A DNA stretch of 64,000 nucleotides. It comes from an uncultured Spirochaetaceae bacterium (GTDB lineage Bacteria > Spirochaetota > Spirochaetia > Sphaerochaetales > Sphaerochaetaceae). Of this stretch, positions 1 through 64,000 are shown piece by piece. How positions within the stretch are numbered: the stretch's first letter is position 1; each line of letters begins with the position of its first letter. Below the pieces are notes generated by a model. The model worked only from the letters and a program-made list of their open reading frames with translations, was not told the DNA's origin and did no database searches. Location of the stretch: contig CALXYM010000008.1 of the NCBI GenBank assembly GCA_944392965.1, positions 1 through 64,000 of the forward strand, read 5' to 3'. The position numbers were made by a program, and so were the translations under genes.

Positions 1-80
1 TACAAATTGAAGCTTGCTTTCTGTCCTGCATATTAAAATGTCTGATTAATGTATCCTTAACTTAATGGCATTGGGACTAG

Positions 81-785
81 CCTGCCAGGTTTTCTTGCGG
101 CAACTTTTATAAAGATGTGATATCGGTAATAGCGAATGGTAAAACAAAATATACAGAGATTGCTGATTCCACAGGAATAAAAAGCGGTGCGCTTAATAAA
201 TATTTGAAAACTCTAATCAAGCTAAAGATAGTATCAAAGAAAAAACCTCTAGGAGGAGATGAGAAGAAATCGATCTACTATATTTCAGATCTATATTTTA
301 GATTCTGGTTCTTCTTTATTCCTAGAAATTATTCTTCTATACTCTCTGGTCGAATACAAGGAGCGTTCGATACTGCTATCTGGCACTTAATGAATGATTA
401 CATGGGACCAGTCTTTGAAACAATCTGTAGGGAATATCTTGAATTCAGGAATCCGAATCTTCCAATACTACCATCCGAGGTTGGTTCATGGTGGGGAGTT
501 AATCCCAAAAACAAAAAGGAATGCGAAATTGATATAGTAATCACAAGTGCAATAGATAATGATGTAATCATAGGTTCGTGTAAATTCCGGAATACCGCGA
601 TTGACATCGATGAATTCAAACTGATGGAAGAATATGCGGACGCCATGGGACAAAGGGGAAAAAGATATTATTATTTTTTCTCACTCTCCGGGTTCTCAAA
701 AGAAATGCAAGCTGTAGCAAATGACAATATCCGCTTGGTAGAATGTAAGACTCTTTATCGTGAAGATGTATTAAAAATCAGCTAG
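81..785 (+). pseudogene. C-terminal remnant of an ATPase with DUF234 domain
   Basis: The reading frame matches the C-terminal half of the archaeal-type ATPase/DUF234 family: a winged-helix segment (ANGKTKYTEIADSTG onward) followed by the DUF234 nuclease-like part with SEVGSWWGVNPKNKKECEIDIV. Intact members are about 400-480 residues with an N-terminal P-loop AAA domain. Here an in-frame TAG at 78-80 closes the frame, and only FYKDVISVIANG precedes the usual first codon candidate (GTG at 117). The P-loop half is missing or in another frame outside the window. The region is AT-rich compared with the genes after aspS. I read it as a decayed accessory gene. A short functional protein from GTG 117 (222 aa) is possible, but no Shine-Dalgarno site supports it. 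Confidence 0.6.
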
Positions 786-798
786 TAATTTCCTATTT

Positions 799-822
799 TA
801 CCTAATGTATTGACAATAGGTA
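799..822. promoter_or_regulatory. Inverted repeat, likely operator of the toxin-antitoxin pair
   Basis: Ten-base arms TACCTAATGT and ACAATAGGTA match as an inverted repeat at nine of ten positions around a 4-base centre. The repeat covers a TTGACA box (810-815). A TATAAT lies at 835-840, 19 bases further on. RelB-type antitoxins repress their own operon by binding such palindromes; the assignment here is inference. Confidence 0.5.
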
Positions 823-855
823 TATATCAGGCATTATAATGCATAAGGAGTCATT

Positions 856-1131
856 ATGGCAAAGCAAAGTACTAATATAAAAATAGAAGAAAATCTTAAA
901 AAAGAAGCACAGGATCTTTTTGCAGAACTCGGTCTTGATATGACAACAGCCGTAAATATGTTTTTAGCTCAGGCTGTAAAAGAACAGGCCATTCCTTTCA
1001 GAGTCGGAGCTCCAAAAATAAATAGAGAGACATTGGACGCATTGAAAGAAGTAAAGGAAATGAAAAACAATCCATCCTTCTACAAAGGATATACCAGTGT
1101 AGATGATATGATGGAGGATATTCTTTCTTGA
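856..1131 (+). CDS. RelB/DinJ-family antitoxin
   Basis: The 91-residue protein has the RelB/DinJ ribbon-helix-helix N terminus (NIKIEENLKKEAQDLFAELG, then LDMTTAVNMFLAQAVKEQAIPF), which binds DNA as a dimer and represses the operon. The C terminus (about 60-91) should wrap the toxin. The start is fixed by AAGGAG at 845-850, six bases before ATG. Its stop overlaps the start of the toxin gene by two bases, so the two are translationally coupled. It forms a type II module with the YafQ-like gene and has lower GC than the housekeeping genes that follow, as usual for mobile TA modules. Confidence 0.88.
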   Translation: MAKQSTNIKIEENLKKEAQDLFAELGLDMTTAVNMFLAQAVKEQAIPFRVGAPKINRETLDALKEVKEMKNNPSFYKGYTSVDDMMEDILS

Positions 1132-1403
1132 AACTAATAATAAAACCTACTGGAAGATTTAAAAAAGACCTAAAAACAATACAAAAACGCGGATATAATC
1201 TTGATTTACTTAAAACTGTTATCAGAAAGCTCTCTGAAGGAGAAATATTAGCTCCCCAATATCATGATTATGCATTAAAAGGTATCTTTTCCGGATGTAG
1301 GGAATGCCATATTACACCTGATTGGCTGTTAATCTACGAAATCCAAGATGAAGATTTAATTCTTTATCTTACTAGAACGGGTACTCATAGTGATCTATTC
1401 TAA
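1128..1403 (+). CDS. YafQ-family mRNA interferase toxin
   Basis: The 91-residue protein belongs to the RelE/YafQ fold: KPTGRFKKDLKTIQKRGYNLDLL at the N terminus, the middle motif LKGIFSGCRECHITPDWLLIYEI and the C-terminal LYLTRTGTHSDLF with the late His-Ser-Asp typical of YafQ. Such toxins cleave mRNA in the ribosomal A site. The start is TTG at 1128, overlapping the antitoxin stop (TTGA). The residues expected for activity (H of CHITPDW, and R-TGTHSDLF) are present, so the toxin looks intact. Confidence 0.87.
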   Translation: MKLIIKPTGRFKKDLKTIQKRGYNLDLLKTVIRKLSEGEILAPQYHDYALKGIFSGCRECHITPDWLLIYEIQDEDLILYLTRTGTHSDLF

Positions 1404-1519
1404 TCTGTGTGAAAAATAAATAACCATGATAGATTCCATCATATGTTTTAGCTTGAAGAAAAGCCTCGTAATAATTATCCTCTTCTGATAGAATATCCAT
1501 ACCATCAGGAGAAATATAA
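1404..1519 (-). pseudogene. Possible coding remnant, minus strand
   Basis: The gap between the toxin and aspS reads open on the minus strand and gives a protein-like string (SPDGMDILSEEDNYYEAF and onward to YHGYLFF). It has no start of its own, because the frame runs out of the aspS complement, and it continues into the toxin complement. It may be the leftover of a gene displaced when the TA module inserted. No family recognised. Confidence 0.25.
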
Positions 1520-3310
1520 ATGGAAGAAGCATTCATGCAGAGAAGTGTCACCTGCGGAGAGCTCAGAGCTAAGGATGAAGGAAAAGAAGTAGTCCTTAAC
1601 GGATGGGTACATCGCAACAGGGATCACGGAGCATTGCATTTCATCAACTTAAGAGATCGTTACGGAATAACACAGGTTGTCGTGGATGATGACGCGTCCG
1701 AAAGTCTTGAGAAGATGGCCCGTTCTTTGAAAATGGAATACTGTATTGCAGTAAAGGGCATTGTAAGACGCCGCCCGGATGAGATGATAAACCCGGACAT
1801 GGAAACAGGAGAGGTAGAGGTAAAGGCAGAGGAGATTGAAATCCTCTCAGAATGTGCGACACTACCTTTCATGATCGAGGATGAGAACAGCGCAAGAGAG
1901 GATCTGCGCCTCAAATACCGCTTCCTCGACCTGAGAACAAAAGGAATGCAGAATAGGATCCGTCTCCGCCATGAGGTTGTAAAAGCCATCAGGGAATTCT
2001 TCTATAAGACGGATTTCTATGAAATTGAGACCCCTACTCTTGTAAAGAGTACTCCGGAAGGAGCAAGGGATTTCCTCGTTCCATCAAGAATATACCCTGG
2101 AAAGTTCTTTGCACTTCCACAGTCACCACAGCTTTACAAGCAGATTCTCATGGTCTCTGGTTTTGATAAATACTTCCAGATTGCACGCTGCTATCGTGAT
2201 GAGGATCCAAGGGGAGACAGACAGCTTGAGTTCACACAGCTCGATATCGAGATGAGCTTTGTAAAGAGAGATGACGTGCTCCTTTTAATCGAGAACCTGT
2301 TTAATTACGTATTTAAGAGCGTCATGAACATCGACCTTCCCGCACACTTCAGAAGATTGAGTTATCAGGAAGCGATGGAGAAATACGGTTCCGATAAGCC
2401 TGACCTCAGATTCGGTCTTGAAATTGGGGACGCCTCCTCCTTTGCCTCAAAGAGTACATTCAACGCATTCACGGAAACACTGAAATCAGGTGGATTCGTC
2501 CGCTATATCGTGGCACCGAAGACGGAAGGACACGATTATACGAGAAAATATCTTGCAGAGCTTGAGAGCGCAGCTAAGATATACGGGGCACATGGCCTTG
2601 CCTGGATGAAAGTTGAGAACGGTACCATTAACGGTGGAGTCTCCAAATTCTTCGCAGGACTTGAGAAGGAAGTACTTGAAGAGACTGGTGCAAAAGACGG
2701 GGATGTGATCCTCATCGTTGCACACAACGACTTCAAGAAATGTGCTAACAGCCTCGGTGCTGTAAGAAACAGACTCGGAGCTGATCTTAATCTGATTAAA
2801 CCGGGATTTGAATTCTGCTGGATCATCGACTTCCCGCTCTTCGAATACAATGAGGATGAGGGACACTGGGAAGCGGCTCACCATATGTTCAGTATGCCAC
2901 AGGCCGAGTACATCGACACGATGGAAGAGGATCCAGGAAGGGTCAAGGGTGATCTCTATGATCTCGTCCTCAACGGCTATGAGCTTGCTTCCGGATCGAT
3001 AAGAATCCATGACATAGAACTGCAGAAGAGGGTATTCAGAATCTGTAACTTCCCAGACGATGTCGCTCAGGAGCGCTTCGGATTCCTGCTTGACTGTTTC
3101 AAGTATGGTCCACCACCACACGGAGGAATCGCACCGGGAATAGATAGACTCTGCATGATCCTCGCAGGGGAGAGTTCAATAAAAGAGGTAATCGCGTTCC
3201 CGAAGAACACGGCTGCCCTATCACCGATGGATGACAGCCCATCCTTCGTAGAGCAGAAACAGCTTGATGAGCTTCATCTTGCAATCGTTGAAAAGAAGAA
3301 GGATGAATAA
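1520..3310 (+). CDS. aspS: Aspartyl-tRNA synthetase
   Basis: Class IIb aminoacyl-tRNA synthetase that charges tRNA-Asp (cytoplasmic). It is 596 residues, the usual bacterial-type length. The order is an N-terminal OB-fold anticodon-binding domain (about 15-110), the catalytic core with PEGARDFLVPSR and QSPQLYKQ near residue 200, motif 2 YRDEDPRGDRQLEFTQLD near 228, the bacterial GAD insertion (about 290-430), and motif 3 GGIAPGIDRL near 538. AGGAGA at 1507-1512 is seven bases before ATG 1520. An internal ATG at 1535 is an alternative with a poorer spacing. The stop overlaps the next gene (ATGAATAA). Whether the enzyme also charges tRNA-Asn cannot be told from the sequence. Confidence 0.97.
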   Translation: MEEAFMQRSVTCGELRAKDEGKEVVLNGWVHRNRDHGALHFINLRDRYGITQVVVDDDASESLEKMARSLKMEYCIAVKGIVRRRPDEMINPDMETGEVEVKAEEIEILSECATLPFMIEDENSAREDLRLKYRFLDLRTKGMQNRIRLRHEVVKAIREFFYKTDFYEIETPTLVKSTPEGARDFLVPSRIYPGKFFALPQSPQLYKQILMVSGFDKYFQIARCYRDEDPRGDRQLEFTQLDIEMSFVKRDDVLLLIENLFNYVFKSVMNIDLPAHFRRLSYQEAMEKYGSDKPDLRFGLEIGDASSFASKSTFNAFTETLKSGGFVRYIVAPKTEGHDYTRKYLAELESAAKIYGAHGLAWMKVENGTINGGVSKFFAGLEKEVLEETGAKDGDVILIVAHNDFKKCANSLGAVRNRLGADLNLIKPGFEFCWIIDFPLFEYNEDEGHWEAAHHMFSMPQAEYIDTMEEDPGRVKGDLYDLVLNGYELASGSIRIHDIELQKRVFRICNFPDDVAQERFGFLLDCFKYGPPPHGGIAPGIDRLCMILAGESSIKEVIAFPKNTAALSPMDDSPSFVEQKQLDELHLAIVEKKKDE

Positions 3311-4451
3311 AAGCACAGCCATAATCGGACTTGGAGCCGCAGGCCTCATGGCATCTAGTATTCTAGGGCCAGAGGCCTTCTCTTTAGATCATCAGAAGGA
3401 AGGGGGAAGAAAACTTCTTGTTACGGGAGGAGGTCGGTGTAATTTCACCACCACGGATACTTTGGAAGATCTAGTGACCCATTACTACGATAAGAGGAAC
3501 TTCGTATCTCCTAGCCTATATGCGTTCCCTCCTGAGAAGATAATCTCCTACTTCAAGGAACTTGGAGTGGAGGCAAAAAGAGAAGGAACTAAGGTATTCC
3601 CCAAAAGTGATAAATCATCCGACATAGTGAATGCCCTTCTAAGAAAGAGCGGGAGAATATTCTTTCAAGAGAGAATCTCATCGATAAGAAAAGAAGGAGA
3701 CGTATTCCACATCATCACAGATAAGAAAATACATGAAGCAGAACACGTCATCATTGCAACCGGGGGGATAACCTACCCTCAGACAGGTAGCGATGGATCC
3801 ATCAATCCAATAATAAAAAGTCTTGGGCACACGATAATTCCACAGAAAGGGGTTCTTACGGAGATTATGATTTCCTCCATCCCTTTTTCAAAAGCAGAGG
3901 GAATAAGCCTGAGTCTTACACTCAAAAAAGACAAGATCATGATGAAAGGAGATGCCGTGATAACAGCAAGGGGAATATCTGGACCTGTTGCGGAAAACTT
4001 TTCTCACTATGTCGAGGCAAAGGATATGATAGAAATAGGATTCCTTGATATTGAGAAAGACTATTTCAAGAAACAGAGTGGCAAAGCCCTTTTAAAAAAC
4101 GTACTTCCTCTCCCTGAAAGGCTCATAAACATTCTTCTTCCCACATTAAAAGAAAGAAGAATAGCAGAGCTCTCTTCAAAGGAGATGGATGAGGTGATAA
4201 GAACACTAAGAGGAATAAAGGTGGAAGCCCATCTGAATGGAAAGAGGGCAATGTGCACGAAGGGAGGTGTTCCGGTAAGAGAGGTTGACAGGAAAAGCAT
4301 GGAATCGAAAATCATTCCAGGACTTTATTTCACGGGAGAGGTCCTTGACGTTGATGGTGAATGCGGGGGATATAATCTCACATGGGCCTTCGCCTCCGCC
4401 TATTCAGCCGCACTCGATATTCTCAAGAAAAAGAAACTTGTGCTATCATGA
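3303..4451 (+). CDS. HI0933/YhiN-family FAD-dependent oxidoreductase
   Basis: The 382-residue flavoprotein has an N-terminal dinucleotide-binding motif GLGAAGLMA (about 9-17), the family signature TGGGRCNFTTTD (about 45-56), IIATGGITYPQTGSDG in the middle and a C-terminal FAD motif GLYFTGEVLDVDGECGGYN. This is the HI0933 (BaiN/RdsA-like) group, for which physiological substrates are poorly defined. Start ATG 3303 overlaps the aspS stop by eight bases, with GAAGAAGGA just upstream, so it is probably cotranscribed with aspS. The first glycine motif reads GLGAAG rather than the usual GGGAAG. Confidence 0.85.
   Translation: MNKSTAIIGLGAAGLMASSILGPEAFSLDHQKEGGRKLLVTGGGRCNFTTTDTLEDLVTHYYDKRNFVSPSLYAFPPEKIISYFKELGVEAKREGTKVFPKSDKSSDIVNALLRKSGRIFFQERISSIRKEGDVFHIITDKKIHEAEHVIIATGGITYPQTGSDGSINPIIKSLGHTIIPQKGVLTEIMISSIPFSKAEGISLSLTLKKDKIMMKGDAVITARGISGPVAENFSHYVEAKDMIEIGFLDIEKDYFKKQSGKALLKNVLPLPERLINILLPTLKERRIAELSSKEMDEVIRTLRGIKVEAHLNGKRAMCTKGGVPVREVDRKSMESKIIPGLYFTGEVLDVDGECGGYNLTWAFASAYSAALDILKKKKLVLS
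4444..4449 (+). promoter_or_regulatory. TAnnnT box before OsmC-like gene
   Basis: TATCAT, then six bases (GAGAAT), then ATG 4456. It lies in the last codons of the upstream flavoprotein gene. Confidence 0.4.
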
Positions 4452-4455
4452 GAAT

Positions 4456-4833
4456 ATGGTAAAGAGAATAATTGATGGACACTTCACACCCTCCAGGAGA
4501 TATTTTGAGAACTCACTTGGAAGGGAATTTGATTTCACAGCAGCAACAGGTCCTTACGAATACCTTCTGGGAGCACTCTCGGGATGCTTCGTATCAACAC
4601 TTCTGGACATCTTTACGGATGATTATGAATCTGTGGATGCACATATTGAGGGAGAAAAAAGGGAAGAGGTTCCAACAACACTCAAACATACCCTTCTGCG
4701 CCTTAACGTGAAAGGAGTAAAAGAGAAGGAAAACTTCAAAAATGCGGTAACCAGAGCATCTGAAACATGTTCTATATATCAAACGATAAGCAAAGTAAGC
4801 GAGATGGAGATCCAGATCGTTTTCGAGGATTGA
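4456..4833 (+). CDS. OsmC/Ohr-family peroxiredoxin-like protein
   Basis: The 125-residue protein has the OsmC fold layout and the two conserved cysteines: Cys44 in LLGALSGCFVSTLLD and Cys105 in ASETCSIYQ. In OsmC/Ohr proteins this pair reduces organic hydroperoxides. It is at the short end of the family (usually 130-150). An open frame extends upstream to 4285, but that part is the antisense-frame shadow of the preceding gene; ATG 4456 follows its stop by four bases. No Shine-Dalgarno site is visible, and TATCAT ends seven bases before the ATG. It stands next to a FAD oxidoreductase, which fits a redox role, but the link is inference. Confidence 0.8.
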   Translation: MVKRIIDGHFTPSRRYFENSLGREFDFTAATGPYEYLLGALSGCFVSTLLDIFTDDYESVDAHIEGEKREEVPTTLKHTLLRLNVKGVKEKENFKNAVTRASETCSIYQTISKVSEMEIQIVFED

Positions 4834-4835
4834 AT

Positions 4836-5342
4836 ATGGCAAGAGAAGACCTCAGAAGCGAGAATATAGATACTTTCACACTCTTTAAGAAAGCGCTCAG
4901 AGACCTGGTCGAATCAGACAGTTTCCTCTTTGCGCGAAAAGCGAAGAGGGAGGCCTTCTCATGCCGGATGGCACAGCATCTCAATAAATATTTCGGATCC
5001 GAGTGGTACATAGATGCTGCTATCGAGGGATCGGATATCATAATATGGGATCGCCAGGGAAACATTCCGCTCTCCCTTTTCATAGCAAAAGACTATGTGA
5101 ATTCCGTACAGAAAGATAGGGCGAGACTCTTTCATCTGCAACATAATCCCGCGCTCACACTTGCATTAAGTCTCCTGGAGGGAAAAGATTACATGCTCAT
5201 CTACCGTTTTGAGAAAGAGTATATAGATTATATGCATGTATATCCCGATCAGGACTATCAGGATACGGTATTGAAAAGATGCCTGATAAAGGACGACGAT
5301 GATAAGAATCCCGTCCTTTTCAGGATAAAAAGAAGAAAATGA
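4836..5342 (+). CDS. Conserved protein of unknown function
   Basis: The 168-residue soluble protein has no signal peptide or membrane segment. It starts at ATG 4836, two bases after the previous stop, with CGAGGA upstream. It is rich in charged residues and ends in a basic tail (RIKRRK). The middle has a strand pattern (EWYIDAAIEGSDIIIWD, then IPLSLFIAKDYV) reminiscent of a small nuclease-like or type-III-restriction-like core, but no catalytic motif is clear enough to name. It ends exactly where the convergent minus-strand gene ends, leaving no intergenic space. It is probably transcribed with the OsmC-like gene. Confidence 0.65.
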   Translation: MAREDLRSENIDTFTLFKKALRDLVESDSFLFARKAKREAFSCRMAQHLNKYFGSEWYIDAAIEGSDIIIWDRQGNIPLSLFIAKDYVNSVQKDRARLFHLQHNPALTLALSLLEGKDYMLIYRFEKEYIDYMHVYPDQDYQDTVLKRCLIKDDDDKNPVLFRIKRRK

Positions 5343-6077
5343 TTATTTTTTCAGGGGATCGATGACCTCGGCCTCCCCTATCAGCTTGTATACAGCCCTC
5401 TTTGCAGCATCCTCACAGCCGTTCCACGGCTTATCCTTATTCTCACTCTTATATTTCTGCGTAAGGTAGTAGTCATCGGCCTGTACACGATCCAGATTAT
5501 CCTTTAAAAGAAGAGCAAGCGTCTTGTAGTACTCAAGAAGAACATCCCCTTTCAAAGCCTCCGGTGCGATTTCCACGAGTACTTTCGTATGATGCATGCA
5601 GAATCCCTTACTTTTCTTGAGCTCCGCTTTAAAATCCGCATCCTCCTCAAAAAGAGCGGCAACGGTATATGCATATCTTATGAGCCTGTCATTCATACGG
5701 GAACAGATAAGACAGCCATTCATTCTTTCCCCATATGCCTTGAAAAGGGAGGAGAATGCTTTCTCTGCCTTCCTTGGATTTCCCGCAGAGAGTATGTTCT
5801 CCATGGAAGGAATGAAACTTTTCTTATTCTCCTCGTAATATGTGTCCATCACGAGGCCAAGGCTCTGTGCCTTATTGCCTTCTGCGAGCATGGCAAAATG
5901 TTTTTTGCAGAAACCGTGCTTATTAGTCTCAACCCTCACTTCAGGGGTCATTATCGCAGAAGAGAGATAATATCTTACCCCGTCAGCCTCAGCCTCCTTC
6001 ATAAGGGAGCAGAGAAAGCACTCGCTCCCCTCCTTAAGGCCATCCCATACGGGAATGGTTTCCAACTGTATCTTCAC
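5343..6077 (-). CDS. Cys/His-rich protein, DUF6062-like
   Basis: The 244-residue protein carries four regular metal-ligand-like pairs: ECFLC near residue 20, FCKKH near 57, CLICSRM near 123 and FCMHH near 160. It is thus a duplicated unit of CxxC followed about 38 residues later by CxxH. Two zinc or Fe-S sites are plausible. The pattern resembles DUF6062 proteins of Clostridia and spirochaetes, which have no known function. The start overlaps the stop of the transketolase C-subunit (ATGA), so it is the last gene of the aldolase-transketolase operon. Confidence 0.6.
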   Translation of the reverse strand: MKIQLETIPVWDGLKEGSECFLCSLMKEAEADGVRYYLSSAIMTPEVRVETNKHGFCKKHFAMLAEGNKAQSLGLVMDTYYEENKKSFIPSMENILSAGNPRKAEKAFSSLFKAYGERMNGCLICSRMNDRLIRYAYTVAALFEEDADFKAELKKSKGFCMHHTKVLVEIAPEALKGDVLLEYYKTLALLLKDNLDRVQADDYYLTQKYKSENKDKPWNGCEDAAKRAVYKLIGEAEVIDPLKK

Positions 6078-7018
6078 CTGATAAGTTCCTTACACATTGA
6101 GGCAAGATGTGAACCTGTGAAACCGAATGCCTCTTTCAGATAAGAAAGATTACCAACTTCTCCGAAGCGCTCACCGACACACATGAAATCCATCTTCACA
6201 GGATAGTTCCTAGCAAGGAATGCCGCTATGGCTTCCCCTACTCCTCCTGCATAGCGTCCGTTCTCACATACTACGACATGACCGGTACGCTTTGCGGCTT
6301 TTAGAATCAGATCCGTATCTAGAGGCTTGATGGTATGAAGATCAATCACGGTTGCATTTATTCCATCCTTTCTCAGAATTTCATAAGCTTCCATGGCATT
6401 ATCGACCATGACCGCACCGGTTGCGATTATGGCGACATCAGCTCCGTCCTTAAGTTCAATACCTTTTCCTATCTCAAACTTCATCCCTTCGTCATAACGG
6501 AAGGCAACTCCTTTTCGCGGGGTTCTTATATAGGAGTTCTTCTTCGAAAAATATACCTGCCGGGTAAGAGCGTAAAGGCTTTCACCATCGCTTGGTTCTA
6601 TAACGATGAAATCAGGAATCTGCCTATAGAGTGCGATATCCTCAAAAGGCATATGTGTCCCTCCGTTATACTGAGCAGTAATTCCCGGATCACTTCCGAT
6701 TATATGGACGCACCTCTTTGCATATCCGATAGAAAGAAACACCTGATCATACATCCTGCGGGATGCAAAACAGCCAAAGCTGTGGATGAAAGGCGTAAGT
6801 CCTGTCGCACTCATTCCTGCGGCGACAGCGGCCATGTTCGCCTCTGCAATGCCACAGTTTATAAAGCGCTCCGGAAACTCAGAAGCAAAACTCGTACTTG
6901 TGATGCATGATGAAAGATCACTATCAAGGAATACGATATCCTCATGCTCCCTCGCAAGATCAGAAACAGCTCCGACCACGACCTCTCTATAGTTCTTGAA
7001 ATCCCTAGCCTTGCTCAT
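6074..7018 (-). CDS. Transketolase, C-terminal subunit
   Basis: The 314-residue protein is the pyrimidine-binding plus C-terminal domain of a split transketolase. It shows the catalytic Glu region FINCGIAEANMAAVAAGMSATG, the substrate-side SFGCFASRRMYDQ, and the C-terminal domain from about 190 (VAIIATGAVMVDNAMEA). With the upstream N-subunit it would make the complete enzyme of the non-oxidative pentose phosphate pathway or a related TPP ketolase. The start overlaps the N-subunit stop (ATGA). Split transketolases are common in Clostridia and spirochaetes, so this is not a broken gene. Confidence 0.92.
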   Translation of the reverse strand: MSKARDFKNYREVVVGAVSDLAREHEDIVFLDSDLSSCITSTSFASEFPERFINCGIAEANMAAVAAGMSATGLTPFIHSFGCFASRRMYDQVFLSIGYAKRCVHIIGSDPGITAQYNGGTHMPFEDIALYRQIPDFIVIEPSDGESLYALTRQVYFSKKNSYIRTPRKGVAFRYDEGMKFEIGKGIELKDGADVAIIATGAVMVDNAMEAYEILRKDGINATVIDLHTIKPLDTDLILKAAKRTGHVVVCENGRYAGGVGEAIAAFLARNYPVKMDFMCVGERFGEVGNLSYLKEAFGFTGSHLASMCKELIR

Positions 7019-7848
7019 ACTTCCTCCCTCTTTCTAAGCGCATCGATAGCCTCCTTAGCAGTCTCTGGACTTACACTCATACTGTGATTGGATTTCACAC
7101 CCTCTCCAGGAATGTACCCTTGGCTCTTATTCGTATGCATGATGATCATATGAGGTTTTCCTTTCACACCCTTTGCTTTTGTAATAGCTTCCTCTATCTC
7201 CTCAAACGAGTGTCCGTTTATCTCATAACTATCCCAGCCGAAAGTCTCATAGCGCTCTTTCAGGTGGTGCATCGGGATGATATCCTCCGTGTATCCATCA
7301 AGTTGCTGGCCGTTTAAATCGGTAAAAGCGATGAGGTTGTCTATCTTCTGAGCTCCCGCAAGTTCAGCAGCTTCCCAGACTTCTCCCTCCTGGCTCTCCC
7401 CGTCTCCTACTATCGCATAGACATACGAGGATTTCTTCTCTATGCGGAGTGCAAGTGCGATTCCAAGTGCAGCGCTGATTCCCTGTCCAAGGCTTCCTGC
7501 CGTGAAATCAATACCTGGAGTCTTCGTCATATCCACATGGCTTGGAAGATTTGTCCCACCCTTGTTCAAAGTCTCAAGCCAGGAAAGAGGGAAGAATCCC
7601 TTTTTCGCAAGCATCGCATACAAAGAGGGGCCACTATGTCCTTTGGAAAGCACAAGACGATCACGATCAGGCCATGAAGGATTGGCAGGATCAACTTTCA
7701 TCTCCTTATAATAGAGATATGTAATCAGTTCCACTATGGACATAGCACCCCCGATATGCCCAGAACCGAATGAAGATATGCATTCAATGGTTTTTATTCT
7801 CGTATCCAATGCTTCTTTTTTCAGCATTTCCAATGTATTAAAATCCAT
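7015..7848 (-). CDS. Transketolase, N-terminal subunit
   Basis: The 277-residue thiamin diphosphate-binding subunit has GHIGGAMSIVELITYLY near residue 30, LSKGHSGPSLYAML near 69, and the TPP/Mg motif GDGESQEGEVWEA through FTDLNGQQLDG (about 147-180). It lies eight bases after a class II aldolase-like gene and overlaps the C-subunit gene. The pairing with an aldolase suggests sugar-phosphate interconversion, for instance feeding a dedicated pentose or deoxysugar route. A specific substrate cannot be read from the sequence. Confidence 0.92.
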   Translation of the reverse strand: MDFNTLEMLKKEALDTRIKTIECISSFGSGHIGGAMSIVELITYLYYKEMKVDPANPSWPDRDRLVLSKGHSGPSLYAMLAKKGFFPLSWLETLNKGGTNLPSHVDMTKTPGIDFTAGSLGQGISAALGIALALRIEKKSSYVYAIVGDGESQEGEVWEAAELAGAQKIDNLIAFTDLNGQQLDGYTEDIIPMHHLKERYETFGWDSYEINGHSFEEIEEAITKAKGVKGKPHMIIMHTNKSQGYIPGEGVKSNHSMSVSPETAKEAIDALRKREEV

Positions 7849-7856
7849 TTGTCCTC

Positions 7857-8492
7857 CTACTTATTTTTCATTCTATCCAGCTCCGCTTTCTCATCTGCGG
7901 TAAGTTCTGTAAGAGTCAAAGCTCGGGAGAACAGGCTCATCTTAGCAGCATTCTCAAGACATTCAAGCCGCTCAAGAGCCTCCAGCAGACTTTTATCGGA
8001 AACTGTTAAAGCTCCATGTTTTTCCAGCAGTAGTACAGAGTGGCTGACCGCGTCATCACTAACACGTTCTGCAAGACGCTCAGATCCCATCAAGGCATAC
8101 TTGCTCTTTTTCAAATCCGCTATCTGGTAATAGCTTTCTGCGATGATATCCGTAGATATCGAATCAGAAGAAGCGGAAAAAAGAGATGAGAACACCGGAT
8201 GGGCATGTATGACGGCGACAGCGCTCTCCCTCTTCAGATATATAAGACGATGCATATCGCTCTCGATACTTAAGCGTATGTTCTCACTAAGATTTCTCCC
8301 GCTTGAGATGTCGACCTCGGCTATGTCTGACGCACTTAATGAAGCCTTATCCAATGAGGAAGGAGTAATCAGCATGAGCTGCCCCAGACGCACAGAGATG
8401 TTCCCCCCTAAACTAGTGGTCAGGCCGCGGTCGTAGATGCGCCGCATCATCTGTGCTATTTCTTCTTTTATTGTCCTCTTATCCATAATCAT
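7857..8492 (-). CDS. Class II aldolase/adducin-family protein
   Basis: The 211-residue protein is of the fuculose/ribulose-phosphate aldolase and epimerase fold: SLGGNISVRLG near residue 22, the zinc-binding HAHPVFSSLFSA near 95 with two His, and LLEKHGALTVSDKSLLEALERLE near 155 that supplies the third His. It is the first gene of an operon with the split transketolase. On the minus strand TATACT (8506-8501) lies eight bases before ATG 8492, and there is no Shine-Dalgarno site, so a transcript with almost no leader is likely. ATG 8486 is an alternative start. Candidate activities are L-fuculose-1-P aldolase-like cleavage or a phosphate lyase. Confidence 0.83.
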   Translation of the reverse strand: MIMDKRTIKEEIAQMMRRIYDRGLTTSLGGNISVRLGQLMLITPSSLDKASLSASDIAEVDISSGRNLSENIRLSIESDMHRLIYLKRESAVAVIHAHPVFSSLFSASSDSISTDIIAESYYQIADLKKSKYALMGSERLAERVSDDAVSHSVLLLEKHGALTVSDKSLLEALERLECLENAAKMSLFSRALTLTELTADEKAELDRMKNK

Positions 8493-8592
8493 CAGAAGTA
8501 AGTATAAACTATCAACGAATAATATGGAAAGTGAATTTAATTCATCTCACTTTTTCAGGATTAAGACAAATATACCATATATTCAAAGAGAA

Positions 8593-8652
8593 AAAATAAT
8601 AAAATATTATTATTTATTTACAAAAATAGCATAAAATAATAAAATATTATTA
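8593..8652. repeat. Two identical 20-base AT palindromic sites, 40 bases apart
   Basis: The 20-base unit AAAATAATAAAATATTATTA occurs at 8593-8612 and again at 8633-8652. Each contains AATAATA and TATTATT arms around a 3-base centre. The start-to-start distance is exactly 40 bases, close to four helical turns, so two dimers would sit on the same face. The second copy ends three bases before the hipB ATG and covers its -10 region. This is the expected layout of a HipB autoregulatory operator pair. Confidence 0.6.
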
Positions 8653-8655
8653 CTT

Positions 8656-8967
8656 ATGGTAAATCTTGATGTTTATGGGAAGACTCCTAAAGATATATTA
8701 CTTTCAATTGCTGAAAATGAAAAAAACAGAAGGAAGCAGCAAGGGCTTACACAGAGAGAACTGGCAACCCGGTCAGGAATAAGCCTTCCATCGTTGCGCC
8801 GCTTTGAGCAGAAAGGAGAGATTTCACTAAAAGGACTTATAAAAATAGCAACCATTCTTAATTGTCAGGAAGAATTCCTTTCTCTATTTCCAAGCATTCA
8901 ATTCAAGTCGATAGAGGAACTAATTAATGCAAAAAATAACAAGGGCAGACGTATACATAGAAAATAA
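8656..8967 (+). CDS. HipB-like XRE-family antitoxin/regulator
   Basis: The 103-residue protein is a Cro/C1-type helix-turn-helix: RRKQQGLTQRELATRSGISLPSLRRFEQKGEISLKGLIKIA (about 25-65), with a basic tail. HipB dimers neutralise the HipA kinase and repress the operon. The start at ATG 8656 has no Shine-Dalgarno site. TATTAT at 8645-8650 is five bases upstream, so the transcript is probably leaderless or nearly so. The last 41 bases overlap hipA. Two direct copies of an AT-rich palindrome precede the gene. Confidence 0.85.
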   Translation: MVNLDVYGKTPKDILLSIAENEKNRRKQQGLTQRELATRSGISLPSLRRFEQKGEISLKGLIKIATILNCQEEFLSLFPSIQFKSIEELINAKNNKGRRIHRK

Positions 8968-10045
8968 CTTAGTTGGGACACTAGTTGAATATGAAAGAAA
9001 GATTGCTTTCCAGTATTCCTCCTTCTGGTTAAATTCAGGTTTTTCCATAAGTCCATTCTCCCTACCTTTAAAACCTGAGATTTTCATACCAAAAGATTTT
9101 GATTTTAATGGTCTTTTTGGCGTATTTGATGATTCTCTTCCTGATGGATGGGGACGCCTTCTAACAGACAGATATTTACAATCCCAAGGAATCGATAAGA
9201 GAGAGATCAACGAGCTTACCAGACTTTGCATGCTTTCAGAAGATTCTGCAGGCTGCCTAAAGTATGTTCCGCACATAAACAAAAGAACAGATTCAGAAGT
9301 AGATGATTTAGATAAACTCTTTTCCATGGCGAAAGCTATTTTAACTGAAAAGGACATTACAGAAGAGGATTTGGATAGTATCTATCAGAGGGGAGGCTCT
9401 TCAGGAGGAGCAAGACCCAAAGTAAACATGACATTTGACGGGGAAATGTGGATCGTAAAATTTCCCGCCTCTTTCGATGGACTAAATGCTGGAGTCCAAG
9501 AATATGAATGTAACAAAATGGCTGTGGACGCAGGGGTGAACGTAGCAGATTTCAAACTTATTAAATCCTCTCAGACAAAAGGTTTTTTCGCAACAAAAAG
9601 ATTTGACAGAAGAGATAATACAAGAATTCACATGATATCCCTTTCCGGACTGCTGGAATCATCCCATCGTATTCCCGCACTTGATTACAAACACCTTCTT
9701 CAAGTCACTCAGATTCTGACTCAATCAGAAAAAGAAATTATAGAAGCCTTCCGCAGAGCATGTTTCAACATCTTCATATCAAATCAGGATGACCATGGAA
9801 AAAACTTCGCATTTCTCTTTGATGGGGATGAAAGAAAATGGTATCTATCACCAGCTTATGATTTAACAAAATCTACTACCTCGTTTGGCGAACATTCCAC
9901 TACAGTTATGGGAAAAGGTAGAAACATTACGGAAGATGATTTAAGAAGGCTGGCTGATGAATTTGAAATAAGCGAAAGAGTACGAAACGAGATTCTCTCT
10001 GATATCAGAAAAGTCGTAAGCCAAAGTAAAAACAGAATCATCTAA
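8927..10045 (+). CDS. HipA-family serine/threonine kinase toxin
   Basis: The 372-residue protein starts with the HipA N-terminal subdomain (VYIENNLVGTLVEYERKIAFQYSS; GLFGVFDDSLPDGWGRLL). The kinase part has the Gly-rich segment RGGSSGGARPKVNM (about 153), KFPASFDG, the catalytic loop FISNQDDHGKNFAFLFD (about 284-300) and the Mg-binding AYDLTKS. E. coli HipA, about 440 residues, phosphorylates glutamyl-tRNA synthetase and induces persistence; this is a shorter type in which the N-terminal subdomain is not split off. The gene overlaps hipB by 41 bases. Key residues are all visible, so the toxin looks active. Confidence 0.9.
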   Translation: MQKITRADVYIENNLVGTLVEYERKIAFQYSSFWLNSGFSISPFSLPLKPEIFIPKDFDFNGLFGVFDDSLPDGWGRLLTDRYLQSQGIDKREINELTRLCMLSEDSAGCLKYVPHINKRTDSEVDDLDKLFSMAKAILTEKDITEEDLDSIYQRGGSSGGARPKVNMTFDGEMWIVKFPASFDGLNAGVQEYECNKMAVDAGVNVADFKLIKSSQTKGFFATKRFDRRDNTRIHMISLSGLLESSHRIPALDYKHLLQVTQILTQSEKEIIEAFRRACFNIFISNQDDHGKNFAFLFDGDERKWYLSPAYDLTKSTTSFGEHSTTVMGKGRNITEDDLRRLADEFEISERVRNEILSDIRKVVSQSKNRII

Positions 10046-10152
10046 GCCCCGTTGAAGAGGGAATAATAATAAGATAAAATGCAGTAAGACTGTCCTGTAG
10101 GGAATTTAAAAGAAAAATATTACGTGAGATATAAACGGAGAATTGACCAGAA

Positions 10153-11907
10153 ATGAGAATGTCTAACATGTTTTCCCGTACTCTTAGAGAGGCTCCAAGC
10201 GGTGCCGAGAGCAAGGGATATGAATACCTATTGAGAGCCGGGTATATCCGTCAGCTTGGAGCGGGAATTTTTTCCCTTCTTCCACTTGGATTCAAAAGCA
10301 CGAAGAAGATTGAGAACATCGTAAGAGAAGAGATGAACAGGATCGGAGGCCAGGAGATACTCATGCCCGTCGTAAACCCTGGGGATCTATGGAAAGAAAG
10401 CGGAAGATACTACTCCATCGACAAGGAGCTCGCACGCTTTAAGGACAGGGTCGGCCGCGACATGGTTCTTGCGATGACCCATGAGGAGGCTGTTACCGAT
10501 ATCGCACGAGGAGAGATAGATTCATATAAGAGACTGCCTCTCTTTGTCTATCAGATCCAGACGAAATTCCGTGACGATCCACGCCCAAGAGCAGGACTTA
10601 TCAGGGTAAGGGAATTCACGATGAAGGACGCCTATTCCTTTGACAGGGATCAGGCGGGACTTGAAAAGATCTATGCAGACAACTACAGGGCATATTTCAG
10701 GATCTATGACCGCTGTGGACTTCCATCAATCGCTGTCTCCTCCGACACTGGTATGATGGGAGGAAAAGTCGCACACGAATACATGTATCTCTCACCTATC
10801 GGAGAGGACACGATCATCATCTGTGACAGCTGTGGATACACGGCAAACAGACAGATAGCCGAAATAAAGAAGACCTACAACAAAGAAGAAATGAAGCCAA
10901 TGGAGAAGGTGGAAACTCCTCATGCAAAGACAATCGAAGAGCTTGCCGCATTCCTCAACATCCCAGAAGAAAAAACCTGCAAGGCCGTTTTCATGGTTGG
11001 TTCCTTCGTAAATGACAAGACAGGAGAGGAAGAGGATAAGCTCATCGCTGCCTTCATCAGGGGGGATATGGAAGTTGAGGAGGCAAAACTCCAGCATGCG
11101 GCAAAGGCAAATAGCCTCCGTCCTGCACATGAAGAGGAGATCAGAGCATGTGGAATGGTTCCTGGCTTTGCCTCCGCAATCGGTGCTAAAGGTGATTTCA
11201 TCACGATAGTCGATGACAGCGTCGCAGAATCGAACAACCTCGTGGCGGGTGCGAACGAAGAGGGTTACCATCTTCTGAACACAAACTTCAAAAGGGATTA
11301 TGACGGTATCATTGCAGACATCGCCTCCGCACGTGAGGGACATCTCTGTCCTAAGTGTGGAAAACCACTTAAGGCGTCAAAGGGAATCGAAATCGGTAAC
11401 ATCTTCCAGCTTGGGACGAAATACAGTGAGGCAATGAACTGTAATTTCCAGGATGAGAACGGTGTTCAGAAACCCGTGATAATGGGTTGCTATGGAATCG
11501 GAATCGGAAGGCTCCTTGCATGCCTTGCAGAGGAATATAATGATGAATCCGGGCTGAAACTTCCAATTACGGTCGCACCATACGATGTACATCTCGTATC
11601 TCTTGTAAAGGATACCGAGATCGCAGAGCAGATCTACGAAGAACTCATAAAGAGCGGAATTGACGTTCTCTATGATGATAGGAAGGAATCCGCAGGAGTC
11701 AAGTTCGCAGATGCAGACCTTATCGGAGTTCCAATCAGGATTACCCTTGGAAACAGGAGTCTGAAAGAGAAGAAAGTCGAGGTGAAACTTCGCTCCACAG
11801 GAGAGATTACAAGCTACGATATCGAGAATCTTGCGGCTGAGATAAAAGAAGAAATCAAAAAAGAAAGAAGCAGGATCGAAGATAACATCGTAGAGAAGAA
11901 CCTCTAA
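10153..11907 (+). CDS. proS: Prolyl-tRNA synthetase (bacterial type)
   Basis: Class II synthetase that charges tRNA-Pro. It is 584 residues, within the usual bacterial range. Visible are LLRAGYIRQLGAGIFSLLPLG near 26, motif 2 FRDDPRPRAGLIRVREFTMKDAYSFD near 140-165, the YbaK-like editing insertion (about 250-380, TIEELAAFLNIPEEKTCKAVF), and motif 3 GCYGIGIGRLLACLAEE near 445, followed by the anticodon-binding domain. ATG 10153 is chosen; CGGAG at 10136-10140 is 12 bases away, so ATG 10159 is less likely. A hairpin terminator follows. Confidence 0.96.
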   Translation: MRMSNMFSRTLREAPSGAESKGYEYLLRAGYIRQLGAGIFSLLPLGFKSTKKIENIVREEMNRIGGQEILMPVVNPGDLWKESGRYYSIDKELARFKDRVGRDMVLAMTHEEAVTDIARGEIDSYKRLPLFVYQIQTKFRDDPRPRAGLIRVREFTMKDAYSFDRDQAGLEKIYADNYRAYFRIYDRCGLPSIAVSSDTGMMGGKVAHEYMYLSPIGEDTIIICDSCGYTANRQIAEIKKTYNKEEMKPMEKVETPHAKTIEELAAFLNIPEEKTCKAVFMVGSFVNDKTGEEEDKLIAAFIRGDMEVEEAKLQHAAKANSLRPAHEEEIRACGMVPGFASAIGAKGDFITIVDDSVAESNNLVAGANEEGYHLLNTNFKRDYDGIIADIASAREGHLCPKCGKPLKASKGIEIGNIFQLGTKYSEAMNCNFQDENGVQKPVIMGCYGIGIGRLLACLAEEYNDESGLKLPITVAPYDVHLVSLVKDTEIAEQIYEELIKSGIDVLYDDRKESAGVKFADADLIGVPIRITLGNRSLKEKKVEVKLRSTGEITSYDIENLAAEIKEEIKKERSRIEDNIVEKNL

Positions 11908-11933
11908 ATAAGAATAGAAGAGAGATTTCAGGG

Positions 11934-11954
11934 GACCGTCGCATAACGACGGTC
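11934..11954 (+). terminator. Hairpin after proS
   Basis: GACCGTCG, loop CATAA, CGACGGTC: an 8-bp perfect stem 26 bases after the proS stop. The trailing run is weak (TTCCTC), so it may slow rather than fully end transcription. Confidence 0.6.
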
Positions 11955-11983
11955 TTCCTCAATAAAAATAATCGTTTTATTAT

Positions 11984-12985
11984 CTATGCCGACACTGCAA
12001 TAATATCAAGAATTTGCGTATATATAACTAGTACGATGAAAATTACTACCATTACCAAAACAAAGGTTTTCTTTTTTATACACGAATCATCGGAAAATAA
12101 ATTAGGATGAAATTTGGGCGATAAGGAAAGAATAAGGAACAAGAAAGCTAAAACAAAATAAGAAAGTCCCCTAAAAAATCTTATAATATTAATATCTTCT
12201 GGTGGGAGAAATAGTCCACATGCGAAAAAAACAATAGATACGATAAGATAACCATAACGGAATCCATATTCTTTCTTTACTGTCTTAATTTTATTAAATA
12301 AGCCCCTTAATACCTTTTTGTTCTCTTCATATGTATCTTTTAAGATTTGTTCCTGTCTTGTATAATCTTCTATTTCTTCATCCGTAAGAGATATGTCTTC
12401 TTCATCATCTTCTTCAATATCATAAAAAAGCTTTTCTTCTTTTGAAAAAGTCTTAAACTCTTCTTGAAAATCCATAAACACCATTACTTCATCTGTAGTA
12501 AGAAAATGAAAAAGTTTATCTCCATCCAAAATTTTCACATGGTTTGAATATTGTCTTGCCTGCTTAGGAACCATCCCCGTAGTTACAAAAATACCATCCG
12601 TTCCACATCTTAAACATACCTCAGAAAAATTTGCAATCAACGATAAAGGCACATACCCTTTATATCTTTTGCATTGAATAGGATGAGCTTTACCACTATA
12701 AGAAACCCATCCATCTATACCTTTGTCCCAAGAATAATTCCTCCCATGCCATGCCTTATACCCATGTTCTTTGAAAGCACAAATAATAAGTTCTTCAAAT
12801 GCAAAAGGATTCATTTTTTTTATAATATAATCATATTCTTCAACTGTCCTATCAGGATCCTGAAGCAATTTGTAAACTCTTTCTCCTTCTGGAGAATATT
12901 TTCCACCTTTGCCTCGATTTATAAATTTACTTATTGCATAATAAAAAATAATAATAACCAAAATTCCCGTAATTATCTCAGGCAT
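11984..12985 (-). CDS. Membrane-anchored Mrr-like restriction endonuclease-fold protein
   Basis: The 333-residue protein has an N-terminal membrane helix (EIITGILVIIIFYYAISKF), then an Mrr-type nuclease domain: MNPFAFEELIICAFKEHGYKAWH with the catalytic pattern DKGIDGWVSYSGK through PIQCKRYKG (about 95-145), where D, Q and K are the expected ligands. An acidic stretch (EEDDEEDISLTDEEIEDY) and coiled-coil-like segment lead into two or three C-terminal membrane helices (about 240-330). ATG 12985 is preferred over an upstream one at 13072 because AAGAGAG lies eight bases before it. Base composition is far more AT-rich than its neighbours, which suggests acquisition. Family members are known in defence, but a role here is inference. 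Confidence 0.7.
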   Translation of the reverse strand: MPEIITGILVIIIFYYAISKFINRGKGGKYSPEGERVYKLLQDPDRTVEEYDYIIKKMNPFAFEELIICAFKEHGYKAWHGRNYSWDKGIDGWVSYSGKAHPIQCKRYKGYVPLSLIANFSEVCLRCGTDGIFVTTGMVPKQARQYSNHVKILDGDKLFHFLTTDEVMVFMDFQEEFKTFSKEEKLFYDIEEDDEEDISLTDEEIEDYTRQEQILKDTYEENKKVLRGLFNKIKTVKKEYGFRYGYLIVSIVFFACGLFLPPEDINIIRFFRGLSYFVLAFLFLILSLSPKFHPNLFSDDSCIKKKTFVLVMVVIFIVLVIYTQILDIIAVSA

Positions 12986-13156
12986 CTCACACTCTCTTTT
13001 ACTTTTATGGTTATAATTATAATAGCTAAAAGCGATAATTAATTTCAATGTAAAAAATATAAAAATAGACATTTGAATAACTTAGTTAAACAAAAAAGCA
13101 AGCCTTATTAACATTTATTAAAAGCTCTTTCCTTTTCAAACCCTTTCTATTTCCTG

Positions 13157-13162
13157 TACCAT
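13157..13162 (+). promoter_or_regulatory. TAnnnT box before PHP gene
   Basis: TACCAT, six bases (AGTAAT), then ATG 13169. No Shine-Dalgarno site is present. Confidence 0.4.
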
Positions 13163-13168
13163 AGTAAT

Positions 13169-13918
13169 ATGAGTGAATATATAGTCAAAGGTGATATGCA
13201 TACCCACACTGTAGCAAGCCAGCACGCGTTTGCCACCATAGGGGAAATGATTGATCAGTCAAATAAGATGGGCCTTGAATTCATTGCAATCACGGACCAT
13301 GGTCCAGAGATGACGGATGGAGCACTGAGACTCCATTTCCTGGGGCTTTCCCGTCTCCCGGAAGTTATTGAAGGAATCAGGGTATATAAGGGTGCAGAAG
13401 TGAACATCAAAAACTTCAGGGGAAGGATAGATCTGGATAACAGCATTCTCAAAAAACTCGACTTTGTCATAGCAAGTCTCCATCTGGAAGCCATAAAACC
13501 GGGAACGAGGGAAGAACATACCGAGGCATGGCTGAAAGTGATTGGAAATAAATACGTGGACTGCCTTGGGCATGTGGGAAATCCATCCTTTGACTTCGAC
13601 CATGAACCGGTCATTAAAGCTCTGAAAGAAGAAGGTAAAATACTAGAGATAAACTCAAACTCCCCTATTGCCAGAAAAGGAAGCAGGGAGAACTGCGTCG
13701 ATATTATAAGGTTATGTAAGAAATATGGTGTTCCCGTGGTTGCAACAAGCGATGCCCATCATAAATGGAATCTCTGCAATGTGGAGTATTCAATGAACCT
13801 ATTGAAGGAGCTGGAATTTCCTCCACACATGATACTCAACACTTCCAAAGCCGCAATGGATGAATATATCGAGAGGAGAAGGAAAGAAAAAACTAGGACT
13901 GTATCTCTACAGCCCTAG
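13169..13918 (+). CDS. PHP-domain phosphatase/phosphoesterase, YcdX-like
   Basis: The 249-residue protein has a polymerase-and-histidinol-phosphatase domain with metal ligands in KGDMHTHT (8-15), ITDHGPEM (about 40), KGAEVNI, IASLHLEAI (about 110), LGHVGNPSF and ATSDAHHKW (about 195). The trinuclear zinc layout matches the YcdX subgroup of phosphatases. It is a single gene with no Shine-Dalgarno site and a TACCAT box seven bases before ATG. The last codons form one arm of the terminator of the convergent transporter gene. Confidence 0.86.
   Translation: MSEYIVKGDMHTHTVASQHAFATIGEMIDQSNKMGLEFIAITDHGPEMTDGALRLHFLGLSRLPEVIEGIRVYKGAEVNIKNFRGRIDLDNSILKKLDFVIASLHLEAIKPGTREEHTEAWLKVIGNKYVDCLGHVGNPSFDFDHEPVIKALKEEGKILEINSNSPIARKGSRENCVDIIRLCKKYGVPVVATSDAHHKWNLCNVEYSMNLLKELEFPPHMILNTSKAAMDEYIERRRKEKTRTVSLQP
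13893..13918 (-). terminator. Terminator of the Nramp-type gene, inside the PHP gene 3' end
   Basis: Eleven-base arms (CTAGGACTGTA and TACAGCCCTAG, one mismatch) around a 4-base loop. On the minus strand they are followed by six T (13892-13887). The stem overlaps the final codons of the plus-strand PHP gene, so it probably serves both directions. Confidence 0.7.
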
Positions 13919-13933
13919 TCAGGTATGAACGAA

Positions 13934-15208
13934 TCAACCAAGGATAAGATCGTATAAGGAGAATCCTGTCAGTATCAGACAGATGACATAACAGATCGTC
14001 ATACAGATCCTTAATGCCGTTGGAGGCTTAAGCCCTCCCGTCGTATCCTTTCTCCAGAGCATAAGGGTGACGAACGCACCTGAGACTGGAGTTGCGATTG
14101 CCGTCGCATAGTTCGCGATGAGAATCAGCTGAACCGGAGAACCGTTATAGACGAAACAGATGACGGTACATACTGCAAGAACGAGCACAGATCCGATTTT
14201 AATTGACTTATGAGAAAGATCAGTAGGTTTATCAAAACCGGCATTCAAAAGGACGATTCCCCTCTGCGTGTTACCCATCAGAGATGAGAATGCTGCTCCT
14301 AAGAGGGCAACGCCCATTATGATATACGCAGCACGTCCGAATACGGGAGCGATAAGATCTGCAAGCTGTGCAGGTTGCTTAAGCTGAATTCCCTGAGGAT
14401 TCAGGACAATGGCACCAACAAGCATTACAGCAGCACTGATCAGGATAACAAACACGACATGGGCAATTGCATCGGCTTTCATTGCACCATTGAAAAGGTC
14501 TTCCTTCTTCCACTTCTTCTCATGTCCAAGATAAGTTCCGTAAATCCCGGTCGTAAGAGCCGCATGTGTGGAGAGGAATCCTAAAGCGGCAACAAGGCTA
14601 CCCTCTGGAAATGCTCCTACGGATACAAGCCCCTTCCCGAACTCTCCCCACTCAGGACCACCAAGTCCGATAAGTGTGATGTAAAATGCGACCACCATTG
14701 CCAGAATACAGAGTGTTATTCCCTTCTCTATCTTTGAATAAACGTTTTTCGCAAAATAGCAGAAGAATAGAATCACAAGCATTATAAGAGAACCGAGCTT
14801 CCAGTTGATTCCAAAAATGAGATTCAATCCCGTTCCGGAACCGGAAATATTTCCCATGGTGAAGAACACGCAGGTCAAGAACAATGCCACACCTGTAAAA
14901 CCTGCTGCAAAGTTACCGTAGTAATGTCTTATCGCATGTATCGTCGGCATTCCCGTAAGCATGGAAAGCCTGTAAGTGGTAAGAACATATACCGTTCCCA
15001 TGAAAGCGATTAATATATAAAGCCACATAAGACGGTAACCATATGACGCACCAAGGTTAGCCGCTGTTGTAATAGCACCCGGACCAATTACTATTCCACT
15101 GAGAATGATCCCAGGCCCAATCTTCTTTAGTATCTCTTTAAATGAGAGTTTTTGAACCTTTGAAGGATCAAATACCTCTTCCTTTTTTTCTTTTACATCG
15201 TTGCTCAT
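13934..15208 (-). CDS. Nramp-fold transporter lacking canonical metal ligands
   Basis: The 424-residue integral membrane protein has about 11 helices and the Nramp (SLC11) arrangement: KIGPGIILSGIVIGPGAITTAANLGASYGYRLMWLYI in helix 1. Canonical Nramp has DPGN at the metal site; here the same place reads GPGA. In helix 6 the MPH segment is replaced by THAALTTGIYG. Loss of Asp, Asn and Met ligands argues against Mn/Fe transport. It is downstream of a DapA-family lyase gene in the same operon, which suggests that its substrate, or a counter-ion, belongs to that pathway. The gene ends in a strong terminator. Confidence 0.8.
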   Translation of the reverse strand: MSNDVKEKKEEVFDPSKVQKLSFKEILKKIGPGIILSGIVIGPGAITTAANLGASYGYRLMWLYILIAFMGTVYVLTTYRLSMLTGMPTIHAIRHYYGNFAAGFTGVALFLTCVFFTMGNISGSGTGLNLIFGINWKLGSLIMLVILFFCYFAKNVYSKIEKGITLCILAMVVAFYITLIGLGGPEWGEFGKGLVSVGAFPEGSLVAALGFLSTHAALTTGIYGTYLGHEKKWKKEDLFNGAMKADAIAHVVFVILISAAVMLVGAIVLNPQGIQLKQPAQLADLIAPVFGRAAYIIMGVALLGAAFSSLMGNTQRGIVLLNAGFDKPTDLSHKSIKIGSVLVLAVCTVICFVYNGSPVQLILIANYATAIATPVSGAFVTLMLWRKDTTGGLKPPTALRICMTICYVICLILTGFSLYDLILG

Positions 15209-15242
15209 TGTTTTTCCGGCAGAAGCCGCTCCTTTTGTAATC

Positions 15243-15264
15243 CGCCCTGTAAAAAGACAGGGCG
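15243..15264 (-). other. Intercistronic hairpin between lyase and transporter genes
   Basis: CGCCCTGT and ACAGGGCG form a perfect 8-bp stem with a 6-base loop. No T-run follows on the minus strand. It is likely an mRNA-stabilising or attenuating element that sets different levels for the two products. Confidence 0.5.
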
Positions 15265-15289
15265 ATGAGACGAATAATAAAATGTTGTT

Positions 15290-16264
15290 TTACTTTTTAA
15301 ACTTATTCATGTCGACTTTGCCGAGCTCACTCTTCTCAAGTCCAAGAGCGACCCAAGCCTTTTCCTCATCATCAAGAGGAAGAACAGGCTTTCTCATGAT
15401 CGCATTGGAGAATACTCCCCTCTGATAGAGAGCTTCCTTAAGTCTTGCATGTGCCTCTCCTGATGGCTGTCCACCTCCATAGATAGCCTGAGAGATATGG
15501 TAGATCCTATTCGACCAGTCCTGAGCCTCTTTGAGAGTGTGCTTGTCAGGATTTCTGAAGACCTCCCATGCTGGGCAGATGAGCTCAGGAACACAACCTG
15601 CGAAACCGATTAATGCACCATCCATTCCAGGGAACCATGAGACACAGAGTGTTTCATCATGACATGTGATGAGGGAGATATCCGGGCATTCCTCACGGAG
15701 CTTTCTCACATCATGCTCATAGATTGAAGTAACACGGGTACCCATCTTTATACACTTGACGTGCTCAATCTCCTTACACATCTTTATAAGGGTATCTACA
15801 GGATAGAAGGCCTTGCTGGTAGCAGGATAGAGATGGATGATGATATCGATATCCGCACCTTCTGCAACATCTTTTACATATTCAAATGGAGCATCCTTAT
15901 GCATTCCAAAGCGAAGCCACATATGAGGAGGCATAAGAAGTATTCCATCAGCACCTGCTGCCTTTGCCTCTTTTGCCATCTCGATTGACTCAATCGTATT
16001 CTCACAGTTAAGCCCAGAAATGATAGTCATCTTATCTCCGCATTCCTCGGCACATATCTCAATGACCCTTTTTCTCTCAGCCCTGCTTAACCCTGTAATC
16101 TCTCCTGTATGTCCATTACATACAAGCCCCTGAATCCCTTGATCATAGAAGCTCTTAATCCATCTGAGATATACTCTGAACTCTTCTTCATTGATTGTAT
16201 AATCATCATTAAGAGGTACTGATACTGCAGGAAAAATTGTCTTAAAATTCTTTACTTTTGCCAT
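15290..16264 (-). CDS. Dihydrodipicolinate synthase/N-acetylneuraminate lyase family protein
   Basis: The 324-residue (beta/alpha)8 aldolase has a Schiff-base lysine in VKCIKMGTRVTS (about 170), an aromatic partner in IIIHLYPATSKAFYPV (about 140) and the N-terminal strand FPAVSVPLNDDYTINEEEF. The GHTGEITGLS turn (about 50) takes the place of the usual GTTGE. The fairly long length and catabolic-style context (LacI regulator, transporter) argue for a sugar-acid or ketodeoxy-acid lyase rather than lysine biosynthesis. It has a good Shine-Dalgarno site (AAAGGAGTGG). A LacI-family operator lies 59 bases upstream of the ATG. Confidence 0.85.
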   Translation of the reverse strand: MAKVKNFKTIFPAVSVPLNDDYTINEEEFRVYLRWIKSFYDQGIQGLVCNGHTGEITGLSRAERKRVIEICAEECGDKMTIISGLNCENTIESIEMAKEAKAAGADGILLMPPHMWLRFGMHKDAPFEYVKDVAEGADIDIIIHLYPATSKAFYPVDTLIKMCKEIEHVKCIKMGTRVTSIYEHDVRKLREECPDISLITCHDETLCVSWFPGMDGALIGFAGCVPELICPAWEVFRNPDKHTLKEAQDWSNRIYHISQAIYGGGQPSGEAHARLKEALYQRGVFSNAIMRKPVLPLDDEEKAWVALGLEKSELGKVDMNKFKK

Positions 16265-16322
16265 TTGCCACTCCTTTTCTTTTACATTTATAATTGGGTG
16301 CCGCGCGTTTCATCCAACTTTA

Positions 16323-16336
16323 TGCAATCGTTTGTA
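16323..16336. promoter_or_regulatory. LacI-family operator upstream of the lyase-transporter operon
   Basis: TGCAATCGTTTGTA agrees with the LacI/GalR consensus TGnAAnCGnTTnCA at nine of the ten fixed positions, including the central CG. It sits between the divergent lyase operon and the lacI-type gene, on the lyase side. Confidence 0.6.
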
Positions 16337-16437
16337 TTATTTACAAGTACAATTCTCTTTTTACTTATCTTTCAGGTCAAATAAAAAATAAAAACTGCAA
16401 TGATTTGGAGGTTGTCATATTAAAACTATTTATTTTC

Positions 16438-16451
16438 TGCAAAATTTTGCA
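16438..16451. promoter_or_regulatory. Perfect palindrome in the lacI-type gene promoter
   Basis: TGCAAAATTTTGCA is a perfect 14-base palindrome directly before a TACAAT box (16452-16457). The outer bases also form a longer inverted repeat: TTTTCTGCAA at 16433-16442 and TTGCAGAAAA at 16468-16477. Position suggests autoregulation. It lacks the central CG of the other site. Confidence 0.45.
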
Positions 16452-16496
16452 TACAATAATAAAAAAATTGCAGAAAAAAAACAGGAAGATGAGGTA

Positions 16497-17489
16497 ATGG
16501 CTACACTTAAAGATGTCGCAAAACTTGCAAACGTTGATATCAGTACGGTTTCCAGAGCTCTTAACAACGTATCTTATGTACATCCAGAAACGAAGAAGAG
16601 GATTTTCGATGCGGTAGAGAAACTCAGCTATCATCCTAATGTTCTGGCAAAAGGATTAAGGGAAGGAAAGCACAGGACAATCGCCATCGTCGTTCCCCGT
16701 TTTGCAAATGCCATATACTCTGATATGATCCCGGCAATCACGGAACACGCAAGGCGGAAAAACTATGAATGTGTGATCTGTACCACATATGAGGATGAAG
16801 ACATAGAAAGGGATATTCTAAAGCGTCTCAGAAGCGGACTTGTTGATGGAATCATCATATCCTCCACAGGAAAGAACATAAGGCTTTTAAAAGATATCAA
16901 CGCAGAAGGGATATCGGTACTGCAGGCCATAAGAAAGCAGGATGATTCCTTGAGCTCAATAATCTCTGATTACTATGCCACAGGATATGATGCGGTCAAG
17001 TTCCTTGTAAAAAAAGGCTGCAGAAACATCGGCCTCATCATCGGGAATCTTGCAATCCATCCATATTCTGAACGCTTCAACGGTTATGCGAAGGCAATGA
17101 GGGAAGCTGGTCTGGAGACGATCGTAGCTATGGATGATGAAGATCCCCACACTTTTGAATATGGGAGAAAATGCACGTTCAAGCTCCTAGATGAACATCC
17201 TGAACTCGACGCGGTTTTAGCTTCTGTGGACATTCAGGGAATTGGAGCGCTGAGAGCATTGAAGGAAAGGGGAAAGAGAGTTCCGGATGATATCAAACTC
17301 ATCTCACTTACAGGCATAAGTCTTGGAAAATATCTTGAGACAACGATGACGAGTATGGAAGTCCCTGCAAGCGAAATTGGGGAAGAGGCTGCTAACCTTA
17401 TAATCAAGGATATAGAATTAAAAGGAGAACACAGGGCAGTTAAGAAGCTGGTATTCAATGCCACACTAGAAGAAAGGGAATCGACATAA
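16497..17489 (+). CDS. LacI/GalR-family transcriptional regulator
   Basis: The 330-residue protein has the N-terminal LacI helix-turn-helix with hinge (MATLKDVAKLANVDISTVSRALNNVSYVHPETKKRI, then LSYHPNVLAKGLREGK) and a periplasmic-binding-protein-like effector domain (about 60-330). AGGAAG at 16483-16488 precedes the ATG. It is divergent from the DapA-like/Nramp-like operon and is the obvious regulator for it. The ligand is unknown but is probably the substrate or product of the lyase. A hairpin shared with the convergent ankyrin gene follows. Confidence 0.93.
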   Translation: MATLKDVAKLANVDISTVSRALNNVSYVHPETKKRIFDAVEKLSYHPNVLAKGLREGKHRTIAIVVPRFANAIYSDMIPAITEHARRKNYECVICTTYEDEDIERDILKRLRSGLVDGIIISSTGKNIRLLKDINAEGISVLQAIRKQDDSLSSIISDYYATGYDAVKFLVKKGCRNIGLIIGNLAIHPYSERFNGYAKAMREAGLETIVAMDDEDPHTFEYGRKCTFKLLDEHPELDAVLASVDIQGIGALRALKERGKRVPDDIKLISLTGISLGKYLETTMTSMEVPASEIGEEAANLIIKDIELKGEHRAVKKLVFNATLEEREST

Positions 17490-17492
17490 AAA

Positions 17493-17520
17493 ACATCCCT
17501 TCTTATGATAAAAGGGATGT
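17493..17520. terminator. Bidirectional terminator between lacI-type and ankyrin genes
   Basis: ACATCCCTT and AAGGGATGT around a 10-base loop. Six A at 17488-17493 give a T-run for the minus-strand ankyrin transcript; the plus direction has only TTCT after the stem. Confidence 0.65.
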
Positions 17521-17542
17521 TCTGTGCGCTAAGAAAAAGAGC

Positions 17543-18055
17543 TCAGTTCGCACCATGCTCCTTGAGAAGATTGATGACATATGTCCTCTTTGCAGCACGT
17601 GCATAGTCGAGAACACTGTGTCCCTGATAGTCACAGGCATTCACATCAGCCCCACTCTTTATAAGCTGTGTCGTCATCTTGGTCTCGCTGTTGCTGTTCA
17701 CAGCCATGATCAGAGCAGTCTCGCCAAGATAGTTCCTGGCATCAATGTTTGCTCCTGCTGCAAGAAGAGCCTCAATGATCTTCGGATTCTTGCTGCTGTT
17801 AGCGGCAAGGTGAAGAGCATTTGAACGGTATTTCGGCTCAGCCTCATGGATATCTGCGCCTGCAGCGATGAGAGCGTTGAGAACCGCCGTTGAATTGTTG
17901 TACTGAGCTGCAAGCATCACAGGCGTGAGTCCCCATTCATTATGAGTGTTCACATCCGCACCTGCCGCGATAAGATCTTTAATATCTTTGGCCTTTGTCG
18001 AGCTGATGGCAGCTGCGAGAAGCTTCTTGTTTAATGAATCTGTAGTTTTTGCCAT
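17543..18055 (-). CDS. Ankyrin-repeat protein
   Basis: The 170-residue soluble protein is made of about five ankyrin repeats. Recurrent units include DIKDLIAAGADVNTHNEWGLTPVMLAAQ, ALIAAGADIHEAEPKYRSNALHLAA, EALLAAGANIDARNYLGETALIMAV and QLIKSGADVNACDYQGHSVLDYA. There is no catalytic domain or secretion signal. The function is a protein-binding scaffold by family; the partner is unknown. Shine-Dalgarno TAGGAG lies inside a 15-base palindrome in the leader. Monocistronic, with its own terminator. Confidence 0.9.
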   Translation of the reverse strand: MAKTTDSLNKKLLAAAISSTKAKDIKDLIAAGADVNTHNEWGLTPVMLAAQYNNSTAVLNALIAAGADIHEAEPKYRSNALHLAANSSKNPKIIEALLAAGANIDARNYLGETALIMAVNSNSETKMTTQLIKSGADVNACDYQGHSVLDYARAAKRTYVINLLKEHGAN

Positions 18056-18065
18056 AAAAATAATC

Positions 18066-18080
18066 TCCTATAGTATAGGA
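18066..18080. promoter_or_regulatory. Palindrome over the ankyrin gene Shine-Dalgarno site
   Basis: TCCTATAGTATAGGA is a perfect palindrome (seven-base arms, one central base). On the minus strand its 3' arm is part of the ribosome binding site TAGGAG. It could be a protein operator or a translation-masking element. Confidence 0.4.
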
Positions 18081-18280
18081 TTATTATTCTTTACCAGATA
18101 ATTGTAAATAGTTGAAATTACGAAGCATGCAATTTTTCTAATATATAAATCTTTATTCATCTAAAATTTATAAAAACGGTGTTAAGGAAAATTTACCTTT
18201 TCAGAAATTATATCATATCAAATATGAGGAAAGAAAATCTTTTGAGTGTAAAAACCTTAATACTTTATTGAATTTTGAAT

Positions 18281-18286
18281 TATAAT
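18281..18286 (+). promoter_or_regulatory. TATAAT box of leaderless adenosine deaminase gene
   Basis: Consensus TATAAT, six bases (TATCTC), then ATG 18293. No purine-rich ribosome site exists in the 40 bases upstream. Confidence 0.55.
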
Positions 18287-18292
18287 TATCTC

Positions 18293-19375
18293 ATGATTAC
18301 ATACGAAATGATAAGGAAGTGTCCAAAAGTGGAACTTCATGACCACCTGGACGGGGGGCTTAGGGTAAATACAATCATAGAGCTGGCAAAAAAAGACAAT
18401 ATCGCATTGCCATCATATGACGAGGATAAGTTAAAGGAATATCTGGTCAAAGGATGCCAACAGAAATCATTGAAACTATATCTTGAAGCGTTCTCGATAA
18501 CCACCGCTGTAATGCAGAGCAGAGAAAATCTCATAAGAGTCGCACGGGAAGCGGTCCAGGATCTTGCAAAGGAGAACGTGGTCTACGCCGAAATCCGTTT
18601 TGCGCCCTCCCTTCACACCCAGAAAGGATTGAATCTTGAAGAGGTCGTGACTGCGGTTCTGAAAGGTATCGAGGAAGGAAGAAAGGAAAGCGGCATCGTA
18701 TGTACTCTCATATTATGCGCGATGAGGAATGAGGAGCCCTCCTCCACATTAGAAATTGCAGAACTTGCGGTCGCATTCAGGGAAAAAGGGGTTGTCGGTT
18801 TTGATATCGCAGGTGATGAATATGGACATCCGCCAAAGAAACATATAGACGCATTCCGCTATATAAGGAATAAGAACTTCAACATCACCATCCATGCAGG
18901 AGAAGCATTCGGCGTCGAATCCATCTGGCAGGCCATCCAACTCTGTGGAGCACACAGGATAGGACATGGTGTACGTCTTGTCGAGGATATGGTACTGGAA
19001 GGAGAGGCGATAAGAAAGATGGGAAGTCTATCCCACTTCGTAAACGACATGCGAATCCCACTTGAGATGTGTCTCACAAGCAACGTGGGAACGGGTGCAG
19101 TGGAAAGCTATCAGAGCCATCCGTTTGCAACCTTCTTCAAGCACGGTTTCAGGGTATTCCTCTGTTCTGACAACCGTCTCATGAGCGACACGAACCTCAC
19201 GAAGGAGATGAATATCGCGGTAAAGGAGTACGGCCTTAACATCAGGGATCTTGAGAAAATAACAATCAACGCGATGAAGAGCGCGTTCATCCATCATGAT
19301 GAGAAAATCAGAATAATCTATGATATCATCAAGCAGCGCTATAATGAGCTGAGAGCAGAGTACGGTATCCACTGA
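18293..19375 (+). CDS. add: Adenosine deaminase
   Basis: The 360-residue TIM-barrel zinc amidohydrolase converts adenosine to inosine in purine salvage. Metal and catalytic motifs are KVELHDHLDGGLR (about 10-22), FNITIHAGEAFGVESIWQAIQLCGAHRIGHGVRL (about 195-230), HFVNDMRIPLEMCLTSN and the late FLCSDNRLM with the metal Asp. The family usually has TDDP at that last site, so SDN is a variant. The frame opens at 18275, but ATG 18293 matches the family start (MITYEMIRKCPKVELH) and lies seven bases after TATAAT. Confidence 0.9.
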   Translation: MITYEMIRKCPKVELHDHLDGGLRVNTIIELAKKDNIALPSYDEDKLKEYLVKGCQQKSLKLYLEAFSITTAVMQSRENLIRVAREAVQDLAKENVVYAEIRFAPSLHTQKGLNLEEVVTAVLKGIEEGRKESGIVCTLILCAMRNEEPSSTLEIAELAVAFREKGVVGFDIAGDEYGHPPKKHIDAFRYIRNKNFNITIHAGEAFGVESIWQAIQLCGAHRIGHGVRLVEDMVLEGEAIRKMGSLSHFVNDMRIPLEMCLTSNVGTGAVESYQSHPFATFFKHGFRVFLCSDNRLMSDTNLTKEMNIAVKEYGLNIRDLEKITINAMKSAFIHHDEKIRIIYDIIKQRYNELRAEYGIH

Positions 19376-19386
19376 AAAAAAATATG

Positions 19387-19415
19387 TTGTTACCTAAAGA
19401 GAATGATTGTAGAAT
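19387..19415 (+). promoter_or_regulatory. Sigma-70-type promoter of the pullulanase gene
   Basis: TTGTTA (19387-19392), 17 bases, TAGAAT (19410-19415). The start of transcription would be near 19422, giving a leader of about 30 bases that contains GAGAGGTAGG. Confidence 0.55.
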
Positions 19416-19450
19416 TGTTCTGTTAACCTGAAGAGAGAGGTAGGTCTATA

Positions 19451-21370
19451 ATGTCCCATACCGATATGAACAAACTTGACACACTCCCCTATTATTCGGG
19501 GCCACTTGGTTTTGAACTGAAAGGGAATGAGACGATATTCCGGCTATGGGCACCTACTGCAAAAGAGGTCACACTCAACTTATATAAGGATGGACTGTTC
19601 TCTACCGCATATAAAGAGGCCTACCTAGACAGATACCAGGATGGACACTGGGAGGTGAGGATAGGAGAAAACCTCGAAGGAACATATTATGATTTCATCA
19701 TCTCTACCCATGACAGGGAGTATCAGAGCATAGACCCTTATGCAGTGACTTCGGGAGCAAACGGGAAAAGGGCAATGGTTCTGGACCTGAAGAAAACCGA
19801 TCCGGAAGGATGGGCAGAGGACAAGGCCCCCAAGAGGGAAGCAGAGGACATCATATATGAGATACACGTCAAGGATTTCACCTATCAGAAATTCTCAGGG
19901 ATAAGCAACCGTGCAAGGGGGAAATTCATCGCTCTTACGGAAAAGGATACGCATCTGACGTTCGATGACACTTTTCCTACGGGGATTTCCTATCTGAAAA
20001 GCCTTGGCATTACACATGTGCAGCTGATGCCGATATTCGACTATGGCTCAGTAGATGAGATGGGCTCTGATGACGAGTTCAACTGGGGATATGATCCTGA
20101 GAACTATAATGTTCCTGAAGGTTCCTACTCAACTGACGCAGAGAAGGGAGAAGTAAGGGTAAGAGAGCTGAAAGAGATGATCAAAGCCCTGCATGAGAGT
20201 GGGCTGAGGGTCATAATGGATGTCGTATACAACCATACATACCGTCTGGACAGCCCGCTCTTCAGGATTGAGCCCTGGTATTTTTACCGTCGCAACAGGG
20301 ACGGAAGCGCGTCAAATGGCTCAGGTTGTGGAAATGATATCGCCTCAGAGCGCCCAATGGTCCACCGTTACATCCTCGACTCGGTCCTGTACTGGGCACG
20401 GGAATACCATATAGACGGGTTCCGTTTCGACCTCATGGGCTTGATAGACACCAGGCTCATGAATGATATCAGGGAAAACCTGGACAGGTTATATGGAAAA
20501 GATGAGAAGCTGATATATGGAGAGCCTTGGGCTGCTGGAGGAACAGCTGTAAAAGAAGGGTTCCAGCTCGCCGATAAGAACGCAATGACCCTGCTGAGTA
20601 ACGGAATAGGCGCATTCTCCGATTCAACTAGGGATCTTATAAAAGGAAGCAATTTCGACTCCCGATCAACCGGCTTCGTCAACGGAGGAGCCGTAGAGAT
20701 GAACCTGTTAAGACATGCGGTGGCAGGATGGATGAATGGGGACTGGCATTTCAGAACACAGACTGCGAATCAGACAATACAGTATGTGTCGAGCCATGAT
20801 GACTGGACCCTTTGGGACAAGCTCAAATTCACCTGTGATGATAAAGAGGATTTCCTCATTCTTGACGAGAAAACGGTAAAAGCGAATAAAGCTGCCGCCG
20901 CGATGTATTTCACTATGCAGGGCAGACCTTTCATGCTCTCCGGAGAGGAGGCGGCAAGGAGCAAGATCGGAGTCAAGAATTCCTATAATACACCCCTCTT
21001 CATTAACAGGTTCGACTGGACGAGGACAAAAGACGCAAAGGAACTTGTCGAGTATTATAAAGGTCTCATCGCCCTGAGAAAAAAGATGAAGGCATTCACT
21101 GACAAATCGGAAAAAGCGATTGAAAGGATAAAGGAATTTACACTGCCATATAAGAAAACAGCCTTGATAACACTAGACAATTCGGGCAGCAACAACTACT
21201 CTACCCTTCTTCTGATATACACCAATGAGGATAAACGCATTGAGCTGAGCCTTGATGGGGAATACGACCTCATCCTCGATCCCGAATGTTCCAACAGGCT
21301 ATCTTCTCCTATCAAGGTGAAAGACAGCCTTAAGCTCGATGCCCCTGCGGTATATCTGCTTGGCTGTTAA
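19451..21370 (+). CDS. pulA: Type I pullulanase
   Basis: The 639-residue GH13 alpha-1,6-glucosidase debranches pullulan, starch or glycogen. It has an N-terminal CBM48-like domain (FELKGNETIFRLWAPTAKEVTLNLY, about 18-110) and the pullulanase signature NWGYDPENYNVPEGSYSTD (about 214). The GH13 regions are MDVVYNHTY (I), DGFRFDLMG with the Asp nucleophile (II, about 325), IYGEPWAAGG with the acid Glu (III, about 355) and VSSHDDWTLWDK (IV). There is no signal peptide, so it acts in the cytoplasm on imported maltodextrin or glycogen. Its last four bases overlap the convergent rhomboid gene. Confidence 0.93.
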   Translation: MSHTDMNKLDTLPYYSGPLGFELKGNETIFRLWAPTAKEVTLNLYKDGLFSTAYKEAYLDRYQDGHWEVRIGENLEGTYYDFIISTHDREYQSIDPYAVTSGANGKRAMVLDLKKTDPEGWAEDKAPKREAEDIIYEIHVKDFTYQKFSGISNRARGKFIALTEKDTHLTFDDTFPTGISYLKSLGITHVQLMPIFDYGSVDEMGSDDEFNWGYDPENYNVPEGSYSTDAEKGEVRVRELKEMIKALHESGLRVIMDVVYNHTYRLDSPLFRIEPWYFYRRNRDGSASNGSGCGNDIASERPMVHRYILDSVLYWAREYHIDGFRFDLMGLIDTRLMNDIRENLDRLYGKDEKLIYGEPWAAGGTAVKEGFQLADKNAMTLLSNGIGAFSDSTRDLIKGSNFDSRSTGFVNGGAVEMNLLRHAVAGWMNGDWHFRTQTANQTIQYVSSHDDWTLWDKLKFTCDDKEDFLILDEKTVKANKAAAAMYFTMQGRPFMLSGEEAARSKIGVKNSYNTPLFINRFDWTRTKDAKELVEYYKGLIALRKKMKAFTDKSEKAIERIKEFTLPYKKTALITLDNSGSNNYSTLLLIYTNEDKRIELSLDGEYDLILDPECSNRLSSPIKVKDSLKLDAPAVYLLGC

Positions 21371-21987
21371 CGCCTTCTGAAAGGATTGATCCTCAGCCTT
21401 ATCATCACATATAGAAGTCCGACCAGAAGCCCAAAAAGATGGGTCACATGGCTTATTCCATCGGAGATGAAGGATGAGGCGAACTCCATTACAAAATAAA
21501 CTATGACAAGGGTGAGTGCCCTCATCGGAATAAGTCCGAAAACGAACACGACGGCATTTGGAAAGAAAATCGCGAAGAGGAGCATTACCGCATAGAGGGC
21601 ACCACTTGCACCGATTAAGAACACAAAATACTGTCCACTCATGAAGTAGAACAGGAAGGAGAGCACTCCAGCAAGGGTTCCACAGAGAAAATAGTAAAGA
21701 AGAAACTCCTTACTGCCTATTCTCCGCTCCAGGATCGTTCTAAAAATCAGAAGTCCCAGCATGTTTGAAAAGAGATGAGAGATACTCCCATGTACAAACA
21801 TGTAAGTGACAAAAGTATAACAGCTGCTCGGCTCGGAGAGAATCCGTAATGGCATCATCGCCATCATATAGTTCAAATACGGATATACGTAATTTGAAAT
21901 GAAGAAAACGATGATATTCGCAACCACGATGATTATGCTGGCATTCCAATACGCGTATTGGAATTTCCGGTTCAGAATATTCGGCAT
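21367..21987 (-). CDS. Rhomboid-family intramembrane serine protease
   Basis: The 206-residue protein has six membrane helices. It carries the loop motif YMFVHGSISHLFSNMLGLL (oxyanion side, about 62-80), the catalytic Ser in FLIGASGALYAVML (about 125) and the catalytic His in ISHVTHLFGLLVGLLY (about 180). It cleaves membrane proteins within the bilayer; the substrate is unknown. No Shine-Dalgarno site; a TAATTT box ends seven bases before the ATG. Confidence 0.88.
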   Translation of the reverse strand: MPNILNRKFQYAYWNASIIIVVANIIVFFISNYVYPYLNYMMAMMPLRILSEPSSCYTFVTYMFVHGSISHLFSNMLGLLIFRTILERRIGSKEFLLYYFLCGTLAGVLSFLFYFMSGQYFVFLIGASGALYAVMLLFAIFFPNAVVFVFGLIPMRALTLVIVYFVMEFASSFISDGISHVTHLFGLLVGLLYVMIRLRINPFRRR

Positions 21988-21993
21988 GAGAAC

Positions 21994-21999
21994 AAATTA
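21994..21999 (-). promoter_or_regulatory. TAnnnT box of leaderless rhomboid gene
   Basis: On the minus strand TAATTT, six bases (GTTCTC), then ATG 21987. Confidence 0.4.
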
Positions 22000-22043
22000 A
22001 CTATTTTTCCTCTAACAGGTCAAGAATGAAAAAGAATGTATAC

Positions 22044-22060
22044 TTGGCACGTATATTGCT
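22044..22060 (+). promoter_or_regulatory. Sigma-54 promoter of small RNA A
   Basis: TTGGCACGTATATTGCT is a full match to the -24/-12 consensus (TTGGCACG-N4-TTGCT). GG (22046-22047) and GC (22058-22059) are separated by exactly ten bases. Transcription should start near 22071. Confidence 0.85.
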
Positions 22061-22070
22061 ATGAAATAAT

Positions 22071-22149
22071 TACAACAGAGCAAAACAGTTTTTTTCAACC
22101 TCCTTTTTTAGCATTTCGGCACCTTTTTAAATGAGGTGCCCTTTTTTTT
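22071..22149 (+). ncRNA. Small RNA A, sigma-54-driven, with anti-Shine-Dalgarno motif
   Basis: A predicted transcript of about 79 nt begins 12 bases after the -12 GC and ends at an intrinsic terminator (GGCACCT, AGGTGCC, then eight T at 22142-22149). The 5' part carries ACAGAGCAA and a T-rich stretch, followed by CAACCTCCTT (22096-22105). ACCTCCTT is the anti-Shine-Dalgarno sequence of 16S rRNA. No open reading frame of any length lies inside. It shares its 5' domain with RNA B just downstream. The likely mode of action is base pairing to ribosome binding sites; targets are not known. No named RNA family recognised. Confidence 0.7.
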
Positions 22150-22170
22150 GAAACGCAAAAAATTCTCACT

Positions 22171-22185
22171 GTGAAATTTTTTCAC
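22171..22185. promoter_or_regulatory. Inverted repeat between the two small RNAs
   Basis: GTGAAATTTTTTCAC: six-base arms around TTT, about 45 bases upstream of the -24 box of RNA B. It is a candidate binding site for the activator that sigma-54 needs, although closer than the usual 80-150 bases. Confidence 0.35.
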
Positions 22186-22230
22186 ATCGTAAAACCCCTT
22201 TATTACAGGATAATTCCTTAAAAAGCATAC

Positions 22231-22247
22231 TTGGCATGGGATTTGCA
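22231..22247 (+). promoter_or_regulatory. Sigma-54 promoter of small RNA B
   Basis: TTGGCATGGGATTTGCA has GG (22233-22234) and GC (22245-22246) ten bases apart, and matches the consensus at all conserved positions. Transcription should start near 22258. Confidence 0.85.
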
Positions 22248-22257
22248 TAATAAGTAA

Positions 22258-22369
22258 TACAGAGCAACAGTTTTTTCACCTCCTTGTAAATATGTGTGAA
22301 AAACAAATAAGAATGGTAGCATCGCCGACACTCTCTCCCATCCCAACAGTCGGCGATGCTGTTTTTTTT
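22258..22369 (+). ncRNA. Small RNA B, sigma-54-driven, anti-Shine-Dalgarno motif in a hairpin loop
   Basis: The predicted transcript is about 112 nt. It starts with ACAGAGCAACAG like RNA A. TTTTTCAC (22272-22279) can pair with GTGAAAAA (22296-22303), leaving a 16-base loop (22280-22295) that begins CTCCTT. TCACCTCCTT (22276-22285) equals the 3' tail of 16S rRNA. The 3' end is a 12-bp perfect stem AGCATCGCCGAC/GTCGGCGATGCT (22318-22329, 22349-22360) with a pyrimidine-rich 19-base loop, then eight T (22362-22369). An open frame from 22292 runs through it into rlmE but has no ribosome site and crosses the terminator, so it is not a gene. Confidence 0.72.
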
Positions 22370-22381
22370 CTCCTTTTAGGC

Positions 22382-22387
22382 TATTAT
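22382..22387 (+). promoter_or_regulatory. TATTAT box of leaderless rlmE
   Basis: TATTAT, six bases (CTAGGC), then ATG 22394, starting only 12 bases after the T-run that ends RNA B. Confidence 0.5.
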
Positions 22388-22393
22388 CTAGGC

Positions 22394-22993
22394 ATGGCGA
22401 ATTCAAGAAGAGATAAAGCGGATTCTTATACACAGAGGGCACATAAGGAAGGATATCCTGCGCGCAGCGTCTATAAACTCGAAGAGATAAATACAAAGGA
22501 CAAGATAATAAAGCCGGGTGACAGCGTACTTGATGTGGGAGCTGCCCCTGGATCATGGACTCTTTATACGCACAGAATGCTCATAAAGGGAAAAGGCCGG
22601 ATAGTCTCATGTGACCTCAATCCCCTATCTCTTGATCCCGTACCTCCTACTGTAACGGAGATAACAGGAGACGCTTTCTCAAAGGAGATAAGAGAACAGC
22701 TTACCGCCCTCGGCCCCTATGATGCCATAATTAGTGATGCAGCTCCGATGACGACAGGAAACAGGACCGTCGACACATCCAGAAGTGAACACCTTGCAGA
22801 GGAGGTCCTTCGTCTTGCCATGGAACAGCTCAAAGTGGGAGGAAACCTCGTAATAAAGATCTTTCAGGGAGGAGGAGAGGCGGAGATACTGAAACAGATG
22901 AGGATGCTTTTCACAAAAGCAAAGGCCTTCAAACCGAAGGCCTCGCGTGATGACAGCTTTGAAATCTTCCTCATAGGAATGGGCAAGAAATAA
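22394..22993 (+). CDS. rlmE: 23S rRNA 2'-O-ribose U2552 methyltransferase
   Basis: The 199-residue FtsJ/RrmJ-family methyltransferase begins with the rRNA-binding region RRDKADSYTQRAHKEGYPARSVYKLEEI. The SAM site VLDVGAAPGSWTLYTH is at about 48-63, and the KDKE-type tetrad is visible: Lys in ARSVYKL, Asp in IISDAAPMTTG, Lys in LVIKIFQGG and Glu in SFEIFLIGMG. It methylates U2552 in the A-loop late in 50S assembly. ATG 22394 matches the family start and follows TATTAT by seven bases. Confidence 0.93.
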   Translation: MANSRRDKADSYTQRAHKEGYPARSVYKLEEINTKDKIIKPGDSVLDVGAAPGSWTLYTHRMLIKGKGRIVSCDLNPLSLDPVPPTVTEITGDAFSKEIREQLTALGPYDAIISDAAPMTTGNRTVDTSRSEHLAEEVLRLAMEQLKVGGNLVIKIFQGGGEAEILKQMRMLFTKAKAFKPKASRDDSFEIFLIGMGKK

Positions 22994-23833
22994 TCATTCC
23001 CTTGTGATGTTGACATCGAGCTTGTTATATGGAATCTCAATGCCGTTAGCAGTAAGAACCTCGACGATCTCCTTCTGGAATCTCCAATAAACGGTCCAGT
23101 AATCGGAATTGGCTGTCCAAGGACGTACGATGAAATTGATTGAGGAATCAGCAAGGGTATGCACCTCGATCCTCGGCGCAGGATCCTTAAGCACCTCCGG
23201 GTAAGACATTATTATATCCGTGATAATTCCCCGAGCCTTTTCCAGATCCGTACCATATGCGACAGAAACTATCATATCCACCCGTCGCTTATCGAGAGCA
23301 GAAGAATTTATGATGACACTACCCCACACGTTCTTATTGCTCATAGTTATGAGCTTATTATCCGCGGTCGTAAGGGATATTCCCATTATGTCCATGCTTT
23401 TCACACTCCCCTCGGTTCCATCTATGGAGACATAGTCTCCTATCTCAAATGGACGCTTCACGGCTATTATAAGACCACTGAAAAAACTCGCAATCGTCTC
23501 TTGGAGTGCAAGGCCCAACACGACACCGGAAACACCAAGTCCTGCAATGACAGGAGTAAGGTTGACACCGAAATCCTGCAAAATTGAGATTGCTGCAATA
23601 ACCCAGATGATTCCATTCGCGGTCTTTCTCATGAGAGTAGCGAAAATAGATGATATCTTATTACGCTTTTGAAGGTTCTTGAAAAACTTGGATACGATCT
23701 TTGTAAGCAAAGATGCAACTACGACTATTATGACAAGGGCTATGATCCTGATGAGCATGGTCTGAGGATCGAAATAACTGATTATTTTTGAGATGAAGCC
23801 GCTTGCCTCCTGATTCAAAACATCCTGTTCCAT
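22994..23833 (-). CDS. MscS-family mechanosensitive ion channel
   Basis: The 279-residue inner-membrane channel has three helices (about 20-125) with the pore helix VTPVIAGLGVSGVVLGLALQETIASFFSGLII, then the beta domain FEIGDYVSIDGTEGSVKSMDIMGISLTTADNKLITMSNKNVWGSVIIN and a C-terminal alpha/beta domain. It protects against osmotic downshock. Of several upstream ATGs, 23833 (MEQDVLNQEA) is preferred: TATAAT at 23848-23843 lies nine bases before it, so the transcript has almost no leader. It ends directly next to rlmE. Confidence 0.87.
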   Translation of the reverse strand: MEQDVLNQEASGFISKIISYFDPQTMLIRIIALVIIVVVASLLTKIVSKFFKNLQKRNKISSIFATLMRKTANGIIWVIAAISILQDFGVNLTPVIAGLGVSGVVLGLALQETIASFFSGLIIAVKRPFEIGDYVSIDGTEGSVKSMDIMGISLTTADNKLITMSNKNVWGSVIINSSALDKRRVDMIVSVAYGTDLEKARGIITDIIMSYPEVLKDPAPRIEVHTLADSSINFIVRPWTANSDYWTVYWRFQKEIVEVLTANGIEIPYNKLDVNITRE

Positions 23834-23851
23834 ATACCGTATATTATAAGA

Positions 23852-23877
23852 ATAAGGGAGGTTTTGTCCTCCCTTAT
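23852..23877 (-). terminator. htpG terminator
   Basis: ATAAGGGAGG and CCTCCCTTAT form a 10-bp perfect stem with a 6-base loop, followed by a T-rich stretch on the minus strand, six bases after the htpG stop. Confidence 0.7.
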
Positions 23878-23882
23878 GATAC

Positions 23883-25763
23883 TTATTTAGAAAGAAGTTC
23901 TGAAATGTCTCTTGCAAAGGCTGCAGGATTCTCAGGCATTATCCCTTCCTGCAGCATCGCAGAAGAGAGAACGATGGAAGAGAGCTTCTTCACAAACTCA
24001 TCATCCTGACTGTCCTCTATCTTCTTGATAAGTGGAGAGTCCACGTTGATTTCAAGTATCGGCTTGATATCCCCGACATCAGGCCCTCCCATCTGTTTCA
24101 TGATCCTCTGCATCTGAGCACTCGGATCGTTGTCATCATTTACAACGACAGCTGGGATATCAACGAGACGGGTTGAGATCCGGACATCCTTCACCTCCTC
24201 TCCAAGGGCGGCCTTGATCTTCTCAGCAAGGCTCTTCTTAGCCTCCTTCTTCTCATCCTCCCCTTCTTCTTTCAGGTCATCCATGGCACCTGCCTTATTG
24301 ATGGCCTTGAGAGGTATCTTCTCATACTCGTAAACACTGCTGATCACGATCTCATCGATGTCATCGTCCATGATGAGAACCTCATAGCCTTTCTTCTTAT
24401 AAGCATCAAGAAGCGGGGAAGATTTGAGCGTCTCCTCCTTTCCGCCTGTAAGATAATAGATTGCCTTCTGATCTGAGGGCATGTGCTCCTTATAGCTTCT
24501 GAGACTTACATAGCCATCCCTTGAAGATGAATGATAGCGTACAAGCTCCAAAAGGGCATCCCTGTTCGCATAATCGCTGTAGAGCCCTTCTTTAAGAGGT
24601 CTGTTGTATTCTTTTATGAACTTCTCATAAAGCTCAGGATTGTTCTCACTTATCTTCTTGAACTCAGAAAGGAGCTTTTTGACGGAGCTGTTTCTGATGG
24701 ATGCCATCACCCTGTTCTCCTGTAAAATCTCACGGGAGACGTTGAGAGGCAGATCCTCACTGTCAATAATACCGCGGACGAATCTCAAATACGTCGGGAG
24801 AAGAGTTTTATCATCATCGGTGATATACACTCTCTTGACGTAGAGCTTCACCCCCGGACGGTAATCGGCATAGTTCATATCGAACGGCGCTTTCTGAGGA
24901 ATGAAGAAGAGCGTCACATACTCCGTCGTTCCTTCGGCCTTCGTATGGATGTAAAAAAGAGGATCCTCCGTATCATAATAATTGTTCTTATAAAACTCCT
25001 TGTACTCCTCTTCCTTTATCTCACTCTTTGCCCTTCTCCAGAGCGCGGAACAGGTGTTTATCTGCTCGATGACATGTTCCGTCGTCTTTTCAGGCTCTCC
25101 CTTTTCATCCTTCTTCTCATAATTGTAATTCACCTTGTCATACTCAAGATAGATAGGATATGCGATATGATCCGAATATTTCTTTACAAGGCTTTCAATC
25201 TCATATCGATTGGCATAGGTATAACCATCCTCCGTCAGATAAAGGATTATCGTGGTTCCCTGTCCATCTCTCTCTGCTTCGGTTATCTCATAACTGCTCT
25301 TTCCGTCACTTGTCCACTTATAGGCCTTCTCCTCCCCTGCTTTTCTGGAAATGACCTCAATCTTGTCCGCGACCATGAATGCAGAATAGAATCCGACACC
25401 GAACTGTCCTATAAGGTTGCTGTCCTTCTTCTGATCCTCGGTAAGGGAGGCAAGGAACTTCTTAGTACCACTGGATGCGATGGTTCCAAGGTTATTATTT
25501 AAATCCTCCTCATTCATTCCGATACCGTTATCCTTGATTGTCAGTGTCCTCTTTCCTTCCTCGGTAAACGAGATGTCGATCCTTGGGTCAAAAGAGAAGC
25601 CCTTCAAGTCTCCATCCACAAGACTCAGGTATTTAAGTTTATCTATAGCATCTGATGCATTCGAGATAAGCTCACGTAAAAATATCTCCCTGTTCGAATA
25701 AAGGGAGTGGATAATAAGCTGAAGCAGATCAGTGACTTCAGTTTTAAATTTCTTTGTTGCCAT
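23883..25763 (-). CDS. htpG: Chaperone HtpG (bacterial Hsp90)
   Basis: The 626-residue protein has the GHKL ATPase N domain (FKTEVTDLLQLIIHSLYSNREIFLRELISNASDAIDKLKYL; DNGIGMNEEDL; GTIASSGTKKFL; GQFGVGFYSAFMVADK), the middle client domain with the family signature NVSREILQENRVM, and the C-terminal dimerisation domain. The length is normal for bacterial HtpG. A Shine-Dalgarno GAGGTGA precedes the ATG. It is a cytoplasmic stress chaperone; no heat-shock operator (CIRCE) was seen upstream. Confidence 0.97.
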   Translation of the reverse strand: MATKKFKTEVTDLLQLIIHSLYSNREIFLRELISNASDAIDKLKYLSLVDGDLKGFSFDPRIDISFTEEGKRTLTIKDNGIGMNEEDLNNNLGTIASSGTKKFLASLTEDQKKDSNLIGQFGVGFYSAFMVADKIEVISRKAGEEKAYKWTSDGKSSYEITEAERDGQGTTIILYLTEDGYTYANRYEIESLVKKYSDHIAYPIYLEYDKVNYNYEKKDEKGEPEKTTEHVIEQINTCSALWRRAKSEIKEEEYKEFYKNNYYDTEDPLFYIHTKAEGTTEYVTLFFIPQKAPFDMNYADYRPGVKLYVKRVYITDDDKTLLPTYLRFVRGIIDSEDLPLNVSREILQENRVMASIRNSSVKKLLSEFKKISENNPELYEKFIKEYNRPLKEGLYSDYANRDALLELVRYHSSSRDGYVSLRSYKEHMPSDQKAIYYLTGGKEETLKSSPLLDAYKKKGYEVLIMDDDIDEIVISSVYEYEKIPLKAINKAGAMDDLKEEGEDEKKEAKKSLAEKIKAALGEEVKDVRISTRLVDIPAVVVNDDNDPSAQMQRIMKQMGGPDVGDIKPILEINVDSPLIKKIEDSQDDEFVKKLSSIVLSSAMLQEGIMPENPAAFARDISELLSK

Positions 25764-25845
25764 TTGAATATCACCTCAGAAAATAAAATTATTCACAAAA
25801 AGATGAAACGGCAATACATTTGTGGAAAAAGAGGTTTTCATCTGC

Positions 25846-25851
25846 TATTCT
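25846..25851 (+). promoter_or_regulatory. TATTCT box of leaderless ROK regulator
   Basis: TATTCT, six bases (TTTTAT), then ATG 25858. Confidence 0.4.
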
Positions 25852-25857
25852 TTTTAT

Positions 25858-26910
25858 ATGGATTTTTCAAGACCTGATAACGCACGTCTAATCAACCGCC
25901 TGAAAACCCTGTCAGCGATAAGGGAGAAGGAGAACATGACAAGAGCCGAGCTCTCAAGAGAACTCTTGATAAACAAGGTCTCCATCTCAGAAATCGTTGA
26001 TGCCCTCATAAAGGAGGGGCTTGTAAAGGAAAGCGGAAAACTCGCAATCGACTCAGGCCGACCTGCGACGCTGTTAGATATCGATGTGAGAGCGGGTAAA
26101 GTGATCGGACTTGCGATCAGAGAAAAAGGCTGCCTGATAGCCGCAAGCGACCTGAAAGGGAAAATCCTCCGTCTTGAGCGTTTTCCAAGGGGAAGAGATG
26201 AAGAGGAATTAAAAGAAAACCTCCATGCATCACTTGAAAGGATACTGAGAAACGAGAGCGTCAGCATATATGGTGCGGTTATCGTTACTGAGGGAAAAGA
26301 GGATCTGAAAAGCATCCTCCCTTTCCCAAGCATCACGCTCCCTCCGATAGAAGCACAGGTAATAGCAGAAAGAAGAAGATGTGATGATGAGCTTGAGAAG
26401 ATGCTCTTCATAATGGCTGGAGAACATATAAGTGCGTACTATGAAGGATTACGCCTTGATGAGTTCGGCCATATCAGGATAGCTCATGGAGAGCCCTGTT
26501 ACTGCGGAAAGAACGGATGTTTAGAGACATTCTTCAGTGGAAAAGCATTTAAAGCGGAGGCAGAGAAAAGATACGGGAAGCCCATGGGAACAAGAGAGAT
26601 CCTCATCCATAGCGAGATAATAGAGGAAAGGCTAAGGCCACTTGCCGTCTCAATAGCCCTGGCAACGGAAACTCTTGGAGCAGAGAGCACCATGCTTATA
26701 GGAGAATACTCCGAACTCAGGGATGAAGATTACGCCGCATTAAACAGCATGGTACTTTCCCTTCTTCCCGGATGGAAAAAAAATTACACGGTATTCAAAA
26801 GCATAGCAGGAGAATCAGGAATGATAGAAGGAGCCTGCCATGCGGCACTTGATCACTTCTTCTACAAAAGGGAACTGCTTGAGAAACTGAAGGAAATAGA
26901 GAAGCTTTAG
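25858..26910 (+). CDS. ROK-family (NagC/XylR-type) transcriptional regulator
   Basis: The 350-residue protein has an N-terminal winged helix (DNARLINRLKTLSAIREKENMTRAELSRELLINKVSISEIVDALIKEGLVKE, about 5-58) and a ROK domain. The ROK zinc site is intact: FGHIRIAHGEPCYCGKNGCLETFFSG (about 205-230). The glucokinase-like ATP motif is degenerate, as expected for a regulator rather than a kinase. It probably represses sugar or amino-sugar genes; no obvious target operon adjoins it. The frame is open to 25822, but ATG 25858 fits the family and the TATTCT box. It overlaps the convergent lipoprotein gene by four bases. Confidence 0.87.
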   Translation: MDFSRPDNARLINRLKTLSAIREKENMTRAELSRELLINKVSISEIVDALIKEGLVKESGKLAIDSGRPATLLDIDVRAGKVIGLAIREKGCLIAASDLKGKILRLERFPRGRDEEELKENLHASLERILRNESVSIYGAVIVTEGKEDLKSILPFPSITLPPIEAQVIAERRRCDDELEKMLFIMAGEHISAYYEGLRLDEFGHIRIAHGEPCYCGKNGCLETFFSGKAFKAEAEKRYGKPMGTREILIHSEIIEERLRPLAVSIALATETLGAESTMLIGEYSELRDEDYAALNSMVLSLLPGWKKNYTVFKSIAGESGMIEGACHAALDHFFYKRELLEKLKEIEKL

Positions 26911-27647
26911 ATCCTGTTATCTTTCGAACGGAATACAACAAGGCAGATGAGCAGTACAAGATAGATAAGAAGAAGATTGTCCCAGCCGAGGATTACCACG
27001 CTGACAAGCATCGGTATAGAGACGAAAAGCAATGTCAGAATCACCGCAACGGGTATGGGAAGCGGACGCTGGAACTTATTTCTTATCACGCTTGAAAGAG
27101 TGAAGATGAATACCACCACGATAAGCTCCACCATCACAAAAAGAATCTCATCGCTTATCTCACTGTCAAGAACAGAACGCTGAGAAAAGGAGTCAGAGGT
27201 CTCCTCCTGAGATGGGATAACGACCGGCACATCCTCTTCAACAGCAGGAGGAACATCCTCGGAAGGAATGGTCACGCCCTCCTCTGTTTCCGTACCAGAA
27301 GGCTCCGTAATCATCTCGCTTATCTCCTCAACGATATTCACCGGGCGTGAAATGTCTTCCACGACCTCAGGCTCTATCTTCTCTTCCACGTCCACGGGAT
27401 TAACGGCATCGGAAACGGGCATATCCTCCGTGACAGCATCTTCCACCACTGAAAGAGGAGTCTCTTCAACACCGATAGGCTCCTCCTCTACAAGAGGAGG
27501 ATTATAAACTTCAACCGTCTCTACAATCCTATACTCATTCCCCGTATCCTCCTCGAGGATGACATCCTCCGGCGGAACAATCTCTTCCGTCGTAGAACAT
27601 GAGATGAATATGAGAATTAAAAATAAAACGGTTAAAAACTTTTTCAT
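26907..27647 (-). CDS. Acidic lipoprotein with C-terminal membrane helices
   Basis: The 246-residue protein begins with the lipoprotein signal MKKFLTVLFLILIFISCSTTEE (spirochaete-style lipobox, Cys17). A long extracytoplasmic stretch (about 18-165) of Glu, Val, Pro and Asp follows, with loosely repeated E-P/V-E-E units and low complexity. Then come three hydrophobic segments (about 170-240). A lipid anchor followed by membrane helices is an unusual order. No family recognised. No Shine-Dalgarno site is seen; TAAAAG lies about seven bases before the ATG. Confidence 0.7.
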   Translation of the reverse strand: MKKFLTVLFLILIFISCSTTEEIVPPEDVILEEDTGNEYRIVETVEVYNPPLVEEEPIGVEETPLSVVEDAVTEDMPVSDAVNPVDVEEKIEPEVVEDISRPVNIVEEISEMITEPSGTETEEGVTIPSEDVPPAVEEDVPVVIPSQEETSDSFSQRSVLDSEISDEILFVMVELIVVVFIFTLSSVIRNKFQRPLPIPVAVILTLLFVSIPMLVSVVILGWDNLLLIYLVLLICLVVFRSKDNRI

Positions 27648-27704
27648 TATCAGACTTTTAACAGAAAAAAACCTTTTTGGTTACACATAAAATGAAAAAT
27701 ACAT

Positions 27705-27800
27705 AAAAAAACCGCTGATCTCCAGCGGCAACCTCCTTGTCCCGAAAAGAAACGGGGTGTCCGAGGTCACATGCCAGAACAATCAGTGCAACCCCTGAAC
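27705..27800 (-). ncRNA. Small RNA C, sigma-70-driven, complementary to RNAs A and B
   Basis: On the minus strand TTGCAT (27835-27830), 17 bases and GATAAT (27812-27807) make a promoter. Transcription near 27800 would give about 96 nt, ending in CCGCTG-GAGAT-CAGCGG followed by seven T (27711-27705). The RNA can fold as GGC and GACCTC pairing with GAGGTT and GCC around an inner CCCG/CGGG hairpin. Its 3' side carries ACAAGGAGGTTG (complement of 27729-27740), the perfect complement of ten bases in RNA A (CAACCTCCTT) and ten in RNA B (ACCTCCTTGT). It also has several GGA motifs, so a CsrA-binding role is an alternative. It lacks the conserved SRP loop, so it is not 4.5S RNA. Confidence 0.6.
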
Positions 27801-27840
27801 ACTAGAATTATCGCACGAAAGAGAATGTAATGCAAATTTT

Positions 27841-28112
27841 TTTTACAAGAAATTCACATTATTTTCAGAAAAATAAATGCAATCTTATGAAATAGACAAC
27901 TTTTTTACTCTCTCTAGGTCAGTATGAACAATTATTAGAACCTCTAGCACTGATGACAACATATCTTTTTTCAAATCAAAAAGAGGAAAAGGAGGAATAA
28001 TAAGACATGAGGAAAGGGAAAAATCCTTGAAACAGACATATTTTTATCTCCGTAAAGTACGTATTAGCCTTATTTCCTCCTCTTTTTATTGCAATAAGAG
28101 AGAATCTTTAAC
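27841..28112. other. Gene-free stretch with a long inverted repeat
   Basis: No credible gene. AAAAAGAGG at 27978-27986 pairs with CCTCTTTTT at 28079-28087, and the neighbouring AGGAATAATAAG (27993-28004) pairs imperfectly with CTTATTTCCT (28069-28078). The intervening 65 bases are unstructured by eye. A GGAGG is followed by a seven-codon frame (ATG 28006), which is too short to claim. The structure could be an untranslated RNA or the remains of a small mobile repeat. Confidence 0.35.
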
Positions 28113-28118
28113 TAAAAT
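28113..28118 (+). promoter_or_regulatory. TAAAAT box of leaderless esterase gene
   Basis: TAAAAT, six bases (TGACAT), then ATG 28125. The 3' side of the AT-rich inverted repeat ends 25 bases upstream. Confidence 0.45.
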
Positions 28119-28124
28119 TGACAT

Positions 28125-29171
28125 ATGACAGAATATAAACTTTCCAGAAGGATGAGGAAGATTGTCGAAGTGACAAACGACATCTATATCCGTTCAGAGG
28201 ACCGTCCTTCGGAAGAAATGATAGATCAGGTAAATAACATGAGCCTAAATAAGAGATTGTTGAAAATTCTCCCAAAAGGTTCAAAGAATATATTAACAAG
28301 CTCATATATCATCCCCGTCTCATCAGGGGTCATTACAGGATATTATTTCTCGAATCCCCATCTTACTGCGATGGGACTCTCTCCTCTCATCATCTACTAT
28401 CATGGAGGAGGATGGACATTTGGGAACATGGAGTTCTATGAGGTGTTCCTCTCTCATCTGGCAGAGGTGACTGGAGCGTGCATACTGAGTATCGATTACA
28501 GACTCTCTCCGAAATTCAAATTCCCCACTCCTGTGGAAGACTGCTATGATGCACTCCTATGGGCGGCAGAAGGAGCGAAATACTGGAAGATAGACCCGGA
28601 CAGGATCTTCGTCGCAGGAGACAGCGCAGGGGGAAACCTTGCAGCAGTAGTATCGATTCTGGCAAGAGACAGGAAGGGGCCGAGCCTTGCAGGTCAGATC
28701 CTGCTCTATCCTATAACAGATGGAAGACTAAGAACGCTCTCCCTCGAGGAACATGCCGATACCCCGATGCTCAATTTAAAGAGACTGAGTTTTTATATCG
28801 ACACATACGCAAGAGAGCCAAAGGACATACTCTCTCCTGCGTTCAGCCCTCTTCTGGCTCCTGATAAGACCCGTCTCCCACCAGCCCTGATATTGACAGC
28901 CGAATACGATCCCTTGATGGATGATGGATGTCTCTATGCGATGGAACTAGAGAAAGCAGAGACGCCGGTGAAGGCATTCACAGCTCCCGGTGCGTTCCAC
29001 GGATTCATGATGTACCGTTATGCTTCAGGCCGTCTTGAAGGGGAATGCGCTATAAGGCAATTCGTATCAGGAAGGAATCTTAAGAATGTCCAATTCATCT
29101 CAGAATGCGTTCTTAAAAGAGAGGCCAAGACACATCACTCCATACTCGAGGAGAAGGATGAGAAAGACTGA
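28125..29171 (+). CDS. Alpha/beta hydrolase, HSL-type esterase
   Basis: The 348-residue hormone-sensitive-lipase-family esterase has the oxyanion motif YYHGGGWTFGN (about 88), the nucleophile elbow VAGDSAGGNLAA (Ser about 164), a catalytic Asp in TAEYDPLMDDG (about 260) and His in PGAFHGFMMY (about 290). No signal peptide, so it is cytoplasmic. It acts on short acyl esters by family. The C-terminal tail (about 315-348) is charged and extends beyond the fold. There is no Shine-Dalgarno site. Confidence 0.87.
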   Translation: MTEYKLSRRMRKIVEVTNDIYIRSEDRPSEEMIDQVNNMSLNKRLLKILPKGSKNILTSSYIIPVSSGVITGYYFSNPHLTAMGLSPLIIYYHGGGWTFGNMEFYEVFLSHLAEVTGACILSIDYRLSPKFKFPTPVEDCYDALLWAAEGAKYWKIDPDRIFVAGDSAGGNLAAVVSILARDRKGPSLAGQILLYPITDGRLRTLSLEEHADTPMLNLKRLSFYIDTYAREPKDILSPAFSPLLAPDKTRLPPALILTAEYDPLMDDGCLYAMELEKAETPVKAFTAPGAFHGFMMYRYASGRLEGECAIRQFVSGRNLKNVQFISECVLKREAKTHHSILEEKDEKD

Positions 29172-29174
29172 GGA

Positions 29175-29573
29175 TCAAGAAAGTACGCATTGCCTCTTGA
29201 TTTCGCTAACGACAAGATCGTCCGCAGGCAAGAAACAGAGAGAATCAAGCTCATCCAGAGTCATCCAGCGGGCTTCCTCATGTTCGGTGAGAGTCACTTC
29301 TCCATCTGTTACACAACAGACGTAGCATCTCATCATAAGGTGGAATTTAGGATAATCGTACTCGACATCAGAGAGATGGCGAACTACCGTTATGGAAAGA
29401 TGCAGTTCCTCTTCCAGCTCCCGTGATACCGCCTCTTCCCCGCTCTCTCCTTCTTCTATCTTTCCTCCGGGAAACTCCCAAAGATGAACAAAATCCCCGC
29501 TACCTTTTCTGGTAACGAGGACCCTATTATCTCTTACTATTACTGCAGCAGCTACATCAATTCGTCTCATCAC
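29175..29573 (-). CDS. NUDIX hydrolase, MutT-like
   Basis: The 132-residue protein has a perfect Nudix box GGKIEEGESGEEAVSRELEEEL (about 36-57) preceded by WEFPG, and a C-terminal EEARWMTLDELDSL. The size and layout match MutT/CTP pyrophosphohydrolases that sanitise oxidised nucleotides. The start ATG overlaps the stop of the upstream ABC transporter binding-protein gene (ATGA), so it is the last gene of that operon, which is an unusual partner. Confidence 0.88.
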   Translation of the reverse strand: MMRRIDVAAAVIVRDNRVLVTRKGSGDFVHLWEFPGGKIEEGESGEEAVSRELEEELHLSITVVRHLSDVEYDYPKFHLMMRCYVCCVTDGEVTLTEHEEARWMTLDELDSLCFLPADDLVVSEIKRQCVLS

Positions 29574-30364
29574 TCTGTAACATCCGAGCCGAAATACTTC
29601 ATCGATATCTCTCTCAGTTCCCCGCTCTCCCTGAGCTGAGCGATCGCGTTGTTCACAGCTTCAAGGAATTCAGGTTCTCCTTTTCTCACAGGAATGGAGA
29701 CATGAGAGGGATTATCAGTCTCGGCAACAATCTTTAGAGGAGCATCGGGGTGGACTCTCATATAATCATAGAAGGAGACATCTGCATTCAATGTAGCATC
29801 CACCCTTCCCTGCTCCACAAGCAGGATTGTATCGGCAAGAGAATCGACACCTACTGCATTCGCCCCATAGCTCTCAGCAAGAAGGGAATAAGTAGAGGCA
29901 AGCGTGTTCGCCGTCGTCTTTCCATCAAGATCCTCAAAACTGCCGATCTCATTATTATCATCCTTGACTATGATGACAGTGTTGATATACGCATACGGAT
30001 CTGAGAAATCATAGGCCTCTCGCCGCTCATCGGTAACCTCGACGCCGTTTGCAACGATGTCATAACGTCCAGAATTGAGACCTGCGAAAAGGCCATCCCA
30101 CTCGCTCTCGTAAAACACAGGAGTGAGTCCCATTATCTCAGCGATTCTCGTTGCGACCTCCACATCGAAACCGACAAGAGCATCACTCTCATCATGGTAT
30201 GTCCATGGCGCCCAGGTCCCTTCTGTCCCGATATAGAGGCTTCCTCTCTCTGTCACCGTAGATAGAAGATTATCACCTGCATCGCCCTCATCATTCTTTG
30301 TACATGATGAGAATGCCAATAAAACGATTATCGCAATTAAAGCTGTTCTTATTATTTTTTTCAT
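29570..30364 (-). CDS. Amino-acid ABC transporter substrate-binding lipoprotein
   Basis: The 264-residue family 3 (polar amino acid) binding protein starts with a lipoprotein signal MKKIIRTALIAIIVLLAFSSC. Motifs are LYIGTEGTWAPWTYHDESDALVGFDVEVATRIAEIMGL, the ligand loop VANGVEVTDERREAYDFSDPY and a C-terminal NNAIAQLRESGELREISMKYFG. Cystine or another polar amino acid is likely. It has a Shine-Dalgarno GAGGAG, lies nine bases after the permease gene and is followed by the NUDIX gene. Confidence 0.9.
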   Translation of the reverse strand: MKKIIRTALIAIIVLLAFSSCTKNDEGDAGDNLLSTVTERGSLYIGTEGTWAPWTYHDESDALVGFDVEVATRIAEIMGLTPVFYESEWDGLFAGLNSGRYDIVANGVEVTDERREAYDFSDPYAYINTVIIVKDDNNEIGSFEDLDGKTTANTLASTYSLLAESYGANAVGVDSLADTILLVEQGRVDATLNADVSFYDYMRVHPDAPLKIVAETDNPSHVSIPVRKGEPEFLEAVNNAIAQLRESGELREISMKYFGSDVTE

Positions 30365-30373
30365 TTATACTCC

Positions 30374-31048
30374 TCAGGCTTTGTCATAGCCGTATTTATT
30401 CAGTTTCTTCTCCCCATAGCTCTGGATCTTCGTCAAGACAGTGCAGAATATCAGGTAGATGAATGCGACCTCAAGATATAAGAGAAGAGGCTCATATGTA
30501 CGAGCAACAATTCTCTGAGTCGCCATGAACATCTCCAGAACCGTGATATTTGCAGCAAGGCTCGTATCCTTCACCATTCCTATCAGAGAATTGGAAAGAG
30601 AGGGGAATGCGATTCTCAATGCCTCTGGATATATGATGTACCTCATCACCTGGAAGAAATTCAGTCCTAATGAAAGACCTGCCTCCCTCTGCCCATTTGG
30701 AATGGCTTCCAAAGCTGCCCTTATCGTCTCCGAGGCGTATGCACCCTCATTGAAGGAGAAAACGATGATTGCAGCTAAAAACGGTTCCAACGTGACACCG
30801 ACGCTTGGAAGCCCATAGAAAACCACATAAAGCTGTACAAGAACAGGTGTGCCCCTGACTATCCATATATAAAAGCGTACGATATCCTTAAGAATCCTTA
30901 TCCTCGCATACTGTATCGTCGCCGTGATTATCGCGATTATGAGTGCGAAGAAGAAAGATATAACCGTCAAAGGTATCGTCATCGTCAGACCTGGGATCAG
31001 GATCTGAGGAAAGGATGAGACAAGTATATTTATTATTCTGCTATCCAA
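30374..31048 (-). CDS. Amino-acid ABC transporter permease
   Basis: The 224-residue HisM/GlnP-type permease has about five membrane helices. It shows the N-terminal LIPGLTMTIPLTVISFFFALIIAI, the family motif IVRGTPVLVQLYVVFYGLP and the EAA loop EAIPNGQREAGLSLGLNFFQVMRYIIYPEALRIAFPSLSN that contacts the ATPase. The start is a TTG codon with CGGAGAG just upstream; no ATG is available. A matching ATP-binding gene is absent from this operon and from the window. Confidence 0.9.
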   Translation of the reverse strand: MDSRIINILVSSFPQILIPGLTMTIPLTVISFFFALIIAIITATIQYARIRILKDIVRFYIWIVRGTPVLVQLYVVFYGLPSVGVTLEPFLAAIIVFSFNEGAYASETIRAALEAIPNGQREAGLSLGLNFFQVMRYIIYPEALRIAFPSLSNSLIGMVKDTSLAANITVLEMFMATQRIVARTYEPLLLYLEVAFIYLIFCTVLTKIQSYGEKKLNKYGYDKA

Positions 31049-31168
31049 TGTTTCTCTCCGAGTTTTGATATTATATGGATTTTCCCTATGTTTCTCAAAT
31101 ACTTATTTATTATACCGACAGATAGAAAATAAGAATATCTGGGAAAGAGTCAATAGGGAAAAAGAAAA

Positions 31169-31190
31169 GCACCCGGTTAAAAACGGGTGC
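31169..31190 (-). terminator. Terminator of the secreted-protein gene
   Basis: GCACCCG and CGGGTGC (7 bp, 8-base loop) followed on the minus strand by TTTTCTTTTT. Confidence 0.75.
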
Positions 31191-31212
31191 AAGCAAACAA
31201 AACTCTATTTAA

Positions 31213-32793
31213 TCAGCCTATAGAGAAGACTGCAACAGTACCTGAGACCTCATAAGCTACGATTAAAAGCGGCTGTCCTATGGGACTCAGATCAGATGGG
31301 ATGAAACAAAGTCCTTCCGGAGCAACATCCCCTCCTGTGACCCATTTATCGAGTTCTCCGTCATCATATTCCTCTGAACCGGGAACAGTCGTTTCAAAGT
31401 CCCTCGTATTCGAGTATGTGACGAACTCGGCAGAATATGGATCAGTTACATCATAAACCATTATTCCCCCTGTTCTCTCAAGTGCGAGGAAGGCATAGTA
31501 TCTTCCATCAATCTCCCCTACCGTGACGCTCTCCGGTTCAGGACCTTTCTTACCGGAACGGTCATCCATGATGGCGTTATCATTCGAGGCGTTGAAATAA
31601 AGGGGAAGAGCGGAGGCTGTTATCCTTTCTGCATCATCGGCACTCGTGTATGTCAGAGAACCGTCAACTGCGGAATAGATCGTCATGCTCCTTCCTCCAA
31701 AGATATAGTCACATCCATCATTAAGACCATCATAGTCGGATGAATCAAAGAATACGACTTTCCCTTCCACATCGTAGCTTCTTCCAGCAGGAGATAGAGC
31801 ACCGTCCTCAAACTCCACTTCCACCTCATTCAGATAATCTCCCCACTCCCTGCTGTCCCCCTCATTAGCGGTAACGATATAAGTCTCACCATCGACGGTA
31901 TAAGTTGAGATACCATCTGCCATCCTTATTCCATAAAGACCAGGATAGAGAGAAGGAGAATATGCATCATCCTTCTTATCAAGGTCCACCGGAGTAACGG
32001 AATAATCCTCAAAGCCGAGAGAGACGATGGATGTAAAAGTAAGGGATTCAAGATTCAGAACTGCAACCGCATTCGCCTCCTGAAGGGTAACATATGCGTT
32101 TTTCCCACTCACACTGAGATATTCAGGCTCGAAATCACGGGATGGAAGAGAACCTTTCTTTATGATGATTCCAGAAGAGGTCAGCTCGTCCCTCCTCTCA
32201 TCAAAGGAATCGAAGTAGATGGTATCAACATCTCCATTCTCAAGGTTTATTACACTCACGCTCCCTTTAGGATCCTCATTCTCATAACCGTTTCTGGGTT
32301 CCCCCTCATTTGCACTTAAAATCAGATCTCCTGAGAAAGTGACCATATCTGGCTGTACGCCAGAAATAAAGAGCCTGTCAAAAGTGATGGAACCATCCTC
32401 ATTCACGTTGAACAATGCGATTCTTCCATCCTCCGAGTAGGATTCAGATTGAAGAGCTAAAGCCAGAAGCCTCCCATCCTCTGAGGTTGAGACACTTGTC
32501 ATATCCCCATAGGAGAACGTGCTGTCATAGGCCTCAATCATGCTCTTAACATCGACATCCACACCTGAGAAACCTACCCCGTCATAACCGATTATACTGA
32601 GAAAGCCACTCTGACCGTTCACGGCATATGCCTTCTGTGAATAAGGGGAATAGGCGACGATCTCCATCACACCGCCATCCGTATTGAACATCCCGCTCTC
32701 ATAGCGGCCAAGATAATTCAGAGTAAGATCAGAAGAAAACATGGTAGAACAGAGAACACATAAGGAAAAAACAAGGACAAAAAGTCTTTTCAT
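31213..32793 (-). CDS. Secreted choice-of-anchor I family protein
   Basis: The 526-residue exported protein has an N-terminal signal MKRLFVLVFSLCVLCSTMFSS. The rest is beta-rich with repeated blade-like units (LSIIGYDG, VSVINLENG, VAVLNLESLTF, SLTYTSADD, IMVYDVTDPYSAEFV). The C-terminal GDVAPEGLCFIPSDLSPIGQPLLIVAYEVSGTVAVF is the signature of the LPXTG/choice-of-anchor I group, sometimes named alkaline-phosphatase-like. No C-terminal membrane anchor is present here. It may bind or hydrolyse phosphate esters outside the cytoplasm, but activity is not established. Good Shine-Dalgarno (AGGAGGA); monocistronic. Confidence 0.82.
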   Translation of the reverse strand: MKRLFVLVFSLCVLCSTMFSSDLTLNYLGRYESGMFNTDGGVMEIVAYSPYSQKAYAVNGQSGFLSIIGYDGVGFSGVDVDVKSMIEAYDSTFSYGDMTSVSTSEDGRLLALALQSESYSEDGRIALFNVNEDGSITFDRLFISGVQPDMVTFSGDLILSANEGEPRNGYENEDPKGSVSVINLENGDVDTIYFDSFDERRDELTSSGIIIKKGSLPSRDFEPEYLSVSGKNAYVTLQEANAVAVLNLESLTFTSIVSLGFEDYSVTPVDLDKKDDAYSPSLYPGLYGIRMADGISTYTVDGETYIVTANEGDSREWGDYLNEVEVEFEDGALSPAGRSYDVEGKVVFFDSSDYDGLNDGCDYIFGGRSMTIYSAVDGSLTYTSADDAERITASALPLYFNASNDNAIMDDRSGKKGPEPESVTVGEIDGRYYAFLALERTGGIMVYDVTDPYSAEFVTYSNTRDFETTVPGSEEYDDGELDKWVTGGDVAPEGLCFIPSDLSPIGQPLLIVAYEVSGTVAVFSIG

Positions 32794-32873
32794 AACTCCT
32801 CCTGATAGGATTATCTTCTTCCTGTTTTATCTCCATGTCTCAAAAATGTTACATCCTCATTAATTAACAAACA

Positions 32874-32890
32874 CGCCCTCAGAGAGGGCG
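32874..32890 (-). terminator. Hairpin after the arg operon
   Basis: CGCCCTC, AGA, GAGGGCG: a 7-bp perfect stem four bases beyond the argD stop, followed on the minus strand by TGTTTGTT, a weak T-run. Confidence 0.6.
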
Positions 32891-32894
32891 GAAA

Positions 32895-34073
32895 TCATAA
32901 TTCTGAAAGAGCTTCATCCACAATTGAAAGAGCCTTATCAATATCCTCATATCCTATTACAAGAGGGGGAACGAAACGGAGTACAGTATATCCTGCAGAG
33001 CATACTAAAAGCCCCTTCTCCCTGCACTTTGCAATGACATCGGATGGCTTTATCTTCAAGTCAAGACCGAGCATCAGCCCCATACCTCTTACCTCAGAGC
33101 ACTTATCAGGATGCGCCTCCTTTATCTTTTCAAGACCAGATCTCAGGTATTCTCCTTTCCTTGCAGCCTCTGCGGCAAGACCATTTTCAAGCTCATCGAA
33201 AAGAACCAGGGAAAGAGCTGTCGCAAGAGCATTTCCTCCGAACGTAGAGGCATGATCTCCAGGGGAGAATATCCCCTTCGCCTTATCAAATGCGACGGTG
33301 GCAGAGAGGGGAACACCACAACCGATTGCCTTCGCAAGCGTCATGATATCCGGCCTTACGCCATAATGTTCAAATGCGAAATTCTTTCCTGTACGCCCAA
33401 GCCCGCACTGCACGCAATCGAATATCAGGAGCATGTCATTCTCATCACAGAGTTTCCTTACCCCCTTGATAAACGACATCTCAGCTGGAATTATTCCTCC
33501 TTCCCCCTGAACAGGTTCCATGATGACGGCACATGTATTCCCATCAATGAGAGTTTTAACGGAATCAAGATCGTTGTACTCCGCGTATACGATATCAGGA
33601 ACCATGGGAGAGAACCCAACATGATACTTATCCTGGCCTGTAAGGGTGATCGCCCCATATGTCCTTCCATGGAAGCTATGATTGAACGAGATAACCTTGG
33701 TCCTTCCTGTCCTCGATCCATATTTTCTCACTGCCTTAAGAGCCGCCTCATTCGCCTCCGCACCGCTGTTGGCGAAAAACACCTCAGATCCTCCACTAAG
33801 CCTGTTAAGCCGGGAAGCTGCCTCAGGAGCCCACTTATTGTAATAGAGATTGGATACGTGGAAGAAACCGTCCTTCATCACCTCCTCCACCCTCTCCTTT
33901 ATCTTAGGATTGTTATATCCAAGGGCATTCACTGCGATTCCAGCAACCATATCAAGATAGCTTTTACCATCGGTTCCATAGAGATAGATGCCATCGGCAT
34001 GATCGATGCACAGATCCTGCGTCGCATACGTTTTCATATAATTCTCTTTCGCAAGGGCTATATAATCACTCAT
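32895..34073 (-). CDS. argD: Acetylornithine aminotransferase
   Basis: The 392-residue PLP enzyme of class III converts N-acetylglutamate semialdehyde to N-acetylornithine. Visible are FFANSGAEANEAALKAVRKYG (about 94), SFNHSFHGRTYGAITLTGQ, VIMEPVQGEGG, the PLP-holding DCVQCGLGRTGKNFAFEHYGVRPDIMTLAKAIGCGVPL with the catalytic Lys, and ASTFGGNALA. Three ATGs are possible; 34073 is chosen because CCTCC complement (GGAGG) lies six bases before it. It overlaps argB by eight bases. Last gene of argCJBD. Confidence 0.94.
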   Translation of the reverse strand: MSDYIALAKENYMKTYATQDLCIDHADGIYLYGTDGKSYLDMVAGIAVNALGYNNPKIKERVEEVMKDGFFHVSNLYYNKWAPEAASRLNRLSGGSEVFFANSGAEANEAALKAVRKYGSRTGRTKVISFNHSFHGRTYGAITLTGQDKYHVGFSPMVPDIVYAEYNDLDSVKTLIDGNTCAVIMEPVQGEGGIIPAEMSFIKGVRKLCDENDMLLIFDCVQCGLGRTGKNFAFEHYGVRPDIMTLAKAIGCGVPLSATVAFDKAKGIFSPGDHASTFGGNALATALSLVLFDELENGLAAEAARKGEYLRSGLEKIKEAHPDKCSEVRGMGLMLGLDLKIKPSDVIAKCREKGLLVCSAGYTVLRFVPPLVIGYEDIDKALSIVDEALSEL

Positions 34074-34953
34074 CATCTTCCTCCTCATTGTTAATCATCG
34101 TACCTATTCCCTGACTCGTAAACACCTCAAGAAGGATGGAGTGCGGCGTCCTACCATCGAGAACGTGGACACTTTTAACACCTTTTTCTATCGCATCCAG
34201 ACAGCACTCGGTCTTTGGAATCATACCACCTTTTATGATTCCCTCTTTTATATAAGCCCTGGCATCATTGGCACTGAGCCTTCTTATAAGGGAAGAAGGA
34301 TCATCCTTATCCTTCAAAATTCCTTCAACATCGGTCATGAATACCAGTTTCTGCGCACCTAGGGCTCCTGCTATCGCAGAGGCGGCATAATCTGCGTTTA
34401 TATTATAGGTATTTCCATCCTCATCCACACCAACAGGGGATATCACAGGAACGAAATCAGCATCCAGCAAGGTATCAATAAGAGTCGGATCAACATTCTT
34501 TACAGAACCGACGAATCCCAGATCCCTTCCCTTCTCATCCATCTTCTTCTCACTTAAAAGCGTCCTTCCATCCTTACCGCTTATTGAGCAGGCATGGATG
34601 CCAACACTCTCAAGATCCTCTGCAAGTCCTTTCCCGATATGTCCTGAAAGCACCATCTCTGCAATCGTGGCAGTCTCCTCATCGGTAACACGGAGACCGT
34701 CTATGAATACACTCTCCTTACCGAGTCTCTTTAAAAGGGAGGATATCTCCTTACCACCGCCATGTACGACAACAGGATAGAGTCCTAGGTATTTGAGCAT
34801 GGCAATGTCGGTAATGACAGCCTTCTTCAGACTCTCATCGAGCATCGCGGAGCCTCCGTACTTCACGACAACAATGCATCCCCGGAACTTCCTTATATAG
34901 GGGATTGCCTCGATAAGTACCTCCGCCTTCCTTATATATGATTCGTAGTCCAT
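34066..34953 (-). CDS. argB: Acetylglutamate kinase
   Basis: The 295-residue amino acid kinase has KYGGSAMLDE (about 33), VVVHGGGKEISSLLKRLGKESVFIDGLRVTD (about 60-92), ISGKDGRTL, VISPVGVDEDGNTYNINADYAASAIAGALGAQKLVFMTDVEGI and IKEGIIKGGMIPK. It phosphorylates N-acetylglutamate, the second step of arginine synthesis. The N-terminal helix typical of arginine-inhibited hexameric enzymes (about 1-20) is present. ATG 34953 is one base after the argJ stop, with ACAGGAG upstream. Confidence 0.95.
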   Translation of the reverse strand: MDYESYIRKAEVLIEAIPYIRKFRGCIVVVKYGGSAMLDESLKKAVITDIAMLKYLGLYPVVVHGGGKEISSLLKRLGKESVFIDGLRVTDEETATIAEMVLSGHIGKGLAEDLESVGIHACSISGKDGRTLLSEKKMDEKGRDLGFVGSVKNVDPTLIDTLLDADFVPVISPVGVDEDGNTYNINADYAASAIAGALGAQKLVFMTDVEGILKDKDDPSSLIRRLSANDARAYIKEGIIKGGMIPKTECCLDAIEKGVKSVHVLDGRTPHSILLEVFTSQGIGTMINNEEEDDE

Positions 34954-34954
34954 G

Positions 34955-36166
34955 CTAGCTCCTGTAATCTCCATTGATCTTCACATAGTCGTACGTAAGA
35001 TCACATCCCCATGCACTCGCCTTCTCTTCCCCGTCTTTCAAAACTGCGAGAACCGATACGCTCTTCTCCAGAAGAATTGTCTTTGCCTTCTCCTCATCAA
35101 AAGATACCGGCACACCATCCTTCAAAACCTCTATTGCCCCTTTTGCAGAGGAAAAGACGAGGGATACATCATCGGGGTTGAAATCCGCACCGCTGTAGCC
35201 CATTGCACAAAGTATCCTTCCCCAGTTGGCGTCACTGCCAAAGAATGCGGCTTTAACAAGATTGGAAGAGACGACTGAACGAGCAAGGAGACGTGCATCC
35301 TTCTTGCTTTTTGCCCCCTCGACCTTCACCTCTATGAAGCGACCGGCGCCCTCGCCATCTTTTGTAATGAGACAGGCAAGGGTTGATAGCACGTAATTCA
35401 AGGCCTCTTTGAACTCTTCAGCCTCCGCACTTTTCTCCACTATCTCGGGAGTTTCGGAAGCTCCATTTGCAAGAACGAGGCACGTGTCATTCGTGGATGT
35501 GTCCCCATCGACGCTTATCATATTGAAAGTATCTTCAACCCCGGAGCCCAGCATCTTCTGAAGGAGAGAAGATGAGATATTTGCATCTGTGATTATGAAC
35601 GCGAGCATCGTTGCCATGTTCGGATGGATCATACCCGAGCCTTTCGCAAAACCCGTCACAGTGATATCCTTTCCCCCAATCCTGATAACAGCGCTTGCCT
35701 CCTTGCGGAAGGTGTCTGTTGTAAGGATCGCCTCACTTGCATCCATGAGAGCCTCGGAGGAAGGAGACAGATTTTTTACAAGCTCCTTAATTCCCCCCTC
35801 TATCTTCGCCATAGGAAGGGGAACTCCGATGACCCCTGTGGAACACACGAAATAAGCATCCTTATCCCCCTTGAGATATGAAGCTGCAAGACGTGCCATT
35901 TCAGCAGCATCCTCATCACCCTGTTTCGAGGTGCATGCATTAGCATTTCCACTGTTTACGATGATTCCATGCTTTACGCTCTTGAGCACAGAGATATCAT
36001 ATTTTACAGGAGCAGCTTTAACCTTGTTCGTAGTGAACGTCCCGGCAGCACTGCACTCCCTCTCTGAGTAGACCAGGGCCATATCCTTCTTTATCTTCTT
36101 TATCCCTGCATGCAAACCGGAGGCCATGAAGCCATTCGGCATCCTCATCTTATCCTCAACAATCAT
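34955..36166 (-). CDS. argJ: Glutamate N-acetyltransferase/amino-acid acetyltransferase
   Basis: The 403-residue Ntn-hydrolase-like enzyme recycles the acetyl group between acetylornithine and glutamate. The self-cleavage site is visible as HPNMATMLAFIITDA, where the Thr becomes the nucleophile of the beta chain. Other motifs are GTFTTNKVKAAPVKYD, SGNANACTSKQGDEDA, VSVDGDTSTNDTCL-like ISVDGDTSTND and ANWGRILCAMGYSGADF. Whether it is mono- or bifunctional cannot be told. The start overlaps the argC stop (ATGA). Confidence 0.95.
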   Translation of the reverse strand: MIVEDKMRMPNGFMASGLHAGIKKIKKDMALVYSERECSAAGTFTTNKVKAAPVKYDISVLKSVKHGIIVNSGNANACTSKQGDEDAAEMARLAASYLKGDKDAYFVCSTGVIGVPLPMAKIEGGIKELVKNLSPSSEALMDASEAILTTDTFRKEASAVIRIGGKDITVTGFAKGSGMIHPNMATMLAFIITDANISSSLLQKMLGSGVEDTFNMISVDGDTSTNDTCLVLANGASETPEIVEKSAEAEEFKEALNYVLSTLACLITKDGEGAGRFIEVKVEGAKSKKDARLLARSVVSSNLVKAAFFGSDANWGRILCAMGYSGADFNPDDVSLVFSSAKGAIEVLKDGVPVSFDEEKAKTILLEKSVSVLAVLKDGEEKASAWGCDLTYDYVKINGDYRS

Positions 36167-37194
36167 ATTCCCGCCTTCCTATCAAGAGCCTCGGTTTCAT
36201 CAAACCCAAAGGCTATGTTCATGTTCTCCACGGCCTGTCCTGCCGCACCTTTCATCAGATTATCTATGGCACCAATCGATATGATACGGTTTGCCCGCTC
36301 ATCAATCCTGAATGATATGTCACAGAAATTCGTTCCCCTGACATACCTCGTCTCTGGAATGTAATCTGTAATACGGATAAAAGGCTCAGAAGCATAGCAT
36401 GAGATATATGCCTTATCCACGTCATCTTTGCTAACACCTTTTTTGAGAGATGCATAACAGGTGGAGAGTATTCCCCTCTGCATCGGAATGAGATGGGGGG
36501 TAAATGATATCACAACGTCAGATCCGGAAGCGAAAGAGAGCTCCTGCTCTATCTCAGGGGTATGCCTGTGGCCCGCAACCCCATAGGCCTTCACGCTCTC
36601 ATTGACCTCGCAGAACAAATTCGCCGTTTTCTCACTCCTTCCTGCTCCACTTACCCCGCTCTTCGCGTCCACTATTATCCCGTCAGTCTCCACAAGTTCA
36701 TGTTTAAGAAGCGGATAAAGCGTCAGAATCGAACAGGTGGTATAGCATCCTGGATTCGCAATAAGATGAGCATTCTTTATCTCATCGCGATGAATCTCAG
36801 GAAGACCGTATACAGCCTCCTTTAAAAGATCAGGGCTGTGATGCTCGCTCTTATACCATGATTCATATACATCCCTCTTCTTAAGGCGGAAATCAGCCCC
36901 GAGATCAATCACGACCTTCTCTCTCAGGATATCCCGTGTCACCACCTTGCTTGCAAGACCATGTGGAAGGGCAAGGAATATGACATCACTAACGGATGCC
37001 GCCTTCTCAATATCATCTTCCATCAGAAGAGAATCAACCTTCCTGTAAAAGGAAGGATAGACATCAGAAAACCTCTTCCCCTGATAAGAGTGTGATGCAA
37101 GATAGCTCAGTTTGACATCCTTATGTGAAGAAAGAATATTCACGAGCTCACACCCTGCGTATCCAGTCGCTCCAATAACAGCTGCTTTAATCAT
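36163..37194 (-). CDS. argC: N-acetyl-gamma-glutamyl-phosphate reductase
   Basis: The 343-residue NADP enzyme of arginine synthesis, first gene of argCJBD. It has an N-terminal Rossmann motif GATGYAGCELVNILSSH (about 8), FLALPHGLASKVV, the catalytic Cys in LIANPGCYTTCSIL (about 148), VDAKSGVSGAGR and GVAGHRHTPEIEQEL. The GHRH-type motif supports the ArgC 1 family. Shine-Dalgarno ACGGAGT precedes ATG, and TATAAT lies at 37220-37215 on the minus strand. Confidence 0.96.
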   Translation of the reverse strand: MIKAAVIGATGYAGCELVNILSSHKDVKLSYLASHSYQGKRFSDVYPSFYRKVDSLLMEDDIEKAASVSDVIFLALPHGLASKVVTRDILREKVVIDLGADFRLKKRDVYESWYKSEHHSPDLLKEAVYGLPEIHRDEIKNAHLIANPGCYTTCSILTLYPLLKHELVETDGIIVDAKSGVSGAGRSEKTANLFCEVNESVKAYGVAGHRHTPEIEQELSFASGSDVVISFTPHLIPMQRGILSTCYASLKKGVSKDDVDKAYISCYASEPFIRITDYIPETRYVRGTNFCDISFRIDERANRIISIGAIDNLMKGAAGQAVENMNIAFGFDETEALDRKAGI

Positions 37195-37258
37195 ACCAAC
37201 TCCGTGTAGGCATAATTATACAAGAATTGAAAGAATAATCCATAGTTTTTGTATAAAT

Positions 37259-37275
37259 ATTCATAAAAAATGAAT
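37259..37275. promoter_or_regulatory. ARG-box-like inverted repeat upstream of argC
   Basis: ATTCAT, five A, ATGAAT lies about 40 bases upstream of the argC -10 box. Each arm looks like one half of an ArgR site (TGAAT/ATTCA), but the spacing is not that of a standard box. Confidence 0.3.
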
Positions 37276-37345
37276 TTTTACACTATTTTCTTGGTTATTC
37301 ATTCAGATTCCTGTTCTCCATCTGTATTCAGAGCGGACACAGGAG

Positions 37346-38196
37346 CTATTTATCCTCGATGATTTCCTTAGGAGGCTCCCGTAATAGCTCTGGATTTGTA
37401 AGATATTTCTTGAGCAGTTTCATCGCAGAAGCATAATAATAGCCATCACATATTCTCTCATCCATGTTCAGAATCATGTCAATGACTCGTCTCTTTCTCA
37501 CAGAACCGTCCTCATCGAGGAACAGATCCCCTCTCTTTGCACCAAAAGCAATGAAAAGCGGAACATTTCCGAAATTATAAAGGTGATGAAAGATCGGAGG
37601 AATGTTCAATGATGCCATGTTCGTTATGAAAAGAGAACCATGGAAAGGAGAGACCTCGGTAAGAGCTCGGGGAAGAAGTCCAAAATAATCCAACGTCTTT
37701 AGAAGGAAGATCGCTCCTTTTTTAATAAGACCTGGAATGTAGTTTAAAAGCATCGCAGTCTTATCTACCGAGTTTTCCTCAGCCTCATATACTTCCGTCA
37801 ACGTCTTATTTACAACCTTATACACATCATAGATCGTATATTCCGGTTTGAAATGCATTTTTACGGTAGTATCAAGCCATCAAGAGACATCTTCTTCTTG
37901 ACGACGAGATTGACCACAATGTCATTTCTTGCGTAAATCTTCTGTCCTCTTATGAACCGGTTTACCGCAGGACGCTGAGAGACTGCACGTACATATGATG
38001 CTAGTATGACATGTAGCATTCCGATGCTGTCATAACCTTCTTGCCTAAGTTCCCTTATCATGGCCTCAGCATTAGCAGTTTCAAAACTTATCTCAATATG
38101 ATTCTGTGCATCACTCCTTTCTACCATGATATAAGGAATAATAGCGGAATATGGACTGAGATGAAGTCTTCTACCTTCTTTCTGTCTTTTTGCCAT
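37346..38196 (-). pseudogene. Split 2-oxoacid-dehydrogenase acyltransferase-like (CAT-fold) gene
   Basis: Two consecutive frames together make one standalone acyltransferase-like protein of about 283 residues. The first (38196-37861, 111 aa) ends in KKMSLDGLILP and TAA; the second (37858-37346, 170 aa) begins MHFKPEYTIYDVYKVVN. Inserting one base before the TAA would restore a continuous LP-VKMHFKPEYT, as in homologues (VKxHFEPxDTIF). The catalytic HxxxDG site reads DERICDG, so the His is replaced and the protein is probably not an active transferase. Either a recent frameshift, or two subunits coupled through TAAAAATG (stop and restart two bases apart). The first part is leaderless (TATAAT 38208-38203, then GAAAGC and ATG). 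Confidence 0.7.
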
Positions 38197-38202
38197 GCTT
38201 TC

Positions 38203-38208
38203 ATTATA
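38203..38208 (-). promoter_or_regulatory. TATAAT box of leaderless acyltransferase-like gene
   Basis: Consensus TATAAT on the minus strand, six bases (GAAAGC), then ATG 38196. Confidence 0.55.
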
Positions 38209-38515
38209 TCACAGAGGTACTCACTTTGACTTCTTCCACATCTTCCTTTTTCATCATAAATATTTATAAAAATCCTGTAAAACCGGATACAAATAATTAA
38301 TATCGAATAACTGTATGCTTTTTCTTTTTCTATTTATAATATGCTGAGAGCGATATTCAGTAAAAAAAAAGAATATCCTACTTTTCAATGATTTATGGGA
38401 ATGATAGTGCTTTTTTTCATCTTGAAATCCATAAAGATATCTAAAATCCCAAATAAAGCATGTATTTTACCCAAAATTCAAGATCTTTCTGATTATCAAA
38501 AGGTGTATATGAGGT
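38209..38515. other. Divergent intergenic region, AT-rich
   Basis: No gene seen. GATATTC (38352-38358) and GAATATC (38371-38377) form an inverted repeat separated by 12 bases, which might be a GntR-type site for the downstream regulator. The rest is AT-rich without clear structure. Confidence 0.4.
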
Positions 38516-38521
38516 TAATAT
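38516..38521 (+). promoter_or_regulatory. TAATAT box of leaderless GntR gene
   Basis: TAATAT, six bases (ATTATT), then ATG 38528. Confidence 0.45.
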
Positions 38522-38527
38522 ATTATT

Positions 38528-39277
38528 ATGGCGAGAAAGAAGAACCCTTATGGGATGCAGAACTATACGAAAGCGGACAGGGTTGCGAAGATAATCGGAC
38601 AGAAAATCCTTGCCCGGGAGTTCCAAGTGGGACAGAACCTTCCCTCTCAGGAGGAGTTTGCAAACTTCTTTTCCGTCTCCACACGATGCATCAGAGAAGC
38701 GTTTAAAATCCTCGAGGCAAAGGGCCTTATCGAGATCGGACAGGGAAAACGAGGTGTTGTAAAAGCTGACAATCTGGACACCCTCGTGGAAAACCTCTCT
38801 GCATCCATGGTAAACAGAAGCATCACAAACCGCAAACTCATAAACGATCTTCTAGAAGTGAGGATGAACCTTGAGGTATCTGCGGCAAGAACCCTTTCCC
38901 GTCTCAACGACAGGGAATTCACGGTAAAAGTGCTATATTCGATGATTACCCGTCTCGAACTTCTCGTACAGGGGCTTGAGAGGAACCAGGATCCCAGAAT
39001 GTTCAAAGAGGTGAAGGATCTCGATTACGAGTTCCACACCATGATAATGCACAGCAACAACAATATGATATTGAACACAATACTGAACGATCTGGGACCT
39101 CAGCTGAGGAAAATACTCGAACAAGTTGAGGAGAGTATTGCGGAGCTCAAAAGAAAAACGGTAGATTACAGATATCTTGTCGACGCGATCCGAGATGGGA
39201 ATACGGATCTTGCCGTTGCTCTGACAGTGGCGGCGACATCTAACGTGAAACTCAAGATAGATAAAATGGATTTCTGA
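38528..39277 (+). CDS. GntR-family (FadR subfamily) transcriptional regulator
   Basis: The 249-residue protein has an N-terminal winged helix (ADRVAKIIGQKILAREFQVGQNLPSQEEFANFFSVSTRCIREAFKILEAKGLIEIGQGKRGVV, about 13-78) and an all-helical FCD-like effector domain (about 85-249) with Asp and His residues (DYEFHTMIMHSNNNMI) that may bind metal. Ligands in this subfamily are organic acids. It is cotranscribed with an ABC ATPase gene (one-base overlap TGATG). No Shine-Dalgarno site is present. Confidence 0.87.
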   Translation: MARKKNPYGMQNYTKADRVAKIIGQKILAREFQVGQNLPSQEEFANFFSVSTRCIREAFKILEAKGLIEIGQGKRGVVKADNLDTLVENLSASMVNRSITNRKLINDLLEVRMNLEVSAARTLSRLNDREFTVKVLYSMITRLELLVQGLERNQDPRMFKEVKDLDYEFHTMIMHSNNNMILNTILNDLGPQLRKILEQVEESIAELKRKTVDYRYLVDAIRDGNTDLAVALTVAATSNVKLKIDKMDF

Positions 39278-40053
39278 TGTCTGAGATTGTAAGGATAGAA
39301 CATGCAAATGTGAGAAGGGATGGGAAACTCATATTGAGAGATGTATCCCTCCATTTCAATGAGGGAGAGCATATCGCGATAGTAGGTCCGAATGGGGCGG
39401 GAAAATCCACCCTGCTTGATGTGATATCAAGACATGTGTACCCTCTGGCCCTTGATGAATACAAAAGTATCCTTTTCGGGAAAGAGAGATGGATGAGAAG
39501 TGAGCTTGATAAGCTCATAGGTGTTGTATCCGAAAGGAACGCGACATTTCTAAACACCTCATACACCATCAGGGAGATCGTGTGTTCAGGACTTTATTCC
39601 TCCCTTGGATTCGACTTTCATCATCAAATAAGAGAAGAAGACTGGAAAAGAGCAGATGAGGAACTTAAACGTGTAAGCCTCTATGATAAGAAAGATAGGA
39701 TCATGAACACGATGTCAAGCGGAGAGAAAAGAAGAATAATGCTTGCCCGTGTCAACATAAACAGGCCTCCTCTCCTACTTCTTGATGAGGCATCCTCTGC
39801 TCTCGATTTTCCATCCAGAGCATCGCTGAGAAGATTAATAAGCACCTATGCTGAAAACAGCACTGTGGTAATGGTTACACATGAGTTGAGCGAGATAATC
39901 CCTGAAATCAGACGTGTGATACTGATGAAAAATGGGAAGATCGTAATGGATGGGAAAAAAGAAGAGGTCCTGAGAGAAGATACCCTCTCCGATCTTTTTG
40001 AAGAAAAGGTCCATGTGAGCAGAAGCGGAGAGATTTACACGGCATACTGCTAA
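39277..40053 (+). CDS. ABC transporter ATP-binding protein, YlmA-like
   Basis: The 258-residue protein has Walker A GPNGAGKSTLL (about 37), a Q-loop region with VVSERN in place of the usual Gln, the signature MSSGEKRRIMLARV (about 145), Walker B PPLLLLDEASSALD and the switch His in VTHELSEI. It resembles lone ATPases of the YlmA/ModF-type group. No permease gene adjoins it, so the function may be regulatory or its partner lies elsewhere. The start overlaps the GntR stop by one base. Confidence 0.85.
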   Translation: MSEIVRIEHANVRRDGKLILRDVSLHFNEGEHIAIVGPNGAGKSTLLDVISRHVYPLALDEYKSILFGKERWMRSELDKLIGVVSERNATFLNTSYTIREIVCSGLYSSLGFDFHHQIREEDWKRADEELKRVSLYDKKDRIMNTMSSGEKRRIMLARVNINRPPLLLLDEASSALDFPSRASLRRLISTYAENSTVVMVTHELSEIIPEIRRVILMKNGKIVMDGKKEEVLREDTLSDLFEEKVHVSRSGEIYTAYC

Positions 40054-40106
40054 CAAAATTAACAATTTATAATTTTTCTAGTGTACAATCAGAAAAAGGA
40101 GGAATT

Positions 40107-40652
40107 ATGAGAGCAAATATCATATTCCATTCAATTTCCGGAAATCTCTATCTCATCGCATCATCCATAAGGGATGCGTTAATGAAAGAAGGCATCGATG
40201 CCCGCCTTTATAGGGTTGATGATCAGGACCTGCATCTGCTTGCAGCAGACAGGAACGATGTAAACGAGTATTACGAGGACATTCTCGCCCTTCCTCCTGC
40301 GAAAAATGAGAAACTGCTTAATGCCGATATAATAATGGTGGGAATTAAAAGCGTGTTTGGAATGCCGTCTGCGGAGATGAAGGCATTTTTAGACGGGACG
40401 ATGGATCTTTATGAGAAGAGAAGCCTTGAAGGGAAATACTTCTACCCGTTCGCAACAAGTTCCATAAGCTATAAGGACTCTCTCGATGCCATAGAAGCCG
40501 TCGAGAACTGGGCTCACCTGATGGGACTGGTATCGCTGGATTATCCTCCATACATGCATAAGGATGGTCTCATGATGCCTAGCCGCCCCGGAGAGGAGCT
40601 TGAGATAACCACATCCCGCTTGGCATCAGCCGTGAAATCAGTCTTTTCGTAG
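40107..40652 (+). CDS. Flavodoxin-like/NAD(P)H-dependent oxidoreductase-like protein
   Basis: The 181-residue protein has a flavodoxin-like fold: IIFHSISGNLYLIASSIRDAL (phosphate-binding loop, about 4-25), ADIIMVGIKSVFGMPSAEMKAFLDGTMDLY (about 74-103) and a third segment YFYPFATSSISYKDSLDAIEAVENWAHLMGLVSL. It looks like the WrbA/multimeric flavodoxin group, though the phosphate loop (HSISGNLY) is not canonical. TACAAT (40084-40089) and AAAGGAGG lie upstream of ATG. It overlaps the convergent ParB-like gene by 15 bases. Confidence 0.7.
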   Translation: MRANIIFHSISGNLYLIASSIRDALMKEGIDARLYRVDDQDLHLLAADRNDVNEYYEDILALPPAKNEKLLNADIIMVGIKSVFGMPSAEMKAFLDGTMDLYEKRSLEGKYFYPFATSSISYKDSLDAIEAVENWAHLMGLVSLDYPPYMHKDGLMMPSRPGEELEITTSRLASAVKSVFS

Positions 40653-41540
40653 CTTTGAGAGGAAATACTTCACATACCTGAGAAGTGTCTTTCCCCTATT
40701 ACTCTTCTTGATATCCCTTGCCGCTTCGCGTACGGGGATATTCTGGTTCTTCTGTGCTCTCTTCATCTCATCCCAGCGTCTGACAAGCCAGAGATACATA
40801 TCACCTTCCGTATAGCCCGGAAACTGAAAAAGAATATGTTCCTCCCTTATCGCTTTTACGATCGGAGCATAGACGTTCTTATACCAGCTGATTGCTGCCT
40901 GTTCAAAAGGAATCTCCGCTTTCTGACCTTGATTGATGAAATACTTATGGACAAGAATATGATTAACCATTTCCGGATATGCACCGGGAGAAGTGAATAC
41001 GATCTCTCCCATCGGAAGATAGGATGGTTTGTACTGCTGGATGAAGGCGTTACGTTCATAGGTGACGACCCTGCGTTTGAGCGTCCGCATCGTCATTCCC
41101 TCTTCTAGAGGAATCTGACTGTCCAGCTCTACGACTTCTGCATCTATGAACTCCACCCCCTGCGCCTTGGCAACAGATACTCTATGATTGCCATCTCTGA
41201 CGAAATACCATCCTCCAAGGGAGAAAACGGAGATGGGAGGAAGAACAACATCGTTAAGAACGGCCCTATCCACGCTTTCCCATCGCTGTCGGAGCATCTC
41301 CTTCTTAGGAAGGAAAGCGGATGAGAAATCATGGTAGCGTCCCTCGGATCCTATGATCTTACTCACAGGAATGCACTGCATCCCCTTATAAGTCTCACTC
41401 TTCGGTTTTATTATGCTCGTGACCTCGTAAAATGAGAGAAGATCCGTGTTTTTCCATGTGAGAGTATTAAATATGGACTGGAAACGGGCCCGGGTCTTTG
41501 CTTTTGAAAAATCATCACCAACGCTCATCAGCTCACTCAT
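40638..41540 (-). CDS. ParB/sulfiredoxin-fold-like protein of unknown function
   Basis: The 300-residue cytoplasmic protein has a central motif VFSLGGWYFVRDGNHRVSVAKAQGVEFIDAEVVEL (about 108-142), which matches the ParB/Srx nucleotide-binding pattern (DGNHR). There is no helix-turn-helix of the chromosomal ParB type and no partition site nearby. The C-terminal half (about 190-270) holds a conserved-looking YTEGDMYLWLVRRWDEMKRAQ. It is cotranscribed with the phosphoesterase gene (ATGA overlap), and the function may be tied to it. The ParB assignment is by motif only. Confidence 0.6.
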   Translation of the reverse strand: MSELMSVGDDFSKAKTRARFQSIFNTLTWKNTDLLSFYEVTSIIKPKSETYKGMQCIPVSKIIGSEGRYHDFSSAFLPKKEMLRQRWESVDRAVLNDVVLPPISVFSLGGWYFVRDGNHRVSVAKAQGVEFIDAEVVELDSQIPLEEGMTMRTLKRRVVTYERNAFIQQYKPSYLPMGEIVFTSPGAYPEMVNHILVHKYFINQGQKAEIPFEQAAISWYKNVYAPIVKAIREEHILFQFPGYTEGDMYLWLVRRWDEMKRAQKNQNIPVREAARDIKKSNRGKTLLRYVKYFLSKLRKD

Positions 41541-42217
41541 CTTCCATCTCCGATATCATCATCTTCAAGAATGTAATTCTTATATACGTTTATAACCTGC
41601 GTATCCTTGTATCTCCTTATCCTCTGATCATTCATATCTATTAAATGTACATGCCCATGCAAAAGATACTTAGGATGGAATTTTTCCATGAACCAGAGAA
41701 AACAATTAAATCCTCTGTGGCAAAGATCTTCTCCATCCCCGAGTCCGCGTGGAGGAGCGTGGGTTATCAAGATGTCCAGATAGCGGCCGTATCTCATCTT
41801 GTTATATAAGAGATGTGGAATGAGTCTCCGGATCCTGTTTTTCATCTGCCCTTCACTGTACTGACTCTTACCATAGTTATATAACATTGAACCACCAAGT
41901 CCCGCGACAAGAAGTCCGCTATTCTTCAAGCGGATGACCTTACCATCCAAAAGCATCCCAGGAAATACGAGGGGCATTATGGGAGAGAAATTAGGTCCCA
42001 TCACAGGGCCTTTTCCCATCGCCCTGTCAAAGTCCTCCAGATTATGATTCCCATATACGTATATGACATCCTTTTTCAACACGGTCTGGATATAATCATA
42101 ATACCGCAGAGGAAGATCCCCGCTACTTATGACGAAATCCACATCCTTATAACGCTCTGGGGCGTTCTCCGAGTATATCAAAGTATCTGTTGCATCTGAA
42201 ACGCAGAGAATCTTCAT
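41537..42217 (-). CDS. Calcineurin-like metallophosphoesterase
   Basis: The 226-residue protein has the metallophosphoesterase motifs SSGDLP (about 31), VYGNHN (about 55), LITHAPPRG (about 150) and LLHGHVH (about 185). The first motif normally reads DxH, but here is VSDATDTL: Asp8 is kept and the His is replaced by Thr. This points to an altered metal site, as in some YfcE/UDP-hydrolase relatives. First gene of a pair with the ParB-like gene. The transcript should be leaderless (TATAAT seven bases before ATG). Confidence 0.85.
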   Translation of the reverse strand: MKILCVSDATDTLIYSENAPERYKDVDFVISSGDLPLRYYDYIQTVLKKDVIYVYGNHNLEDFDRAMGKGPVMGPNFSPIMPLVFPGMLLDGKVIRLKNSGLLVAGLGGSMLYNYGKSQYSEGQMKNRIRRLIPHLLYNKMRYGRYLDILITHAPPRGLGDGEDLCHRGFNCFLWFMEKFHPKYLLHGHVHLIDMNDQRIRRYKDTQVINVYKNYILEDDDIGDGR

Positions 42218-42223
42218 ACCACT

Positions 42224-42229
42224 ATTATA
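42224..42229 (-). promoter_or_regulatory. TATAAT box of leaderless phosphoesterase gene
   Basis: Consensus TATAAT on the minus strand, six bases (AGTGGT), then ATG 42217. Confidence 0.55.
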
Positions 42230-42261
42230 ATGATTTCCCTCCCTTTATATAAAGAGATAAA

Positions 42262-42299
42262 AAAGGCCACAAATCCCGGTTACGGAATCCGTGGCCTTT
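42262..42299 (-). terminator. Terminator of the pyruvate oxidoreductase gene
   Basis: AAAGGCCAC and GTGGCCTTT with an inner stem; the minus strand continues with T residues. It lies 62 bases after the stop. Confidence 0.8.
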
Positions 42300-42360
42300 C
42301 CAAGTAAGGGAGAGGATACTGAATCAACAGCATCGCAGTCCCTTTACAGAGAATGAGTGA

Positions 42361-45300
42361 TTACAGGATCTCTCCTATGACCTCTCCACATCTCTGATAG
42401 AATGCAAGACGCTCCTTCGCATCCTCGGCAGCCTTAGCAAAGAGCTCATCAGCATGCTCCGGGTTCGTCTTGTAAAGGGATGAGTACCTGACTTCTCCCT
42501 TGATGAATGTCTCATAATCAGCTGTTGCTGGCTTTGTCTCCCAGGTGAACTTCTTTCCTTCCTCTCCGCTAGGATTGAAGCGGTAGAGTGGCCAGTAACC
42601 TGCCTCGACAGCCTTCTTTGCCTCAACCTGAGAATATCTCATGTTGATACCATGGTTGATACATGGTGCATAGCAGAATACGATTGAAGGTCCCTTATAA
42701 GCTACAGCTTCCTGCAGACACTTCTGAGCCTGCTGCCTGTTGTAACCGAGAGCACAGGATGCAACATATACGTGACCATAGCTCATGCACATGAAGCCCA
42801 TGTTCTTCTTTCCTACCTGCTTACCTGCATTTGCGAACTTTGCAACTGCTGCGATAGGTGTTGACTTGGATGCCTGTCCACCTGTGTTGGAGTAAACCTC
42901 AGTATCGAGTACGAGGATCGTAACGTTCTTGCCAGAAGCGACAACGTGGTCAACTCCACCGTATCCGATATCGTAGGCCCATCCGTCTCCACCGATGATA
43001 AGGACGTCCTTATCAGAGAAGTAGTCCTGGAGCTCCCTGACCTTTGCAAGAGATGCCTTGTTAGCCTCTGTCTCCTTCTCCTCTGCAAGAACCTTCTGTA
43101 CTTCCTTCTGAGCTGTGATGGAAGCCTCTGTGTCATCCTCCCAGAGTGAGAGACTCTTCTCGATAGCACCTTTAAGCTCTGCTGAACATCCAGCTGCGAA
43201 GAGCTCGTCGATCTTAAGCTTCAACAGGTTCCTGTTGCTGTCGATGGCAAGGCGCATACCAAGACCATACTCAGCATTATCCTCGAAGAGTGAGTTACCC
43301 CATGCCGGACCCCTTCCATCAGCCCTCTTTGTATAAGGAATGGTTGGGAATGTTCCAGAGTAGATTGAAGAACAACCTGTCGCGTTAGCGATAACAGCTC
43401 TTTCTCCACAGATCTGAGAAAGCATCTTCACATACGGAGTCTCTCCACAACCAGCACATGCACCGCTGAACTCGAAGAGAGGCTGCTTGAACTGGAGACC
43501 CTTTACAGTGTTCATGTTAAGTCCATCGAGGTTGTCATATGTAAGAGCTTCGAAGAACTCTGAGTTAGCAGTCTCGCCAGCCTCTCTTTCTACAGTAATC
43601 GGGCTGAATGAGAGAGCCTTCTCCTTTGCAGGACAAGCTTCGATACAGACTCCACAACCCTGACAGTCCTCTGGATATACCTGGATCTTGAACTGAAGTT
43701 CTCTATCGTTCTTCGTGTTGCTCTTGATCGTATGGAATGTCGCAGGTGCGTTAGCAAGATCTGCTGGGAGAATCTGCTTTGCCCTGATGGCAGCATGAGG
43801 ACAGGACTGTACACACTGGTTACACTGGATACACTTTGAAGAATCCCAGTGAGGTACGAATGCTGCAACTCCCCTCTTCTCAAGCTTTGCCGTTCCGGTT
43901 GGAAGAGTTCCATCGAAAGACATTGCAGAGACTGGGATGTTGTTTCCTTCCATGTGCATTACAGGCTCGATGATGCTCTTTGTAAACTCGTCTGCGTCAT
44001 CGCTGATGAGTCTCTTTGGCTCATAACTCTTTGTAATCTTCTCAGGAACCTTTACCTCTACGAGAGCTGCGGAAGCGCCATCAATAGCTGCATAGTTCTT
44101 GTTAACGACATCCTCACCCTTCTTAAGGAAGGTCTTCTTAACGTACTTCTTGATAAGCTCAATTGCCTCCGCCTCCGGAAGGATGGCACTGATCTTGAAG
44201 AACGCTGCCTGCATGACTGTGTTGATCTTTGTTCCAAGTCCTGCCTTCTCAGAAATCTCAAGAGCGTTGATGTTGTAGAAGTGAATCTTCTTCTCGATGA
44301 TCTGCTCCTGCATCTTCCTTGTCAGGTGATCGAATACCTCATCTGAAGGAATCTGGCTGTTGAGAAGGAATGTTCCACCTGGCTTGAGAGCTGAGAGCAT
44401 GTCATAGCGTCCGATGTAAGCTGGGTTATGGCATGCGACAAAGTCAGCATGGTCGATGAGCCATGGCATGTCGAGCTTGCTCTCACCGAATCTGAGGTGA
44501 GAAACTGTGATACCACCACTCTTCTTTGAGTCATATGCGAAATATGCCTGAGCATTCTGGTTCGTATTGTCTCCGATGATCTTGATGGAGTTCTTGTTAG
44601 CTCCAACAGTACCATCTGAACCAAGTCCCCAGAACATACAGGAGACAACACCCTTCGGTGTGACATCGATAGGATCACAGATTGGGATGCTCCTCTTAGT
44701 CACATCATCATTGATACCGACTGTAAAGTCGTGATGTGCATCCTTGCTTGCGAGGAAGTTGAATACGGAGAGAGCATGGGTAGGAGTGAAATCCTTTGAA
44801 GAAAGACCATAGCGTCCTCCGATAACCTTGATACCCGTCCTCTTCTCAAGATCAAGAGCTGCAACAACATCGAGATAGAGAGGCTCACCAGGTGCGCCCG
44901 GCTCCTTCGTCCTGTCAAGAACAGCGATGCGCTCAACACTCTTTGGAAGAGCGGAGACGAAGTGCTTTGCACTGAATGGCCTGTAAAGTCTTACCTTGAG
45001 GAGACCAACCTTACCACCCTTCTTGTTCACATAGTCAACAACCCATTCGAACGTATCTGCGGCACTACCCATTACGATTACGACATCCGTCGCATCCGGA
45101 GCTCCGACATAGTCGAAGAGGTGATACTGTCTTCCTGTGATGGAAGCAACCTTGTCCATGTATTTCTGTACGATCTCAGGAACAGCGTCGTAATACTTGT
45201 TTACTGTCTCTCTTCCCTGGAAGTAGACGTCCTCATTCTGAGCTGCAACCTTCGTCTTTGGATGCTCTGGTCTCTGAGCTCTTGCCCTGAAGCGCTCGAT

Positions 45301-45900
45301 GTACTTCTCATCAACGAGAGTCCTGATATCATCATAGCTGATCTCTTCTACCTTCTGGATCTCATGGCTGGTTCTGAATCCATCGAAGAAGTTGAGGAAT
45401 GGAACCTGAGCCTCAAGAGTTGAAAGGTGTGCGACAAGCGCGATGTCCATGGTTTCCTGAATGGAGGAAGCACATGTCATAGCAAATCCGGTATTCCTAC
45501 ATGCCATGACATCGGAATGATCTCCGAAGATGGACAGGGACTGTGCTGCAAGGCTTCTCGCGGAAACATGGAAAACCGTAGGAATCATCTCTCCTGCGAT
45601 CTTGTACATGTTTGGAATCATGAGAAGAAGTCCCTGGCTGGCGGTGAACGTTGTAGTAAGAGCACCCGCAGCTAGAGAGCCGTGTACAGCACCGGCGGCA
45701 CCCGCCTCTGACTGCATTTCCATGATATCTACTTTCTTACCCCAGAGGTTCTCTCTCCCTGTTGAGGACCACTGCTCCGCATACTCGCCCATAGGTGAGG
45801 ATGGAGTAATTGGGTAAATTGCAGCAACTTCGCTGAACGCATATGCTATATGCGCGGCCGCGGTATTGCCGTCGATTGTAACCATTTTTTTGTCTGCCAT
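42361..45900 (-). CDS. nifJ: Pyruvate:ferredoxin (flavodoxin) oxidoreductase
   Basis: The 1179-residue single-chain enzyme oxidises pyruvate to acetyl-CoA and CO2 with reduction of ferredoxin or flavodoxin, a central step of anaerobic fermentation. Domains in order: domain I (TPP pyrimidine, AYPITPSSPMGEYAEQW, about 1-250), the CoA-side domain (about 260-400), domain III gamma-like (about 410-630), a ferredoxin domain with two CxxCxxCxxxC clusters (KCIQCNQCVQSCPH and CQGCGVCIEACPAK, about 690-760), and the TPP diphosphate domain with CAGCGETPY, GCSSIYSG and GGDGWAYDIGYGGVDHV. All six domain markers and the last cysteine region (CYAPCINHG) are present. The leader contains a small hairpin (45933-45948). 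Confidence 0.96.
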   Translation of the reverse strand: MADKKMVTIDGNTAAAHIAYAFSEVAAIYPITPSSPMGEYAEQWSSTGRENLWGKKVDIMEMQSEAGAAGAVHGSLAAGALTTTFTASQGLLLMIPNMYKIAGEMIPTVFHVSARSLAAQSLSIFGDHSDVMACRNTGFAMTCASSIQETMDIALVAHLSTLEAQVPFLNFFDGFRTSHEIQKVEEISYDDIRTLVDEKYIERFRARAQRPEHPKTKVAAQNEDVYFQGRETVNKYYDAVPEIVQKYMDKVASITGRQYHLFDYVGAPDATDVVIVMGSAADTFEWVVDYVNKKGGKVGLLKVRLYRPFSAKHFVSALPKSVERIAVLDRTKEPGAPGEPLYLDVVAALDLEKRTGIKVIGGRYGLSSKDFTPTHALSVFNFLASKDAHHDFTVGINDDVTKRSIPICDPIDVTPKGVVSCMFWGLGSDGTVGANKNSIKIIGDNTNQNAQAYFAYDSKKSGGITVSHLRFGESKLDMPWLIDHADFVACHNPAYIGRYDMLSALKPGGTFLLNSQIPSDEVFDHLTRKMQEQIIEKKIHFYNINALEISEKAGLGTKINTVMQAAFFKISAILPEAEAIELIKKYVKKTFLKKGEDVVNKNYAAIDGASAALVEVKVPEKITKSYEPKRLISDDADEFTKSIIEPVMHMEGNNIPVSAMSFDGTLPTGTAKLEKRGVAAFVPHWDSSKCIQCNQCVQSCPHAAIRAKQILPADLANAPATFHTIKSNTKNDRELQFKIQVYPEDCQGCGVCIEACPAKEKALSFSPITVEREAGETANSEFFEALTYDNLDGLNMNTVKGLQFKQPLFEFSGACAGCGETPYVKMLSQICGERAVIANATGCSSIYSGTFPTIPYTKRADGRGPAWGNSLFEDNAEYGLGMRLAIDSNRNLLKLKIDELFAAGCSAELKGAIEKSLSLWEDDTEASITAQKEVQKVLAEEKETEANKASLAKVRELQDYFSDKDVLIIGGDGWAYDIGYGGVDHVVASGKNVTILVLDTEVYSNTGGQASKSTPIAAVAKFANAGKQVGKKNMGFMCMSYGHVYVASCALGYNRQQAQKCLQEAVAYKGPSIVFCYAPCINHGINMRYSQVEAKKAVEAGYWPLYRFNPSGEEGKKFTWETKPATADYETFIKGEVRYSSLYKTNPEHADELFAKAAEDAKERLAFYQRCGEVIGEIL

Positions 45901-45932
45901 TTTCAGTTACGCTCCAATATAAATATGATTAA

Positions 45933-45948
45933 CACGGCAAAGGCCGTG
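45933..45948 (-). other. Hairpin upstream of the pyruvate oxidoreductase gene
   Basis: CACGGC, AAAG, GCCGTG: a 6-bp perfect stem 33 bases upstream of the ATG. Whether it lies in the mRNA leader or is a DNA site depends on which TATA-like box is used; both are possible. Confidence 0.35.
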
Positions 45949-46104
45949 AATATGTCACCTTTAAGAATAAATCAAGTTCCCTTACTTTACAACAGAAAAG
46001 AGGTACAAAGCTCGATAAAAATTCAATAATGAAACCTTGTTCCACTCCAGATTGTCAAAGAAAAACTCTTTTTGCACATTATCGTACTAACTGATTATTT
46101 CAGA

Positions 46105-46635
46105 TTAAGTTGTAACCTTGACCGCCAGGGAGAGCACGATATCGGTAAAGGCGTCTATGGAGAGTTCGAAATCGGAGGAAATCCATTCTCTTATTATCCC
46201 TATTATGCCACTGACACAGAAGATGTAATTCAGCCTCATCCTCTCCTCATTCGATTCGGTGGAAAGATGTTCATAACGGGTAAGAGCAGTCTTTATTATC
46301 TTCTCCATGAAGCTGTCATCGCGTCTTTTCACCACCATTATCGTGATAAGTTCAGAATTTTCTTTTATGAATGCGAAAATGCTCCGTATGGCAAGCCTGA
46401 AATCCTTGTCATACCCCTCTATCACGGGAAAACGGGAAATTATATCATCCTCGATATCCGAGATGACCTGCCTCGTATCCTTATAATGAGAGTAGAACGT
46501 GGATCGGTTTATATCCGCTTTCGTGCAGATATCGCTTATTGAAATCTTCGCAAAATCCTTCTCCTCCATGAGAAAGATCAATGCCTCCTTTATCATGCGG
46601 CGGGTCATGGCAACCCTTCTGTTCTCACCCTTCAT
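46105..46635 (-). CDS. TetR/AcrR-family transcriptional regulator
   Basis: The 176-residue protein has the TetR helix-turn-helix (RRMIKEALIFLMEEKDFAKISISDICTKADINRSTFYSHYKDTRQVISDIEDDI, about 11-64) and a helical C-terminal domain of the TetR_C_7-like type. It is divergent from the epimerase gene, with a strong Shine-Dalgarno (GAGGAGG). It probably controls that gene; the inducer is unknown. Between the two starts lies TTTACAACATGCTGTA-type dyad sequence (46737-46752) which could be its operator. Confidence 0.88.
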   Translation of the reverse strand: MKGENRRVAMTRRMIKEALIFLMEEKDFAKISISDICTKADINRSTFYSHYKDTRQVISDIEDDIISRFPVIEGYDKDFRLAIRSIFAFIKENSELITIMVVKRRDDSFMEKIIKTALTRYEHLSTESNEERMRLNYIFCVSGIIGIIREWISSDFELSIDAFTDIVLSLAVKVTT

Positions 46636-46787
46636 AATTCCTCCTCAAAAAAATACACATTTCTCATGTTGGTAAAACGACAGAAGATCAATGATCTGTT
46701 GTATACACATCGTTTCAATAAAAACTGTCTGTTGTTTTTACAACATGCTGTAGATATTATGAAAATGTGAGACAGGAGGTCAAGAAC

Positions 46788-47756
46788 ATGAAAAGGATTT
46801 ATCTTGTAACAGGGGGCATGGGACATCTTGGAAGCACGGTAATCCGTACCCTCTCACTCAGAGGAGAGAGGATAAGGGCTCTCATACTTAAAAACGACAA
46901 AGGTCAAAAGGCCGAGGGAATTGAATACTTCTATGGGGACGTGCGGGACAGGGAAAGCATGAAGCCCTTCTTCTCCCATGAAGAGGACGAAGAACTTTAT
47001 CTCATCCATACCGCAGGCATTATAAGCATCCAGGACAAAGGGATGAAAGACCTATATAACGTCAACGTGGAGGGAACAAGGAACATACTCAGTCTAGCGA
47101 AAGAATATAGTGTGAAAAAAATGGTATACGTAAGCAGCGTCCATGCAATCCCTGAAAGGAGGGACAGGGCAACGCTGAGAGAGATTGAATACTACGACCC
47201 CAAAGCGGTATATGGAGAATATGCGAAAAGTAAGGCAGAAGCCAGTAATCTCGTCCTTGATGCGGCAAAAGATGATCTGTTTGCCATGATAGTCCTTCCC
47301 TCCGGAATAATAGGTCCGGGGGACATGGGCCGAAACCATCTTGTGCAGATGTGCCTGATGTTCCTTTCAAACCGCCTTCCCATGGGAGTGAGCGGTGGAT
47401 ATGACATGGTGGATGTGAGGGATGTGGCTGATGGCATATTGAGAGCTCTGGATAATGGAAGGAAAGGAGAGAGCTACATTCTCTCCGGATCATCCGTCTC
47501 CATAAAAGAACTCATAAGATACATGGCGAATGCATCAGGTAAGCGGGTAAAGCCATGCGTGCCGATCTTCATGGCAAAGATACTCTCTCCCCTCTTTGAA
47601 CTTGATGCCAAGAGGAGGAGGAAAAGACCACTTTTCACCCGCTACAGTCTCCAGACGCTTGAAAGCAACACACGCTTTTCCCATGACAAGGCCGCAATCG
47701 AACTCGGATATTCTCCAAGGGACGTCTCAGAAAGCGTAAATGATATGGTAGCGTGA
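46788..47756 (+). CDS. NAD-dependent epimerase/dehydratase family protein
   Basis: The 322-residue extended SDR has the Rossmann motif VTGGMGHLGSTVIRTL (about 7), FYGDVRD (about 52), LIHTAGIIS, the active-site VYVSSVHAIPE and catalytic YGEYAKSKAEASN (Tyr/Lys about 148-152), and VVLPSGIIGPGD-like IVLPSGIIGPGDMGR. The profile resembles dihydroflavonol-4-reductase-like and 3-beta-HSD-like members, so the substrate is open. CAGGAGGT fixes ATG 46788 rather than the upstream in-frame ATG at 46767. Confidence 0.86.
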   Translation: MKRIYLVTGGMGHLGSTVIRTLSLRGERIRALILKNDKGQKAEGIEYFYGDVRDRESMKPFFSHEEDEELYLIHTAGIISIQDKGMKDLYNVNVEGTRNILSLAKEYSVKKMVYVSSVHAIPERRDRATLREIEYYDPKAVYGEYAKSKAEASNLVLDAAKDDLFAMIVLPSGIIGPGDMGRNHLVQMCLMFLSNRLPMGVSGGYDMVDVRDVADGILRALDNGRKGESYILSGSSVSIKELIRYMANASGKRVKPCVPIFMAKILSPLFELDAKRRRKRPLFTRYSLQTLESNTRFSHDKAAIELGYSPRDVSESVNDMVA

Positions 47757-47759
47757 CGG

Positions 47760-49090
47760 TACCATTCAGGCAAGCCTGAAGGCTTCCATGGAGTATCCAT
47801 GGTCTTTTTCCTCGTTCACTGATGCCATGCTTCTTAGGTGCATTGCTGCACGTCCGTCCACAGTGGGCATCTCCAGAGGCTTAACTTCGCCGGCGTCCCC
47901 GGCTAAGGCCTTCAGGCCAAAGGATTCAAGATTGAGGGCAGCGTTCCTGTCCCGATCCTGTCTGGTATGGCATACCTTGCACTCCCACTCCCTGTCACTG
48001 AGTGTCAGCTCCGCATTATGCCAGCCACATATATGGCAGGTTCTCGACGATGCGAAGAACCTGTCCGCTGTCATAAGTGTTTTCCCATAAAAGAGGCTCT
48101 TGTATTCAAGCTGCCTCCTTATCTCAAAGAATGACGCATCCTGTATGTGCTTCGAGAGCTTATGGTTCTTCACCATCCCGGAAACGTTCAAATCCTCGAT
48201 GACTATGACCTCCGCTTGGCTGTCGCAGACTATCTTCTTCGTCATCTTGTGGATGCTGTCCTTCCTGATGTTGGCTATCTTCTCATGAAGCACCGCTATC
48301 TCAGTCTTAAACTTCTTCCAGTTTTCTGAGCCTTTCTTCTTTTTTGAAAGGAGTTTCTGTAAATGCCTGAGCCTCTTCTCATACTGCTTCAGTGTTCTCG
48401 GATTCTCATACTCCCTTCCATCAGAACATACGGCAAGACGTTCAAGATTGAGGTCGATGCCGATCACCTTGGGCTTTTCCGGCAGTTCAGGGACGGGGGC
48501 TTCAAGGCCGTCGTCGAAGAGGCATGAGGCATATACTGTTCCTGAAGGATTCACAGTCACCGTGATGTTCTTAAGCTTCCCGATAGGCTTCCTGTGTATT
48601 ACCGCCTTAACCCAGCCGATGCCCTGTACATAGATACGACTGTTATTTACATCCACCTTGCCTTTCTGCGGAATCCTGAAGCTCTTCTTCGAGCGGTGCT
48701 TTGTCTTGAATTTGGGATAAGCTGCATCCTTGCGGAAGAACGCCTTGAATGCGGATGAGAGGTCAGCCGACACACACTGAAGCGTCTGGGCAGGAGCATC
48801 TGAAAGCCAGGGGAAAGCAGGCTTGAGGGAATGTGAGCTATGAAGTTGTTGAGGTCGAATGCCGTATGGCTCTCTTTCCTTCTAGTATAGGACTTGCTGC
48901 AGTATTCCAGAAGGCGGTTCCAGACAAAGCGGCAGCAGCCGATGATCCTTGTCATCTGCTGTCCCTGTTCGTCTGTCGGATAAAGCCTGTAACGGTACGC
49001 CTTCTGCATGTAAGTAACATAGCATGAATTTGAGCTTCCATTTCAAAATCTGAAAAAAAATCCGCATTCTGCCACTATGCGAGCATAAGG
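47760..49090 (-). mobile_element. IS200/IS605-type element with tnpB only
   Basis: The unit holds a tnpB-type gene and no tnpA transposase gene. Next to the tnpB stop are nested stem-loops: TTCAGGC/GCCTGAA (47765-47771, 47774-47780), AAGCC/GGCTT (47772-47776, 47781-47785) and CCATGG/CCATGG (47786-47791, 47797-47802), as expected at the right end and guide-RNA scaffold. At the left end CGCAT/ATGCG (49063-49067, 49077-49081) forms another small hairpin. Exact ends are not determined. Confidence 0.65.
47766..49009 (-). pseudogene. tnpB: TnpB RNA-guided nuclease gene, frameshifted
   Basis: Two frames together give a full-length TnpB of about 413 residues. The N-terminal part (MQKAYRYRLYPTDEQGQQMTRIIGCCRFVWNRLLEYC) starts at 49009. 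Near 48830-48840 the frame changes: the downstream frame reads SLKPAFPWLSDAPAQTLQ directly after FIAHI, so one base appears lost. The rest has the RuvC residues Asp (VIGIDLNLERLAV), Glu (VIVIEDLNVSGM) and Asp (TRQDRDRNAALNLES), and the zinc ribbon CHICGWHN with CKVCHTRQ. Apart from the frameshift all catalytic residues remain. Expression of the C-terminal piece from GTG 48773 is possible. Confidence 0.85.
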
Positions 49091-49197
49091 GGTTATCTGC
49101 GGGAGATTTTATATCCAGTGAATACAACATATGGAACCCCACAGAAGATCCATATCATCGCAAACGGTATGGTTTCTTTATCCCTTTATCTCTTCCC

Positions 49198-49455
49198 ATG
49201 CCCAGATCCGGAAAAATAAAGGCAATCAACAAAGCCATACCAGAAGGGACTGTTATCTTCTACGCCTCACCTAATTGGAATTGCTCCTACAGGGAATGGG
49301 CCGGCAAAACATGGAAGAAAATAAGAGGGATCAGCAGCGATATAATCAACAGGATTCAGAATGCAGGCTCTTATGAATTCTCTCTTCTTCGTTTCCGGGA
49401 AAAGGCTACGTCAATCTATGATTTTAAAATCTATAGGGAAACCGGAAAGACATGA
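49198..49455 (+). CDS. Small protein of unknown function
   Basis: This open frame of 85 residues reads like protein (GTVIFYASPNWNCSYREWAGKTWKKIRGISSDIINRIQ) and fills the gap between the tnpB element and a membrane protein gene. There is no clear Shine-Dalgarno site; TTATCT ends seven bases before the ATG, a weak leaderless-type box. No family is recognised. It may also be the truncated end of a gene interrupted by the mobile element. Confidence 0.35.
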   Translation: MPRSGKIKAINKAIPEGTVIFYASPNWNCSYREWAGKTWKKIRGISSDIINRIQNAGSYEFSLLRFREKATSIYDFKIYRETGKT

Positions 49456-49469
49456 CCTGATCCGGATAC

Positions 49470-50153
49470 TCAACCCTTTTTCCTGCACCAGACGAACCTC
49501 ATGTCTCCGATATCCTCCTTCACTTCCTCCTTCCCCAGCCGTACAGCTGTAAACATCTTGCCTGGCGTTACATCAACGAGGATCGGCTTAAGAAGCGATC
49601 GTTCCGAGAAGATGTTGAAAATGGTATCAGACCCAAGCCTTCTCAGAAAACTATCATTATCTCCAATGACAGGAGGGGCAAAAGGAGGCTCAAGATAGAC
49701 CAGCAGCTTCTCAATGCCTTGCGGCACGAATTCTGAAATAAAGAAATGCTGCCTCAGTTCCTCATGATCGGCTACAGGGATGAAATCGTACTGCTCCTTG
49801 AGCTTCTCAACCTGAAGGTAATTCTGAGACCTCCAGAGATTTATGAAATCCCCTATCTCCTTTTCTCTTTCCTCCGGGGTCTTTTCCGCTGACCTGCGCT
49901 GTTTCTCGTTGTATTCATCTATGGCTTTCTGCTTCTTCCTTTCCACGGATCTGCGATAGACAAACAATGATGCGATGCCGATGATCACGAGGATTGCGGC
50001 AATCATCAGCCATACATGCTCCTTAAGCCAGGTAACTACAGCCCCGATTGCCACTCCGGCAATTACAAGACCGATGAGCATCCCGAAACAGCCTCCATCG
50101 TCTATATAATAGGTATTCGTCACAAAATCGTAACCCGGTTTCTTCCTGCTCAT
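49470..50153 (-). CDS. Membrane protein of unknown function
   Basis: The 227-residue protein has a short N-terminal segment (DFVTNTYYIDDGGCFG), two adjacent membrane helices (about 22-66: MLIGLVIAGVAIGAVVTWL and LMIAAILVIIGIASLFVY), a charged coiled-coil-like stretch (RRSVERKKQKAIDEYNEKQRRSAEKTPEEREKEI) and a cytoplasmic domain (about 100-227) with no recognised motif. TATAAT on the minus strand near 50187 gives a leader of about 25 bases with GAAGAAG as a weak ribosome site. Confidence 0.6.
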   Translation of the reverse strand: MSRKKPGYDFVTNTYYIDDGGCFGMLIGLVIAGVAIGAVVTWLKEHVWLMIAAILVIIGIASLFVYRRSVERKKQKAIDEYNEKQRRSAEKTPEEREKEIGDFINLWRSQNYLQVEKLKEQYDFIPVADHEELRQHFFISEFVPQGIEKLLVYLEPPFAPPVIGDNDSFLRRLGSDTIFNIFSERSLLKPILVDVTPGKMFTAVRLGKEEVKEDIGDMRFVWCRKKG

Positions 50154-50203
50154 TTCTAAGATTCTTCTTCAGGGATAAAGAATTATATCATACTGCATTC
50201 TTT

Positions 50204-50221
50204 CTGTATCTGCTGATACAG
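50204..50221. other. Hairpin upstream of the membrane protein gene
   Basis: CTGTATC, TGCT, GATACAG: a perfect 7-bp stem located about 15 bases upstream of the TATAAT box of the 50153 gene. A DNA operator for the neighbouring small helix-turn-helix protein is possible. Confidence 0.35.
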
Positions 50222-50296
50222 CATTAACTTATATCAATAGTGTGATAACACAGAAAAAGAATGAGCATCTATCAAGGTTATGAAACTTCTTCTCTC

Positions 50297-50485
50297 TTAC
50301 CTCTCACCACCCTTCTTTACAGGACGGCCCACCTGACCTTTTCTTGAAAGAAGCCAGGTATAGGTATTCTCATCGATCACATACCTACCACCGATCTTCT
50401 TCACCCCTCGTTTTTTAAGTTTTGCAGAAACGGAAGCAACGGATACTCCAAATTCCGCAGCGACATCTTTGACTGTGCGAACCAT
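50297..50485 (-). CDS. Small helix-turn-helix protein
   Basis: The 62-residue basic protein has RTVKDVAAEFGVSVASVSAKLKKRGVKKIGGRYVIDENTYTWL, an HTH_17/MerR-like or excisionase-like winged helix with a following beta hairpin. It has a strong Shine-Dalgarno (GGGAGG). A stand-alone DNA-binding protein of this size often regulates its neighbours or acts in recombination. No phage genes are nearby. Confidence 0.7.
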   Translation of the reverse strand: MVRTVKDVAAEFGVSVASVSAKLKKRGVKKIGGRYVIDENTYTWLLSRKGQVGRPVKKGGER

Positions 50486-50489
50486 AAAA

Positions 50490-50931
50490 ACCTCCCCTTT
50501 TGCAAATATTCCACACCTCAGGGAAGATTTTTATCTAAATATTTCCTTTTGTCAACTTCTCAAACAAACAATACTCCTTCTATTATAAGCAGTTATATAA
50601 AATTAAAAAAACGGATTAACAAAAAATTATTTAAATTGAACATATTTCAATATTTTCACATGTTGTCGCTAACAGTACTTAAATATAAGCACCAGCAAGA
50701 TAAAGCCCTTGAAAGAAACATCTCATGCAAAGAGCATGTTCCGCCATATCCGGCATATGAGGAAAAAGTCACTCCGTATACGTAAAAAAGAACAGTTATG
50801 TCAGAAATATATGATCGATTTAAATTATTTCTTTCATTCTTCCCGCGGGAACTACGTTAGAGATCGTGATGAAATGATTGAAAAAAATGCCGCATCCCTG
50901 AGAAAAAAGGCCTGCGACTTCCTCTCAAACA
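50490..50931. other. Gene-free AT-rich region
   Basis: No credible gene on either strand. Only scattered short dyads are present, for example CATGC-AAAGA-GCATG near 50733-50747. I see no promoter or RNA that can be defended. Confidence 0.4.
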
Positions 50932-50959
50932 CATGCCTTTCCAGAATGGGAAAGGCATG
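50932..50959 (-). terminator. Hairpin after gdhA
   Basis: CATGCCTTTCC and GGAAAGGCATG: an 11-bp perfect stem with a 6-base loop, 23 bases after the gdhA stop. The minus-strand tail TGTGTTTGAG is only moderately T-rich. Confidence 0.65.
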
Positions 50960-50982
50960 AAGCAATCTCTTCAGAGCAGAAG

Positions 50983-52320
50983 CTAATAACCAAGCTGACA
51001 CATGGCATCCGCCACCTTCTTGAAACCGGAGATATTTGCCCCCTTCTGATAATTGATGTATCCATCCTTCTCCTTGCCTTCCCTTATACAGGATTCATGG
51101 ATACCTGCCATGATGCCTTTGAGCTTCTCATCAACCTCTTCCCTCGTCCATTTAAGGTGCATGGCATTCTGGCTCATCTCAAGGCCTGAGACGGCGACAC
51201 CGCCGGCGTTGGCAGCCTTACCGGGAGCTGTCGGAATACGAGCTTCAATAAGAGCCTCATTCGCTTCCCTCGTAAGTCCCATATTGGAAGTCTCAATAAC
51301 ATATTTCACCCCGTTCGATATCAGAGTCCTCGCATCACTCTCATCAAGCTCATTCTGAATCGCACATGGGAACGCCATATCGACAGGAACCTCCCAAGGC
51401 TTCCTATTCGGGATGAAATCAACACCGAACTTCTTTGCGTATGGCTCGACGACATCGTTATTCGTGTTCCTCAGATAGAGCATGTATGCCCATTTCTCCG
51501 GAGTATTCACCCCATCCTCATCAAGGATATATCCATCTGGACCGGAAATCGTCACGACCTTGGCCCCGAGCGCACTCGCCTTCATCACAGCACCCCATGC
51601 GACATTGCCAAAGCCTGAGATAGCAATCCTCTTTCCTTCCATCCTGTCGTTATGTGCTTTAAGCATCTCAGAGGCGAAATACATAGAACCAAAACCGGTA
51701 GCCTCAGGACGGATCAATGATCCCCCGAAGTCGAGCCCCTTCCCAGTAAGGACTCCCGTGTTCTCTCCTCTTATCCTCTTATACTGTCCATAGAGATAGC
51801 CTATCTCCCTTGCTCCTACTCCAATATCACCTGCGGGAACATCCGTATCTGGGCCTATGTATTTTGCAAGTTCAGTCATGAAAGAACGACAGAAACGGAG
51901 AATCTCGTCATCACTCTTTCCTTTTGGAGAGAAATCTGATCCACCTTTGCCTCCACCCATGGGAAGACCTGTGAGGCTGTTCTTGAAGATCTGTTCAAAT
52001 CCCAGGAACTTCAGAGTTCCAAGCGTGACAGAGGAATGAAACCTGAGCCCTCCCTTATAAGGGCCAAGTGCATTATTAAACTGTACACGGTAACCTTTAT
52101 TGACCTCTATCTCATGCTCATCATTCTCCCACTCGACCTTGAATGAATAGATCCTGTCGGGTTCCGTTATCCGTTCTAGGATCTTGTTCTTAAGATACAG
52201 GGGATTCTCGTTTACGACATCTATTACAGAAGAAAGAACCTCTCTTACGGACTCGATGAACTCATCCTGCCCCGGGTTCTTCTGCTCGAGGGTGCTGATG
52301 AAAGAATTCAATTCGTACAT
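50983..52320 (-). CDS. gdhA: NADP-specific glutamate dehydrogenase
   Basis: The 445-residue hexameric enzyme (small-subunit GDH50 type) interconverts 2-oxoglutarate plus ammonium with glutamate. Motifs are YRVQFNNALGPYKGGLRFH, the catalytic Lys in LTGLPMGGGKGGSDFSPKGKS (about 125), PAGDIGVGAREIGYLYGQY, TGKGLDFGGSLIRPEATGFG and the Rossmann GFGNVAWGAVMKA. The promoter TTGACG (52375-52370), 17 bases, TAATCT (52352-52347) lies upstream. GAGGAG is about 14 bases before ATG, which is far. Monocistronic. Confidence 0.96.
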   Translation of the reverse strand: MYELNSFISTLEQKNPGQDEFIESVREVLSSVIDVVNENPLYLKNKILERITEPDRIYSFKVEWENDEHEIEVNKGYRVQFNNALGPYKGGLRFHSSVTLGTLKFLGFEQIFKNSLTGLPMGGGKGGSDFSPKGKSDDEILRFCRSFMTELAKYIGPDTDVPAGDIGVGAREIGYLYGQYKRIRGENTGVLTGKGLDFGGSLIRPEATGFGSMYFASEMLKAHNDRMEGKRIAISGFGNVAWGAVMKASALGAKVVTISGPDGYILDEDGVNTPEKWAYMLYLRNTNNDVVEPYAKKFGVDFIPNRKPWEVPVDMAFPCAIQNELDESDARTLISNGVKYVIETSNMGLTREANEALIEARIPTAPGKAANAGGVAVSGLEMSQNAMHLKWTREEVDEKLKGIMAGIHESCIREGKEKDGYINYQKGANISGFKKVADAMCQLGY

Positions 52321-52346
52321 TTTTAGTTTTTACTCTCCTCATTTTC

Positions 52347-52375
52347 AGATTATGACCGTTTCTTAAAGCCGTCAA
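52347..52375 (-). promoter_or_regulatory. gdhA promoter
   Basis: On the minus strand TTGACG, 17 bases, TAATCT; an overlapping CATAAT at 15-base spacing is the alternative -10. Confidence 0.5.
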
Positions 52376-52496
52376 GAAAATTATGATAGACATCAATTTT
52401 CAACTATTTTATTTCCTAAATCTTAAAAAATATTCACATATTATTTCAATTTATTTTATTTTCTTATTTTTATAAAAACACATCCCCCGCCTATGA

Positions 52497-52502
52497 TAGA
52501 AT
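52497..52502 (+). promoter_or_regulatory. TAGAAT box of leaderless receiver/ATP-grasp gene
   Basis: TAGAAT, six bases (CATAAT), then ATG 52509. Confidence 0.5.
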
Positions 52503-52508
52503 CATAAT

Positions 52509-55433
52509 ATGTATTTACTCGATCAGACATGGCTGCCATTCAGCAACTTGATGCTAAGACATATATATACGGTACTTTTAATCTGTTCAGATTATGACAG
52601 GTTCATGCTCGAGGAGGACGGCAGGGTTGAGGAAGAGCTTTACAAGGAATATACAGATCTTGGGCTCTCAAATCCTCCGAAGATAACCCACACAAACAGT
52701 GAGGAAGAAGCGATAAGGCTGATTGAACAGAGACATTTTGACCTTGTGATAACGATGTTAGATCTCGGTTCTGGACGTGTTGAAAAACTCGCAGAGAGAA
52801 TAAAGAGGATAAAGCCCTATATGCCCATAATCGCACTCTCCCCCTCCCCCGACCACAGAAAGGCAAGGATGCTAAAAGGTGAGAGCTGCCCTTATATAGA
52901 CTATCTATTCTACTGGCAGGGTAACGCATCTTTATTCCTTGCCATGGTAAAGCTCATAGAGGATAAGATGAACATCGACCATGACACAGCTGAGGCAGAT
53001 GTCCAGGTGATAGTCCTCGTGGAGGACTCTGTAAGGTTCATCTCCTCCTATCTGCCTCAAATGTACATGGCCCTTATCAGACAGAACAGGATAAGCATCC
53101 TCGAAGCTCTGAATGAATGGGGAAAGACTCTGAGGATGAGAGGAAGACCCAAAATCGTGCTTGCAAGGAATTTCAATGAGGCCTGGAATCTTTTCACAAC
53201 GTACAGAGACAACATACTCGGGGTGATTACAGACGTATCCTTCCCCTATTCAGGAGGTAAGGAGAAAGCGGGACTTGAACTTGCTAAGAGGATAAAAGAG
53301 ACAGACAAGGAGATCCCTGTCCTCATACAGTCCAGGGACATGGCGAATGAGGAGGAGAGCAGGAAACTCGGCTGCGACTTCCTTTATAAGCTCTCTCCCA
53401 CCCTGTTGATGGACCTTGAGCAGCATTTCGTCAAATACTACAATTTCGGGCCCTTCATCTTCATCAATCCGGCAACGGGAGAGGAGATTGCGAGGGCCGT
53501 GACGATGAAGAGCCTGCAGCATCTTATAAAAACGGTTCCGATAGATTCCTTCATATATCATTCTAAACGTAACGACTTCTCACGCTGGCTCAGGGCGCAG
53601 TCACTATATAACCTCGCCTCCCTTATAAAGCACATAAACATAAATGAGAGCAACAGTCCTGAGAAAGTGAGGGTTGAACTTTATGAGACTATAAAAGAAT
53701 ACCGCTCAAACAGGACAAGAGGTGTAATTGCTGAATTCAGTAAGGAACATTATGATGAGACGCTGCATTTCTCCAGGATTGGAAAAGGATCAATGGGAGG
53801 AAAAGGAAGAGGGCTAGCATTCCTCGCGTCCGAGATGCACGCACTGGGACTTAGGAAAAAATATGAGGATACCCTTTATCTATCAACGCCAAGAACCGTT
53901 GTGATAACGACAGAAATGTTCGACCTGTTCTTGACTGAAAACAGGATGAACGACCTCTCCTTCGTAGAAGATAGTGATGAAGAGATACTCGCCCTGTTCC
54001 TGTCGAAAGAGATTCCTTGCTACCTGAGAGAATGTCTGAAACAGATAATCCAGGTAATAAAAGTCCCGATCTCCGTCCGTTCCTCCTCCCTTCTGGAGGA
54101 CTCCCATTTCCAACCTTTCGCAGGAGTTTACCAGACCTCCATGATACCCAACAGAGGAAGTGATGAAGAACGACTGAAAGAGATAGAAAACGCCATAAAA
54201 ACCGTATGGGCGAGCACATATTTCAAAAATGCGAAGGAATACCTGAAAAATACGGAACACAGCCTTGAAGAGGAGAAGATGGCAGTCATCATTCAGCAGA
54301 TAACAGGAAGTGAGCATGGGAAATGGTGGTTTCCAAACATATCAGGAGTTGCAAGATCCTTAAACTTCTATCCATCTCCAGGGCAGAAGGGAGAAGATGG
54401 GATCGGTATGCTCTCCTTCGGTTTTGGCAAGACGGTCGTCGATGATGGAACTGCTTTCCGGTTCTGCCCTGCAAAACCCAAAAAGCCGTCGAACAACCTC
54501 ACAGGATTCGAGGTAAGCGATCAGAGTGAATTCTACGCTCTGGACCTGACAAGACGTTTCGACAGTACGAGGGACCAGGACAATCTTATAAAGCTTCCAC
54601 TACAGGAGGCCTTTGAATATCCAAAGGCGATGAAGAACATATTCTCATCTGTGGATGTCATGACAGGCCGTCTCTCAGAACGTCCTAGCAAAGACGGTAT
54701 GAACATGCTTACCTTCAATGGAATACTGAAATATGACGCAATTCCCCTAGCAAAAATCATAGACGAGGTACTGAAGATGGGAGAAAGGGGAATGGCATGT
54801 CCAGTTGAGATCGAGTTCGCGGTCAACACAGAAAGAGATAAACCTGATTTCTCAATCCTGCAGATAAGACCTATAAGCAGCACAGACTTCGATCTTGATA
54901 TCGAGATTGATGATAAGGAAACGGAAGCAAGTCTCATATATGCCCAGAAGGTAATGGGGAATGGCAAAGTCGAGGGCATAAGGGATATAATCACGATAAA
55001 ACCTGAGAATTTCAAGGCAAGAGAGATGCAGGCAATGGCAAAGGAGCTTGGTGCACTGAATGCAAGCATGGACAGGCAGTACCTTTTAATCGCTGCAGGT
55101 CGTCTCGGCTCCTCAGACAGATGGCTCGGCATTCCATGCACATGGTCGGACATCTCAAACGCGCACGTCATAATCGAAACGGGGATAAAGGAACTCTCAG
55201 TGGAACCAAGCCAGGGAACCCATTTCTTCCAGAACATGACGAGCCTTGGAGCAATATATCTCACGGTGAATCCCCTGCAGAACGATGGCCGTATAGATTT
55301 TGAAAGAATCAGAGAATTTGAACTCATAGAGGAAAGTGAGCACTTTATACATGTAAGAAGTGAAAAGGATCTTATAATCAAAGTTGACGGCAGGGAAAGC
55401 AAGGCCGTCATAATGGAGGATAACAATGATTAG
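52509..55433 (+). CDS. Receiver-domain protein with PEP-synthase-type ATP-grasp domain
   Basis: The 974-residue protein has two response-regulator-like domains in tandem: about 20-145 (TVLLICSDYDRFML, VITMLDLGSGR, PIIALSPS) and about 165-310 (VIVLVEDSVRFISSYL, ILGVITDVSFPY, IPVLIQSRD). A helical linker follows, and then a PPDK/PEP-synthase N-terminal ATP-grasp domain (about 420-800: GSMGGKGRGLAFLASEM, PISVRSSSLLEDSHFQPFAGVYQT, VIIQQITGS, CPVEIEFAVN, FSILQIRPI). The phosphohistidine swivel domain and the PEP-binding barrel are absent, so it cannot be a complete PEP synthase. Similar proteins occur in Bacteroidetes and spirochaetes without a known role. It overlaps the alcohol dehydrogenase gene by eight bases. 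Confidence 0.8.
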   Translation: MYLLDQTWLPFSNLMLRHIYTVLLICSDYDRFMLEEDGRVEEELYKEYTDLGLSNPPKITHTNSEEEAIRLIEQRHFDLVITMLDLGSGRVEKLAERIKRIKPYMPIIALSPSPDHRKARMLKGESCPYIDYLFYWQGNASLFLAMVKLIEDKMNIDHDTAEADVQVIVLVEDSVRFISSYLPQMYMALIRQNRISILEALNEWGKTLRMRGRPKIVLARNFNEAWNLFTTYRDNILGVITDVSFPYSGGKEKAGLELAKRIKETDKEIPVLIQSRDMANEEESRKLGCDFLYKLSPTLLMDLEQHFVKYYNFGPFIFINPATGEEIARAVTMKSLQHLIKTVPIDSFIYHSKRNDFSRWLRAQSLYNLASLIKHININESNSPEKVRVELYETIKEYRSNRTRGVIAEFSKEHYDETLHFSRIGKGSMGGKGRGLAFLASEMHALGLRKKYEDTLYLSTPRTVVITTEMFDLFLTENRMNDLSFVEDSDEEILALFLSKEIPCYLRECLKQIIQVIKVPISVRSSSLLEDSHFQPFAGVYQTSMIPNRGSDEERLKEIENAIKTVWASTYFKNAKEYLKNTEHSLEEEKMAVIIQQITGSEHGKWWFPNISGVARSLNFYPSPGQKGEDGIGMLSFGFGKTVVDDGTAFRFCPAKPKKPSNNLTGFEVSDQSEFYALDLTRRFDSTRDQDNLIKLPLQEAFEYPKAMKNIFSSVDVMTGRLSERPSKDGMNMLTFNGILKYDAIPLAKIIDEVLKMGERGMACPVEIEFAVNTERDKPDFSILQIRPISSTDFDLDIEIDDKETEASLIYAQKVMGNGKVEGIRDIITIKPENFKAREMQAMAKELGALNASMDRQYLLIAAGRLGSSDRWLGIPCTWSDISNAHVIIETGIKELSVEPSQGTHFFQNMTSLGAIYLTVNPLQNDGRIDFERIREFELIEESEHFIHVRSEKDLIIKVDGRESKAVIMEDNND

Positions 55434-56598
55434 CCGTTATTATTCACCTACCCGTGTTGTGTTCGGAAAAGGTGCAGAAGAGGAAGTAGGAAAAGAGCTT
55501 GTTCTAGAAGGGGCGAGGAAGGTATTGATTCATTACGGTGGTTCATCTGCAGAGAAATCCGGTCTGCTTGACAGGGTGAGAACCTCATTAAAAGAGAAGA
55601 ATATTCCGTTTGTAGAACTGGGAGGAGTCAAGCCAAATCCGAGACTTGGCCTAGTGAGAGAAGGAATAGAGCTCTCTAAAAAAGAGGAGGTCAACTACAT
55701 CCTCGCAGTCGGTGGAGGATCGGTGATTGACAGTGCAAAAGCCATTGGATATGGATTATATAATGGAGGGGAGGTATGGGATTTCTATGATGGAACGAGA
55801 AAGCCATACGGGAGTACTCCCATCGGTGTCATACTCACACTCTCGGCAACCGGAAGTGAGCTCAGCGACAGCTCGGTAATAACCAATGAGGAAGGCAATC
55901 TGAAAAGGGGCTGTAACAGCGATTTCTGCCGTCCCCGTTTCGCTCTTCTGAATCCCGAACTCACATACACCGTACCGAAATTCCAGACGGAGGTCGGAAC
56001 AATCGATATCATGATGCATACGATAGAGAGGTTCTTCCATTCTGGAGAGGGTCTGGATTTCACAGATAGGCTCGCATGCACACTTATAAAAGACGTGATG
56101 GAAAAGGGACTGAGAGTACTTGAAGAGCCAGAGGACTATGATGCAAGGGCAAGCCTCATGTGGGCATCCTCCCTTTCTCATAACGGTCTCATGGCACTGG
56201 GAAATGATCAGAGGGGAGACTGGGCATGCCATCAGCTTGAACATGAGCTTTCTGGTATGTTCGACATCGCGCATGGAGAGGGGCTTGCTATCATCTTCCC
56301 GGCATGGAGCACCTATGTCTATAAAGAAGATCCTGATCGTTTTGCAAAAATGGGACACCTTGTATTCGGAATTGAGGAAAAAGGGGAAGAGGGTGCAAGG
56401 AATACAATAGAAGCTTTCAAAGAGTGTTTCAGGAAGTTTGAAATGCCCCTAAGTCTGAAAGAAGCAGGAATAGAACTCAGTGATGAACAGCTTGAAGAAC
56501 TTCTGGATAAAGCCACATTCTATGGGAAAAGGACACTCGGTGCTTTCAAGACACTTGAAAGAGAGGACATGAAAGAGATATATCTTCTTGCAAAATGA
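55426..56598 (+). CDS. Iron-containing alcohol dehydrogenase, butanol-dehydrogenase type
   Basis: The 390-residue group III dehydrogenase of the YqhD/BdhA subgroup has the N-terminal SPTRVVFGKGAEEEVG, the nucleotide motif LAVGGGSVIDSAKAIGYG (about 94), a metal Asp in TIDIMMHTIERFF, and metal His in DWACHQLEHELSGMFDIAHGEGLAIIFPAW (about 265-290). It reduces short aldehydes with NADPH by family, a fermentation or detoxification step. Its ATG is inside the end of the receiver/ATP-grasp gene, so they are cotranscribed. Confidence 0.92.
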   Translation: MISRYYSPTRVVFGKGAEEEVGKELVLEGARKVLIHYGGSSAEKSGLLDRVRTSLKEKNIPFVELGGVKPNPRLGLVREGIELSKKEEVNYILAVGGGSVIDSAKAIGYGLYNGGEVWDFYDGTRKPYGSTPIGVILTLSATGSELSDSSVITNEEGNLKRGCNSDFCRPRFALLNPELTYTVPKFQTEVGTIDIMMHTIERFFHSGEGLDFTDRLACTLIKDVMEKGLRVLEEPEDYDARASLMWASSLSHNGLMALGNDQRGDWACHQLEHELSGMFDIAHGEGLAIIFPAWSTYVYKEDPDRFAKMGHLVFGIEEKGEEGARNTIEAFKECFRKFEMPLSLKEAGIELSDEQLEELLDKATFYGKRTLGAFKTLEREDMKEIYLLAK

Positions 56599-57527
56599 TA
56601 ATCATACTCTTCATCTTATCGCTTATCACAATCTATGTTATTCATAGACTACGGAAATATCCAACAGAGAGGGGGCTACGGCTCCCTACTCTTCTATCCA
56701 TACCGCCAATCTTCCTACAGCTTCCATTACTACGTCTGGCAAACAGAATACTAAGGAGTACCTGCAAAAAGAGAATAAACATGCAAATAGAAAGAAAAGC
56801 AGGAGGAAACATCCCTGCCGCGTTCTATAAAGCAGAAGGAAAGCGTCCCCTTCTGATCTACATCCACGGGGGAGGATTCTTTTTCACAGCCCCCGCCATG
56901 GCATATGATGAGGCAGAAAGATATTCAAATGAATTAAATTTCAATGTAGTTTTTCCAGACTATACAACAAGCGATGAAAAGCCATATCCTGCATCATTCA
57001 ATGATATAAGAGATACGTTAGCTTATTTTATAAGTAATAAGGAGAAATATGCCCTCACCGATGAAATTTATGTCGCAGGAGACAGTGCAGGAGGAGCACT
57101 TGCAATAGAACTTACGAAATACGCTGTGGAAAACAATATAAAAATAAAGAAACTCCTTCTTATCTATCCCGTTATTGATGATAAAATGAAAACATTATCA
57201 ATGAAGACTTTCAATGATTCTCCGCTATGGAATGCACGTCTGAATAAGAGAATGTGGGAGATATATTTGAGAGAAGGAAAAGGAGAATATGCCGTACCAG
57301 ATGAGGTAGATAATCTTTCTTTCTTTCCTGAGACATACATAGAAGTTGAGGAATATGATTCACTGAAAGATGAGGGTTTGGAATTTGCAGGAAAACTGCA
57401 ACATGCAGAAATCCCCGTCACACTGATATCCAGGAAAAGGACCTACCATGGATTCGACTATTTCAAGACATCTGAAAGTGTAAGAAAAGCAAAAGAGGAA
57501 AGACTCGCATTTCTAAGGGATAACTGA
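56595..57527 (+). CDS. Alpha/beta hydrolase with N-terminal membrane anchor
   Basis: The 310-residue HSL-type esterase has an N-terminal hydrophobic helix (MIIILFILSLITIYVIHRL), an oxyanion motif IYIHGGGFFFTAP (about 77), nucleophile VAGDSAGGALAIEL (Ser about 155), Asp in VEEYDSLKDEG and His in KRTYHGFDYF. It has the same active-site design as the esterase at 28125 but a different N terminus. The start overlaps the alcohol dehydrogenase stop (ATGATA), so it is the third gene of that operon. The membrane helix may be a signal anchor. Confidence 0.87.
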   Translation: MIIILFILSLITIYVIHRLRKYPTERGLRLPTLLSIPPIFLQLPLLRLANRILRSTCKKRINMQIERKAGGNIPAAFYKAEGKRPLLIYIHGGGFFFTAPAMAYDEAERYSNELNFNVVFPDYTTSDEKPYPASFNDIRDTLAYFISNKEKYALTDEIYVAGDSAGGALAIELTKYAVENNIKIKKLLLIYPVIDDKMKTLSMKTFNDSPLWNARLNKRMWEIYLREGKGEYAVPDEVDNLSFFPETYIEVEEYDSLKDEGLEFAGKLQHAEIPVTLISRKRTYHGFDYFKTSESVRKAKEERLAFLRDN

Positions 57528-57531
57528 AAAA

Positions 57532-57554
57532 TGCCGACCGGAAAACGATCGGCA
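57532..57554 (-). terminator. Terminator between convergent esterase and c-di-AMP receptor genes
   Basis: TGCCGACCG and CGATCGGCA pair with one mismatch around GAAAA. The minus strand continues with five T, so it ends the c-di-AMP receptor transcript. Confidence 0.75.
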
Positions 57555-57568
57555 ATATGACATCTTAG

Positions 57569-57892
57569 TCACGCCTTGATAAACTGTATTACATCCGTTA
57601 CAAAGAGTGTACAGCCTCCGACCACTGTCGGAACGGTAGGTAGGATTCCCTTGGGATTCCCTCCTTCCGCCATGTAAAGCCTGTCTTCACAGCGCCTTCC
57701 CGCTTCTCTCTTTATTATCTCAATAGCACTGTTTACAGCCTCATCCTCACATCCAATAAGAATGGTAAGATTGTTCTTTTTCAAGAAGCCTCCGGTAGTC
57801 GCAAGTTTCGTGCAATAAAAACCTTCCCTATTGAGGGATTTTATAGTACGATCCCCATCCCTGTCTTCAATGATGGCAGTAATCATCTTCAT
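57569..57892 (-). CDS. Cyclic-di-AMP receptor, DarA/PstA-like
   Basis: The 107-residue PII-like protein of the DarA (PstA, YaaQ) family: MKMITAIIEDRDGDRTIKSLNREGFYCTKLATTGGFLKKNNLTILIGCEDEAVNSAIEII, with the ligand-binding TTGGFL motif near residue 33 and a C-terminal GGCTLFVTDVIQFIK. The length matches the family. AAGGAGG fixes ATG 57892; the frame is open further upstream but overlaps the kinase gene. Cotranscribed with the nucleoside/kinase operon, which is a notable context. Confidence 0.85.
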   Translation of the reverse strand: MKMITAIIEDRDGDRTIKSLNREGFYCTKLATTGGFLKKNNLTILIGCEDEAVNSAIEIIKREAGRRCEDRLYMAEGGNPKGILPTVPTVVGGCTLFVTDVIQFIKA

Positions 57893-57969
57893 GGATTGCC
57901 TCCTTATACAAAGGATAACAGCATCTCTTCTCAAAAGAAAGGAAAAGAAGATGCAGACACATACCATCT

Positions 57970-59445
57970 TTACAGCCTTTCTAGATCTTTCAACCTAGGA
58001 TAAAGTTCCCTGTAAACTTCATATCTTCTATCATATACACTGTAATTATCAGGATTGGGGTAAGAGATAATCTTCTGAGAAAGGAAATCATCAATTGCCT
58101 CCGGCTTTATAAGGCCGTGGGCTTCTCCCGCGATGAAAGCGGCTCCCAAGGATGATCCGGGATTATGTTTTATATATGCGACTTCGCTTTTCAGGACATC
58201 AGCCATTATTTGTCGCCAGAGAGGAGATGTGGATCCTCCATTAGTTATGAAAACCTTTCTCATCTCGATTCCTATCTCTTTAAAGATATCCACATGATGA
58301 CGGAATGCGTAGGCAACGGCTTCCATCATGGCTCTGTATATATGAGCCTTCGTATGATTTAAAAGGAGACCATAGATCACGCCTTTCGCATCAGGATCGA
58401 AAACAGGAGTCTTCTCTCCGAGTACATATGGTAAGATCACGATTCCATCGCTTCCTGCAGCTATCTGCTCAGCATCCTTATCCAGATCAGAATAAGAACC
58501 TCCAAACTCTCTGACGAACCATTTCAAGAGGGAGCCACTGGCTGCCGTACATCCGTTAATGAGATAGGGAGCAAAGAAAGATGGAGAATAGTCGATGAAA
58601 AGCCTGTCATCAGTCACTAAGCGGGAAGACGAGAGGAGTATATCCCCAGCCCCACCAAGCTTAAGAACAAGAGAGCCATCCTCCTTCGCACCGGATGCAT
58701 AACTTGAGGCCACATGATCTGCAGTTCCTGCATATACGGCTATTCCCTCCCTTATACCTGTTGCCATTGCGACTTCTCTTGAAACCCTCCCCACAAGATC
58801 CCTGGATGAGGCGACTTCAGGAAGCCATGACTCATCCATATGAGAAAGCTCCAGAACAGCCTTGATGATATCCCCTTTCAATGTGAACAGACCACTCTCA
58901 AGCGCCCAGTTTTCCTCAATTCTCACATTTCCGGTAAGGATGTTTGCCGCATAGTCATATGAACCGCAGATATGCCTTACCTTTGAGAAGAGAGTCCTCT
59001 CATGCTTATAAAGATAAAGCATCCTCGGTGCTATATGCTGACTATTGACGTGACTTCCAGTTGCATTGAAATAGGAAGAATCCTTTTCAAGGGCGGATTT
59101 CAGATAAGCAATCTCAGAGGCAGTCCTCATATCATTTTGAAGAATCGCAGGACGCAGGGGCTTCCCATTTTCGTCAAGCAGAAGCAGCGCAGGGGTCATC
59201 CCCGTGACACTGATAGCCTCCAAAGTACTCAGATCAGCCTCTTTTGACAGGGATGAAAGCATAGAGATGAGATGCTCTTTCCATATGAATGGATCTTCTT
59301 CGGCCCACCCGGGATGAAGGGAGACGAGATCATGGGGAAAAGACATCTCCCTCTCGATCTTCGTATGTCCCTCATCCAGAATAGAAAGGAGTATCATCTT
59401 TATGGCAGTCGTGCCGATATCGATTCCTAATACAGATTTATTCAT
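57970..59445 (-). CDS. FGGY-family carbohydrate kinase
   Basis: The 491-residue kinase of the xylulokinase/gluconokinase fold has the N-terminal phosphate motif VLGIDIGTTAIKMILL, AISVTGMTPALLLLDENGKPLRPAILQNDMR (about 83), LKLGGAGDILLSSSR, and the second ATPase segment VFITNGGSTSPLWRQIMADVLKSEVAYIK followed by GSSLGAAFIAGEAHG. The catalytic Asp (about 109, ILQNDMR) has Asn-Asp where many xylulokinases have W-x-D. Its place in a nucleoside uptake operon suggests a ribose- or pentose-like substrate freed from nucleosides; this is inference. It overlaps the amidohydrolase gene by eight bases. Confidence 0.85.
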   Translation of the reverse strand: MNKSVLGIDIGTTAIKMILLSILDEGHTKIEREMSFPHDLVSLHPGWAEEDPFIWKEHLISMLSSLSKEADLSTLEAISVTGMTPALLLLDENGKPLRPAILQNDMRTASEIAYLKSALEKDSSYFNATGSHVNSQHIAPRMLYLYKHERTLFSKVRHICGSYDYAANILTGNVRIEENWALESGLFTLKGDIIKAVLELSHMDESWLPEVASSRDLVGRVSREVAMATGIREGIAVYAGTADHVASSYASGAKEDGSLVLKLGGAGDILLSSSRLVTDDRLFIDYSPSFFAPYLINGCTAASGSLLKWFVREFGGSYSDLDKDAEQIAAGSDGIVILPYVLGEKTPVFDPDAKGVIYGLLLNHTKAHIYRAMMEAVAYAFRHHVDIFKEIGIEMRKVFITNGGSTSPLWRQIMADVLKSEVAYIKHNPGSSLGAAFIAGEAHGLIKPEAIDDFLSQKIISYPNPDNYSVYDRRYEVYRELYPRLKDLERL

Positions 59446-60745
59446 CCTTCTCCATTCTCTTGATAAGTTCTTTTACCGCAGTCTCATTATCTTCTACAGC
59501 CTTACGGTAATCCACGGTAAGAAGTTTCTTATCCCTCATTAGCCATTTGCCGTTGACCATGGAATCAGAAACGGTATGTCCGCTTATTGAATACACAAGC
59601 TGGGTGTAGAAATCCTGTCCCGCAAAAGGTGTCCAGCCTATATCATCAAGATCTAATGCTATAATATCAGCCTTCTTTCCTTTCTCTAGGGAACCTACTT
59701 TCTCTTCAAGACCAAGGGCTTTTGCTCCTCCCATCGTCGCCATCTGTACCAGGTCAAACGGAGTTATCGCCTTGACATCCCCTTCCCTGTGGATGATGAG
59801 CTTACCTGCGGTAGCCATCTCACGGAACATGTCATAGCTATTGGATGAACAGACGTTGTCTGTCCCGAGAGCGACATTTATTCCATGATCCCTGTACGCC
59901 TTTACCGGAGCAGTGGGGAAACCACTTCTCATAGAAGAGGATGGACACATGACTGGATAGAAAGGATAGTCCTTTACAGCCTCCATGTCATCCTCACTTA
60001 CCGTGATCGCATGTGCAGCGAGAATTGGAACCTCCAATATTCCAAGTTCCTTCATCATCTTCACCGCAGTTGAGTTATAATGCTCCCTGCCCCAGTCATT
60101 TTCCTCATTGCTGGTTGCGAAATGGATATGGAAACCCGTATCGTATTTCTTCGCCATCGCAATCTCCTGCTTTATAAGCTCAAGAGAATTGTCTACGAAG
60201 AACGCATGGGGTCCAACCCAGCCCTTGATGACTGGATGCTGCTGACATTTTTCAAGGAACTCTTCACAGAACCTTGTCTCTCTCTTCCTCGCCTCCTCAC
60301 TTCCAAGTTCGACGATACCATATGCGATAACCCCTCTCAGTCCTGATTTATCGGTATGGTTGAAAATCCTGTCGGCATAGAAATACTGATCAGCAAAAGT
60401 TGTCGTTCCCGTTCTTATCATCTCTGCAAGGGAGGCATCAATCGTCAAATCGGACAGGTCCGCATCCCCATATGACTCATACCTGCGAAGGGTGTTCAGG
60501 AATCCATCCATTGTAAAAAGAGATACACCTTCACACATGCCACGAGTAAGGATCATGGGTGTATGGGTATGGGCATTCACCAAACCGGGCATCAGTAACT
60601 TACCCGAGAAGTCAATCGCTTCAGGGGTGTCCATTTTCCCCTTCCCAATCTCCTTTATCTCATCGTTCTCTATTATGATATGGCCAGGCGAAAGGATTCT
60701 GGCTTCCTTGTCCATCGTAAGAATATGTGTAGCGTTTATTATCAT
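59438..60745 (-). CDS. Amidohydrolase, MTA/SAH or guanine deaminase-like
   Basis: The 435-residue metal-dependent deaminase of the TrzN/SsnA/MtaD group has the zinc motif LLMPGLVNAHTHTPMILTRGM (about 50-70), FHIHFATSNEEND (about 197), a His in ILAAHAITVSEDDM, the metal Asp in VALGTDNVCSSNSYDMFREM (about 290) and the C-terminal beta cap GSLEKGKKADIIALDLDD. It most likely deaminates a purine base or nucleoside such as adenosine, MTA/SAH or guanine. Context with a nucleoside-type ABC transporter supports nucleoside salvage. AGGAGG before the ATG. Confidence 0.85.
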   Translation of the reverse strand: MIINATHILTMDKEARILSPGHIIIENDEIKEIGKGKMDTPEAIDFSGKLLMPGLVNAHTHTPMILTRGMCEGVSLFTMDGFLNTLRRYESYGDADLSDLTIDASLAEMIRTGTTTFADQYFYADRIFNHTDKSGLRGVIAYGIVELGSEEARKRETRFCEEFLEKCQQHPVIKGWVGPHAFFVDNSLELIKQEIAMAKKYDTGFHIHFATSNEENDWGREHYNSTAVKMMKELGILEVPILAAHAITVSEDDMEAVKDYPFYPVMCPSSSMRSGFPTAPVKAYRDHGINVALGTDNVCSSNSYDMFREMATAGKLIIHREGDVKAITPFDLVQMATMGGAKALGLEEKVGSLEKGKKADIIALDLDDIGWTPFAGQDFYTQLVYSISGHTVSDSMVNGKWLMRDKKLLTVDYRKAVEDNETAVKELIKRMEKDE

Positions 60746-60753
60746 AAATCCTC

Positions 60754-61713
60754 CTAAGCAGCTTTTCTTTTCCGCCTGTCTCTCAGTGCCTTATAAGAAA
60801 CAATGGAAAGAATCACTATCGTAAGCACGTACGGCATGACCTGAATAATATATGAAGGTATCTTCGTAACATTCTGCAGTCTCAGGGCAAGTGCGTCTGC
60901 AAAACCGAAGAAAAGTCCTGCAGCGAATGCGCCACCCGGATTATTGAAACCGAAAAGGGCCGCCGCATTTCCCAGCCATCCACGCCCTGCGGACATATCC
61001 CGGGTAAAGAGAGTAAGATGTCCCACCGAGAGGAACGCACCTGCAAGACCAGATAGAACACCGGAGAGGATGAGGGCGAAATACCGCACTTTTGTTACGG
61101 AGATGCCGACAGAGACCGCAGCATCCCTGTTTTCTCCCACAGCCGTGATATATCTTCCCCATTTCGTTTTCTTCATCAATACGATAAGCAGGACAGCGAA
61201 TATCCAGGACAGATATACTATGATGTTGTAACCGGAGAGAAGATCTCCCAATACAGGGATGGAGCTTATCAGAGGCAGTTCAATCGATGGAAGCTGTACA
61301 ATGGAAGAGTCGCTCCATGTTCCACTCTGATGAAACACTGCCCTCATTATATATACGGTGATCTCCAGCGCCAGCATGTTCGTCGCTATCGAAAGGACTA
61401 CGAGATCAACATTGAAACGGTCTTTCAAAAAGGCATATATAAGCCCCAGAAGTCCCCCGAAGAGTGCTGTTATGAGTACCCCTAGGAACGTGGCAAGAAC
61501 GGGATGCATCATTCCTATCGCAGTGAAATTCCTTATCAGATACGTGGAGACGATGGCAACGAAGGCCGACATGGTTATGAACCCATCGATTCCAAGGTTG
61601 AGAACTCCTGCCTTGTTACAAAGTGCCGCTCCCAGAGCTGCAAGTATGATAGGAGTTGCGAGACGGATCGCGCTCTGTAATACGTTTATAGTAATTATAT
61701 CAAAGATGTTCAT
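60754..61713 (-). CDS. Nucleoside-type ABC transporter permease, second subunit
   Basis: The 319-residue membrane protein has about 9-10 helices of the BPD_transp_2 (branched-chain/ribose/nucleoside) type, with AALCNKAGVLNLGIDGFITMSAFVAI near the N terminus, VDLVVLSIATNMLALEITVYIMRA, and VTKVRYFALILSGVLSGLAGAFLSVGH. It corresponds to NupQ/YufQ-like permeases that import nucleosides with a BMP lipoprotein. It is overlapped by the preceding permease gene (ATGA) and followed by the amidohydrolase after eight bases. Confidence 0.88.
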   Translation of the reverse strand: MNIFDIITINVLQSAIRLATPIILAALGAALCNKAGVLNLGIDGFITMSAFVAIVSTYLIRNFTAIGMMHPVLATFLGVLITALFGGLLGLIYAFLKDRFNVDLVVLSIATNMLALEITVYIMRAVFHQSGTWSDSSIVQLPSIELPLISSIPVLGDLLSGYNIIVYLSWIFAVLLIVLMKKTKWGRYITAVGENRDAAVSVGISVTKVRYFALILSGVLSGLAGAFLSVGHLTLFTRDMSAGRGWLGNAAALFGFNNPGGAFAAGLFFGFADALALRLQNVTKIPSYIIQVMPYVLTIVILSIVSYKALRDRRKRKAA

Positions 61714-62783
61714 CCTTCCTTCCTCCTGTTTTTCCTCTCCTTCCTAGAAAGAAGTCTTTCAAGAGCTGGTCTATAGACATCGGATACGGCAACGAAAAGA
61801 ATGACGAGAGCTATGAGAACCGCTCCGAGTTCACGGGGAACGGAAAGGGATATCTGTAATCCGAGCTGCGCTCCCTGCCTGATTCCAGCAAGCAGTATCG
61901 AGACGATGAACACACCGGCAGGATGTGACATGCCGAGCATTGCCACAGAAAGTCCGTCAAAACCAAGACCGGATGAGAAACCAGTCATGATCCTGTGGTA
62001 ATTGCCAAGGACTTCCATACATCCGGCAAGTCCTGCGATGGCAGCTCCCGTGGTAAGGGTAGTGATAATGACTTTATCGCTCCTGATACCTCCGTAGGAT
62101 GCAAAGTTGATGTTCTGTCCGACCATTCTGACCTTATACCCCTTCCCCGTCTTGAATATGACGAAATAGGCAACAATAAGTAAAACGACGGCGATTACAA
62201 AACTTATGCCCCATCTTGAACCATACACGAACTGGTAAAGCCAGTAATCCCTGTTGATCACCGCTGACTGCGCTTTCTGCCCAGCATCGGCCCTCATTGG
62301 GAATGCAACAAGGTACTCAAGTACATAGGCTGCTATGTTATTCATCATGATTGAACTGATGATCTCATTAACCCCAAGCTTGACTTTCAGAAGTGCAGGA
62401 ATGAGGCCGTAGAGTGCCGCCACGGCCATTGAAAGAATCATTATCATGGGAACTGCGATGGGAGACGGCAGATTAAGGGATGCCCCGAGCCAGGCTGCGA
62501 TAATGGCTCCCATGACATACTGTCCTTCCTGAGCTATGGAAAAGACACCGACCTTGAAACCAAGCATCGCGGCAAGACCTGTAAGCATTAAAGGAGTCGA
62601 TGTCCCAAGTGTCATGAAAAGAGGTGCGACTTTACCAGAAAGGCCAAATCCATCCTTTAAAAGCGTCTCCAATACAGAAAGAGGAGATACCCCTGTAAGC
62701 GCTATAAGGAGCATCGAGGCTATGACGCCAAGTATGATAGCGGAAACAGGCATCGCGAGATTTATAGCTTTGATCTTCTTCAT
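61710..62783 (-). CDS. Nucleoside-type ABC transporter permease, first subunit
   Basis: The 357-residue membrane protein is the NupP/YufP-like partner: MLTGLAAMLGFKVGVFSIAQEGQYVMGAIIAAWLG near residue 70, LLKVKLGVNEIISSIMMNNIAAYVLEYLV and GLSVAMLGMSHPAGVFIVSILLAGIRQGAQLGLQ. Paired with the second permease and the double ATPase it forms the membrane part of a nucleoside importer. It starts within the end of the ATPase gene (one-base overlap). Confidence 0.88.
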   Translation of the reverse strand: MKKIKAINLAMPVSAIILGVIASMLLIALTGVSPLSVLETLLKDGFGLSGKVAPLFMTLGTSTPLMLTGLAAMLGFKVGVFSIAQEGQYVMGAIIAAWLGASLNLPSPIAVPMIMILSMAVAALYGLIPALLKVKLGVNEIISSIMMNNIAAYVLEYLVAFPMRADAGQKAQSAVINRDYWLYQFVYGSRWGISFVIAVVLLIVAYFVIFKTGKGYKVRMVGQNINFASYGGIRSDKVIITTLTTGAAIAGLAGCMEVLGNYHRIMTGFSSGLGFDGLSVAMLGMSHPAGVFIVSILLAGIRQGAQLGLQISLSVPRELGAVLIALVILFVAVSDVYRPALERLLSRKERKNRRKEG

Positions 62784-64000
62784 TACTCCACGCCTCCTTT
62801 TTTTCCTACCATCAGCAATGCAATGTTCGTCTCATTTATCTCATCTCCAGAAAGTTCTCCTGCAAGAGAACCTGAATACATGACACCGACACGATCAGAA
62901 AGGGAGAGTATCTCATCCAGTTCCACAGAAACAAGAAGAACGGCAGTCCCCTTGTCCCTCTCCTCGATTATCGCCTTATGTACGAACTCAATGGAACCGA
63001 CATCAAGTCCCCTGACCGGCTGTTCCACGATAAGAAGATCGGGGACATGCTCAAACTCACGGGCGAGAACGACTTTCTGCATGTTTCCACCAGAAAGTTT
63101 TGAGACCAGACCATCTACGGAAGAACCATATATCTGATAGTCACTTATCATCTTCTCCGCCCTTTCTCTCAGCTTTTTCTCATCTAAGAACATACCCTTC
63201 TTAAAGCATTTCTCATCCTCATAACCAAGAAGTGAGTTATCCAGAAGGGATGCCTCCACGTTAAGGCCAACATGGACCCTGTCCTCCGGGACATATGCCA
63301 TTCCCGCCTTACGTTTCTGCTCTACACTCAAATTCTGAACCTCTTTCCCCGAAATCCTTATCACTCCACTTCTCACCTGAACCTCTCCGGCGATAGCCTT
63401 GATCAGAGCCTCCTGTCCATTACCGGAGACGCCTGCGATTCCATATATCTCTCCACGGCGAACGGAGAAGGAGACATTATCGAGAATCTTCAGCCCAGAG
63501 GAAGAGGTCACGTTTATATTTTCTACTGAAAGTATGGTCTCTCCCGGAACAGAAGGTTTCTTATCTACGGAAAGGAGAACCTTTCGGCCCACCATCATAT
63601 CTGCAAGTTCATATATGTTCGTCTCCTTGCTCTCCTTCGTTCCTATGAACTTTCCCTTCCGCATCACGGTGATGCGGTCAGAAGCATCAAGTACCTCCTG
63701 GAGTTTATGGGAGATGAAGATTATCGTCTTACCCCTTTCTTTCAGATTTCTAAGCGTATCTAAAAAAGGTCCAACCTCATTCGGAGTAAGAACAGCTGTC
63801 GGCTCATCGAGAATCAGTATCTCGACGTTCCTTATGAGCATCTTTAGAATCTCGACACGCTGAAGCATGCCGACAGGTAACGTGTCTATTAATGCGGAGG
63901 GATCTATGGGAAGGGAATATTTCTCGGAAAGCTCCCTTACTGCTTCCACCTCACTTTTTTTTGAGATGAAAGGCTTCTCCTCCGTTCCCAGTAAAATGGA
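62783..64000 (-). CDS. Nucleoside-type ABC transporter ATP-binding protein (5' end outside the window)
   Basis: This is the C-terminal 405 residues of a double-ATPase protein (usually about 500-520). Reading in from the window edge: LLGTEEKPFISKKSEVEAVRELSEKYSLPIDP, the first-domain signature LPVGMLQRVEILKMLIRN, Walker B ILILDEPTAVLTP, switch FISHKLQEV, then the second domain with degenerate Walker A AGVSGNGQEALIKAIAG, signature SKLSGGNMQKVVLARE and Walker B LLIVEQPVRGLDVGS. It resembles NupO/YufO. The apparent start at 63949 is an internal codon; the frame is open to the edge. The BMP-type binding protein gene probably lies upstream, outside. Confidence 0.9.
   Translation of the reverse strand, partial: SILLGTEEKPFISKKSEVEAVRELSEKYSLPIDPSALIDTLPVGMLQRVEILKMLIRNVEILILDEPTAVLTPNEVGPFLDTLRNLKERGKTIIFISHKLQEVLDASDRITVMRKGKFIGTKESKETNIYELADMMVGRKVLLSVDKKPSVPGETILSVENINVTSSSGLKILDNVSFSVRRGEIYGIAGVSGNGQEALIKAIAGEVQVRSGVIRISGKEVQNLSVEQKRKAGMAYVPEDRVHVGLNVEASLLDNSLLGYEDEKCFKKGMFLDEKKLRERAEKMISDYQIYGSSVDGLVSKLSGGNMQKVVLAREFEHVPDLLIVEQPVRGLDVGSIEFVHKAIIEERDKGTAVLLVSVELDEILSLSDRVGVMYSGSLAGELSGDEINETNIALLMVGKKGGVE

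Follow-up and report, generated by a model that had tools for sequence, protein, structure and literature searches.

Predicted tandem sigma-54-type small RNA genes with exposed anti-Shine-Dalgarno motifs in the Sphaerochaetaceae

Here, we describe two tandem non-coding transcription units of sigma-54 type, A (~78 nt) and B (~111 nt), located within positions 22044-22369 of the analysed window (the whole 64-kb stretch of DNA, contig C8 of a 2.43-Mb spirochaete genome that is 95% complete). We have very little doubt that A and B belong to one conserved family of sigma-54-type RNAs. The promoters, the family relationship, its conservation, an exposed anti-Shine-Dalgarno (anti-SD) motif and a palindrome between the units were established computationally. 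The interpretation that we favour, with reasonable though limited confidence, is that A and B are sigma-54-controlled, trans-acting small RNAs (sRNAs) that block translation of envelope-protein mRNAs; their transcription, the activator, the target class and the repression are all inferred.

Promoters and architecture of the two units

The features of the locus are as follows.

21367..21987, minus strand: rhomboid-like membrane protein gene, a conserved neighbour outside the RNA units
22044..22059, plus strand: -24/-12 (sigma-54) promoter of unit A, TTGGCACGTATATTGC (pattern match; box conserved in alignment A3)
22072..22149, plus strand: unit A, predicted small RNA of ~78 nt (promoter position, terminator, genus-wide conservation)
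22075..22088, plus strand: conserved 5' domain of unit A, ACAGAGCAAAACAG, with the U-run at 22089-22095 coming next
22098..22105, plus strand: anti-SD motif of unit A, ACCTCCTT (CCTCCTT invariant in A3)
22118..22149, plus strand: intrinsic terminator of unit A with 8 T (terminator scan)
22170..22186, no strand assigned: palindrome TGTGAAATTTTTTCACA, which may be bound by an activator (enhancer-binding protein) acting on both promoters, without binding data
22231..22246, plus strand: -24/-12 (sigma-54) promoter of unit B, TTGGCATGGGATTTGC (pattern match; box conserved in the alignment)
22259..22369, plus strand: unit B, predicted small RNA of ~111 nt (genus- and family-wide conservation)
22259..22270, plus strand: conserved 5' domain of unit B, ACAGAGCAACAG (alignment)
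22271..22303, plus strand: hairpin of unit B, UUUUUUCAC ... GUGUGAAAAA, presenting the anti-SD motif in or next to its loop (folding)
22277-22285, plus strand: anti-SD motif of unit B, CACCTCCTT, in the hairpin 22271..22303
22319..22369, plus strand: terminator hairpin of unit B with 8 T (folding; stem changes in relatives keep the pairing)
22331..22344, plus strand: exposed C-rich loop CTCTCTCCCATCCC in the terminator of unit B, a second candidate pairing site
22394..22993, plus strand: rlmE/ftsJ-like gene, a conserved neighbour outside the RNA units

The only exact matches to TTGGCAYN5TTGC in the window are those at 22044-22059 and 22231-22246, while dinucleotide shuffles of the window contain a mean of 0.03 matches and none of 100 shuffles reaches two. 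In both promoters the GG-GC distance is ten bases. Taking the C of GC as -12 and adding 12, the predicted +1 falls at 22071 for A and 22258 for B, and the next base begins ACAACAGAGCAA (22072) and ACAGAGCAA (22259), respectively. A search of 21950-22450 for sigma-70-like promoters gave none. An earlier, sequence-only reading of this DNA had proposed two -24/-12 promoters with this spacing, each followed at the right distance by a non-coding unit ending in a terminator with eight T, and both proposals were borne out. The sequences that it reported as common to the two units, namely ACAGAGCAA, CAG plus a T-run and CxACCTCCTT, are indeed present in both, and the last of these is an anti-SD sequence.

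In alignment A3, AGAGC, AACAG and the first five U of the U-run are invariant. Every unit contains CCUCC(UU), the anti-SD sequence, which is predicted to be unpaired, with a mean unpaired probability for CCUCC of 0.83 in 64 A-type units and 0.73 in 57 B-type units. The layouts of the two types are different: in type A the anti-SD segment is single-stranded and the terminator plain, while type B has a hairpin that displays the anti-SD motif and then a terminator, whose loop CUCUCUCCCACCCC is nearly constant among relatives and whose stem changes in sequence with pairing kept. Each unit has one CCUCCUU site, to which unit B adds its different, C-rich loop (unpaired probability 0.99 in 53 units). 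AGAGCAA is predicted to be partly paired in the folded RNA (unpaired probability 0.45-0.63). Compared with shuffled sequences, folding is far stronger for unit B (minimum free energy z = -4.1) and moderately stronger for unit A (z -1.9). The terminator of unit B was missed by a simple terminator scan because its loop is too long, and RNAalifold on the B alignment recovered scarcely more than a portion of the terminator stem because MAFFT misaligns the stems.

Directly after the terminator of unit B, TATTAT lies a few bases 5' of the rlmE ATG (window 22375-22394); rlmE may be nearly leaderless, and some relatives are arranged similarly.

Distribution of the family

A BLASTN search with the whole locus detected relatives in 24 genomes out of 60, each belonging to the same genus. 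The RNA-only pattern AGAGCAA ... CAGTTTTT ... CCTCCTT, applied without the promoter to 84,980 species genomes, matched at least 117 stretches, and the matches listed, pooled with the BLASTN loci, give at least 129 distinct spirochaete units. Among the matches listed and the BLASTN loci, TTGG(C/T)A-N8-GC stands upstream of 128 of 129 spirochaete units, the remaining one having GT at -12; the GG-GC spacer is variable and the promoter elements are constant, with 11-17 nt between the -12 element and AGAGCAA in nearly all of these units. The other pattern matches listed (the titles shown are non-spirochaete, mostly Clostridia) are mostly antisense of gene starts of the form AAGGAGG...ATGAAAAAACTGnTTGCTCT, that is, of a Shine-Dalgarno sequence followed by the ATGAAAAAACTGnTTGCTCT start of a signal-peptide gene.

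A sequence-only model (R1), built from 59 units, was used to search 395 genomes of the class. It matches 33 of 35 genomes of the same genus (Ca. Ornithospirochaeta) as well as most sampled genomes of other genera of the family, including Sphaerochaeta. Outside the family, it gave five weak matches, in families f17 and f3, and nothing in the remainder of the 395 genomes. The three weak matches that were inspected retain the sigma-54 box and UUUUUCAUACCUCCUUU and have lost AGAGCAACAG; in f17 a C-rich terminator loop is retained as well. These divergent homologues from two other spirochaete families (L362:8355-8406, L363:10614-10673 and L364:1921-1973) have a different 5' end. The family thus spans several genera of Sphaerochaetaceae.

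Most genomes carry one or two copies; the cultured Sphaerochaeta halotolerans 4-11, for instance, has two units (L109). In one Sphaerochaeta genome (G278), four B-type copies stand in tandem (L361, G278:C1:2228043-2229183), each with its own -24/-12 promoter, and an upstream element, TGTTACTTTTTTTCACAG, is common to all four. Neither the units of the window nor the loci of ten relatives matched Rfam, where no credible family was obtained at the gathering threshold or at E up to 10.

The sequence-only reading would have been refuted by the absence of rpoN from the genome or by promoter boxes that are not conserved in relatives. The own genome contains rpoN once, the gene is present in 99 of 101 family genomes, and the boxes are conserved, being almost invariant across the family. 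The proposal that the locus holds a tandem pair of sigma-54 small RNAs, both from a single family, is supported in that all of its computational predictions are fulfilled (rpoN, box, shared 5' domain, terminators and no Rfam family), expression being inferred.

Palindrome and candidate activator

The palindrome pattern TGTGMAN5TKCACA has a single match in the 2.43-Mb genome, at 22170-22186. This position is 3' of the promoter of unit A and 5' of that of unit B, so an enhancer there could serve both. Two half-sites of the palindrome TGTGAA-N5-TTCACA, with at most one mismatch, were found in 105 of 149 related promoter upstream regions as compared to 2.3% of shuffled sequences; their spacing is most often 5 bases and in Sphaerochaeta often 23. 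A palindrome that is unique in the genome points to a dedicated sigma-54 activator, in the absence of binding data.

The own genome encodes four clear sigma-54 activators. Among them, EBP1 (G000:C24) combines a receiver, an AAA and a Fis-type helix-turn-helix domain, and its gene follows a histidine kinase gene. Where the activators of sRNA-bearing genomes were clustered, EBP1 was among them, and the g32 genomes, in which no sRNA was found, contain only diverged forms of it; on these grounds EBP1 is the best candidate activator, which is not proof. It is likewise present in some genomes where no sRNA was detected (G353, G375), and the activator tree left out the divergent C37-type and PspF-type activators. 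Whether EBP1 activates both units is in our view an evenly balanced question, its identity as the activator being inferred. Within L243:1676-9642, the EBP1 and histidine kinase genes lie after a MacAB-like efflux set and before a periplasmic-binding-protein transporter set.

Other sigma-54-like promoters in the own genome, all without the palindrome, precede two genes resembling pspA, one resembling hsp20 and one of the sigma-70 family (L169, L170, L175 and L176, on G000:C1, C13 and C18), which suggests a stress-related sigma-54 regulon. Upstream of the hsp20-like and sigma-70-family promoters are TGACACAT/TGTGTCA-like repeats.

Predicted targets and proposed mode of action

Target scans were performed on stretches of three genomes, ~0.83 Mb of the own genome (G000; 767 predicted starts, ~1/3 of the genome), 0.4 Mb of G035 and 0.7 Mb of G225. 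In all three, predicted pairing is strongest with the starts of secreted and solute-binding proteins, and AGAGCAACAGUUUUU, conserved 5' of the anti-SD motif, complements early codons of signal-peptide genes. Pairing in G000 favours signal-peptide genes with an AUC of 0.69 for A and 0.65 for B, and solute-binding-protein-like genes, of which there are only 10, with an AUC of 0.88 and 0.80, respectively. The signal-peptide effect has an AUC of 0.69 (A) and 0.59 (B, p 0.08) in G035 and 0.72 in G225, where a single sRNA was tested. After regression on the Shine-Dalgarno score, its p values are 3e-6 (G000), 0.05 (G035) and 7e-9 (G225); within ATGAAA genes they are 5e-4 (G000) and 8e-6 (G225), and the effect is not significant in the small G035 sample.

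The starts of signal-peptide genes are A-rich and Leu-rich, and part of the preference therefore comes from the U-run and the anti-SD motif alone. Permuting the 5' domain while leaving these two elements intact gave a mean signal-peptide pairing as good as the original in no more than 1, 2 and 0 of 40 permutations, so the 5' domain adds modestly to the preference. The three genomes share an almost identical sequence and do not count as independent draws. The top-20 energies are not unusual, since 6 to 21 of 40 permutations of the 5' domain were as good. In eight genomes, near-perfect complements showed no clear excess over a reversed-pattern control. Target ranks were not conserved among 256 orthologous pairs (Spearman rho 0.07), and 6 pairs were in the top decile on both sides where 6.2 were expected.

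The best orthologous target pair, at -24.9 and -28.9 kcal/mol, is a periplasmic-binding-protein-like gene with PF12683, which is predicted to pair clearly in two blocks, the anti-SD motif with AGGAGG and AGAGCA...CAGUUUUUUUCA with AUGAAAAAAGC...UUGCUCU. Several of the genes ranked highest encode solute-binding proteins according to Pfam (SBP_bac_1/8, DctP, Bmp). We incline slightly towards secreted and solute-binding proteins as the main target class; this is an inference, and individual targets are not established. Among all genes scanned, the strongest predicted pairing is that of a small outer-membrane beta-barrel gene in the Sphaerochaeta-like G225 (L355:13579-14208; -41.3 kcal/mol, best of 631 starts). 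As a conserved target this gene was rejected, as its homologues elsewhere pair only at about -9 to -27.

In the mechanism that we propose, sigma-54 RNA polymerase would make both A and B, transcription being inferred, after activation by an enhancer-binding protein that probably acts via the palindrome between the units; the best candidate is EBP1, the response regulator of the histidine-kinase/response-regulator pair at G000:C24. The sRNA would then pair in two blocks, with CCUCCUU covering the Shine-Dalgarno sequence of the mRNA, AGAGCAACAG-U6 covering the start codon and first codons (AUGAAAAAA and then Leu codons) of signal-peptide genes, and the mRNA spacer bulged between them. Such pairing would keep translation from starting on the mRNAs of many proteins that are secreted or bind solutes, repression again being inferred. 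That the sRNAs act by covering translation starts through CCUCCUU is probable. A more specific version, which remains doubtful, is a dedicated envelope-response circuit of the Sphaerochaetaceae, in which a two-component sigma-54 activator has the sRNA genes as its only direct targets and the first 35 nt of the sRNA serve as a general-purpose antisense to "Shine-Dalgarno + AUG-Lys-Lys + Leu codons", lowering synthesis of secreted proteins and lipoproteins as a class through recognition of the start of signal-peptide coding and not of single genes.

The most deeply kept element is the anti-SD motif, as distant homologues retain UUUUUCAUACCUCCUUU and not AGAGCAACAG, and no individual target set is conserved. 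Both facts would suit a broad translation dampener, in which the anti-SD motif by itself would mask ribosome-binding sites on numerous abundant mRNAs and there would be no target class. We consider this unlikely, as AGAGCAACAG is strictly conserved within the family and contributes to the signal-peptide preference. Feedback on the activator is suggested by the start of EBP1 (G000:C24:5976, L243:5976), to which, out of 767 starts, A (-37.2 kcal/mol; next -29.0) and B (-28.0) alike have their strongest predicted pairing; the sRNAs would then mainly repress the mRNA of their own sigma-54 activator in a Qrr/LuxO-type loop, just as NfeR1, an anti-SD sRNA, silences ntrBC (PMC10746234). However, the EBP1 pairing is at background energies in G002 and G010, both of which bear the sRNA, and 42 sRNA/EBP1 pairs have a median percentile of 0.16 with no signal outside the genus. 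Very strong in the own genome but not kept in orthologues, including those of several close relatives, feedback was dismissed as the mechanism of the family and is quite unlikely to be the main function; the pairing may be a lineage-specific extra.

Multi-copy, sigma-54-driven RNAs can also act as protein-sequestering decoys, as CrcZ does, and A and B might titrate an RNA-binding protein in the manner of CrcZ or CsrB. The units, however, have no repeated GGA or A-rich motif and their conserved motifs are antisense to translation starts, which makes a decoy very improbable. A crude and incomplete motif scan, which is weak evidence, revealed no Hfq-like sequence in the scanned parts of three genomes. 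Unit B lies ~25 nt 5' of rlmE and many genera retain the arrangement rhomboid, sRNA, rlmE, as would be expected of cis-acting leaders or attenuators of rlmE. But each unit has its own terminator, B precedes A in G032, the units are ~960 bp apart in G035 and on different contigs in G014, and in several rumen genomes the RNA is near other genes; the leader function was rejected on this variable gene order, and we give it almost no credence.

In action, the sRNAs read as trans-acting blockers of translation starts would be most like LhrC and NfeR1, to which they are unrelated by sequence, and in promoter logic most like GlmY and Qrr. In Listeria, envelope stress acts through a two-component system to induce the LhrC1-5 sRNAs, which are present in several copies and bind the Shine-Dalgarno regions of mRNAs for surface and solute-binding proteins, oppA and tcsA among them (PMC5880928). 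For A and B, pairing of this kind is only a predicted, class-level enrichment; they differ from LhrC in promoter type, phylum and 5' domain, and the covariance score against LhrC (RF00616) is 16.8 bits (gathering 110, E 7.2). NfeR1 (alpha-r14) of rhizobia has exposed anti-SD motifs (CCUCCUCCC in three hairpins), targets that include periplasmic ABC-transporter components and a link to an NtrC-type regulator, its promoter lacking a sigma-54 signature and being repressed by NtrC (PMC10746234); A and B fail the three-hairpin CCUCCUCCC criterion. CJnc230 (FlmE) of Campylobacter is an RpoN-dependent sRNA (PMC11187230), but is processed from the flgE transcript and has a flagellar function.

The comparison with GlmY/GlmZ and Qrr made in the sequence-only reading holds for the promoter arrangement and fails for the sequence. 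Several Qrr copies occur per Vibrio genome, each with its own sigma-54 promoter. The present family shares this multiplicity, as in the tandem copies of G278, but has no Rfam match to Qrr, and its predicted pairing with the activator, itself a candidate, is seen only in part of the genus. GlmY is made from a sigma-54 promoter under the histidine-kinase/response-regulator pair QseE/QseF (PMC7073468), a form of control for which we have only a candidate here. GlmY acts via RapZ on GlmZ/glmS, unlike the mode proposed for A and B, which do not match the Rfam models of GlmY or GlmZ.

The identity of the anti-SD motif, the C-rich loop of unit B, the palindromic candidate activator site and the extension of the family over several genera are new beyond the sequence-only reading. 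The spirochaete sRNA literature that we found concerns mainly Borrelia and Leptospira; no description of any small RNA in Sphaerochaeta was found in the open-access subset of the literature, which does not exclude an earlier description elsewhere. A nearly invariant sigma-54 promoter across a bacterial family provides an immediate, testable output of sigma-54 in free-living and gut spirochaetes, and Sphaerochaeta can be cultured, which makes direct tests possible. If the proposed recognition of signal-peptide starts is true, the family would be an example of RNA regulating secreted proteins by class.

Follow-up and report, generated by a model that had tools for sequence, protein, structure and literature searches.

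RNA C of Sphaerochaetaceae, a possible sponge of two anti-Shine-Dalgarno sibling RNAs with sigma54-type promoters

Small RNAs that act as sponges of other small RNAs (sRNAs) have been described in several bacteria: CrfA of Caulobacter crescentus is a sponge of the SisA-D (alphaR8) sRNAs (PMC12559287), RosA of Bacillus subtilis is a sponge of RoxS and FsrA (PMC8216469), and QrrX of Vibrio cholerae is a sponge of Qrr1-4 (PMC9732341). For the Sphaerochaetaceae, which are common gut spirochaetes, our literature searches found no small-RNA regulation, and nothing relevant was found on sigma54 or small RNAs in Sphaerochaeta. Here, we describe three predicted sRNAs, designated A, B and C, in a 64-kb stretch of DNA that was analysed as a whole (the window), and we consider whether RNA C may serve as a sponge of its two partners.

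RNA C: gene, fold and distribution

On the minus strand of the window, the first-pass annotation had proposed a unit composed of the promoter TTGCAT-N17-GATAAT, an RNA C of about 96 nt bearing ACAAGGAGGTTG, and a terminator with a U7 tract; all these elements were confirmed in the sequence (27834-27705). The sigma70-type promoter (27806..27834, minus strand) comprises TTGCAT at 27834-27829 and, after 17 bp, GATAAT at 27811-27806, and in an alignment of 21 copies, the TTG of the -35 and the TG..A.AAT of the -10 showed a conservation of at least 90%. The transcript (27705..27800, minus strand), predicted from the promoter and the terminator as well as from same-locus homologues in relatives, would start near 27800. 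Its intrinsic terminator (27705..27728, minus strand) has the stem CCGCTGG(AGA)TCAGCGG and then seven T, the last of them at 27705, and the terminator arms covary among relatives (CCGCTGG/CCAGCGG, CCACTGG/CCAGTGG, CCACTAGA/TCTAGTGG). Both elements that mark an independent transcript in the sponge class, a promoter and a terminator of its own, thus appear to be present and conserved for RNA C. A search against Rfam at the gathering score, covering the window and seven loci of relatives, gave no match to any family, SRP RNA, tmRNA and 6S included, in agreement with the earlier statement that RNA C bears neither an SRP RNA nor a tmRNA signature; a relaxed threshold gave chance-level matches only, the best of them (E 0.52) outside RNA C. 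Judged from its sequence, RNA C is a genuine, undescribed and unnamed sRNA family without an Rfam match. A coding function was rejected on inspection by eye, as the reading frames after AAGGAGG differ among species.

Read from 5′ to 3′, RNA C consists of a hairpin H1, a second hairpin, a Shine-Dalgarno (SD)-like core and the terminator, and its predicted fold was better than those of 197 of 200 shuffled sequences. In H1 (27763..27793, minus strand), a variable stem closes a conserved 15-nt segment, CUGAUUGUUCUGGCA. The stem differs in sequence from species to species with its pairing kept: the mean number of contiguous pairs was 5.2 with the own partner vs. 1.4 when the partners were taken from different species, which none of 5000 permutations reproduced, kinship inflating this contrast. 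The H1 loop, (C/A)UGAUNG(A/U)(U/C)C..GCA, is conserved with the exception of the G013 clade, G018 and G025, and is variable in G027. When the first 20 RNA C sequences were submitted to RNAalifold, the terminator alone was recovered because MAFFT leaves the variable stems unaligned.

The SD-like core, ACAAGGAGGTTG / ACAAGGAGGUUG (27729..27740, minus strand), is situated between hairpins and is complementary to both A and B. Adjoining the terminator, the near-invariant AAGGAGGUU(U)GCC is the least variable part of the RNA, whereas the 5′ stems diverge. In the predicted folds the core is partly paired (unpaired probability 0.00-0.23). It may also partly resemble the complement of a 16S rRNA segment.

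The genus (Candidatus Ornithospirochaeta-type, Sphaerochaetaceae) is represented here by 48 genomes, and RNA C was found at the same locus in 46 of them. The DNA search revealed it in 19 of 60 relatives, all from this genus, and a broader pattern combined with reading of the syntenic locus added, in the remaining members, a variant whose core (AAGGAGGUUUGCC) is longer by one U; some copies of this variant carry the compensating terminator changes CCACTGG/CCAGTGG. The idea that RNA C is missing from half of the genus was thereby ruled out, since those genomes have the UUUG form at the same locus. RNA C was not found in G070, and in G011 it has apparently been lost. At the G011 locus (L198), a terminator-like remnant, GCCGCTGG..CCAGCGG-T7, which by eye is like that of RNA C, immediately precedes the lipoprotein gene and itself follows an inserted 5′-nucleotidase-like gene.

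Outside the genus, the strict family pattern detected RNA C in 0 of 91 genomes. A looser reading of the loci revealed homologues with AGGAGGUUGCC and a terminator in the cultured species Bullifex porci (L118) and in two further spirochaetes (L060, L085); all three are near htpG, with A/B upstream of rlmE in each. These homologues, with their changed base before AGGAGG, exclude a confinement of RNA C to the genus, and RNA C is therefore older than the genus. For G002, L131/L256 and L020 (contig C71), one genome bin contains a second, diverged copy of the entire A-B-rlmE-htpG-C locus, which could come from a second strain.

RNAs A and B and their complementarity to RNA C

RNAs A and B are short units with -24/-12 promoters and terminators, with a rhomboid gene on one side and rlmE on the other. 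RNA A (about 79 nt; 22071..22149, plus strand) is preceded by the sigma54-type promoter TGGCACGTATATTGC (22045..22059, plus strand), which is conserved in relatives, and is composed of AGAGCAAAACAG-U-run-CAACCUCCUU followed by a terminator hairpin. RNA B (about 112 nt; 22258..22369, plus strand), with the sigma54-type promoter TGGCATGGGATTTGC (22232..22246, plus strand), reads AGAGCAACAG-U-run-CACCUCCUUGU and ends in a terminator with the C-rich loop CUCUCUCCCAUCCCA. Common to both is AGAGCAA(AA)CAG-U-run-CCUCCUU. A GTDB scan of 84,980 genomes found this signature in 79 contig stretches with spirochaetal titles, many of them Sphaerochaetaceae or Spirochaetales; the one exception, labelled Bacteroidetes, has no promoter-like sequence before the signature. 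These features place A and B in a sibling group of anti-SD RNAs with putative sigma54 promoters that extends across the family and is absent from Rfam. The Qrr RNAs are sigma54-dependent; Rfam gave no relation of RNA C to Qrr. The C-rich loop in the RNA B terminator (CTCTCTCCCATCCCA, about 22330-22350) is kept across the family and may be a second pairing site. Between A and B lies a palindrome, TGTGAAATTTTTTCACA (22170-22186), possibly a regulator site for B, and akin TGTGAA..TTCACA sequences occur in some relatives.

The ten-base perfect matches of RNA C with A and B, pointed out in the first-pass annotation, proved exact: they fall on CAACCTCCTT at 22096-22105 (A) and ACCTCCTTGT at 22278-22287 (B). 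It should be kept in mind that every SD-like sequence can be expected to pair with every anti-SD. The 10-mers of RNA C have 11 matches on the other strand in the 64-kb window, close to the random expectation by an arithmetic estimate, so that the ten-base matches prove nothing alone and the weight rests on conservation. The count of CAACCTCCTT in the genome is 18 vs. 10 for the reversed control.

When accessibility was considered, the best site for the interaction of C with A was the ACAAGGAGGTTG core site in nearly all genomes; in each of the six genomes tested, 60 shuffled A sequences all failed to reach it. The predicted energies lie between -8 and -12 kcal/mol in most genomes. The energies of full-length duplexes calculated without accessibility were uninformative, shuffled sequences scoring equally well in the three genomes compared. 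At least 8 contiguous C-A pairs, usually 10 or 11, can form in 40 of the 41 genomes having both RNAs. Complementarity to the seed of another sRNA, conserved among species as expected of a sponge, was thus found for C vs. A, the A segment being the presumed seed. In the window, as in a few of its close relatives, B pairs with the other side of the C core (ACAAGGAGGU/ACCUCCUUGU). Two near-identical intergenic elements with AATCAACCTCCTTTAAGGACAAATTGTC, complementary to C, were noticed in G060 (L271, L282).

Furthermore, the states of the C core and of its complement in A were tabulated for the 41 genomes with both RNAs (G009, G027 and G034 included). Of these, 14 have C-UUG together with A-CAACC, another 23 have C-UUUG together with A-CAAACC, and none combines C-UUUG with A-CAACC. 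In the other four, C-UUG occurs with A-CAAACC (G032, G066, G004) or with A-CAATCC (G028), leaving 7-9 pairs. This two-state table supersedes the plain co-occurrence of C with the CAACC type of A. On a tree of RlmE, HtpG and a ROK protein, one or two changes fall on the C state and about four on the A state; with so few UUG/UUUG changes, the matching of states is statistically non-independent, and the independent-pairs comparison, resting on one or two changes, had no power. The agreement between the C and A states in these sequences is suggestive and does not amount to a statistical proof.

A sponge role and the competing explanations

The pairing of C with A is well supported at the sequence level; the direction of the effect and its function are what we infer. 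The reading that we favour, quite possible though somewhat short of probable, is that RNA C is a sponge of the sigma54-dependent anti-SD siblings. It would be an autonomous small RNA with a housekeeping promoter in Sphaerochaetaceae, whose SD-mimicking core, situated between the upstream hairpin and the terminator, would base-pair with the CCUCCUU of the siblings. The main partner would be A, joined by B in the close relatives of the window. Presumably, A and B block the SD sites of mRNAs while sigma54 is active, and C would sequester or destabilise them, thereby setting a threshold and shortening their action. A Pfam search for Hfq gave no hit in any of 40 genomes, including that of the window, with the control genomes positive, and the C-A/B pairing would therefore have to operate without Hfq. 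The initial proposal of a sponge mimicking an SD site is supported in part: the conservation of all three RNAs and the extended pairing with A speak for a separate RNA whose SD-like segment is the complement of A/B segments; the sponge role itself is plausible.

The main rival, less probable but serious, is a role of C independent of A/B: C would be a trans-acting RNA using its core and H1 loop for another partner, be it a protein, an mRNA or the 16S rRNA 3′ end, and its complementarity to A/B would be a by-product or of secondary importance, given that an SD always fits an anti-SD. RNA A is present in 41 of the 46 genomes bearing C, and the remaining five (G013, G022, G005, G031, G060) have no detectable A/B. 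In these five the A/B pattern was found nowhere in the genome; the region upstream of rlmE in G013, G022 and G005 contains neither a sigma54-type box nor CCTCCTT, and no other CAACCTCCTT site in G013 and G022 is sRNA-like. The C core and terminator are intact in all five, so that the conservation of the core probably has reasons beyond pairing with A/B; this is the strongest evidence against such pairing as the whole explanation. According to the first-pass annotation, the idea would fall if C occurred in genomes lacking A and B with its complementary segment unconserved: C does occur in five such genomes, but the segment is fully conserved. These genomes provide a natural test of C acting alone. 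Moreover, the conserved H1 loop has no consistent complement in A/B, and the core is unchanged where A changes (G028, G004, G066, G032). What an incidental complementarity leaves unaccounted for is the match beyond the SD (UUG/CAA, UUUG/CAAA), since chance alone does not predict it, inserted base included; the H1 loop, for its part, is also lost in the A/B-less clade, as if the function had shifted. In a related and rather improbable scheme, C would be a regulatory RNA that carries an SD and has a conserved loop of its own for sensing or binding. Without need of A/B, it would act on the ribosome or on different partners, and sigma54-induced A and B would serve as its switch, in a three-RNA module of lineages without detectable Hfq.

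The direction of the interaction might also be the reverse, sigma54-induced A and B titrating C or triggering its decay, with C as the effector. The persistence of C without A/B would fit, and the conserved loop of C could be a target-binding site, but in the family A/B have at least as wide a distribution as C, A is present without C in G011, and A and B have a typical anti-SD seed, B even a second C-rich loop; we judge this reversal improbable. Still less can be said for a very unlikely reading by which C belongs to the downstream lipoprotein gene as its 5′ leader, be it an attenuator or a riboswitch: a small codirectional lipoprotein gene does follow shortly after C in most genomes, but the distance to the next gene is variable, and that gene encodes, by lineage, a lipoprotein, an antitoxin-like protein, an RpiB-like protein or HtpG. 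The fixed downstream gene expected of a leader or riboswitch was not found for C, and this variability argues for a stand-alone RNA. Besides, by eye, the lipoprotein gene has a promoter-like sequence near its ATG and no SD. In the window this gene (26907-27647, minus strand) is fast-evolving and possibly leaderless, an SD being absent in the relatives checked. Finally, a decoy for CsrA/RsmA with ACAAGGAGG as the CsrA site, to which the first pass came near in proposing GGA motifs that might bind CsrA, seems highly improbable: ACAAGGAGG resembles the CsrA consensus, and GGGAC/AAGGAGG supplies two GGA, but these are the only two in this part of C, one of them lies within the 3′ arm of a hairpin, and the UUUG/CAAA match would be left unexplained.

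Comparison with described sponge RNAs

Returning to the sponge role of RNA C, CrfA is its counterpart in being a stand-alone RNA with a purine-rich segment complementary to an anti-SD 10-mer conserved among sibling sRNAs (PMC12559287). In contrast, CrfA pairing is Hfq-dependent and starvation-induced (PMC12559287), whereas for C no Hfq was found, its promoter is of the housekeeping type and its siblings have sigma54 promoters. QrrX, like C, is directed at the conserved pairing region of sibling sRNAs, but it is Hfq-bound, and the sRNAs Qrr1-4 are homologous to one another and belong to a quorum-sensing circuit (PMC9732341).

RosA is likewise a stand-alone sRNA with a sigmaA-type promoter, its single-stranded G-rich regions pair with C-rich regions of two sRNAs, and it has been studied where no RNA hub protein is known (PMC8216469). 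It differs in its size of about 229 nt and in having three G-rich regions (PMC8216469), as compared with about 96 nt and one core in C. With Hfq undetected in 40 genomes, RNA C appears to resemble the Bacillus RosA case more than CrfA or QrrX. If our reading is true, the conserved trio of two sigma54-driven anti-SD siblings and one SD mimic would represent an Hfq-free sponge circuit, comparable to the sponges of Caulobacter, Bacillus and Vibrio.
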